From Oscillospiraceae bacterium (GTDB taxonomy: Bacteria > Bacillota > Clostridia > Oscillospirales > CAG-272): a DNA stretch of 33,883 nt. Position 1 is the first letter of the stretch. Every line of letters starts with the position of its first letter. The notes beneath the pieces are model-generated. The model had not been told where the DNA came from, made no database searches, and worked only from the letters and a program-made list of their open reading frames with translations. Below are positions 1-33,883 of this stretch, one piece after another. The stretch is taken from assembly GCA_015065335.1 (NCBI GenBank), contig SVQM01000011.1, positions 1 to 33,883 of the forward strand. Direction: 5' to 3'. Position numbers and translations under genes: made by a program.

Positions 1-572
1 TTCTCTCTTACGCAGCCCCCACAACAGTTGCCAACGCCAACAATGAGAACTATCTTAAAAACCAACAGCTTATCCTTGAAAACAAGGCTCTTTTTATGCC
101 TAACGGTACATGGGTACCTGATGAAATGAAGGATGCAGTCCGTGCAGATGGCTTTGAGTGGGGCTTTATGGCACTTCCTGCCGGAGAATCGGGTGACAGA
201 TATTCCTATACCTTCTTTGAGCAGGTATGGATCCCGAAAGGAGCAAAAAATGCAGATATCGCAAAAGATTTTATAGCGTATCTGTACTCCGATGACGCTA
301 TCGAAAATTTTACACAAGCAGGAGCGATACAGCCTGTAAAAGGTCTTTCTAAAAAGCTCGACGGAGAAAAGAAGCTTTATTACAGCATTTATGATAACGG
401 TGCAAAGGCTGTAATGGGACAATTTGCAACCACCGCACCTGTTGAAGGTGTAAGCATTAGTACCGCTATGTTTGATACGGTAAACAGTGTACTTTCAGGT
501 GATAAGACCGTTGATGAATGGCGTGCAAGAGTAAAGGAAGCATCTGACAAGCTTAGAGCCACACTAAAATGA
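1..572 (+). CDS. Carbohydrate ABC transporter substrate-binding protein (partial, C-terminal part)
   Basis: The reading frame is open from base 3 and has no start in the window, so the N-terminus, including any lipoprotein signal, lies upstream. About 189 residues are visible and end in TGA at 570-572. The protein should be the extracytoplasmic sugar-binding component of an ABC importer. The visible part has the look of the C-terminal lobe of a family 1/8 extracellular solute-binding protein: the segment MPNGTWVPDEM, then a WGFMALPAG stretch, then IPKGAKNADIAKDFIAYLYS, a typical late helix in sugar-binding proteins. The segment around MPNGTW reminds me of NgcE-type N-acetylglucosamine/chitobiose binders, but the substrate cannot be fixed from this. 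It overlaps the next permease gene by four bases (ATGA), so they are translationally coupled. Confidence 0.85.
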   Translation, partial: LSYAAPTTVANANNENYLKNQQLILENKALFMPNGTWVPDEMKDAVRADGFEWGFMALPAGESGDRYSYTFFEQVWIPKGAKNADIAKDFIAYLYSDDAIENFTQAGAIQPVKGLSKKLDGEKKLYYSIYDNGAKAVMGQFATTAPVEGVSISTAMFDTVNSVLSGDKTVDEWRARVKEASDKLRATLK

Positions 573-1462
573 CGAAAAGAAAACTAAACGGAAAAAGTAT
601 CTTTGTATTTCTTTGCACTACACCGGCGCTGATCTTATTTTTAGTATTTATGCTGTATCCGGTAATAAATGTTTTCAGAATGTCGCTTTACAAATGGGGC
701 GGATATTCAGACACAAGAACTTTTGTTGGACTTAATAACTTCAAAATACTTTTGAAAGATGAGCGTTTTATAAGATCAGCCCAGAATTCTATTCTTCTTA
801 TCACACTTGTAACGATCATTACTATCACATTGGCGCTGACATTTGCTGCAGTTCTCGTTCGATCAAAGATAAAAGGTAAAGGCTTTTTCAGAATAATTTT
901 CTATATCCCGAACATTTTGTCTGTCGTAGTCATTGCAGCTATATTTTCCGCTGTGTATGATCCAACACGAGGTATTCTCACCGGAATCACTTCCCTTTTT
1001 ACGGGAGGTGATCCGGTACTTTGGCTCGGAGAAAGAAAGCTTGCGATCTACAGCATAGGCATAGCAATGATCTGGCAAGCGGTGGGTTATTATATGGTAA
1101 TGTATATGGCAGGAATGTCCTCTGTTCCCGAGAGTATTTATGAGGCATCATCCATTGAGGGAGCAGGAGGAATAAAGCAATTCTTTCTTATAACTTTACC
1201 ACTCATATGGGAAAACGTAAGAACAACTCTCACATTTTATATTATCAGTAATATCAATATCAGCTTTCTTATCGTCAGAGCACTTACAGGAGGCGGTCCC
1301 GACGGTGCCACTCATGTATTCTTGAGCTATATGTACGATCAGGCATATACAAATTCAAGCTATGGATACGGTATGGCTATCGGTGTTATAGTATTTCTCT
1401 TTTCATTTTTGCTGTCACTCATAATCAACCTTATCACCAAACGAGAGATAATTACAGAATAA
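569..1462 (+). CDS. Sugar ABC transporter permease, MalF/UgpA type
   Basis: A 297-residue integral membrane protein and the first permease of the importer that starts upstream. Hydrophobic segments begin near residues 10-30 (VFLCTTPALILFLVFMLYPV) and continue near 70-95, 105-128, 155-180, 205-230 and 262-290, as expected for a six-helix MalF/UgpA-like subunit. The cytoplasmic EAA loop that docks on the ATPase is seen as EASSIEGAGG followed by FFLITLPLI (residues about 190-212). The ATG at 569 overlaps the stop of the binding-protein gene. No ATP-binding subunit is encoded in the window. Many Firmicutes sugar importers of this class share a housekeeping MsmK-type ATPase encoded elsewhere, so its absence here is not odd. 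Confidence 0.93.
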   Translation: MTKRKLNGKSIFVFLCTTPALILFLVFMLYPVINVFRMSLYKWGGYSDTRTFVGLNNFKILLKDERFIRSAQNSILLITLVTIITITLALTFAAVLVRSKIKGKGFFRIIFYIPNILSVVVIAAIFSAVYDPTRGILTGITSLFTGGDPVLWLGERKLAIYSIGIAMIWQAVGYYMVMYMAGMSSVPESIYEASSIEGAGGIKQFFLITLPLIWENVRTTLTFYIISNINISFLIVRALTGGGPDGATHVFLSYMYDQAYTNSSYGYGMAIGVIVFLFSFLLSLIINLITKREIITE

Positions 1463-1473
1463 CGGAGCACATT

Positions 1474-2337
1474 TTGAAAAATCAAAACAACCATAGTATT
1501 TACAAAGTTTTTATTTACACCGCCCTTATTACCTTTGCTTTATGTGTGATAATTCCAGTGGCATGGGTAATAATGGCATCCTTCAAAGAAAACAGTGAAT
1601 TCTATAATTCTCCCTGGGTACTGCCGAAAGGATTTCATTTTCAAAATTTTGCAGATGCATGGAAAAAAGCGAACATGGGAGTGTATTTCCTGAATTCTTT
1701 CATCGTTACAGTAATGTCGATCGCAATTCTGTTGATCGTCGCCATTCCTGCATCATATGCTCTTTCACGATTTGATTTTCACGGAAAAAAGTTTATAAAT
1801 ATGCTTTTTTTAAGCGGACTGTTTATAAATGTGAGTTATATCGTTGTTCCGATATTTTTAATGGTAGTGGATATTGGTGATATTATAGGAAGTCAGGTGC
1901 TTCTTAATAACAGATTTGTTCTGTCTCTTATATATGCCGCTACGGCACTTCCCTTTTCGGTCTATCTTCTTTCCGGTTATATGAGAACGATTCCGAAGGC
2001 TTATGAAGAAGCGGCAATGATCGACGGTTGCGGATATTCTAAAACAATGATACGTGTTATTCTTCCGATGACAAAGCCCGGTATTCTTACCGTTATTCTT
2101 TTTAATTCACTTGCATTCTGGAATGAGTATATCATTTCCCTCACTTTCATGTCCGATGATACAAAGAAAACTCTTCCGGTAGGACTAATGAACCTGATGA
2201 AAGCTCAGAATGCGGCTGCTGAATACGGACGACTTTACGCAGGTCTGGTCATCGTAATGCTTCCTACTTTGATACTTTATATGATCGTACAGAAAAAGCT
2301 CCTTTCGGGAATGAATGTCGGGGGTATCAAAGGCTGA
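1474..2337 (+). CDS. Sugar ABC transporter permease, MalG/UgpE type
   Basis: A 287-residue second permease of the same importer. It has the MalG-type layout: a first membrane helix at about residues 12-33, the WVLPKGFHFQNFADAWKKANMG segment just outside it (a hallmark of CUT1 permeases), further helices, and the EAA loop as YEEAAMIDGCG then VILPMTKPG near residues 184-207. The start is a TTG at 1474, preceded by CGGAG at 1463-1467. No ATG lies nearby in frame. It follows the first permease by 11 bases. Its TGA at 2335-2337 shares one base with the ATG of a small membrane protein. With the upstream genes it should form a heterodimeric channel for an oligosaccharide or glycoside. Confidence 0.92.
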   Translation: MKNQNNHSIYKVFIYTALITFALCVIIPVAWVIMASFKENSEFYNSPWVLPKGFHFQNFADAWKKANMGVYFLNSFIVTVMSIAILLIVAIPASYALSRFDFHGKKFINMLFLSGLFINVSYIVVPIFLMVVDIGDIIGSQVLLNNRFVLSLIYAATALPFSVYLLSGYMRTIPKAYEEAAMIDGCGYSKTMIRVILPMTKPGILTVILFNSLAFWNEYIISLTFMSDDTKKTLPVGLMNLMKAQNAAAEYGRLYAGLVIVMLPTLILYMIVQKKLLSGMNVGGIKG

Positions 2338-2516
2338 TGAATGAAAAAACAAAAAGATTTCTGATTACGACCGTATGCATCGTCAGCTTTATATCATCAG
2401 TTTTTATGACTGTCATGGGAAATATGGCCGAAGGCTACAGCGGAATATTCCTATCTCTCACAGGTCTCGTAATTCTTCTGTTACTTCTGTATTTATACAA
2501 CAGACAATATAAATAA
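2337..2516 (+). CDS. Small two-helix membrane protein coupled to the sugar ABC transporter
   Basis: A 59-residue reading frame starts at the ATG at 2337, which overlaps the stop of the second permease as TGATG, and ends with TAA at 2514-2516, just before a terminator. The protein is basic at its start (MNEKTKRF) and has two hydrophobic stretches, about residues 9-28 and 38-55. The second includes a run of leucines before YLYNRQYK. This predicts a small two-helix membrane protein with both ends in the cytosol. I do not recognise a family. The stop-start overlap, lack of an intergenic gap and position inside the operon before its terminator support real translation. It could be an accessory or stabilising subunit of the importer, but that is inference. 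Confidence 0.6.
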   Translation: MNEKTKRFLITTVCIVSFISSVFMTVMGNMAEGYSGIFLSLTGLVILLLLLYLYNRQYK

Positions 2517-2550
2517 GAAAGCCGTCGTTTCCCCGACGGTTTTCTTGTTT
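2517..2550 (+). terminator. Intrinsic terminator of the sugar ABC transporter operon
   Basis: A GC-rich stem CCGTCG (2522-2527) pairs with CGACGG (2534-2539) around a short loop. It is followed by TTTTCTTGTTT and lies directly after the stop codon of the small membrane protein. Confidence 0.8.
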
Positions 2551-2818
2551 ATGTCATCATAGAGTCGAACTCAGAGTGGTTTGAAATGTCCTTTTCGCCC
2601 TAAGCTTCGGGCTGCTCATTTGAAATATACTAATATTCCATCCTTTGCATCCCTCGCTCAGAACAAAAATTACTATTTCAAACTTCCCCGGTCGAGGTAG
2701 TTTCGAGATAAAATTTCGTTTTGGTGTGCAGGCATACTGATGTATGTCAAACGACAAAGCGGAATTTTAGCCGGAAATAACCGACCCGGGCAACCTGTGT
2801 TCGATTCTATGATGGCAT
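2551..2818. repeat. 268-bp noncoding element with inverted ends and nested internal stems (MITE-like or structured RNA)
   Basis: The outer 20 bases at 2551-2570 match the reverse complement of 2799-2818 at 18 of 20 positions. Inside are further paired segments: GTTTGAAAT (2579-2588) with ATTTCAAAC (about 2674-2683); CCCCGGTCG (about 2687-2695) with CGACCCGGG (about 2782-2790); TAAAATTTCGTTTTG (from about 2709) with CAAAGCGGAATTTTA (ending about 2769); and a small hairpin GCATAC/GTATGT between them. The whole could fold as an outer helix with two arms. Both ends carry T-arm-like sequence (GTTCGATTC and GAGTTCGACTC). No convincing gene is present: the one open frame on the minus strand is made by the palindromes. 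It sits between the importer terminator and the next promoter. Whether it is a mobile miniature element or a functional RNA cannot be told from one copy. Confidence 0.65.
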
Positions 2819-2852
2819 ATCATCGGAAACATAAAAAACACTCCTATAACGA

Positions 2853-2882
2853 TTGACAAAAACAGCACAAAAATGATATAAT
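2853..2882 (+). promoter_or_regulatory. Sigma-A-type promoter for the NusG-II/Gx/ApbE genes
   Basis: A perfect -35 TTGACA (2853-2858) and a perfect -10 TATAAT (2877-2882) are separated by 18 bases. Transcription would start near 2889, which rules out the upstream in-frame ATG at 2886 and agrees with translation from 2913. Confidence 0.85.
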
Positions 2883-2912
2883 ATAATGAAATACTTTTGG
2901 CAGGAGGTAAAG

Positions 2913-3299
2913 ATGCTCAAGGCTAAAACAAAAATCGGTTTCGCCGATATAGCGATCTGCATTCTGTCTTTAGCAGCGGCTGTAATCCTTCTGATTTTTG
3001 CCTTATCATCATCTTCTCTCACCGCTAATGTTTCAGTCACTTCGGAAAACTTTGAATCTTCATATTCACTAAATGATGATCGCACTGTACAGATCTCGTC
3101 ATGCGGTTATACGCTTACTCTCGAAATAAAAGATGGAGCTGCCAGAATAGCTAAGTGCGATTGTCCCGATAAGGTATGTGTGTCTACAGGATGGATAAAG
3201 GATCGATCAAGGATTATCGTTTGCGCTCCCGCAAAAACTGTTATCCGTATAGAAAACGGCGGAGGTGGCACTGATGTCGATTTTGTCGCAGGAAGGTAA
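2913..3299 (+). CDS. NusG domain II-containing membrane-anchored protein (EetA-like)
   Basis: I choose the ATG at 2913 because AGGAGG at 2902-2907 lies five bases before it and the promoter would start transcription at about 2889; the ATG at 2886 has no such support. The 128-residue product has one N-terminal membrane helix (about residues 8-30, FADIAICILSLAAAVILLIF). An exported globular domain follows, with the cysteine signature CDCPDKVCVSTGWI (residues about 79-92), typical of the NusG_II family. It is not the transcription factor NusG. Proteins of this family sit next to Gx transporters and ApbE proteins in many Firmicutes and correspond to EetA in the Listeria-type flavin-based extracellular electron transfer locus. 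It overlaps the next gene by 26 bases. Confidence 0.82.
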   Translation: MLKAKTKIGFADIAICILSLAAAVILLIFALSSSSLTANVSVTSENFESSYSLNDDRTVQISSCGYTLTLEIKDGAARIAKCDCPDKVCVSTGWIKDRSRIIVCAPAKTVIRIENGGGGTDVDFVAGR

Positions 3300-3813
3300 A
3301 CGCACTCGTATGCTCGCAGTCTCATCGGCATTTCTCTGTGCCGCACTGATGCTGTCACTTGCTGAAAGCATTCTTTTCCCTGCAGGTATCCTCCCATTTC
3401 CGGGTGCTAAACCCGGACTTGCAAATGCCGCTATTCTTCTATGTGCAACTACTATCGGAAAGCGGTATTCTGCCGCAGTCTCATTTTCCAGAGTTCTGCT
3501 CATGTTCTTTCTTTTCGGGAACGGGACATCCGTTCTGTATTCGCTATCGGGAGCTACACTATCCTTCCTCGGTATCCTGCTTTTTTGTAATTCCCAAAAA
3601 ATCAGCTTTCTCGGCAAAAGCGTGATCTGTGCTATACTTCATAATACTGCTCAGCTCATTTGCGCATCCTTCATCATAGATCTCTCTATGATAACACTGT
3701 TTCCCTGGATGCTCATTACTGCCGTGATTTGCGGGGCTTTTACCGGGATCCTTTTGAATTTTATATATGATCCCGTTTACATTCACACCAAAAAATTTAC
3801 ACGGAATACGTAA
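3274..3813 (+). CDS. Gx transporter family membrane protein (Hpre_diP_synt_I family, EetB-like)
   Basis: A 179-residue polytopic membrane protein. The ATG at 3274 is eight bases after GGAGG (3261-3265) and is preferred over the GTG at 3265, which overlaps that site. The family hallmark PFPGAKPGLANAAILL is at about residues 43-58, the loop that gives the family its name in annotation pipelines. About five hydrophobic helices cover the rest. The older name 'heptaprenyl diphosphate synthase component I' comes from genome context and is probably not enzymatic. Its start lies within the 3' end of the NusG-II gene, so the two are coupled. In extracellular electron transfer loci this family is EetB. 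A role in quinone- or flavin-linked electron export is therefore possible but not shown here. Confidence 0.85.
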   Translation: MSILSQEGKRTRMLAVSSAFLCAALMLSLAESILFPAGILPFPGAKPGLANAAILLCATTIGKRYSAAVSFSRVLLMFFLFGNGTSVLYSLSGATLSFLGILLFCNSQKISFLGKSVICAILHNTAQLICASFIIDLSMITLFPWMLITAVICGAFTGILLNFIYDPVYIHTKKFTRNT

Positions 3814-3864
3814 CCTATTCCAAGCGTATTATTCTATATATCTCTAAATAAGAGAGGTCTGATT

Positions 3865-4977
3865 ATGATTAAAAGAATACTTACTGCTTTTATACTGATA
3901 TCTGTCGCTTTAATGTCATTTTCAGGATGCGGTGATAAATCGGACAATGATCTCACATCTCATGATTTTATTGCTATGGATACTGTCTTTACCATCAGCA
4001 TCGGAAAAATCGCCGTTGACAGCGGAACAGACGACACCGACGTATTTTCAGAATGTCGGAAACTGACAGAAGAAATCGACAGTGTTCTCTCCGCAACTGA
4101 TCCTGATTCCGATGTCTTCAATCTTAATTCCGATATCAATGCTTTTTTCGATGCGGACCCTATTCTCATTGACGTATTGTCTACTGCTCTTGACATTTCC
4201 GAACTGACAGGAGGAACCTATGATCCCACTGTAGGACAACTCACTTCTCTTTGGAATGTTAAGGGAGGAGGACCGGTTCCCGCAGACGACAAGATCGCAT
4301 ATGCGGTAAGCAGAACCGGTCACTCGCTCATTTCAATAAATGACAGCTCCGTTGTTAAGTCTGTCACAGATGTCAAAGTTGATCTCGGCGGTATCGGCAA
4401 GGGCTATGCTGCACAAAAAATAGCTGAATATCTTTATGATGCAGGTGTTTCTTACGGAATTATTTCTGCCGGAAGAACAGTCGGAGTGTTTGGCGAAAAG
4501 CCCGACGGCAGTTCATTTAAAATAGGCATAGCCGATCCTTTTAACAGCGATGGTATCGTTGGATATCTTTATACCGAAAGCGGCTTTATTTCCGTAGCCG
4601 GTGATTATGAGCAATTCTTTGAGGAAAACGGCAAAAAGTATCACCATATAATAGATCCGTCAACGGGTTATCCCTCCGATTCCGGACTTACAAGTGTTGC
4701 GGTGATCTCACAAAACGGTGCTGCTGCTGATGCACTTTCCACTGCACTGATGGTCATGGGATACGATAAAGGTATAGCATTTTACAAGGACAGCAGTATT
4801 CCGTTTGAGGCAATTTTTATCGGAATCGATGGTTCGGTAAAGACCACCGACGGACTTACTGAGGACAGATTCGAGATCAGTCCCGACTATAAAGTTACCA
4901 CTGACAATGTATCGGATACAAAAACAAGCGAGTCCTCAGTGACTGCTCCCGATACCTCTGCCACATCCGAGGAGTAA
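3865..4977 (+). CDS. apbE: ApbE family FAD:protein FMN transferase, lipoprotein
   Basis: A 370-residue enzyme expected to attach FMN covalently to threonines of exported flavoproteins, using FAD. It starts with a lipoprotein signal (hydrophobic stretch 5-20, then FSGC with the lipid cysteine near residue 22). ApbE motifs follow: AMDTVFTI near 38-45, DLGGIGKGYAAQKIA near 173-187, SAGRTVGVFGEK in the flavin-binding region, HHIIDPSTGYP near 257-267, and the metal-site segment AAADALSTALMVMG near 288-301. The last 25 or so residues are a Ser/Thr/Asp-rich tail, which is unusual. AGAGAGG precedes the ATG. It lies 51 bases after the Gx transporter gene and probably shares its promoter. FmnB in the extracellular electron transfer system is an ApbE enzyme, so the three genes make a coherent set. 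Confidence 0.92.
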   Translation: MIKRILTAFILISVALMSFSGCGDKSDNDLTSHDFIAMDTVFTISIGKIAVDSGTDDTDVFSECRKLTEEIDSVLSATDPDSDVFNLNSDINAFFDADPILIDVLSTALDISELTGGTYDPTVGQLTSLWNVKGGGPVPADDKIAYAVSRTGHSLISINDSSVVKSVTDVKVDLGGIGKGYAAQKIAEYLYDAGVSYGIISAGRTVGVFGEKPDGSSFKIGIADPFNSDGIVGYLYTESGFISVAGDYEQFFEENGKKYHHIIDPSTGYPSDSGLTSVAVISQNGAAADALSTALMVMGYDKGIAFYKDSSIPFEAIFIGIDGSVKTTDGLTEDRFEISPDYKVTTDNVSDTKTSESSVTAPDTSATSEE

Positions 4978-4983
4978 ATATAC

Positions 4984-6402
4984 ATGATTCCACAAAAGCC
5001 AAAAGCTCCTGAGCTTCATTTTTCAGAATATATTTCGTCTGTACGAAGTAAACTTATATCCGAAGGTAAGACGGGTGATAATGCTCCGGGAGTTTATGTA
5101 AGAACATTCGGCTGCCAGCAAAATGAAGCTGACAGTGAGAGAATGATGGGTGTTGCCATATCTATGGGATACCGAAAGGTTGAAGCACCCGAGGAGGCAA
5201 AGCTAATTCTCGTAAACACCTGTGCCGTGAGAGAACACGCCGAAAAGAAGGCTCTTTCTATCATTGGCTCATACAAGCATATCAAGGATTCCGATTCTGA
5301 GGTTATCATCGGTGTCGGAGGTTGTATGGTCACTCAGGGGCATCGAGCTGACAAGCTGAAAATGAGCTATCCTTATGTCAATTTTGTGTTTGATACGGGA
5401 TCTCTTCACAAGCTTCCTGAGCTCATATGCGGCGCACTGCAAGGCTCTCCCAGAAGGATCGTTTCCTGCGGTGATAGCTTTTCCATCACCGAGGGGATCC
5501 CCATAGCCTCGGAAAAATCTTACCGTGGCTGGCTTTCCGTAATGTACGGATGTAATAATTTCTGCTCGTACTGCATCGTACCGTACACCCGTGGACGTGA
5601 AAGAAGCCGTCATCCCGATGCGATACTTGCGGAAGCAAGAGAGCTTGTTCGTGGCGGTGCTCTTGACATTACCCTTCTCGGACAAAACGTAAACTCCTTC
5701 GGAAACGGTACCGATTTCGGTATGGACATTTCCGATCTTATTCGTGAGATATGCAAGATCCCCGGAGATTTCCGTCTGAGATTCATGACAAGTCATCCGA
5801 AGGATGCGTCGGACAAGCTGATCGCTGTTATGGCTGAAGAGGAAAAGGTAGTTCCCCACTTCCATCTGCCGATACAATCCGGCTCAGACGATGTTCTCAG
5901 AAGGATGAACAGAAAATATTCTTCAGCGGATTATATGAGAATAATCGAAAAGCTAAAGGCTGCCGTTCCCGATGTCAGTATAACCTCTGACATAATCGTC
6001 GGATTCCCGGGTGAGACTGATGCTGATTTCGAGGATACTCTAAAAATCATCCGTGAGGTAGAATATGATATGATATTCTCATTTATCTATTCTCCGAGAA
6101 CCGGTACTCCTGCTGCTACAATGGAGGGGCAGATACCGAAAGAAGTATCAAATGAACGGTATGAACGGCTCCTTGAACTTCAGAATGACATTTCTCTATC
6201 TCGTAACAAGCGTTTTATCGGTCGGGAAATGACTGTTATTGCCGATGAAGTCAGCCGTACAGACAAAAACATGCTTACAGGCAGAGGCGATCCGGTTCGA
6301 CCTATTCATTTTGCCGGAAGCTCCGATCTTATAGGAAAAAATGTACGGGTGAAGATAACAGATGCTGATACATTCTCACTCCGTGCTGAAATAATTTTAT
6401 AA
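4984..6402 (+). CDS. miaB: tRNA-2-methylthio-N6-dimethylallyladenosine(37) synthase MiaB
   Basis: A 472-residue radical SAM methylthiotransferase that adds the methylthio group to N6-isopentenyladenosine-37 of tRNAs reading UNN codons. The N-terminal domain has VRTFGCQQNEADSERM near residues 39-54, with the first auxiliary-cluster cysteine. The radical SAM motif CNNFCSYC is at about residues 190-197 and is followed by IVPYTRGRERSR, the MiaB signature. The C-terminal TRAM domain begins near residue 410. All six cluster cysteines expected for the family appear to be present (FGC, NTC, GGC and the CxxxCxxC set). GAGGAG lies nine bases before the ATG, which is six bases after the apbE stop, so it may be read from the same transcript. 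Confidence 0.96.
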   Translation: MIPQKPKAPELHFSEYISSVRSKLISEGKTGDNAPGVYVRTFGCQQNEADSERMMGVAISMGYRKVEAPEEAKLILVNTCAVREHAEKKALSIIGSYKHIKDSDSEVIIGVGGCMVTQGHRADKLKMSYPYVNFVFDTGSLHKLPELICGALQGSPRRIVSCGDSFSITEGIPIASEKSYRGWLSVMYGCNNFCSYCIVPYTRGRERSRHPDAILAEARELVRGGALDITLLGQNVNSFGNGTDFGMDISDLIREICKIPGDFRLRFMTSHPKDASDKLIAVMAEEEKVVPHFHLPIQSGSDDVLRRMNRKYSSADYMRIIEKLKAAVPDVSITSDIIVGFPGETDADFEDTLKIIREVEYDMIFSFIYSPRTGTPAATMEGQIPKEVSNERYERLLELQNDISLSRNKRFIGREMTVIADEVSRTDKNMLTGRGDPVRPIHFAGSSDLIGKNVRVKITDADTFSLRAEIIL

Positions 6403-6432
6403 ATCACGCAACATGCGAAAGGAAATTAAAAA

Positions 6433-6831
6433 ATGGAAAAGATTCTTAACGAAAAAATCACTGAAATGATCCATGCCCTCGGCAAGGAGATCAAGGAGGA
6501 TCCCAGAGCAGGTGCTCTGCAGACTGCTGCTGATATCTATAATGATTCCGCCGAGCTTCGTACTCTCATCACTGAGTACAATGTTCATCAGACTGCTCTT
6601 TCCGCCGAATATTCCAAGGACGATCAGGATGAGGACGTTATCAGAAACATCGAGAAAAGACTTGAAGAGCTCTATAACGAGATCACCAATAACGATGCTT
6701 ATGTTGCATATACTCAGGCTAAGGATGAATACGACGCTTATTACAGCGAGATCCTCGCTGAGCTTGAGTTTGCTATCACAGGACACAGACCCTGTTCTCA
6801 CGACTGCTCATCTTGCGGCGGCTGCCACTGA
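6433..6831 (+). CDS. YlbF/YmcA family protein with C-terminal cysteine cluster
   Basis: A 132-residue helical protein of the Com_YlbF family. In Bacillus subtilis, YlbF, YmcA and YaaT form a complex that carries iron-sulfur clusters and steers RNase Y cleavage, sporulation and competence. Nearly the whole chain is predicted helical and charged, and it ends in CSHDCSSCGGCH: four cysteines spaced C-x3-C-x2-C-x2-C plus a final histidine, suitable for a metal or Fe-S site. AAAGGA lies ten bases before the ATG. It stands between miaB and mutS on the same strand, with 30- and 48-base gaps, so cotranscription is likely. The family assignment rests on overall pattern and context, and which paralogue it matches is unclear. 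Confidence 0.8.
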   Translation: MEKILNEKITEMIHALGKEIKEDPRAGALQTAADIYNDSAELRTLITEYNVHQTALSAEYSKDDQDEDVIRNIEKRLEELYNEITNNDAYVAYTQAKDEYDAYYSEILAELEFAITGHRPCSHDCSSCGGCH

Positions 6832-6879
6832 TCTTCATATCACAAATAATCTATAACTTTCCCAAGGGAGGTTCTTCAC

Positions 6880-9453
6880 TTGGCATACTCTCCTATGATG
6901 CAACAATATTTCGAGATAAAGGATAAATATAAAGATTATATCCTTTTCTTCCGTCTCGGAGATTTTTATGAAATGTTCTTTGAGGATGCTCAGCTCGTAT
7001 CCCGGGAGCTTGAACTCACCCTCACCGGCAGAGACTGCGGTGAGGGACGTGCGCCTATGTGCGGTGTTCCCTTTCACTCAAGTGAAAGCTACATTGGCAG
7101 GCTTATTGAAAAAGGTTACAAGGTAGCGATATGCGAGCAGACAGAGGATCCCGCTGCTGCTAAAGGGATCGTCAAGCGTGAGGTCATCCGTGTCGTCACA
7201 CCCGGTACTGTTATCGAGACTGAGCTTTTAAACGACGGTGTAAACAATTACCTTTGTACTGTATATTCCGGAAATAACGGAATCGGAATATGCTTCACCG
7301 ATATTTCTACCGCTTACATAGCTGCTACTTACCTTGAGAATGATGCCGACGGAGCACTTCTTCTCTCAGAGATATCGACATTCTCTCCGAGAGAGATCAT
7401 TCTCTCCGATGACATCGCAGAATTTAAATCTATTGCATCGTATGCCAAACGTCACGAGCACGAGCTTCTGCTTCAAAGTACTCCCTATCTTTTCGATACA
7501 CCGAATGGATCCAAAAATGTCGCAAAGCTTTTTGATGTACCTCTTGATTCTCCTGAGCCTATGCTTAAAGCTGTTTCGGCAGCTCTTGAATACATCAGGG
7601 AAACTCAGCTCAGGGAGCCTGATTTCTTCGGTAAACTGATAATTTACAAAAACTCCGAGTATCTTGAAATGGATACCTCAACAAGGCGTAATCTTGAGCT
7701 TTGTGAGACAATGCTTACAAAAGACAAGCGTGGTTCCCTTCTGTGGGTGCTTGACAAGACCTGCACCTCCGCAGGTGCAAGAATGCTTCGTTACAGGATC
7801 GAGCATCCCCTTACAGATGCCGCTAAGATCACAGCAAGACAGAGATGTGTCGGTGCACTTCTCGACGGATTTATGCTCCGTGAGGAACTTAGACTATCAC
7901 TTGAACAGGTCCTTGATCTTGAACGTCTTATGACCAGGATCACTTATAAAACTGCCGGAGCAAGGGAGCTTCGTGCCGTTGCACAGACTGCATCCGTCAT
8001 TCCCGCTATTAAATCCATGCTCTCGGAATCCGATTCACCCGAGCTTCGGGAGCTCGGAAGCGGAATGGATATGCTTTCGGATATTTATGCTCTTATCGAT
8101 GAAGCAATAGTTGAATCACCACCCTTTCAGGTACGTGAAGGCGGAATAATCAAAGACGGATATTCTGCTGAGGTCGATGAGCTTCGCTCGATCATCAATG
8201 ACAGTGAAAGCTGGCTTCGCAGGATAGAGGATGAGGAGCGAGAAAAAACAGGTCTTAAAAATCTGAAGATCGGATATAACCGTGTATTCGGTTATTATAT
8301 CGAAATGCCTCGTTCCGCATCGGAAAAAGCCCCCGATGGGTATATAAGAAAGCAAACTCTCTCAAACAGTGAGAGATATATTACGGAAACCCTCAAAGAG
8401 GCTGAATCCACTATCCTCGGTGCATCCGATAAGATCAAAACCATTGAATACGAGCTTTTTGCCGATATACGTGATAAGATAGCTGAGGCTGATCTGAGGA
8501 TCAGACAGACCGCTTCCGCACTTGCAGAGCTTGATTTCTTCATCTCCCTCGCCAGCGCCGCCGCCTCGGGTGGATACGTATGTCCCACTATTACCGAAGG
8601 TGATACCGTTGATATAAAAGACGGACGACATCCTGTTGTTGAACAGTTTGTACGTGATTCGTATTTTGTTCCCAATGACAGCCTTCTCGATTGCCGTCAG
8701 AACAGACTTCTTCTTATCACAGGTCCTAATATGGCAGGTAAATCGACATATATGAGACAGACTGCGCTCATCATCCTTATGGCGCAGATCGGCTCATTTG
8801 TACCTGCATCATCTGCCACCATCGGTATCGTTGATAAGCTGTTTACAAGAGTCGGTGCTTCCGATGATCTTGCGGCAGGTCAATCCACCTTCATGCTTGA
8901 AATGAAGGAAGTTGCGTATATTCTTAAAAACGCTACCAAAAGGAGCTTTATTATCTATGATGAGATCGGCCGAGGTACAAGCACATACGACGGCATGAGC
9001 ATTGCCCGTGCCGTTGCCGAATACACCGCAGGCAAAAATCTCGGTGCAAAGGCAATGTTTGCAACTCATTATCATGAGCTTACGGAGCTTGAAGAAAAAT
9101 TCGATGGGATCGTCAATTATAATGTAGCCGCAAAAAAACGAGGTGACGATGTAACTTTCCTTCGTAAGATCGTTCGCGGGCCTGCTGATGACAGCTACGG
9201 AATCGAAGTGGCAAAGCTCGCCGGTGTTCCCGACAAGGTCATAAAACGCTCAAAAGAGATCCTCTCTGATCTCGAATCCGATTCCCCAAAAAACACAACA
9301 ATTTCTCAAAAAGATTCTCCAGCTGATAATTTCAGCATCTTTGATACAGTAGCTGAAGATATCAAACGAGAGATATCTCTTACCGATATAAATACTCTTA
9401 CACCAATTGAAGCCATGAATCTTATCTACGATTGGAAAAGACGACTTTCGTAA
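6880..9453 (+). CDS. mutS: DNA mismatch repair protein MutS
   Basis: An 857-residue mismatch-recognition ATPase, of normal family length. Translation starts at a TTG (6880) eight bases after GGGAGG, giving the usual beginning SPMMQQYFEIKDKYKD and the mismatch-binding motif GDFYEMFFEDA (Phe-x-Glu) near residues 28-38. The C-terminal ABC-type ATPase shows the Walker A GPNMAGKST near 615-623, the signature region, and Walker B/D-loop YDEIGRGTSTYDG near 691-703. It works with MutL, whose gene begins 18 bases downstream. The family's helix-turn-helix dimer region follows, ending in a C-terminal segment that includes LTPIEAMNLIYDWKR, a common MutS ending. Confidence 0.98.
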   Translation: MAYSPMMQQYFEIKDKYKDYILFFRLGDFYEMFFEDAQLVSRELELTLTGRDCGEGRAPMCGVPFHSSESYIGRLIEKGYKVAICEQTEDPAAAKGIVKREVIRVVTPGTVIETELLNDGVNNYLCTVYSGNNGIGICFTDISTAYIAATYLENDADGALLLSEISTFSPREIILSDDIAEFKSIASYAKRHEHELLLQSTPYLFDTPNGSKNVAKLFDVPLDSPEPMLKAVSAALEYIRETQLREPDFFGKLIIYKNSEYLEMDTSTRRNLELCETMLTKDKRGSLLWVLDKTCTSAGARMLRYRIEHPLTDAAKITARQRCVGALLDGFMLREELRLSLEQVLDLERLMTRITYKTAGARELRAVAQTASVIPAIKSMLSESDSPELRELGSGMDMLSDIYALIDEAIVESPPFQVREGGIIKDGYSAEVDELRSIINDSESWLRRIEDEEREKTGLKNLKIGYNRVFGYYIEMPRSASEKAPDGYIRKQTLSNSERYITETLKEAESTILGASDKIKTIEYELFADIRDKIAEADLRIRQTASALAELDFFISLASAAASGGYVCPTITEGDTVDIKDGRHPVVEQFVRDSYFVPNDSLLDCRQNRLLLITGPNMAGKSTYMRQTALIILMAQIGSFVPASSATIGIVDKLFTRVGASDDLAAGQSTFMLEMKEVAYILKNATKRSFIIYDEIGRGTSTYDGMSIARAVAEYTAGKNLGAKAMFATHYHELTELEEKFDGIVNYNVAAKKRGDDVTFLRKIVRGPADDSYGIEVAKLAGVPDKVIKRSKEILSDLESDSPKNTTISQKDSPADNFSIFDTVAEDIKREISLTDINTLTPIEAMNLIYDWKRRLS

Positions 9454-9471
9454 AATAAAGGAGGTGACGCC

Positions 9472-11529
9472 GTGGCTGGAAAAATCAATGTACTCGGATT
9501 TGAGATCGCCAACATGATCGCCGCAGGTGAGGTCGTTGACAGACCTGCATCCGCTGTCAAGGAGCTTGTAGAAAACTCTCTTGACGCAGGTGCTACTTCG
9601 ATCACCGTTGAAATACGCCGCGGCGGAATCGGTTTTATCCGTGTATCGGACAATGGCTGCGGTATGGACTTTGAGGATGTGCCTCTCGCAGTCCTGAGGC
9701 ACGCTACAAGCAAGATAAGCAGTGCAGAGGATCTCTCAGCCATATGCACTCTCGGATTCAGAGGAGAGGCTCTGGCGGCCATCTCAGCGGTGTCACACCT
9801 AAAGATACTTACACGCACTGCAGATGTTCAGATGGGAACACTTCTTTGCTGTGACGGCGGAGAGATAACCGAATACTCCGAAACGGGATGTGCTGTCGGA
9901 ACAACGATAATTGCCGAAGAACTTTTCTACAATGTTCCCGCAAGGCGCAAGTTCATGAAAAAGGATTCCACTGAAGCGGCTGCGGTAACGGCAGTTATGG
10001 AAAAACTGGCACTCTCATCTCCCGATGTGTCCTTTAAATATGTTCTCGACGGTGTTGTCAGATTTGTCACACCCGGTGACGGAGATCTGTATGGAGCAGC
10101 TTACGTGATCTTTGGCAGAGATGCCGCATCAAGACTCATAAAGCTTGACCGCACTGACAGCGGAATACGTGTATGGGGCTTCACCTCCGAGCCGGATTAC
10201 GTGCGTTCCAATCACAATATGCAGTATTTCTTCATCAACGGAAGATATATCCGCAGTCGTACGATAACCGCTGCCGTTGACAATGCTTATTCTACAAGAA
10301 TCGCTAAGGAACGTTTCGCTTTCTGCATTCTTAACATTGAGATCACACCAGGTCTTGTGGACGTTAATGTACACCCGTCAAAGCTTGAGGTCAAATTCAC
10401 CAACGAACGGCTTATATACGAGGCTGTTTATTATGCTGTGCTCGATGTTGTAACGAGTGACACATCAATGCCTGAGCTTGATATTCCGACACCTGCTCCT
10501 GCACAGCCACATCCTGTTAATACTGTTATTGAAGCAAAGCCTTCTATAGCTGTAGAGGATCTGATACCCAAAGCTGATGCATCGCAATTCAAAAGTATAT
10601 ATTCTTCCCCACCTGCTGTTGATGCAAAGCCGAGTATCTCACCCGTAAACAAATCCTCATGGGTGGATGACACTACTGCGGCGGAAGTAAAAAATCCTTT
10701 TACCCCGACAGAGCCATCAAAGCAGATACGCATAAGCGATATAAACAGAGTATCTGTCGATAACATTGACACAACACCAAAAATCAACATTCCCCCTCGG
10801 TCCGAAGAAATATCGACGGACACCAGTACCGCTGATTACAAATCATCTGCTCTACCCGAGGAGCCTGCACCGTCAAGATCCGAGGATAACATCACCGAGA
10901 CCACAGAGGCCGCTCCGGATATTCCGGAATACCGTATCATCGGTGAAGCTTACAATTGCTATGTTATAGTTGAGCTTGAGGACAGACTGATCTTCATAGA
11001 TAAACATGCGGCACATGAACGTATTATCTTTGATGAACTTTGCAGAAAGCTTCGTGAAAGTACTACTCACGGTCAGGTCCTTCTCTTCCCTATAAGACAA
11101 AAGATAACCGCTGACGAATCCGAGGCTCTTGATGAATACAGAGATTCATTCGAAAAGCTTGGTTTCGTCTTTGAATGCGATAAGATACGAAATGAAGTGG
11201 TTATTTCCGCCATCCCTGAGGAGATAGGCAGAGACAGTGCCCCCGATATGCTCGTATCCCTTGCAGGACAGCTTGCAGAGGGTATTGGCACAATTGATGC
11301 TGCAGGAATAGAATTCTTCGAAAAAAAGCTGTTTCAAGCTTCATGCAAAGCGGCAATCAAAGGCGGTCGGGTGTATCGAGGTGGCGAGATCGCATACATC
11401 TGCGAAAAACTCCTGTGCCGTCCTGCTGACTCAAAGGACAGTGCAATAAAGACCTGCCCTCACGGCAGACCTGTGGCATTTGAACTGCGCAAAAATTCTA
11501 TTGAAAGGCAATTCTCACGTCTAACGTGA
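9472..11529 (+). CDS. mutL: DNA mismatch repair protein MutL (endonuclease type)
   Basis: A 685-residue partner of MutS. The GTG start at 9472 follows AAGGAGGTGA. The N-terminal GHKL ATPase shows ELVENSLDAGA, DNGCGM and GFRGEALAAIS within the first 110 residues. A proline/serine/aspartate-rich linker of about 150 residues (roughly 335-485) joins it to the C-terminal dimerisation domain. There, DKHAAHERIIFDE near residue 507 corresponds to the DQHA(x)2E(x)4E nuclease motif, with Lys in place of the usual Gln. ACKAAIKGG and CPHGRP supply the other metal-site motifs, so it should nick DNA as in organisms that lack MutH. It is cotranscribed with mutS. Confidence 0.97.
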   Translation: MAGKINVLGFEIANMIAAGEVVDRPASAVKELVENSLDAGATSITVEIRRGGIGFIRVSDNGCGMDFEDVPLAVLRHATSKISSAEDLSAICTLGFRGEALAAISAVSHLKILTRTADVQMGTLLCCDGGEITEYSETGCAVGTTIIAEELFYNVPARRKFMKKDSTEAAAVTAVMEKLALSSPDVSFKYVLDGVVRFVTPGDGDLYGAAYVIFGRDAASRLIKLDRTDSGIRVWGFTSEPDYVRSNHNMQYFFINGRYIRSRTITAAVDNAYSTRIAKERFAFCILNIEITPGLVDVNVHPSKLEVKFTNERLIYEAVYYAVLDVVTSDTSMPELDIPTPAPAQPHPVNTVIEAKPSIAVEDLIPKADASQFKSIYSSPPAVDAKPSISPVNKSSWVDDTTAAEVKNPFTPTEPSKQIRISDINRVSVDNIDTTPKINIPPRSEEISTDTSTADYKSSALPEEPAPSRSEDNITETTEAAPDIPEYRIIGEAYNCYVIVELEDRLIFIDKHAAHERIIFDELCRKLRESTTHGQVLLFPIRQKITADESEALDEYRDSFEKLGFVFECDKIRNEVVISAIPEEIGRDSAPDMLVSLAGQLAEGIGTIDAAGIEFFEKKLFQASCKAAIKGGRVYRGGEIAYICEKLLCRPADSKDSAIKTCPHGRPVAFELRKNSIERQFSRLT

Positions 11530-11539
11530 TGATTCTTAT

Positions 11540-12682
11540 ATGAAAAAATTTACTCTAATCAAGCAAGAAGGCAATGCAAGACGAGGACAGCTTGAAACTC
11601 CTCACGGTACCATCCAGACTCCCGTATTCATGAATGTTGCCACTTGCGGTGCTATAAAAGGTGGACTTTCAGCATTTGACCTTGAAGATGTAGGATGCCA
11701 GGTAATGCTGTCAAACACATACCATCTGCACATCCGTCCCGGCGACAAGCTCGTCCGTGAAATGGGTGGTATCCGCAAAATGTCCGGTTGGAAGGGTCCC
11801 CTTCTCACCGACTCAGGCGGATTCCAGGTATTCTCCCTTTCATCCCTCCGCAAGATCAAGGAAGAAGGTGTGTATTTCGCATCTCACGTTGACGGAAAGC
11901 GCATTTTCATGGGTCCCGAGGAATCAATGCAGATCCAGTCAAATCTTGCGTCCACCATTGCAATGGCATTTGACGAGTGTATTGAGAATCCTGCCGAATA
12001 CAAGTACACCAAAAATTCCTGCGAGCGCACCACACGTTGGCTGGAGAGATGCCGCAAGGAGATGGACAGACTTAATTCCCTGCCCGATACACTCAACCGT
12101 GAGCAGATGCTTTTCGGAATCAATCAGGGTAGTACATATGAGGATCTCCGTATCAACCACATGAAGCAGATCCGTGAGATCGAATGTGACGGTTACGCCA
12201 TCGGCGGACTTGCTGTTGGTGAGACTGCGGATGAAATGTACCGCATAATTGAAGCCGTTGAGCCTTATATGCCCACAGATAAGCCCCGCTACCTCATGGG
12301 CGTTGGTACTCCTCAGAACATTCTTGAGGCTGTACACCGTGGTGTGGATTTCTTCGACTGTGTAATGCCTTCGAGAAACGCACGTCACGGTAACGTATTC
12401 ACATGGCACGGCAAGATGAATGTGATGAATGAGAAGTACAAGAATGACGACCGTCCCATCAGCGAGGGATGCGGATGCGAGGCGTGCAAGCATCACAGCC
12501 GTGCGTATATCCGTCACCTTATCAAGGCGAAGGAGTCTCTCGGAATGAGACTTGCGGTAACGCACAATCTGTATTTCTATAATGAACTGATGCAGAAGAT
12601 AAGAGACGCCCTTGACGGTGGATATTTCGAGAGCTTCTACCAGAAGTATCATGAGCTTTTGGCTACGAGGACTGAGGACTGA
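11540..12682 (+). CDS. tgt: tRNA-guanine(34) transglycosylase Tgt
   Basis: A 380-residue enzyme that exchanges guanine-34 of GUN-anticodon tRNAs for the queuosine precursor preQ1. It shows DSGGFQVFSL with the catalytic aspartate near residue 90, the substrate loop GLAVGE, the nucleophile region FDCVMPSRNARHGN near 272-285, and the zinc site CGCEACKHHS near 311-320 with a later histidine (THNLYFYNELM). The ATG at 11540 is ten bases after the mutL stop and has no strong ribosome binding site, so translation probably depends on coupling to mutL. Unlike many bacteria it is not next to queA or yajC. No other queuosine gene is in the window. Confidence 0.97.
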   Translation: MKKFTLIKQEGNARRGQLETPHGTIQTPVFMNVATCGAIKGGLSAFDLEDVGCQVMLSNTYHLHIRPGDKLVREMGGIRKMSGWKGPLLTDSGGFQVFSLSSLRKIKEEGVYFASHVDGKRIFMGPEESMQIQSNLASTIAMAFDECIENPAEYKYTKNSCERTTRWLERCRKEMDRLNSLPDTLNREQMLFGINQGSTYEDLRINHMKQIREIECDGYAIGGLAVGETADEMYRIIEAVEPYMPTDKPRYLMGVGTPQNILEAVHRGVDFFDCVMPSRNARHGNVFTWHGKMNVMNEKYKNDDRPISEGCGCEACKHHSRAYIRHLIKAKESLGMRLAVTHNLYFYNELMQKIRDALDGGYFESFYQKYHELLATRTED

Positions 12683-12698
12683 TTTTAAAACTTATTTT

Positions 12699-12752
12699 GC
12701 GAGGGAGTACCTTTTCGAGAAAAGGTACTCCCTCGCGCTCCCTCCCTAAAAG
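12699..12752. repeat. Perfect 17-bp-stem hairpin with pyrimidine-rich tail after tgt
   Basis: Bases 12699-12715 pair perfectly with 12720-12736 around the loop CGAG. The stem contains GGAGTACC/GGTACTCC. No T run follows; instead there is a C-rich stretch (CTCCCTCCCTAAAAGC). It lies at the end of the plus-strand gene run and could stop transcription, but its form resembles the hairpin-plus-tail repeat at 15530-15590 more than a simple terminator. The remaining bases up to 12832 show nothing I can name. Confidence 0.6.
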
Positions 12753-12832
12753 CTTTTAATCAAACAGGAAAATTACTATCAATTAAGATATAGATTGTCA
12801 AAATAAAATCATAATTCTTTAAGCACATAGGA

Positions 12833-12860
12833 GGAGTACGGGCTAAAAAGCTCGTACTCC
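12833..12860. terminator. Hairpin after the XRE regulator gene (possible terminator)
   Basis: GGAGTACGGGCT (12833-12844) pairs with AGCTCGTACTCC (12849-12860), with one G-U pair and an AAAA loop. It lies just past the stop codon of the minus-strand regulator. There is no T run on the minus strand, so termination is uncertain. The stem shares GGAGTAC with the hairpins at 12699 and 13921. Confidence 0.45.
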
Positions 12861-12873
12861 ATCACAGTCTTAT

Positions 12874-13800
12874 TCAAATCTTATCTTCAATTTCCCGTGC
12901 ATATCCAAGTGCCTGTTCAGCCTCTACCTCATATCCGTTTTTACGGTGGATATCGGCAATTTCCAGATAAATCTGATAAGCCTCTCTGAACCTTTCAAGC
13001 TTTTTACAGCAGTTTGCTATCTCATACTTTCCATCACAGAAGTAGGTTCCTAATTTTTCTGCCTTTTCAAAACTTCCGATAGCTTCATCATATTTTTCCA
13101 GATCCATATATATAATTCCGGCAAGAAAATACATTTCCCAGTTATCGGGATACTTCTTTGTAGCCTCATTAAAAACCGATAAAGCCTTTTCAAACTGCTT
13201 ATCATGCTCGTAAGCTTCTATTAGAAGTAGCCATTCTCTCTCGTCAACCTCTTTCCCCGCTCCGTCAACCTTACACTGCTGCTCCTCTAAATACTTTTTG
13301 CCGTCCCCCATTGAAAAAAGCATTTCCATCTTCATCGAAGCGGCTCTTCTGTACGGGAGCGAATTTTTATCGGACTTATCAGACAGGACCTCATCAAACC
13401 ATTTGAGCGCCTCAGCCATACAGTAATACATCATCGCTTTGTGAAGCCAGGCATAATCCCACTTGTCACGCACGGACAATTCGCCGGATCTCATCAACTT
13501 CTGATATTCAAGACGGCATCTGAGAAAGTCCTCCGGATCATTGCTTACTTCGTATACCGCAGACAACCTTTGAGCGTAGTTTTCGTAAGCTACGGACTGT
13601 TTTTTAAAAAGATCATCTACCATTACACCGTAAAGCTTAGCTATTTCGGGCAGTAGCAACACATCGGGAAGTGTCGTTCCGCATTCCCATCGTGATACGG
13701 TTTGAGTAATAACACAAAGCTTTTCTGCAACTTCTTCCTGGGTGTATTTCTTTGCCAACCTAAACTTCTTCATATTTTCGGAAAACACAGTTGAGTTCAT
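12874..13800 (-). CDS. XRE-family HTH regulator with TPR-like C-terminal domain
   Basis: A 308-residue protein. Residues about 8-62 form a Cro/CI-type helix-turn-helix (KFRLAKKYTQEEVAEKL, then VSRWECGTTLPDVLLLPEIA, then LYGVMVDDLF). The rest is helical, with tetratricopeptide-like units; the clearest is near residues 215-250 (WEMYFLAGIIYMDLEKYDEAIGS, written here in part). Proteins of this build often sense a small peptide or protein and control nearby or stress genes; the ligand here is unknown. AAAGGAG lies nine bases before the ATG. It stands alone: its neighbours are tgt, facing it from the other strand, and a rhamnulokinase transcribed toward it but separated by a terminator. An inverted repeat at the likely transcription start suggests possible autoregulation. 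Confidence 0.85.
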   Translation of the reverse strand: MNSTVFSENMKKFRLAKKYTQEEVAEKLCVITQTVSRWECGTTLPDVLLLPEIAKLYGVMVDDLFKKQSVAYENYAQRLSAVYEVSNDPEDFLRCRLEYQKLMRSGELSVRDKWDYAWLHKAMMYYCMAEALKWFDEVLSDKSDKNSLPYRRAASMKMEMLFSMGDGKKYLEEQQCKVDGAGKEVDEREWLLLIEAYEHDKQFEKALSVFNEATKKYPDNWEMYFLAGIIYMDLEKYDEAIGSFEKAEKLGTYFCDGKYEIANCCKKLERFREAYQIYLEIADIHRKNGYEVEAEQALGYAREIEDKI

Positions 13801-13824
13801 ATAAATATCTCCTTTTTGTTTTTT

Positions 13825-13869
13825 GTAAGCTTACGGTTATATTATATCAGGAGGCACATCCAAAAACAA
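13825..13869 (-). promoter_or_regulatory. Promoter of the XRE regulator with 10-bp palindrome at the start site
   Basis: On the minus strand, TATAAT (13846-13841) is preceded, after 17 bases, by a weak -35 TTGTTT (13869-13864), and the -10 has TGA just before it. GTAAGCTTAC, a perfect palindrome at 13825-13834, falls at the predicted transcription start and could be an operator. Confidence 0.5.
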
Positions 13870-13919
13870 CATCACGTTTTATGACTGAATTCTTGTTTTA
13901 TGCATAGTTGATATAACGC

Positions 13920-13951
13920 AAAAAGAGAGTACCAATCGGTACTCCCTTTTC
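13920..13951 (-). terminator. Intrinsic terminator of rhaB
   Basis: Bases 13921-13933 pair with 13938-13950 with one mismatch (stem core GAGTACC/GGTACTC, loop AATC). On the minus strand the stem is followed by a run of five T's. It lies just after the rhamnulokinase stop and, by symmetry, could act in both directions. Confidence 0.75.
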
Positions 13952-13955
13952 ATAT

Positions 13956-15428
13956 TCACTTAGCCAATTTCAAATATCTCTCATACGCATCGTCCCAATC
14001 GGATGTGTTCGCAGGCTCATACACCTTCGTCTCCGATGCGGTGGAGAGTGCAGCACGCATTTCGGTGCGGTCCTTGAACTCACCTGCGGCGAGAGCCTGT
14101 ACTGCGATATTACCCAGTGCTGTCGCCTCAGCAGGGCCTGCCACGACAGTTTTGCCGGTACAATCTGCGGTAAGCTTTGAGAGCATTTCCTCCTTAGTGC
14201 CGCCGCCGACTATGTAGATCTTATCGTACTTGCGTCCGCAGAGTGACTCAAGCTTCTCTGCGGTATGACGATAGCAAAGTGCAAGGCTGTCAAAGATACA
14301 GCGCACGATCTCACCCTTTGTCTCGGGCACAGGCTGTCCTGTTTCCTTACAGTACTCGGCAATTCTTCCGGGCATATCTCCTGCGGGAGAGAATCTGGGA
14401 TCATCGGGTACGATAATGGAACGCATAGGCTTCGCCTCTGCCGCCGCACGGCTGAGATCATCGAAGGAGACAACATCACCCTCACGTTTCCACTGTCTGC
14501 GTGACTCCTGCTCAAGCCACAGTCCCATAATATTACGGATGAGTGTAATACGTCCGAAGGCACCTCCCTCATTTGAGAATCCCCCTGCAAGTCCTTCGGG
14601 CTTGATTACCGGATCGGGAGTTTCTACGCCCATTATTGACCATGTACCGCTGCTGAGGAAGAGGTAGTCGTCCTCGGGACAAGGCACTGCAAGAACAGCG
14701 GATGCAGTATCATGTGAAGGTGCGGAGACCACGGACACATTACTGAGACCGCACTCTGCCGCAATATCGGGAAGGACCTTACCACGCACGTCTCCGGGGA
14801 AGGATATCTTACCGAAAAGCTCGGGAGAAATTCCCGCTGCTGCGAGAGCCTCTGCGGAAACTGCACGTGCATTTGCGTCGAGGAATCCTCCGGTAGATGC
14901 GATGGTGTATTCGCATCCGATCTCGCCTGAAAGAAGGTATGAGAACAGGTCGGGTGTCATGAGTATAGCACCCGCATTATCGGGAAGCCACGGACGGGCA
15001 AGTCTGTCTGAAGCAAGCTGATAAATGGTATTGATGCTCTGAGGCATGATACCCGTGATCTCATAAAGGCGCTCACGGGAGATGGTTTTTGATATGTATT
15101 CCTCCATTCCGGCGGTGCGTCCGTCACGGTAATGACAAGGGTTAGTCATGAGTGCGCCGTTTTTGTCTATGTAACCGTAGTCAACGCCCCATGTGTCGAT
15201 GGCAAGGGACTCGATGCCGCCATCCTTTACGGATGCGGCAAGTGCATTCTTTATCTCAAAGAACAGTCGAAGTGTATCCCAGCACATTACGCCGCCTGAG
15301 ATAACGGGATCGTTTGAGAAGCGGTGCACCTCTTCAAGAGTAAACTTCTCACCGTCAAATTTTCCGTTAATTCCTCGACCGCTTGAACCTCCAAGGTCTA
15401 CCGCAAGATATTTTTTATAGTTTTTCAT
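13956..15428 (-). CDS. rhaB: Rhamnulokinase (FGGY carbohydrate kinase)
   Basis: A 490-residue kinase expected to phosphorylate L-rhamnulose in L-rhamnose breakdown. The N-terminal phosphate loop YLAVDLGGSSGRG (residues about 7-19) and the sugar-site segment IDTWGVDYG match rhamnulokinase rather than xylulo- or glycerol kinase. FLSSGTWSIMGVE and the C-terminal IVGGGTKEEMLSKL ATPase motif are also present. I prefer the ATG at 15428, five bases after GAGG; an in-frame GTG at 15434 overlaps that site. No rhamnose isomerase, aldolase or regulator is nearby, so the gene is an orphan here, separated from mutS2 by repeat sequence. A related sugar such as fuculose cannot be excluded. Confidence 0.9.
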   Translation of the reverse strand: MKNYKKYLAVDLGGSSGRGINGKFDGEKFTLEEVHRFSNDPVISGGVMCWDTLRLFFEIKNALAASVKDGGIESLAIDTWGVDYGYIDKNGALMTNPCHYRDGRTAGMEEYISKTISRERLYEITGIMPQSINTIYQLASDRLARPWLPDNAGAILMTPDLFSYLLSGEIGCEYTIASTGGFLDANARAVSAEALAAAGISPELFGKISFPGDVRGKVLPDIAAECGLSNVSVVSAPSHDTASAVLAVPCPEDDYLFLSSGTWSIMGVETPDPVIKPEGLAGGFSNEGGAFGRITLIRNIMGLWLEQESRRQWKREGDVVSFDDLSRAAAEAKPMRSIIVPDDPRFSPAGDMPGRIAEYCKETGQPVPETKGEIVRCIFDSLALCYRHTAEKLESLCGRKYDKIYIVGGGTKEEMLSKLTADCTGKTVVAGPAEATALGNIAVQALAAGEFKDRTEMRAALSTASETKVYEPANTSDWDDAYERYLKLAK

Positions 15429-15451
15429 AGCCACCTCAAAATTGTATTATT

Positions 15452-15508
15452 TATTGGGGTTTTACCCCAAACCCCACTTAAACTTTTTTGTAAAAAAGTT
15501 TAAGAATC
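15452..15508 (-). repeat. Dispersed palindrome with G-rich tail, copy 1
   Basis: A perfect 13-bp stem, 15477-15489 with 15492-15504 (CTTAAACTTTTTT/AAAAAAGTTTAAG), is followed on the minus strand by TGGGGTTTGGGG and a small GGGG/CCCC hairpin, ending in AATA. The same order of parts recurs in plus orientation at 31661-31720. This copy lies between rhaB and mutS2. Confidence 0.7.
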
Positions 15509-15529
15509 AAAAAACTTTGTTATTATTTA

Positions 15530-15590
15530 TAGGTTTTCGCGGAGGGGGTACGGGGGAGGAACCTTTTTCAAAAGGCTTCTTCCCCGTTAA
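15530..15590 (-). repeat. Imperfect hairpin with C-rich tail after mutS2
   Basis: Bases 15552-15585 form an imperfect hairpin (GGGGGAGGAACCTTTT against AAAAGGCTTCTTCCCC). On the minus strand it is followed by GTACCCCCTCCGCGAAAACC. It starts within two bases of the mutS2 stop and could serve as its terminator, although no T run follows. The hairpin-then-C-rich-tail order resembles 12699-12752. Confidence 0.5.
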
Positions 15591-15591
15591 T

Positions 15592-17955
15592 TTACTTCAG
15601 GTCAACTACAGTTACGCCGTAGTCACCCTCACCGTACTGTCCTGCACGGAAATTTTCGATTCTTTTATCTCTCTTGAAATTGGTCCAAAGTGCCGCACGA
15701 AGCGCACCTGTTCCCTTTCCGTGAAGAATGGTCACTGACTTAACATGAGCGACCTCGGCTTCATCAAGGTACTTATCAACCACAAACCACGCATCGTCAC
15801 CTGTCATACCACGTACATCGCAGGTCGCTTTGAAATCACGTGACACCTTTGCGGAATATGCTGCATGAGGGTCTTTTTTCTTTTCGGGCTTTGCTCCCTC
15901 GTCAAGGCGAAGGTTATCTATATTCACACGGGACTTCATGTTGCCCATCTGAACCATGCAGTTGCCCTTTTTGTCGGGATCTGCGAGAAGCACACCCCTC
16001 GTTCCCATCACACGGTGGATTACATTGTCACCCTTTTTAAGAGGTCTCGGGAGAACGTAGTCTTCGTCGTCCTCATATACCGGATTGACCTTATCGTCAG
16101 CCTTACGGATAGCACCACGTACATCCTTCTTCGCATTTGCAAGGGATTCACCGAAGTTCTTCTTATCCTGCTCCTTTTTCACCTTATCAAGCTCGGTAAA
16201 TACATACTCTGCAGAAGCTCTCGCCCCGTCAACGATCTGCTTTGCACGCTTTTCGGCATCACGCTCGATCTTTTCGGAGTTCTCTATTACACGCTTATAT
16301 TTCTCTTCGCTCTCTCTGCGAAGTTTTTCCATTTCGGCTCGCTCCGAAGCGATCTTTTCCTTTTCCCTCTCAAGCTCAAAACGCATGGTATCAAGCTTCT
16401 CGATAACGCTTTCAAACTGTCTGTTCTCTGCATCGACAAGCTGACCTGCACGCTTGATTATTGATTCGTGAAGTCCCAGCCTTTCAGATATTGCAAATGC
16501 GTTGGACTTACCGGGTGTACCGATTATCAGCTTATAGGTAGGACGAAGTGTTTTAACGTCAAACTCGCAGGATGCATTTGTCACCCCTTCAGTCTCAAGG
16601 GCGAATGCCTTAAGCTCGGCATAGTGCGTTGTCGCCGCAGAAAGTGCACCGATACGGAGCACTCTCTCAAGAATAGCTTCAGCAAGCGCCGCACCTTCAA
16701 CGGGATCGGTACCTGCTCCAAGCTCATCGAACAGCACAAGTGAATCGGGTGTCAGCTTATCCATAATAGACACGATACCCGCCATATGAGCAGAGAATGT
16801 GGAGAGGGACTGCTCGATGGACTGCTCGTCACCGATATCGGCAAAAATATTGTCGAACACGGGGACGACCGATCCCTCTCTGCAAGGAATGTGTAGCCCT
16901 GCCTGCGCCATCATCGGGAAAAGCCCAGTTGTTTTCAGAGATACGGTCTTACCGCCTGTATTAGGACCGGTAATAACCATCATGCGGAACTCATCCCCAA
17001 GCTCTATTGTTACGGGAACTGTGGTTTTCGGATCAAGGAGAGGGTGTCTCGCCTGCAGGAGAGACAGCTCCTTTCCTTCAGATATCCTCGGACTCACGGC
17101 ATTCATTCTGCATGAAAGCTCGCCGCAGCCGAATGCAAAGGCAAGATCGGTGATATTACCGTAATTTCTTCTAAGCTCGCCGGAAAAAGCAGATACATTT
17201 TCGGAAAGCTCCGCAAGGATGCGCTCGATCTCAAACTTCTCACGGCTTTCAAGCTCACGGATAGCATTGTTCGCCTCCACAACACTTTCGGGCTCTATGA
17301 ACAATGTTGCACCCGATGATGATGTATCATGAAGAAGTCCGCGTATCTCATTTCTGTATTCCGCCTTTACGGGAATAACATAACGTCCGCCACGCATGGT
17401 GACGATATTTTCCTGAAGGTATTTTGAATAATTACCTGAGGTGTATTTAGCGAGGGATTCACGTACATTCGATGCCGCACGCTTAAGAGCACGTCTGATA
17501 TCTGCAAGTGCAGGACTTGCATCATCTGCAATGAGGTCAACTGAGATTATCGATCGAGAGATTCTTTCTTCAAGGCGTCTGTTAGTATGAAGTCTCTCAA
17601 ATATCTCATCAAGTACCGTATCGAACTGCTTGTTTTCACGAATATATTCAAGAAGGCTCTGAGCACATTTAAGGTGAGATGCAACTGTCAGGAGATCACC
17701 GGGAGACAAAGTAGCGGATTTATCAGCCGCATCACAGATGGAAGAAATGTCCTCTACATGGAAGAAGGAAGGCATACCCTTTATCAGTGACAGATCCTTT
17801 GCCGCACTTGTTTCCTTTTGTCGACGCACCACATCATCACGGTCAAAATACGGCGAAAGCATCAACGCCCTTTTTGCCGCACCTGTAGTAGGGCAGGCAT
17901 CAGCAAGGAGCTTTTTTATCTTATCAAATTCAAGTGTTTTTTGTGAGTTTATCAT
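15592..17955 (-). CDS. mutS2: Endonuclease MutS2 with Smr domain
   Basis: A 787-residue MutS paralogue without the mismatch-binding domain; the Bacillus protein is about the same length. It binds branched DNA and, in more recent work on Firmicutes, collided ribosomes. The ATG at 17955 (MINSQKTLEF) follows CAGGA and gives normal family length; an in-frame ATG 24 bases upstream lacks a site. The ATPase motifs are VITGPNTGGKT near residue 325 and LFDELGAGTDPVEG near 405. A long charged coiled coil (about 505-610) follows, then a KOW-like segment near 650-690, and a C-terminal Smr nuclease domain with CDVRGMTGDDA and LHGKGTGALR from about residue 705. It is the last gene of the yqfC-recO run, 13 bases after recO. 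Confidence 0.96.
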   Translation of the reverse strand: MINSQKTLEFDKIKKLLADACPTTGAAKRALMLSPYFDRDDVVRRQKETSAAKDLSLIKGMPSFFHVEDISSICDAADKSATLSPGDLLTVASHLKCAQSLLEYIRENKQFDTVLDEIFERLHTNRRLEERISRSIISVDLIADDASPALADIRRALKRAASNVRESLAKYTSGNYSKYLQENIVTMRGGRYVIPVKAEYRNEIRGLLHDTSSSGATLFIEPESVVEANNAIRELESREKFEIERILAELSENVSAFSGELRRNYGNITDLAFAFGCGELSCRMNAVSPRISEGKELSLLQARHPLLDPKTTVPVTIELGDEFRMMVITGPNTGGKTVSLKTTGLFPMMAQAGLHIPCREGSVVPVFDNIFADIGDEQSIEQSLSTFSAHMAGIVSIMDKLTPDSLVLFDELGAGTDPVEGAALAEAILERVLRIGALSAATTHYAELKAFALETEGVTNASCEFDVKTLRPTYKLIIGTPGKSNAFAISERLGLHESIIKRAGQLVDAENRQFESVIEKLDTMRFELEREKEKIASERAEMEKLRRESEEKYKRVIENSEKIERDAEKRAKQIVDGARASAEYVFTELDKVKKEQDKKNFGESLANAKKDVRGAIRKADDKVNPVYEDDEDYVLPRPLKKGDNVIHRVMGTRGVLLADPDKKGNCMVQMGNMKSRVNIDNLRLDEGAKPEKKKDPHAAYSAKVSRDFKATCDVRGMTGDDAWFVVDKYLDEAEVAHVKSVTILHGKGTGALRAALWTNFKRDKRIENFRAGQYGEGDYGVTVVDLK

Positions 17956-17968
17956 TTTAATTCCTGTA

Positions 17969-18763
17969 TCAATTTTCAAGTATCATTGATTTATAAAATT
18001 CAAGTGAATGGAATCCGTGTTCGAGATGATCGAGAAGATACCTTTCGCAAACATCGCAAAAAAGCTTTAGCTCATTTTCGGGAAGAGTGAACGAAAGGAA
18101 TCGCTTCTCATCCGAAGATGTTATATATCTCAGTGCCGCAAGCACTGTACTCGTAAGCTTCAGGTGGATCATCGAAGTACTGTTGTCAGTTCTGGCATTT
18201 TCAAGAATCACAGGAGTCTTACAATCACCGCATACAAGTCCGCCGTTCATAACATCGAGGTACATTTCCCTGTGAGATACTGCACCGCATCTGCGACAGC
18301 ATCCGAGATCAGGACAAAAACCCGCCAGATCAGCCGCTTTCATTTCGAATGCGCCTTTTATCTGCTTTAGGGGAATATTCTTCTTTGCAGAAAGTGCATA
18401 AAAGGTATTGAGCGTAAGTCTCAAAAGATCATCGTCCACAGTTCCCTCAGGCATCAGATCAAGAGTTATATCCGCAAGATATGATGCAAGGGACAATCTG
18501 TCAATATCACTACGAAGCCCGAAAAATGCATCTATAAGCTCCGATTCTGATATATAATAGTATCGCTTGCCACGTCGGAATACAAATGAGCTGTAGGTAA
18601 ATATCTGAGTAGACACCATATGGGGACTTCTGAGACTGCGGACTCCCTTACCCGAAACATCTATCCTTCCGATACCCTCACACAGTACGGTAAGTATCTT
18701 ATCTGCCTCACCTGTGTGCACATCACGAAGAACAAGACCTCGGACTTTCAGTTCATTTTCCAT
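17969..18763 (-). CDS. recO: DNA repair protein RecO
   Basis: A 264-residue recombination mediator that helps RecR load RecA onto SSB-coated single strands. The N-terminal OB fold begins KVRGLVLRDVHTGEADKILTV, and the GKGVRS segment follows as in other RecO proteins. A zinc-ribbon-like set of cysteines spans residues about 145-180 (CPDLGCCRRCG, later CGDC). The end, HGFHSLEFYKSM, is typical of Firmicutes RecO. The ATG at 18763 follows CGGAGAG. The gene is 24 bases after era and 13 before mutS2, in the usual era-recO order. Confidence 0.95.
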   Translation of the reverse strand: MENELKVRGLVLRDVHTGEADKILTVLCEGIGRIDVSGKGVRSLRSPHMVSTQIFTYSSFVFRRGKRYYYISESELIDAFFGLRSDIDRLSLASYLADITLDLMPEGTVDDDLLRLTLNTFYALSAKKNIPLKQIKGAFEMKAADLAGFCPDLGCCRRCGAVSHREMYLDVMNGGLVCGDCKTPVILENARTDNSTSMIHLKLTSTVLAALRYITSSDEKRFLSFTLPENELKLFCDVCERYLLDHLEHGFHSLEFYKSMILEN

Positions 18764-18787
18764 AAGGATATACTCTCCGAATCTTTA

Positions 18788-19678
18788 TCAAAGATCTTTC
18801 TTATCAAATCCGAAATTACGAAGATCAGAGTCTTTATCTCTCCATCCTTCCTTTACCTTTACCCAAAGATCGAGGAAGACCTTCTTCTGGAAAAATCTCT
18901 CCATATCCTCACGGGCGTGAGTACCGATCTTTTTGAGAGTAGCACCGCCCTTACCGATAATAATTCCCTTGTGGGATTCCTTCTCGCAAAAGATCTCAGC
19001 ACGAACACGGACAAGCTCGTCCTCATCCTCAAATGCTTCGATCATAACAGCAGTACCGTGAGGGATCTCCTCGGAAAGAGTGCGCAGTATCTTCTCACGG
19101 ATGATCTCCGATGCGATCTGTCTTTCTGGCTGATCGGTTATAATATCACCGTCAAACATCCAAGGTCCTTCAACAAGGAACTTTTCTGCCTCCTCAAGGA
19201 CTGCATCTACATTTTTACCACCCATTGCACTTGTGGGAACAACAGCCTCAAAATCCATAACATCCGCATATGCCTTTATGGACTCAGCAAGCTCTTCTCT
19301 GCGTATAAGATCTATCTTATTAAGCACGAGCATTGCGGGAAGCTCGCTTTTTTTGATCTTCTCCATAAGTGCCAGCTCGATATCACCGGGAGCACGGCCT
19401 GCCTCAGCAATAAGGATGACCGCATCCGCTGAACCGATTCCCGCATTAACAGTCTTGTTCATGTATGAACCGAGCTTTGTCCGGGACTTATGTACACCGG
19501 GAGTATCAAGGAACACATACTGATCCTCACCCTTGGAAAGTATTCCCGTAATTCTTGTACGTGTAGTCTGAGGCTTTTTTGAAACTACCGCCACCTTTTC
19601 ACCGAGAATACAGTTCATAAGAGTCGACTTGCCAACATTGGGGCGTCCTACGATTGCTATAAATGCTGTTCTTGTCAT
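18788..19678 (-). CDS. era: GTPase Era
   Basis: A 296-residue GTPase with a KH domain that binds the 3' end of 16S rRNA and acts in 30S assembly. G motifs in order: GRPNVGKST (residues about 10-18), DTPGVHKSR with switch II, and NKIDLI near residue 122. The C-terminal KH domain carries GKGGATLKKIGTHARED near residues 240-256, and FLDLWVKVKEGWRD follows. It sits between ybeY and recO. The dgkA and cdd genes that separate ybeY from era in many Firmicutes are absent here (25-base gap). Confidence 0.97.
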   Translation of the reverse strand: MTRTAFIAIVGRPNVGKSTLMNCILGEKVAVVSKKPQTTRTRITGILSKGEDQYVFLDTPGVHKSRTKLGSYMNKTVNAGIGSADAVILIAEAGRAPGDIELALMEKIKKSELPAMLVLNKIDLIRREELAESIKAYADVMDFEAVVPTSAMGGKNVDAVLEEAEKFLVEGPWMFDGDIITDQPERQIASEIIREKILRTLSEEIPHGTAVMIEAFEDEDELVRVRAEIFCEKESHKGIIIGKGGATLKKIGTHAREDMERFFQKKVFLDLWVKVKEGWRDKDSDLRNFGFDKKDL

Positions 19679-19703
19679 GTTTATATTTCCATTTCTTTAG
19701 ATT

Positions 19704-20183
19704 TCAATTATTTCTGGTGATTCCAAGCTTTTCCATGATCGCATCCTGAATTGCGAACATCTCACGTTCATCTTCATCTGAGGTCTCATGATCGTAACCG
19801 AGAAGATGTAGCATTGAGTGTACTGTTAAAAACGCCACCTCACGCCTGAGGCTATGACCGAACTCTGCTGCCTGCTCCTCGGCTCTTTCGACAGACAAAA
19901 CCATATCCCCGAGTATTATGGGCTCATCCTCGGACGGTATGTCACCTTCCGCAAAGGTATACATCGGAAAAGACAGCACATCTGTCGGTCTGTCTATATT
20001 GCGGTACTTCCTGTTATATTCATGTATTCCTGCATTATCGGTGAAGGTAACAGAAAGCTCCAAGTCACCCTCGACACTGCGGTCACTGAGAGTACCCTCT
20101 GCTGCCGCCGTAACGACCGATTTCAGGAATTCCCAATCGTATTCGTTATCAGTATCGGCAGAAAATATTATATTAAGACTCAT
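19704..20183 (-). CDS. ybeY: Endoribonuclease YbeY (rRNA maturation factor)
   Basis: A 159-residue metalloprotein involved in 16S rRNA 3'-end maturation and 70S quality control. The zinc site HSMLHLLGYDH (H-x3-H-x5-H) is near residues 122-132, and the upstream NRKYRNIDRPTDVLSFP motif is the family's other signature. The ATG at 20183 lies inside the end of phoH (11-base overlap) and is preceded by GAGGAG, so translation is coupled. The gene order phoH-ybeY-era fits a ribosome-maturation cluster. Confidence 0.96.
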   Translation of the reverse strand: MSLNIIFSADTDNEYDWEFLKSVVTAAAEGTLSDRSVEGDLELSVTFTDNAGIHEYNRKYRNIDRPTDVLSFPMYTFAEGDIPSEDEPIILGDMVLSVERAEEQAAEFGHSLRREVAFLTVHSMLHLLGYDHETSDEDEREMFAIQDAIMEKLGITRNN

Positions 20184-21231
20184 TATTTTTGTTCTCCTCC
20201 TTGCCGGTACGATTTTTTACCTTGTACTTAGCAGCAGAATTTTCACGACGACGTTTATCATTTTCCTCATATGCAAGGATTATCTTCTGTACAAGCCTGT
20301 GGCGTACAACATCCTTCTCTGAAAATTCATGGATGCCAATATCGTCTATCCCTCGAAGAATACGCACAGCCTCCAGAAGACCGCTTTTTTTACCGTCGGG
20401 AAGATCTGTCTGAGTAAGGTCACCGGTAATTACCACCTTTGATCCGTTACCCATTCTGGTAAGGAACATCTTCATCTGCTCGGGAGTAGTATTCTGTGCC
20501 TCATCAAGAATTATAAATGAATCGTCGAGAGTACGTCCTCTCATGTATGCAAGAGGAGCAATCTCAATCGTCATCTTCTCCATCATGCGAGAGCAATTCT
20601 CAGCTCCGAGCATTTCATAGAGAGCATCATAAAGAGGTCTAAGGTACGGATCGATCTTTTGCTGAAGATCTCCGGGCAAAAAGCCGAGTCTTTCACCCGC
20701 TTCTACCGCAGGACGTGTAAGAATTATACGTGATACTCTTTTTTCTTTAAGTGCCTTTGTAGCCATCGCTACCGCAAGATACGTCTTACCAGTACCTGCA
20801 GGTCCGATGCCGAACACAACAGTATTTCTCTCAATAAGCTTTACGTATTTCTGTTGACCTACAGTTTTTGCTTTAATCGGTTTCCCCCTGAGAGTGAGGC
20901 AAATGCATCCGTCAAGTCCGAGGAGCTCCTCATAATTCCCGTCACGCACCATTGCAACTGCATAATCTATCTTCTGAGTACCGATATTCTCACCGAGAGA
21001 TGCCGCTTTTGCAAGATATGAAATGGCGCGTGAGGCAAGCTCAACAGCATCATTCTCACCCTCGATCGTTATTGCATCTCCCACAGCATCCTCATCACCG
21101 CGGTTATATATACGAACGCCGAATTCATCCTCTAAAAGCTTTGCATTGCAATCAAAGCTCCCGAAAATATTAAGTGTTGTCTGAACATCCTTAACTGTTA
21201 TGGTTTTCTTCATTCCCTGATTTTTCCTCAT
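20173..21231 (-). CDS. phoH: PhoH family protein (PhoH-like ATPase)
   Basis: A 352-residue cytoplasmic P-loop ATPase, regularly paired with ybeY. The N-terminal part has a KH-like region (residues about 10-80). Walker A GPAGTGKTYLAVAMA is near residue 140, followed by LTRPAVEAGERLGFLPGD. Walker B FIILDEAQNTTPEQM is near 238, and VVITGDLTQTDLP near 268. The last 25 residues are very basic. The ATG at 21231 lies within the 3' end of yqfD (41-base overlap), three bases after GGAGG, which is close. An in-frame ATG at 21213 (MKKTITV) is the alternative start. Its biochemical role is not well defined; RNA-linked ATPase or nuclease activity is likely. Confidence 0.92.
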   Translation of the reverse strand: MRKNQGMKKTITVKDVQTTLNIFGSFDCNAKLLEDEFGVRIYNRGDEDAVGDAITIEGENDAVELASRAISYLAKAASLGENIGTQKIDYAVAMVRDGNYEELLGLDGCICLTLRGKPIKAKTVGQQKYVKLIERNTVVFGIGPAGTGKTYLAVAMATKALKEKRVSRIILTRPAVEAGERLGFLPGDLQQKIDPYLRPLYDALYEMLGAENCSRMMEKMTIEIAPLAYMRGRTLDDSFIILDEAQNTTPEQMKMFLTRMGNGSKVVITGDLTQTDLPDGKKSGLLEAVRILRGIDDIGIHEFSEKDVVRHRLVQKIILAYEENDKRRRENSAAKYKVKNRTGKEENKNNES

Positions 21232-22435
21232 TTTCCTCCGTATCGTATTCCGACACGGAAAATCCGTAATTTGCTGAAATATCGGTTATACCGTATACAC
21301 AAAGTGTCACCTTGACACCATTTTTTGAAATATCCGTTTTTTCACTTTTTGAAAGCAGCTGGAAGCTGTCGGACATTTCATGAAGCTTCTTTGTCACATC
21401 ACTGCGAGCCATCGAAACAGCCTCATCCTCAGTTAGCAAAACTGTCTTTTCGACAAGCCTTGAATATTCAGTATTCTTCATCCATACAGGAAGTGAAATC
21501 CCGAAAGGAAGAGACAATTTTTCCTCTTCTTTTATTGTACCATAAATGCCACCGTCAATGCTACCCCTATGCGAAAGATTTATGCTTTTTCCGAAGATTT
21601 TTAGTTGAATTTCACGCTTTTTTTCGCCTGTCGGTATCTTTTGCTTATATTCAAAGGGTACATAACTGACGATCTCCCTGTACACCTTCGCCAAAACCTC
21701 ACCGTCGGCATACTCATACCGAACACTATCCTCACCTACATCTATAACTCCTGTTACAAGAAGCTCCCCCTTTTTTACTGTATCACCATATTCCACGACA
21801 GCTTTGCCGTTTTTTATCCTGCATATTTCAACAATACCATCCTCCGCTGCAATGATGTTGGCAAAACGCCCCTCAGCCGGCGGATCTTCCACAGGTACCA
21901 CCCTTTTTTCTCTCACCTCAACACGTGCGAGGTTTCCATCCATGTTGACAGATACCCACGCAAGCTCGTCTTTATCAATAAGGCAATCGTTTTGAAGCAT
22001 ATCAAAATCCACATCATTTATAAAAATTCCGGGATGAAAGCCTCTGTTCTCAAGTGCCTCAATGATCTCGATATCCGAAATCGTCTTGTTACCCGTAACA
22101 TCGATATCCCATACGATCCTTCCCGACAGAAGGACCGTAACAAAAAAAATAACTGCTCCTACAAGGATTCCCGGACGGTATTTATATCTCTCAAATAGTA
22201 ACGGGATACCGAACAACCGCCTGAAACTGCATTCAATACAGTTGTCTTCAGTAAATTCTCTGAGTTTTTTTGCGCTTATATCAGATAGAATTACAGAATA
22301 TTCATCACACTCTCGCTTTATTGGTTCAGTTGTAAGAGCGTTTACTCTTATGATCTCAATAACTTTTTCTGCATTCGCAGAATCAAATGTACATTTGCAC
22401 TTGCCGAACACAAGAGACATCAAGAATTTTATCAA
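21191..22435 (-). CDS. yqfD: Sporulation protein YqfD
   Basis: A 414-residue membrane protein of the YqfD family, expressed in the mother cell during sporulation in Bacillus and required for efficient spore formation in several Firmicutes. It has a cytoplasmic N-terminal part with CSFRRLFGIPLLFERYKYRPG before a single membrane helix (about residues 90-107), then VWDIDVTGNKTISDIEI, the family's most recognisable stretch, and a large C-terminal extracytoplasmic region. The start is a TTG at 22435 preceded by GAGGG. It begins four bases after the yqfC stop, so the two are coupled, and it overlaps phoH. Confidence 0.93.
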   Translation of the reverse strand: MIKFLMSLVFGKCKCTFDSANAEKVIEIIRVNALTTEPIKRECDEYSVILSDISAKKLREFTEDNCIECSFRRLFGIPLLFERYKYRPGILVGAVIFFVTVLLSGRIVWDIDVTGNKTISDIEIIEALENRGFHPGIFINDVDFDMLQNDCLIDKDELAWVSVNMDGNLARVEVREKRVVPVEDPPAEGRFANIIAAEDGIVEICRIKNGKAVVEYGDTVKKGELLVTGVIDVGEDSVRYEYADGEVLAKVYREIVSYVPFEYKQKIPTGEKKREIQLKIFGKSINLSHRGSIDGGIYGTIKEEEKLSLPFGISLPVWMKNTEYSRLVEKTVLLTEDEAVSMARSDVTKKLHEMSDSFQLLSKSEKTDISKNGVKVTLCVYGITDISANYGFSVSEYDTEENEEKSGNEENHNS

Positions 22436-22439
22436 AGAT

Positions 22440-22733
22440 TCACCCTCTTTCTATATGTACCGTTTCTATTGTTCCACGTAGCTTCACCCTGCCATCGGCA
22501 AATGTATAAAGTTCAAAATCAGTACCGTTACAAATAAACTTCATTCCTTTTCCGCAAAATATCACACAATTGTCTGAGTATTCCGATATCCCCGTACAAC
22601 CTGTAACAAATATCTCTTTGTCGTTTCTGAGCTCCATATCCATCCCCCACGGCAAAACAGATGAAGGAATATCAAAAATATCGGTGATTTTTTCAACGAT
22701 GGACCTTTTATCAATTCTTTTTGCTCTCGACAT
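22440..22733 (-). CDS. yqfC: Sporulation protein YqfC (YabP/YqfC family)
   Basis: A 97-residue YabP/YqfC-family protein. It shows the usual beginning with a basic N-terminus, then ITDIFDIPSSVLPWGMDMEL, the family's VTGCTGISEYSDNCVIF segment and the ending LRGTIETVHIERG. It is the first gene of the minus-strand run and is followed four bases later by yqfD, the standard pair. In Bacillus the pair is under mother-cell sigma-E. The upstream gap to the divergent ylbJ gene is 85 bases and holds possible sigma-E elements for both directions. Confidence 0.93.
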   Translation of the reverse strand: MSRAKRIDKRSIVEKITDIFDIPSSVLPWGMDMELRNDKEIFVTGCTGISEYSDNCVIFCGKGMKFICNGTDFELYTFADGRVKLRGTIETVHIERG

Positions 22734-22776
22734 ATTTTTCAGTCCCCCATTTCATATATTTACTCTGACTATATTC
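22732..22776. promoter_or_regulatory. Possible divergent sigma-E-like promoters between yqfC and ylbJ
   Basis: Plus strand: ATATT (22732-22736) and CATATATT (22753-22760), 16 bases apart, toward ylbJ. Minus strand: GAATATA (22776-22770) and TATGAAAT (22756-22749), 13 bases apart, toward yqfC. Both resemble the sigma-E pattern (ATATT, about 14 bases, CATACAnT) but neither is exact. The assignment leans on the sporulation role of both genes. Confidence 0.3.
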
Positions 22777-22818
22777 TATGCCGCTTATGTTCTTATATGT
22801 TTTGGGAGAGTAAACCAC

Positions 22819-23913
22819 ATGACAGATCTCAGAAAAAAACACGTATATATACTGATAATAATGGTTTTTATTACATTCATCCTGACTTTTTTATCAGAAA
22901 CGATCACAAGTTCCGTATCGGCAACATTGGAGCTTTGTCAAAAATCTGTTATACCATCACTTTTTCCATTTATAGTTTTATCATCGATCATATCTAAAAC
23001 AGCCGCCCACCTTATAGGTGATATAAGATCAGATAAGGTTATCCTCATTCCATTTTTTCTCGGAGCTCTTTGCGGATTTCCGGTCGGCGCCTCATCTATA
23101 GCTCTGCTTTACAGGAACAACGTTATTTCCAAGAAAAAAGCTGAGTATTTTTGCGCACTATGCAACAATACAGGACCTGCATTTATTATCGGAGTGGTCG
23201 GCAAGGAATTCTGGGGAAGCACAGCCATAGGGATCATGTTCTATCTTTGCCAAATTTTATCAGCAGTCATTTGCTTTGCTATATGGTATTGTATTTTAGG
23301 CAAACGCACATTTTTATCCGGCGGAGAAAATCATAATATAAAAAAAGCTACCGCAAATCTTCCTTCTGCAAATGTCGATTATTCTGTTTGTACTACTTTT
23401 TGTAACTCTGTTACAAGTGCTGTTAGCTCCGTATTGTATATATGCGGTTATATAGTTTTCTTTAAAATGCTGTGTGATATTATAAAATCGATCATATCAG
23501 CTTATAGCGGTTCTCGGTTTCTTTGTTCTGTTATCGCTTCAGCTCTCGAATTTACATCAGGCGCATATGCGGCAGCAGAGATCGGAGGTACTGTCGGTAT
23601 AGCGCTATGCGGATTTGCAATAGGCTTTTCGGGACTTTCAGTGATCGCTCAAAGTGCAAGCTTTCTCTATTCGGCAGGTCTTTCCGCCCTTCCTCTGTTG
23701 CGCCTTAAAATTTTAATTGGCGTTTTATCATCAGTTCTTTGCTCTTTTTTCTATAACATCTTAGAATTATCCGAAAATATTATAGAAACCTCCGAACCTG
23801 TTTTTTCAGAAAGTCCTTTAAGTTTAACCGCTTTACTGATTTGTATTGCTGCACTTTTAATAAGAATTTTTCTGTTTTTCAAAAACTTATTTAAAAGTCA
23901 CATTATCGAGTAG
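22819..23913 (+). CDS. ylbJ: Sporulation integral membrane protein YlbJ
   Basis: A 364-residue polytopic membrane protein of the YlbJ family, a nucleoside-transporter/gate-domain protein needed for spore cortex formation in Bacillus. I start it at the ATG at 22819 (MTDLRKKHVY) after GGGAG. The frame stays open 83 codons further upstream, but that stretch runs antisense through yqfC and is not plausible coding sequence. Hydrophobic helices fill the chain. The gate-domain motifs LELCQKSVIPSLFPFIVLSS (residues about 33-52) and GALCGFPVGASSIALLYRNN with CNNTGPAFIIG are diagnostic. It is divergent from yqfC-yqfD, which puts three mother-cell genes around one intergenic region. Confidence 0.92.
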   Translation: MTDLRKKHVYILIIMVFITFILTFLSETITSSVSATLELCQKSVIPSLFPFIVLSSIISKTAAHLIGDIRSDKVILIPFFLGALCGFPVGASSIALLYRNNVISKKKAEYFCALCNNTGPAFIIGVVGKEFWGSTAIGIMFYLCQILSAVICFAIWYCILGKRTFLSGGENHNIKKATANLPSANVDYSVCTTFCNSVTSAVSSVLYICGYIVFFKMLCDIIKSIISAYSGSRFLCSVIASALEFTSGAYAAAEIGGTVGIALCGFAIGFSGLSVIAQSASFLYSAGLSALPLLRLKILIGVLSSVLCSFFYNILELSENIIETSEPVFSESPLSLTALLICIAALLIRIFLFFKNLFKSHIIE

Positions 23914-23923
23914 CTTAAAACAC

Positions 23924-23952
23924 TTGATTTTTTTCACGTTATAGGATATAAT
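23924..23952 (+). promoter_or_regulatory. Sigma-A-type promoter before the four-cysteine protein and prfB
   Basis: TTGATT (23924-23929) and a perfect TATAAT (23947-23952) are 17 bases apart. Transcription would begin near 23959, just before the in-frame ATG at 23962, which favours translation from 23989. Confidence 0.75.
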
Positions 23953-23988
23953 ATATTAGATATGAATTTGAGCAGAGGAGATCTGTGT

Positions 23989-24210
23989 ATGGGCAGAAAC
24001 GGCAAGAACAAACATGATGTAGATAAGGCCTGCATCTACTGTGAAAATGCTATTCCCCTCCATGATCGTGATTTTATGCTTTGCCAAAGGAAAGGCGTTG
24101 TAGGCTCAGGCTTTCTTTGTAGGCATTTTTCTTACGATCCCTTAAAACGTGTTCCGGTTCCTCGCCGAAGCATTAGAGAAGATCTCCCCCTTCCCGAATT
24201 ACCGGAATAG
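23989..24210 (+). CDS. Small four-cysteine protein of unknown function
   Basis: A 73-residue protein. The ATG at 23989 is preceded by AGAGGAG at a suitable distance; an in-frame ATG at 23962 has no ribosome binding site and lies at the predicted transcription start. Four cysteines, CIYCENA, later LCQRKG and LCRHFSYDPLKR, make a likely zinc-binding knuckle. The C-terminus is rich in proline and basic residues (RVPVPRRSIREDLPLP). I do not recognise a named family. It has its own promoter and is followed after 50 bases by prfB, so they may be cotranscribed. The compact zinc-ribbon look could suit an RNA- or ribosome-associated protein, but that is only an inference. Confidence 0.75.
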   Translation: MGRNGKNKHDVDKACIYCENAIPLHDRDFMLCQRKGVVGSGFLCRHFSYDPLKRVPVPRRSIREDLPLPELPE

Positions 24211-24260
24211 TTTAACTGTAAAAGTTCTAACATAAATTTCACACATCGGAGGATTTAACC

Positions 24261-25370
24261 TTGATTATCGCCCTTGAAGAAGCAAAACATAAGCTTAATG
24301 CCTTTCGTGATAATATCGCTGAGCTCGGCAGTGCCCTCAGGATCGACGAGCTTAATGCAAAGGCTGATGAGCTTGAGGCTACTACTCAGGCTCCCGAATT
24401 CTGGAATGATCAGCAGAATTCCGGTAAAGTGCTGCAGGAGATAAAGCGTCTTCGTTCAAAGATCGAAAACTACGAAAATCTCGCTGAGAAGCTTGAGGAT
24501 ACCATCGTTCTCGCAGAAATGGCTATTGAAGAGAATGACGAGAGCATGACTGACGAGATCCTCGCAGAAGTTGAAAACATTGAGAAGGAAGAGGAAAGAC
24601 AGCGTATCGAGGTCCTCCTCTCCGGCGAATACGATAAGAACAACGCCATCATCTCATTCCATCCGGGTGCCGGCGGTACCGAGGCTCAGGACTGGGCTCT
24701 CATGCTCTACCGTATGTACACACGTTGGGGTGAGAAGCACGGATATAACGTAAAGCTCCTTGACTGGCTTGACGGAGAAGAAGCTGGTATCAAGAGTGCC
24801 ACCATCATGATCGAGGGAACCAACGCCTACGGTTATATGAAAAGCGAAAACGGTGTTCACAGACTTGTCCGTGTGTCACCCTTCGATAGCTCCGGACGCA
24901 GACATACATCCTTTGCATCTGTTGAGGTAATGCCTGAATTTGATGATGACAACACCATAGAGATCCGTGACGAGGATCTTGAGATCACTGCACACCGTTC
25001 CAGCGGTGCCGGTGGTCAGCACATCAACAAGACCGACTCGGCTATTCGTATCACTCATATTCCTACCGGTATCGTTGTAGGCTGTCAGACCGAGCGAAGC
25101 CAGCTTCAGAACAAGGAAACAGCAATGAAGATGCTGAAATCCAAGCTTATGGAGATCAAGGAACGAGAAAAGCTTGAAAGGATCGACGATATCAAAGGTG
25201 TCAAGACGAACATTGAGTGGGGTGCTCAGATCCGTTCATATGTTTTCATGCCCTACACTCTCGCTAAGGATACTCGTACAAGCTACGAGGATGGTAATAT
25301 TCAGGCAGTCATGGATGGTGATATAGACGGCTTCATAAATGCCTACCTGAAAATGAACGCAGGAAAATAA
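24261..25370 (+). CDS. prfB: Peptide chain release factor 2 (RF2)
   Basis: A 369-residue class I release factor. The codon-recognition motif SPFDSSGRRHTSF near residue 206 marks it as RF2 (UAA/UGA) rather than RF1. The catalytic GGQ is near residue 251 in HRSSGAGGQHINKTDSA, and PEFWNDQQ in the N-terminal domain matches RF2. The start is a TTG at 24261, nine bases after GGAGG. The gene is one uninterrupted frame: the in-frame UGA and CUU slippery site found near codon 25 of most bacterial prfB genes is absent, and the aligned region reads straight through. Autoregulation by programmed frameshifting is therefore lost here. Confidence 0.97.
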   Translation: MIIALEEAKHKLNAFRDNIAELGSALRIDELNAKADELEATTQAPEFWNDQQNSGKVLQEIKRLRSKIENYENLAEKLEDTIVLAEMAIEENDESMTDEILAEVENIEKEEERQRIEVLLSGEYDKNNAIISFHPGAGGTEAQDWALMLYRMYTRWGEKHGYNVKLLDWLDGEEAGIKSATIMIEGTNAYGYMKSENGVHRLVRVSPFDSSGRRHTSFASVEVMPEFDDDNTIEIRDEDLEITAHRSSGAGGQHINKTDSAIRITHIPTGIVVGCQTERSQLQNKETAMKMLKSKLMEIKEREKLERIDDIKGVKTNIEWGAQIRSYVFMPYTLAKDTRTSYEDGNIQAVMDGDIDGFINAYLKMNAGK

Positions 25371-25388
25371 TTTAATTCAAGGGGGATT

Positions 25389-26201
25389 GTGCTTTTGCAT
25401 TATCCCCTTATGTTTGTGGAGAATACAGTGAAAAAAGAAGCTGACAGACAACAAGCATCCCTTATTTTCGAGGGTATGACCTCCTTTCGTGCAATACTGA
25501 AATCACGTTCACGAAAGATCTTACACCTTTGGTTTGACAAAGAACGCCTGGAGAAAAAACAGCGGGAATTTGAATTTATACAGCGTATGGCAACGGATCT
25601 CGGATTCGCCGTAGAGCTGTGTCAGAGAGACGCAATTGACTCTCTTGCCACGGGTACATCCCACGGAGGTGTTATCTTTGAATGCGGTGAACGACCTCTC
25701 CCCCCTGTTTCAGAGATCGATCTCAGTGCCGTATCTGACGGTATCTCCGGCTTTTACATGATGATCGAAGGGATCGAGGATCCGTATAATTTCGGATATG
25801 CACTGCGCTCAGCTTACGCCGCAGGCGTTGCCGGTGTAATACTTTCACCGAGAAACTGGATGAGTGCGGCAGGTGTCGTTTGCCGCTCATCAGCAGGCGC
25901 ATCTGAGCTTCTGCCTATGTATGTCGGGGAAGCCGAAGAAACTGTAAGTGTTTTAAAGAATAACGGTTTTCGTATAATATGTGCGGGAATACGAGATTCT
26001 GTTCCCGTATATGATTGCGATCTTACTCCTCCTATTTTATTTATAGTAGGCGGAGAAAAAAGAGGAATATCATCAAAACTCCTTGCAATGTCCGATTCCG
26101 TCGTGCGTCTTGATTACGGGAGAGAATTCAACGGTTCCCTCTCTGCGGCATCAGCCGCTTCAATTCTCGCCTATGAAGTTCTGCGTCAAAACAGAAAGTG
26201 A
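25389..26201 (+). CDS. TrmH/SpoU family RNA methyltransferase
   Basis: An RNA 2'-O-ribose methyltransferase of the SPOUT class, about 270 residues. The three SpoU motifs are present: IEGIEDPYNFGYALRSAYAAG (motif 1, written here in part; usual form DPxNxGAIxRTA, here with Tyr-Ala for Ala-Ile), FIVGGEKRGIS (motif 2) and NGSLSAASAASILAYEV (motif 3, knot-forming). The N-terminal 95 residues act as the substrate-binding part. The start is uncertain: GTG at 25389 is only three bases after GGGGG, TTG at 25395 is nine bases after it, and ATG at 25410 is also in frame. The substrate (23S rRNA or tRNA) cannot be told. It follows prfB by 18 bases. Confidence 0.85.
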   Translation: MLLHYPLMFVENTVKKEADRQQASLIFEGMTSFRAILKSRSRKILHLWFDKERLEKKQREFEFIQRMATDLGFAVELCQRDAIDSLATGTSHGGVIFECGERPLPPVSEIDLSAVSDGISGFYMMIEGIEDPYNFGYALRSAYAAGVAGVILSPRNWMSAAGVVCRSSAGASELLPMYVGEAEETVSVLKNNGFRIICAGIRDSVPVYDCDLTPPILFIVGGEKRGISSKLLAMSDSVVRLDYGREFNGSLSAASAASILAYEVLRQNRK

Positions 26202-26210
26202 TCTCCGTAT

Positions 26211-26768
26211 ATGAAATTATATGACATAATCATTCTTGCTACAGCCCTTTCCATGGACGCCTTTGCCGTATCAGTTTGTAAAGGCCTTTCCGTATGTAAA
26301 GTCAAATTCCGCCATATGCTCATCTGTGGTATATATTTCGGATTTTTTCAGGCACTTATGCCAACCATCGGTTATTTTGTCGGTGAGGGACTCGGCTGTT
26401 ATATCTCAACCGTAAGCGATTTCGTAGCATTTGCACTCCTCGCTCTCATCGGTATAAGCATGATAAGAGAATCCTTTGATACTGATAATGATGAATCTTC
26501 GGATTTCGGCTTCAAGGCAATGATTATTCTTGCTATCGCCACAAGTATTGATGCTCTTGCGGCAGGATTTACGTTCTCGATCAAGAACGCCTCTATACTT
26601 CTCGCTGCTCCTATAATCGGTATCATCACCTTCACATTTTCCTTTATAGGAGTCCGCATAGGTAACATTTTCGGCTGTAGGTACAAAAGCATTTCAGAAA
26701 GAGTCGGCGGTATAGTTCTTATTTTAATGGGAATAAAAATACTGCTTGAGCACTTCGGTATAATATAA
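26211..26768 (+). CDS. mntP: Manganese efflux pump MntP
   Basis: A 185-residue membrane protein of the MntP family that exports manganese. Six hydrophobic helices are visible. The paired metal-site motifs ALSMDAFAVSVCKGL (residues about 12-26) and ATSIDALAAGFTFSI (about 109-123) carry the two conserved aspartates on equivalent helices of an inverted repeat. The ATG is nine bases after the methyltransferase stop, so it is probably read from the same transcript. No manganese-sensing yybP-ykoY riboswitch fits in that gap, so any metal control would have to act from further upstream or elsewhere. Confidence 0.93.
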   Translation: MKLYDIIILATALSMDAFAVSVCKGLSVCKVKFRHMLICGIYFGFFQALMPTIGYFVGEGLGCYISTVSDFVAFALLALIGISMIRESFDTDNDESSDFGFKAMIILAIATSIDALAAGFTFSIKNASILLAAPIIGIITFTFSFIGVRIGNIFGCRYKSISERVGGIVLILMGIKILLEHFGII

Positions 26769-26805
26769 ACTTAATATTTTTACCATAAAATTTACAGTAT
26801 ATCCA

Positions 26806-26834
26806 TTGAAGTTATATAATAAATATGGTATAAA
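26806..26834 (+). promoter_or_regulatory. Promoter of the LtaS-like gene
   Basis: TTGAAG (26806-26811) and TATAAA (26829-26834) are 17 bases apart in a very AT-rich gap after mntP. AAGGAG at 26865-26870 and the GTG start follow. Confidence 0.6.
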
Positions 26835-26878
26835 TATTTTTATCTTATCTTTAATTGCGTATTTAAGGAGATATTCCA

Positions 26879-29500
26879 GTGCAATTTTCCGATATTAAAA
26901 ATAAACTTTCAAATGCAAAAAACATTCTGAGACCAATTCTCAGAAAACTTCGCATTTTCTGGTTTCCTCTTTTATTTTGTTATCTTGAGACCGTGCTCCA
27001 TTATTTCGCATACAGATCTTTTAGCAATAGTACGATGTGGATAATTCTTTTTTCCGTAGGTCTCGGCTTCTTTTTCACCTTTTTAACAAGTGTTTTTCCT
27101 AAAAAAGCGAACGCCATCCTTACATATGTTTTTACCTTTATTTTCACTTTGATCTTTGAGATACAGACTGTTTATTTTGAGATTTTCAAAGGATTTGCTC
27201 CCGTATCCTCGGTAAAAATGGGAGCTCAGGCTGTTACAAATTTCACGGGCAGCATGATCGAAGGTATCATGTCATCGCTGTTCTGGATATTCCTTATCCT
27301 TCTTCCCTTTTTGTTCCTGTGTATTTTCGGTATTTGGCTACGTCCAAAATTCAATCCTTCCGCAAAGATCATAAACCGATTTATCTCTCTCTTTGCGTCT
27401 ATAATCCTTCTTTTTGGCACGATCAGTATTATGGCGACATTCTTCTCCGGTACCCCTTCGGTTTATATGACCTTCTCAAGCTCTCGCACGTCAACTGACT
27501 CAAGCGTCAATTACTTCGGTCTTAACACCACGATGATCCAGGAGATCCGTTGGATCATCTTCCCCGAATCGGATAAGGCAACCTCAGAAACACTTTCAGA
27601 CCGTGTTTATCAGACAGGAGCCAATATCGACGAATCTATAGATTTCAAAGAACTTTATGAAAAAGCCGGAGACAATGCAGCGCTCAAAAATCTTACTACT
27701 GAGCTTTCCAATATGCCGGTAACACAAAAAAACATTTATACCGGGACCTGTAGTGGTTATAATCTTATCTCGATTTGTGCCGAGGCTTTCTCTCCCGTAT
27801 TCATAAGTGAGGAGCTCACTCCCACGCTCTATAAGCTTACTAACAGCGGATTTATCTTCGATAATTTCTATGCAACTTTCCCCAACACTACCACTAACGG
27901 TGAATATGCATTCTGCACCGGACTCTATCCTGATATGTCACGTGAAAAAACAGATTCCAGCTTCAGTGTATCCACCACTAATTACCTTCCCTATTGCTAC
28001 GGCAATATCTTCCGTAAAAGTGGTGCCAACGCATATGCTTACCACAACTATGTAGCCGAGTTTTACTACCGCAATTTCACTCATCCTAATATGGGATATC
28101 TTTTCAAGGCTGCTAACAGCGGTCTTGATATGGAGATCACATGGCCATCCTCTGACTACGATATGATGAAGGCATCTGTAGACGACTTTATAAGCAGCGG
28201 TGAGCAATTTGTTGCTTATTACATGACTTTCAGCGGTCACTATCAGTACACCCTTGCTAATGCGATGAGTGCAAAAAACTGGAATACCGTAAAGGATCTC
28301 CCCTATTCTGAGGCAGCACGTGCGTATATCGCTTGCAATCTTGAACTTGAATATGCTCTGACTTATCTGATGGAGCAGCTTGAGGGAGCCGGGATCGCCG
28401 ATAAAACCGTAATTGTGCTCACAACCGATCATTATCCTTACGGTCTTACTGATGAGCAGTATGCGGAGCTTGCAGGACATGAAATAAATGATGTGTTCGA
28501 CAAACAAAAGAACAGCTTTATTTGTTATGTACCCGGAATGGATCCTGTTCACGTTGATGAGTATTGCTCCACCGTTGATATACTGCCGACAGTTCTGAAT
28601 CTTTTTGGATTCACTTATGATTCACGTCTTCTCGTAGGACAGGATGTACTTGATCCCGATGCTGAGCATGTTGCTATTATGGCTGACGGTAGTTTTATTG
28701 CCGATGGTATTTCTTATGATGCCTCGAAGATCGCATACTCATACGACAACATGACTGATGAGGAATTTGTTCGTGGTGAAAAGCTGTATAAAGCAGTTCA
28801 GAAACGTTTCTACGTAAGTACCGAGATCCTGAACAACGATTACTATAAGTTCGTATTCGATGTGTCATCTGATTCAGAAAAGATCGACGATCTCACAAGT
28901 CCCTATGAAGATGTGGGAATAATGACACAGTCTCCCGTTTATTTTGTGCTGAAGCATGACATAATGGATCCTTCGTCGGAGACAAACTTTGGACTTTATG
29001 AAAATTGTCCTATTATCACCGTTATAGATTCTATGTACAGAGTAGCTGATAATGTATATGGGGAAGATAAAAATTCTTATGATGACGGTGCATACAGAGA
29101 CAAAAACTGTCCTTTCTTTGCTTCCGAAAAGCATACAGATGCTATTATCTGGGCATATCGTCATGGTATTTTAATTGATGACGGACTTATACCACATGAT
29201 CTGAACAGTACTATCACTCTCGGACAGTTCGCCATCTTAATTGAGAGGTCTGCTGATTACTTCGGAATGAGCACCTATCTCGAATGGAGCCTTCTCAAAA
29301 ACTCCACTGTATATTATCGATATCTTGATGAGCGTATACTACACGCTTCACTTTTCTGTCGGGAAATGAACATTATCATCGGCGACGGAAATAAAGATTA
29401 CGTATTCTACACATCAACTGCTACTTTGACCAAGTATTTTGTTGTTGAGTCTATCTACAGATTGTGCTCATACTATGTAATGCCGGGAACCGAACAATGA
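26879..29500 (+). CDS. LtaS-like phosphoglycerol transferase (sulfatase fold) with SLH-like C-terminal region
   Basis: An 873-residue membrane enzyme. The GTG start follows AAGGAG by eight bases. Five hydrophobic helices lie in the first 200 residues, as in lipoteichoic acid synthases. The extracellular sulfatase-fold domain follows: a metal-site Glu in ICAEAFSP (about 299), the nucleophilic Thr region NTTTNGEYAF (about 335), and the Asp-His pair in VLTTDHYPYG (about 515). It should transfer glycerol phosphate or a similar group to a cell-surface polymer. After the enzyme domain ends (about 600-650) there are two stretches that look like degenerate SLH repeats: about 735-795 (AIIWAYRHGILIDDG, later TLGQFAILIER) and about 805-865 (ASLFCREMNIIIGDG, later TLTKYFVVESIYRL). 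SLH repeats bind secondary wall polymers, and this fusion is unusual. The gene stands alone, with its own promoter. Confidence 0.85.
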   Translation: MQFSDIKNKLSNAKNILRPILRKLRIFWFPLLFCYLETVLHYFAYRSFSNSTMWIILFSVGLGFFFTFLTSVFPKKANAILTYVFTFIFTLIFEIQTVYFEIFKGFAPVSSVKMGAQAVTNFTGSMIEGIMSSLFWIFLILLPFLFLCIFGIWLRPKFNPSAKIINRFISLFASIILLFGTISIMATFFSGTPSVYMTFSSSRTSTDSSVNYFGLNTTMIQEIRWIIFPESDKATSETLSDRVYQTGANIDESIDFKELYEKAGDNAALKNLTTELSNMPVTQKNIYTGTCSGYNLISICAEAFSPVFISEELTPTLYKLTNSGFIFDNFYATFPNTTTNGEYAFCTGLYPDMSREKTDSSFSVSTTNYLPYCYGNIFRKSGANAYAYHNYVAEFYYRNFTHPNMGYLFKAANSGLDMEITWPSSDYDMMKASVDDFISSGEQFVAYYMTFSGHYQYTLANAMSAKNWNTVKDLPYSEAARAYIACNLELEYALTYLMEQLEGAGIADKTVIVLTTDHYPYGLTDEQYAELAGHEINDVFDKQKNSFICYVPGMDPVHVDEYCSTVDILPTVLNLFGFTYDSRLLVGQDVLDPDAEHVAIMADGSFIADGISYDASKIAYSYDNMTDEEFVRGEKLYKAVQKRFYVSTEILNNDYYKFVFDVSSDSEKIDDLTSPYEDVGIMTQSPVYFVLKHDIMDPSSETNFGLYENCPIITVIDSMYRVADNVYGEDKNSYDDGAYRDKNCPFFASEKHTDAIIWAYRHGILIDDGLIPHDLNSTITLGQFAILIERSADYFGMSTYLEWSLLKNSTVYYRYLDERILHASLFCREMNIIIGDGNKDYVFYTSTATLTKYFVVESIYRLCSYYVMPGTEQ

Positions 29501-29509
29501 TATAGTGAT

Positions 29510-29546
29510 AACATTAGCACACTTCACTGAGCAGTGTGCTAATGTT
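29510..29546 (+). terminator. Perfect 14-bp-stem hairpin after the LtaS-like gene
   Basis: AACATTAGCACACT (29510-29523) pairs perfectly with AGTGTGCTAATGTT (29533-29546). No T run follows directly, but the first hairpin of the tandem units with a T6 run comes nine bases later and may be the true stop. Confidence 0.6.
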
Positions 29547-29554
29547 CATCATTC

Positions 29555-29829
29555 AAAAAGCTCATCACATAGTGATGAGCTTTTTTGGTTGACCCATCGG
29601 AGAGTCAGAACTGACGGAGTTCGACTCTCCTACGTAAAAAGCCCATCACTATGTGATGAGCTTTTTTGGTGGTGAGCCATCGGAGAGTCAGAACTGACGG
29701 AGTTCGACTCTCCTACGTAAAAAGCTCATCACACAGTGATGAGCTTTTTTGGTGACCCATCGAAGAGTCAGAACTGACGGAGTTCGACTCTCCTACGTAA
29801 AAAGCCCATCACTATGTGATGAGCTTTTT
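29555..29829. repeat. Tandem ~81-bp units: terminator hairpin plus rearranged tRNA-Lys 3' end
   Basis: The hairpin AAAAAGC(T/C)CATCAC...GTGATGAGCTTTTTT recurs at 29555, 29636, 29719 and 29799 (spacing 81, 83 and 80 bases). Between the hairpins, each unit holds GGAGAGTCAGAACTGACGG followed by AGTTCGACTCTCC, a second stem-loop, and on the minus strand a copy of the 3' end of the adjacent tRNA-Lys, GATGGGTCACCA. The units differ by a few substitutions and small insertions: one has GATGGCTCACCACCA, another GATGGGTCAACCA. There is no coding potential. The hairpins can end transcription from both sides. Confidence 0.9.
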
Positions 29830-29905
29830 TGGTGACCCATCGGAGAGTCGAACTCCGGACACCATGATTAAAAGTCATGTGCTCTGCCATCTGAGCTAAT
29901 GGGTC
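29830..29905 (-). tRNA. tRNA-Lys (anticodon TTT), CCA encoded
   Basis: Read on the minus strand, the 76-base gene has a seven-pair acceptor stem (GACCCAT with ATGGGTC), D arm AGCTCAGATGGCAGAGC, anticodon loop CTTTTAA on the stem ATGA/TCAT giving anticodon TTT, T arm CGGAGTTCGACTCTCCG, discriminator A and an encoded CCA. A terminator-type hairpin directly follows the CCA. Its 3' end is the source of the tandem units beside it. Confidence 0.97.
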
Positions 29906-29939
29906 ATATATTTTATTATCTGCGTTTTCGCGCCTAATT

Positions 29940-29968
29940 ATAATACCATATTACGGATAAAAAGTCAA
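29940..29968 (-). promoter_or_regulatory. Promoter of tRNA-Lys
   Basis: On the minus strand, TTGACT (29968-29963) and TATTAT (29945-29940) are 17 bases apart, placing the transcription start about 28 bases before the mature tRNA 5' end. Confidence 0.7.
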
Positions 29969-30002
29969 TAGTTATCTTGAATTTTTCCTTAATTTATAAA
30001 AG

Positions 30003-30036
30003 ATTTCAGCCCTCGAAAAATTACGAGGGCTGAAAT
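30003..30036 (-). terminator. Intrinsic terminator of the Gfo/Idh/MocA gene
   Basis: ATTTCAGCCCTCG (30003-30015) pairs perfectly with CGAGGGCTGAAAT (30024-30036). On the minus strand it is followed by TCTTTTAT, nine bases after the stop codon. Confidence 0.8.
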
Positions 30037-30044
30037 ATCTTAAA

Positions 30045-31331
30045 TTAGTCTTTGATCTCAAAGTCAGTGCCGTACTCGAGGTTAGTACCGTTCTTCCAAA
30101 GCTCCTCATGGCGCTTATAGGTAGACTCGGGAACAGGCTCATAGGGATGAGAGGATCTGGGCAGAAGCTGATCACCTGCAACCCAAGGAGTTGTACAAGC
30201 ATGATCGTTTCTGTACGCATCTCTCTCCTCCTTATTACGGAGGTTAGGAACCTTCACAGGTACGTTACCGTCGAGAATGGACTTATATGCGAGAAGTCCG
30301 CAAATACCCATATCTACAGCGGTATATACATCGATCGCCCACTCACCCTGAGGACGTCCGAGCATCTTCTCAATGAAGAAATGAGTAGCATAGAAGTCAG
30401 AACCGCCGTGAGTACCAAACTGCTTTGCCTTCTCAGGCTCTACGGGCGGCTCGGGATTGTAGTTCTCCCACTCACCCTTACAGAACTTATCGCTCTCAAG
30501 ATACACGTGCATAAGCTCGCTGTCCTCCTTATAGGGGAAGCGATCGCCTTCCATCATACCCTTCTGACCGTAGATCATGTAGTTGTAGCTACAAGGCTCT
30601 CTCTTAAGGTCACCGTGTACGGAACGTGCGATTGCACCATTCTCAAGGGTAACGATCTCGATACCGGTACCACGGGTGATAGCGATATCCTTATACTTAT
30701 CATGGAGAGGAGTCTCAAATCCTACTACCTGAACAGGACGAAGTCCGGTCATGGTGAGCATAGGACCAATGGAGTGAGTACAGTAGAATGTAGGATGCAT
30801 TCTGTTTCTCCAATGATCGGGATCACCGTATGTGATCTGGGGCCAAATAGCAGTACAGTCGTGGATGTACTCACCCTCGATATATGTAACCTCACCGATA
30901 TCGCCTCTCTTATAGCGGTGCCACATCTCAAATGCGTGACGCATATAGCAGTAGTTCTCTGCGTAGGTGTATACGAGTCCTGTTTCCTCAACAGTCTCGA
31001 TAAGCTCTACGGCCTGTGCCATGGTCTCACAGGGGAGAACCTCGGACATTACGTGCTTACCTGCCTTGAGGCAACGGATAGCATATACTGCGTGCTCGGT
31101 AGCATAGTTAGCAAGAACAACAGCATCCATATCGTGCTTGATGAACTCATCAAAGTCGGTATAGGTTGCAATGTTCATACCTCTCTGCTCACCCTCTTTG
31201 GTAATACCTTCAAGAATGGGCTCGTACTTGTCACATACTGCAACAAGCTCTGCGTCGTCATGATTGAACAGGACGTTGATCATGGTATGTCCGCGGTAAC
31301 CACCGAAGACACCGATCTTAAGTTTTGCCAT
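30045..31331 (-). CDS. Gfo/Idh/MocA family oxidoreductase
   Basis: A 428-residue NAD(P)-dependent dehydrogenase-type protein, usually acting on sugars, inositols or glycosides. The N-terminal Rossmann fold is IGVFGGYRGHTMINVL (residues about 6-21), where GGYRGH replaces the more common GxGxxG. CLKAGKHVMSEVLPCETMAQA near residues 87-107 takes the place of the usual EKP motif, with Glu-Val-Leu-Pro. The C-terminal alpha/beta domain follows (GEVTYIEGEYIHDC near 150). AGAGAGG precedes the ATG. No transporter or other catabolic gene adjoins it, so the substrate is unknown. It stands between tRNA-Lys and the repeat region upstream. Confidence 0.9.
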   Translation of the reverse strand: MAKLKIGVFGGYRGHTMINVLFNHDDAELVAVCDKYEPILEGITKEGEQRGMNIATYTDFDEFIKHDMDAVVLANYATEHAVYAIRCLKAGKHVMSEVLPCETMAQAVELIETVEETGLVYTYAENYCYMRHAFEMWHRYKRGDIGEVTYIEGEYIHDCTAIWPQITYGDPDHWRNRMHPTFYCTHSIGPMLTMTGLRPVQVVGFETPLHDKYKDIAITRGTGIEIVTLENGAIARSVHGDLKREPCSYNYMIYGQKGMMEGDRFPYKEDSELMHVYLESDKFCKGEWENYNPEPPVEPEKAKQFGTHGGSDFYATHFFIEKMLGRPQGEWAIDVYTAVDMGICGLLAYKSILDGNVPVKVPNLRNKEERDAYRNDHACTTPWVAGDQLLPRSSHPYEPVPESTYKRHEELWKNGTNLEYGTDFEIKD

Positions 31332-31372
31332 AATTAAAATCCTCTCTTTATGGAATTAAATTATCTATTTTC

Positions 31373-31648
31373 TCTTCTTTTCTTGAAAGAAAAGAAGCAA
31401 AAGAACTTTAGGACTTGGGACAAATCTATAACTTACGATAAACCTTCTACATACTGCTATCCGCATTTTCACTTCTTCCCGGAAAGAAAAGAAGCAAAAG
31501 AACTTTAGGGCATGGGATAAATCTAAAAAAATATGATAACACTTCTACATACCGCTATCCGCATTTTCACTTCTTCCCGGAAAGAAAAGAAGCAAAAGAA
31601 CTTTAGGGCATGGGATAAATCTAAAAAAATATGATAACACTTCTACAT
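31373..31648. repeat. 98-bp tandem repeat in the glnS to Gfo/Idh gap
   Basis: The unit starting CTTCTACATAC recurs at 31444, 31542 and (beginning only) 31640, exactly 98 bases apart. Units 31444-31541 and 31542-31639 differ at one base that I can see. A third, diverged partial unit (31373-31443) precedes them and contains the hairpin CTTCTTTTCTTGAAAGAAAAGAAG, written here in part. The 403-base gap 31332-31734 holds this, the palindrome at 31661-31720, and no gene. Confidence 0.9.
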
Positions 31649-31660
31649 AAAGCTTTTTGG

Positions 31661-31720
31661 AATCCTTAAAACCTTTTTCCCGAAAAAGGTTTTAAGCGGG
31701 GCTTGGGGTGGAACCTCAAT
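31661..31720 (+). repeat. Dispersed palindrome with G-rich tail, copy 2
   Basis: A perfect 14-bp stem (31665-31678 with 31683-31696, loop CCCG) is followed by CGGGGCTTGGGGTGGAACC and TCAATA. This is the same order of parts as copy 1 at 15452-15508 read on the minus strand. It lies 14 bases past the glnS stop and might help end glnS transcription. Confidence 0.7.
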
Positions 31721-31734
31721 AGAAACACACAACA

Positions 31735-33420
31735 TCACTCAGGCTTATAGCCATCCTTAAGAGTGATAACTCTGTTAAAGGTTCCGGGATTTTTGGAATC
31801 GGGGGTGAAATATCCCATTCGTACAAACTGAACAGATTCACCGGGCTTCAGCTCCTTAACAGATGCCTCAGCCTTAGCGCAGACGAGCTTCTTTGCAGAA
31901 TCGGGGTTCACATAAGGAAGCACCTCGGATACATCATGCTCAGATGTAGTAAAGGAAGCAACATTTGGAATGGTAAAGAGCCTGTCGTACATTACGATAT
32001 CGATATCCTCAGCATTCTTTGCGGATATCCAGTGGATAGTTCCCTTCACCTTTCGTCCGTCAGCAGGCATTCCCGTACCGGTCTCAAGATCAGCGGTACA
32101 GCGGATCTCCTTGATAGTTCCGTCATCATTCTTCAAGATCTCGTTGCACTTAACGATATACGCACCCATCAGGCGAACCTCTCCGTCGGGCTTCATACGG
32201 AAGAACTTCGGAGGAGGAACCTCAGCAAAGTCGGATGCCTCAATATAAAGCTCACGTGTGAAAGGAAGATCCCTTGTACCCATCTCGGGCTTTCCGGGAT
32301 GATTGGGGAGTGAGAAATATTCTGTTTTATCCTCGGGATAGTTGGTGATGACCACCTTCACAGGCTCGGTTACGCACACCTTACGAAGGGCTGAATCATT
32401 AAGCTCCTCACGGAGACAGTAGTCAAGCAGTTCTGCCGCTGCAGTAGCATCGGTATTGGAAACACCTGCACGCTGTACGAAATTGAAGATGGAGGAAGGA
32501 GTATAACCACGGCGGCGAAGTCCCGAAAGAGTAGGCATTCTGGGATCGTCCCATCCGTCAACAACACCGTTCTCAACGAGGAAACGAAGGAATCGCTTGC
32601 TCATTACAGTGTAGGTAACGTTCATACGTCCGAACTCACGCTGCTTCGGTCTCTTGTCAAATCCGCACTTCTCTACTACCCAGTCATACAGAGGTCTGTG
32701 ATTACGGAACTCTGTGGAGCAGAGAGAGTGAGTGATTCCCTCAAGTGCATCCTGGATAGGATGAGCAAAGTCGTACATGGGATAGATGCACCACTTGTCA
32801 CCCTGACGGTGATGATGCACGTGACGGATCCTGAAGATCACGGGATCACGGAGGTAGGAGTTATCATTCTCGGGATCGATCTTTGCACGAAGAGTCCTCG
32901 CACCGTCAGGGAACTCTCCGTTCTTCATTCTCTCGAAGAGATCAAGGCTCTCCTCAATGGGACGATCTCTATAGGGAGACACTGTACCCTTATCGTTATA
33001 ATCGTCAGCATCGCCTCGGTGCTCTGCAAGCTCTTCCTTGGAGAGGTCGCAAACATACGCATCACCGCTCTTAATAAGCTGTACAGCGAACTCATAGCAC
33101 TTCTCAAAGTAATCTGAACCGTAGAACACACCGCCGTTAGGCTCGGCACCGAGCCACATAAGATCCTCAAGAATGGAACGAACGAACTCATCGCTCTCCT
33201 TCATGGGGTTGGTATCATCATAACGGAGATTAAACTTACCGTGGTACTTTGCGGCAATAGCGGCATTGATGTATATAGCCTTTGCGCTACCGATATGAAG
33301 ATAACCGTTAGGCTCGGGAGGAAATCTGGTATGGATACCGTCAACCGCACCCTCAGCCAGGTCGGCGTCAATAATATCGGTAATAAAATTTGAATCTTTC
33401 ATTTCAATATCGAGTGACAT
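31735..33420 (-). CDS. glnS: Glutamine--tRNA ligase (GlnRS)
   Basis: A 561-residue class I synthetase. The HIGH-type motif is PPEPNGYLHIGSAKA (residues about 34-48), and the PPEPNGY form separates GlnRS from GluRS. The KMSKS-type motif is VMSKR near residue 272. FNLRYDDTNP and the two-barrel C-terminal anticodon-binding domain are present, so the length is normal. GAGGTG precedes the ATG at 33420, 20 bases after the gltX stop. With GlnRS encoded, the cell can charge tRNA-Gln directly and need not rely on the Gln amidotransferase route. Confidence 0.97.
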   Translation of the reverse strand: MSLDIEMKDSNFITDIIDADLAEGAVDGIHTRFPPEPNGYLHIGSAKAIYINAAIAAKYHGKFNLRYDDTNPMKESDEFVRSILEDLMWLGAEPNGGVFYGSDYFEKCYEFAVQLIKSGDAYVCDLSKEELAEHRGDADDYNDKGTVSPYRDRPIEESLDLFERMKNGEFPDGARTLRAKIDPENDNSYLRDPVIFRIRHVHHHRQGDKWCIYPMYDFAHPIQDALEGITHSLCSTEFRNHRPLYDWVVEKCGFDKRPKQREFGRMNVTYTVMSKRFLRFLVENGVVDGWDDPRMPTLSGLRRRGYTPSSIFNFVQRAGVSNTDATAAAELLDYCLREELNDSALRKVCVTEPVKVVITNYPEDKTEYFSLPNHPGKPEMGTRDLPFTRELYIEASDFAEVPPPKFFRMKPDGEVRLMGAYIVKCNEILKNDDGTIKEIRCTADLETGTGMPADGRKVKGTIHWISAKNAEDIDIVMYDRLFTIPNVASFTTSEHDVSEVLPYVNPDSAKKLVCAKAEASVKELKPGESVQFVRMGYFTPDSKNPGTFNRVITLKDGYKPE

Positions 33421-33440
33421 ATTTACACCTCAATCAATAA

Positions 33441-33883
33441 TTAAAAGTTGTCCGCAAATGCGGTAAGTCTTGCCTTGGAACGTTCCTCACCGAGGATACT
33501 CATAACAGAGCAAAGATCGGGAGAGGTCTTTTTACCTGTGATGGCGATACGAAGGAACATGGAAACGTCACCAACACTTCCCTTGTATGCGTCGGGATTC
33601 TTTTTGTACTCCTTCATGTCGGGACAGAATCCATGTGCCTCTGCGATCTCCTTGACCTTTGCAAACCATGCATCGTTATCAAGATCGGTAGTATATGCAT
33701 CGGCAAAATCACGGAGGATAGCCGCAACATCAGCCTTATCGAAGTTTTCGGGGACCTCATCCTCTACTGCATAATACTTATCATAGAAGAAGCCCATGTA
33801 AGCCTTTGCTTCCTTCCAGAGTCCAAGATCCTTACGGGGCTTTGCACCACCGCGACCGATTGCGAAGATCCGCTCAGCGTACT
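33441..33883 (-). CDS. gltX: Glutamate--tRNA ligase (partial, C-terminal part)
   Basis: The frame runs to the window edge without a start, so about 147 C-terminal residues are seen. The segment ERIFAIGRGGAKPRKDL and the later helical cage with FLRIAITGKKTSPDLCSVMSILGEE match the anticodon-binding region of bacterial GluRS. The KMSKS and HIGH motifs lie outside the window. It precedes glnS on the same strand by 20 bases, so the two synthetase genes are probably cotranscribed. Confidence 0.88.
   Translation of the reverse strand, partial: YAERIFAIGRGGAKPRKDLGLWKEAKAYMGFFYDKYYAVEDEVPENFDKADVAAILRDFADAYTTDLDNDAWFAKVKEIAEAHGFCPDMKEYKKNPDAYKGSVGDVSMFLRIAITGKKTSPDLCSVMSILGEERSKARLTAFADNF

Follow-up and report, generated by a model that had tools for sequence, protein, structure and literature searches.

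The tandem repeats behind a tRNA-Lys(TTT) gene of an Oscillospiraceae bacterium are best read as a reduced form of a real family of structured repeats, which is tied to the 3′ ends of tRNA genes and is without a match in the RNA-family library. The array lies within a stretch of 33,883 nucleotides, referred to here as the window. Neither the array nor the other units that were tested match any known Rfam family, and no account of such units was found in the open-access literature by a search that was narrow and is weak evidence. Here, we describe the array, its relatives in other uncultured Clostridia and the explanations that can be offered for them; the best of these, to which we give about an even chance of being right, is that the units constitute a DNA-level, probably mobile hairpin repeat.

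The original prediction, made from the letters of the window, described three tandem units beside tRNA-Lys(TTT), each with a terminator-type hairpin, an inverse T arm, a T-arm copy and an acceptor tail including CCA. Both the number of units and their anatomy are confirmed by tandem repeat detection (TRF) and by reading of the sequence, at 80–83 bp each. The array extends from 29555 to 29854 with a period of 80 (TRF), a 163-bp period also being reported, and on the minus strand units 1, 2 and 3 measure 80, 83 and 81 nt, respectively. Identity is 97.5% between units 1 and 3, 89% between units 1 and 2, and 92% between units 2 and 3. The minus-strand order is tRNA-Lys, hairpin, unit, hairpin, unit, hairpin, unit and hairpin, ending at 29555; as a small correction, the terminator-type hairpins number four, one immediately behind the tRNA and one behind each tail copy. 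Each unit comprises a terminator-type hairpin, ACGTA, an exact inverse T arm (GGAGAGTCGAACTCC), GTC, AGTTC-T-GACTCTYC and GATGG[G/C]TCA(A)CCA (table 1). The T-arm copies read AGTTC-T-GACTCTCC, with one T inserted exactly between tRNA positions C56 and G57. The last 18 nt of tRNA-Lys, with up to two substitutions, occur four times in the window and always within the array, which folds far beyond shuffled controls (z = −17). The array is single-copy in its own genome, and an exact 29-mer of the unit has no match in the genome and viral collections. An inverted repeat at its far border is probably the terminator of a convergent plus-strand open reading frame (26879–29500), and a second tandem repeat (31385–31649; 98-bp period, 2.7 copies, 93% matches) is present elsewhere in the window, between two minus-strand open reading frames.

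Table 1. Coordinates of the tRNA-Lys array and its border in the window.
Feature	Position	Strand	Basis
tRNA-Lys(TTT), CCA encoded; source of copied T arm and tail	29830..29905	-	ARAGORN; RF00005 66.7 bits
Terminator-type hairpin 1, immediately 3′ of tRNA CCA	29799..29829	-	sequence
Unit 1 outer stem: inverse T arm 29779-29793, T-arm copy with extra T 29762-29776	29762..29793	-	DNA fold -10.7 kcal/mol
Unit 1 tail copy GATGGGTCACCA	29750..29761	-	
Terminator-type hairpin 2	29719..29749	-	
Unit 2 outer stem: inverse T arm 29699-29713, T-arm copy 29682-29696	29682..29713	-	
Unit 2 tail copy GATGGCTCACCACCA	29667..29681	-	
Terminator-type hairpin 3	29636..29666	-	
Unit 3 outer stem: inverse T arm 29616-29630, T-arm copy 29599-29613	29599..29630	-	
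Unit 3 tail copy GATGGGTCAACCA	29586..29598	-	
Terminator-type hairpin 4, closes the array	29555..29585	-	
Separate inverted repeat, far border of the array; probable terminator	29510..29546	+	read from sequence

The full unit forms a three-way junction, in which a stem of the inverse T arm and the T-arm copy, with one base bulged, encloses two inner hairpins, H1 and H2. Downstream of the first hairpin, its elements follow one another in the order inverse T arm, H1, H2, T-arm copy and a tail copy of variable length. In the source genome H1 is of the ATTTGC..GCAAAT type; H2 has an 8-bp stem (..TTTGCG / CGCAAA.. type) that closes a loop of some 33 nt; this loop measures 32–34 nt in 100 of 119 units and shows little sequence conservation. 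The Lys units of the window lack H1 and H2, having only the outer stem with a short loop and the tail, and the window gives no match to the full-unit covariance model R2 at E up to 1. What they share with the family is the cognate inverse T arm, the T-arm copy with an extra base at 56/57 and the first tRNA hairpin upstream. They are best read as a reduced derivative that would have lost H1 and H2, because a 76-nt tRNA-Lys gene identical to that of the window is followed in genome G262 by a full unit with the same extra T.

The arrangement recurs at other tRNA genes of the source genome, where the original prediction had suggested looking for it. The tRNA genes were located with RF00005 and the sequence downstream of each was read; a model-free test then sought TTC, 1–3 nt and the tRNA's own positions 57–63 within 450 nt. 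This test flagged 13 of the 23 testable tRNAs, that of the window included, of which two were discounted: the Arg(TCT) flag picks up the neighbouring His unit, and no unit is visible at Ser. A related unit therefore stands behind 11 of the 23, with none in upstream and reverse-complement controls; reading of the downstream sequence showed such units, besides that of Lys, at Thr(CGT), Pro(TGG), Pro(GGG), Val(GAC), His, Gln(TTG), Gln(CTG), Leu(TAG) and two of Arg(CCT). A covariance model built from eight units finds 17 strong units in this genome.

Several individual loci deserve mention. An orphan unit of the source genome (L064 1423–1560, minus strand) has a tail that resembles a tRNA 3′ end (GGTTCGAATCCAGTCACTCCGACA), is without the extra base and has no tRNA gene in the available sequence. 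A match to Gut-1 RNA (RF01706) above cut-off lies just past the tRNA-Gln(CTG) unit (L024 1784–1860), and a DUF3885 gene (PF13021) is found, as if cargo, between units 2 and 3 behind tRNA-Leu(TAG) (L021 382–960, minus strand). Genes for 23S rRNA-intervening-sequence proteins (PF05635) occur downstream of tRNA genes in the source genome and in G120 (L005 and L128 1866–2219), and similar reading frames, identified by eye, adjoin runs of small hairpins behind other tRNAs (L010, L025).

Across uncultured Clostridia, 119 distinct units were found in 41 genomes. The first model (eight units, strict filters) reports units in 32 of 295 genomes of the family and 23 of 71 genera, some of the weakest matches possibly being due to chance; a second model reports them in 11 of 394 genomes across the order, other families included, under strict filters, and in 18 of 21 species of one genus under sensitive filters. 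Named records with units are metagenome-assembled genomes (MAGs) of uncultured ruminant-gut Clostridia and one Oscillospiraceae MAG. Pattern matches in Methylobacillus and Pseudomonas look like chance, because neither gives a convincing model match, and a pattern scan of viral contigs gave no match. The scattering of units far from any tRNA, raised at the outset as the counter-case, is not what was found: where the sequence ahead of a unit is available, it nearly always contains a tRNA or tmRNA gene. Units lie at most 700 nt downstream of such a gene and on the same strand in 94 of the 119 cases, and 17 of the remaining 25 have no more than 250 nt of available sequence upstream of them. The 70 first units start 45–62 nt past the gene and serve 28 kinds of tRNA/tmRNA gene, a figure with an uncertainty of one or two, in which tmRNA is a single kind and tRNAs are told apart by anticodon.

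Each unit is matched to its own tRNA. In 48 units compared with their tRNA, the T-arm copy matches the cognate gene at 90% or more at positions 57–63, where non-cognate tRNAs match at 26–98% (26% at position 59, 30% at position 63); agreement decays to about half at positions 71–76. Exactly at 56/57, 1–3 extra bases are present in 47 of the 48 units, a single base in 39 of them, mostly A. The left arm of the outer stem likewise has its highest score against the inverse T arm of its own tRNA. At the orthologous tRNA-Thr(GGT) locus of G090 and G213, where T-stem pair 49–65 differs, each tail copy follows its own tRNA. Simple insertion leaves the cognate state of both outer-stem arms unexplained.

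The fold of the unit was set by hand; RNAalifold on the first automatic alignment, in which the H2 stem was misplaced, recovered H1 only. With the alignment fitted to the model, which favours pairing, two-sided changes are found in 21 of 22 pairs, and 92.7% of cells are paired, compared with 24–46% in slid controls. The composition of these pairs differs from that of tRNA stems: G-U makes up 1.0% in H1 and H2 together, against 5.6% in the acceptor stems and 9.3% in the T stems of tRNAs at the same loci, and the non-Watson–Crick cells of H1 and H2, unlike those of tRNA stems, are mostly other mismatches. Such a composition suggests that it is DNA strands that pair, or that both strands matter. 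The test is not decisive, because the first hairpins, presumably RNA terminators, are equally G-U poor (1.7%).

While the outer stem follows the local tRNA, the inner core is related between different loci of the same genome. Core likeness has a median of 0.51 between different tRNAs within one genome, compared with 0.45 for the same tRNA in congeneric species and 0.39–0.41 in other genera. This within-genome excess is seen in H1 and in the loop (0 of 300 permutations each), and less strongly in the H2 stem (19 of 300). The cores of one genome thus resemble one another more than they resemble those of the same tRNA in sister species, and so the core appears to spread or convert within genomes, and the outer stem to stay cognate. 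In G132 the units of tRNA-Ala and tmRNA have H1, H2 and much of the loop in common, but their first hairpins, spacers and arms differ. Gain or loss is seen at the orthologous tRNA-Leu(CAA) locus of one genus, with one unit in G120 and G201, two in G073 and none in G006 and G162; between G120 and G201 there is a paired change in the H1 stem, and the flanks are almost identical. At the same locus (G120:C7 and G201:C217) the terminator-type hairpin behind the tRNA has been changed by many paired substitutions between near-identical flanks. Behind tRNA-Arg(CCG), about 2 kb with units and open reading frames in G120 (L128 200–2420) stands against about 250 bp in its sister G006 (G006:C2 81924–82177).

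In the DNA-level reading, the units would act as hairpins of DNA, single-stranded or cruciform, during recombination or copying at the tRNA T loop by a putative enzyme. Copying would move or convert the inner core between the tRNA loci of one genome, the outer stem would become or stay cognate to the local T arm, and the former tRNA 3′ end would be left behind as the tail copy. The tRNA gene would stay intact, and the repeat would thus be tolerated. Tandem units could then multiply via unequal recombination between direct repeats; units 1 and 3 of the window are near-identical, as they might be after duplication of a two-unit block. In favour of this reading count the cognate ends of the units, their few G-U pairs, the terminator-like hairpins ahead of most first units, the greater likeness of cores inside a genome and the differing copy number at tRNA-Leu(CAA); against it, counts of recombinase (PF00589) and transposase (PF01797) genes linked no enzyme to the units.

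The main rival, possible although somewhat unlikely in our estimate, is that the unit is a structured RNA, a noncoding RNA produced by read-through of the tRNA terminator and acting on tRNA processing or growth control. Strong covariation speaks for such an RNA, as do the fixed place and orientation behind tRNA genes, the conserved length of the H2 loop and the compensatory change between sister species. In a variant, the inverse T arm would have two alternative partners, the T arm of the tRNA itself and the copy, and could so form a switch against tRNA misfolding in read-through transcripts; in the predicted RNA fold of the window, the first inverse arm is indeed base-paired to the T arm of the tRNA. 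Against an RNA stand the rarity of G-U pairs, the poor sequence conservation of the H2 loop, and the absence of units from most tRNA genes and many genomes, together with their varying copy number. At least 62 of the 70 first units moreover follow a terminator-like hairpin (dG below −10, with a T-run), and joint transcription with the tRNA is therefore not expected of most units. The idea that tails transcribed by read-through engage CCA-adding enzymes or serve as decoys found no positive support: upstream lie the terminator-like hairpins, the acceptor/CCA part of the tail copy is only partially retained across units, and the T-arm copy should form no T loop, since it is predicted to be base-paired to its inverse; a decoy T arm was rejected on this ground.

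Likeness in architecture to the RtT RNA of Escherichia coli (Rfam RF00391, rttR; tyrT/tyrV), the nearest precedent for the units, also speaks for an RNA. RtT RNA comes from the tyrT operon, is transcribed with the tRNA and is released by processing. Like the units, RtT elements stand in tandem behind a tRNA gene and hold copies of its 3′ end, each ending in a perfect copy with CCA, and the tail copy is paired with its own inverse (GGGGAAGGAT / ATCCTTCCCC) around inner hairpins. In E. coli K-12, three perfect 19-nt tail copies are found behind tyrV within a run of RtT elements, and tyrTV gives four RF00391 matches of 133–138 bits. RtT differs in that its units are 178 bp apart, occur in the stretch examined at tRNA-Tyr only, and are without a cognate T arm with an extra base at 56/57 or a terminator hairpin directly after CCA. 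The RF00391 model has no match in the window or in seven unit-bearing loci scanned, and no cross-match was obtained in either direction between the unit model and E. coli RtT; because of this, the two are alike in outline but not one family.

A bolder form of the DNA-level reading, which we consider unlikely, holds that the units belong to a new site-specific DNA system, in which folded hairpins, matched to each target through complementary bases, are copied into almost any tRNA or tmRNA gene at its T loop, with docking like that at integron attI and the E. coli tyrT repeats as a distant relative. The attC sites of integrons are recombined as folded single strands by the integron integrase. 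They are imperfect palindromes with a variable inner part and with RYYYAAC and GTTRRRY boxes (PMC3053210), and they resemble the units in the imperfect palindrome, bulged base, variable inner part, similar length and arrays beside a fixed docking site (PMC3053210). Yet attC has two extrahelical bases where the units have one bulge site, and neither box was found in any of 58 units; with the core boxes absent, membership is ruled out. Capture of sequence in the 33-nt H2 loop in the manner of CRISPR was also rejected, because within a genome the loops at different tRNAs are alike.

It is decidedly improbable that the units are neutral repeats, whose complementarity is maintained by mutation alone, through template switching where hairpins form and through gene conversion with the adjoining tRNA, and which have neither function nor dedicated mobility. 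Such processes would suit the very few G-U pairs, the paired substitutions in the first hairpin of G120 and G201, the tail copies that follow their tRNA at an orthologous locus and the tandem arrays, which fit unequal recombination. They leave unexplained a core common to many unlinked tRNAs and tmRNA, the constant length of the H2 loop, the fixed start past the gene and the inserted base, whose position is the same in almost every unit. The original prediction had offered slippage between terminator hairpins or scars of repeated integration as possible origins; its hint at the tRNA 3′ end holds, but slippage alone is insufficient because the core is common to many tRNAs, and ordinary integration scars are insufficient because the inverse arm is cognate.

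That the units are remnant attachment sites, left with cargo by tyrosine-integrase islands entering tRNA 3′ ends, is very improbable. In favour of it, the tail copy looks like the identity block of an attachment site, DNA with open reading frames separates the tRNA from the units, or one unit from another, in some arrays, and sister species differ in how long the tRNA-Arg(CCG) flank is. Against it, site-specific integrases do not usually account for one core type at 28 kinds of gene, neither the one-base insertion nor the inverse arm is typical of attachment sites, and no integrase match lies beside a unit among the positions listed. Counts of PF00589 (tyrosine recombinase) and PF01797 (Y1 transposase) do not separate unit-rich from unit-free genomes, and integrase genes are present in all 14 genomes tested, with 2–7 matches each in both groups alike. 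Casposons, another class of element found at tRNA genes, have as their hallmarks a Cas1 integrase, PolB and terminal inverted repeats. Both tyrosine-integrase islands (PMC8371274) and casposons (PMC4046053) leave the tRNA gene intact and its 3′ end duplicated beyond the inserted DNA. The duplicated 3′ end is all that they have in common with the units, which are about 80–165 bp long, have no gene of their own, target many tRNA/tmRNA genes and carry an inverse T arm.

Copies of a tRNA tail behind tRNA-Tyr have long been known as a curiosity of the E. coli tyrT operon, and the units turn this into an arrangement that recurs at many tRNA and tmRNA genes and across genera. They offer a sharp handle on the attraction of repeats and mobile DNA to tRNA 3′ ends, because a cognate T-arm copy with its inverse, a one-base insertion at a constant site and an inner fold that is conserved are combined in a single element. 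The units are in addition a ready test set for distinguishing selection on hairpins at the level of DNA from selection at the level of RNA.
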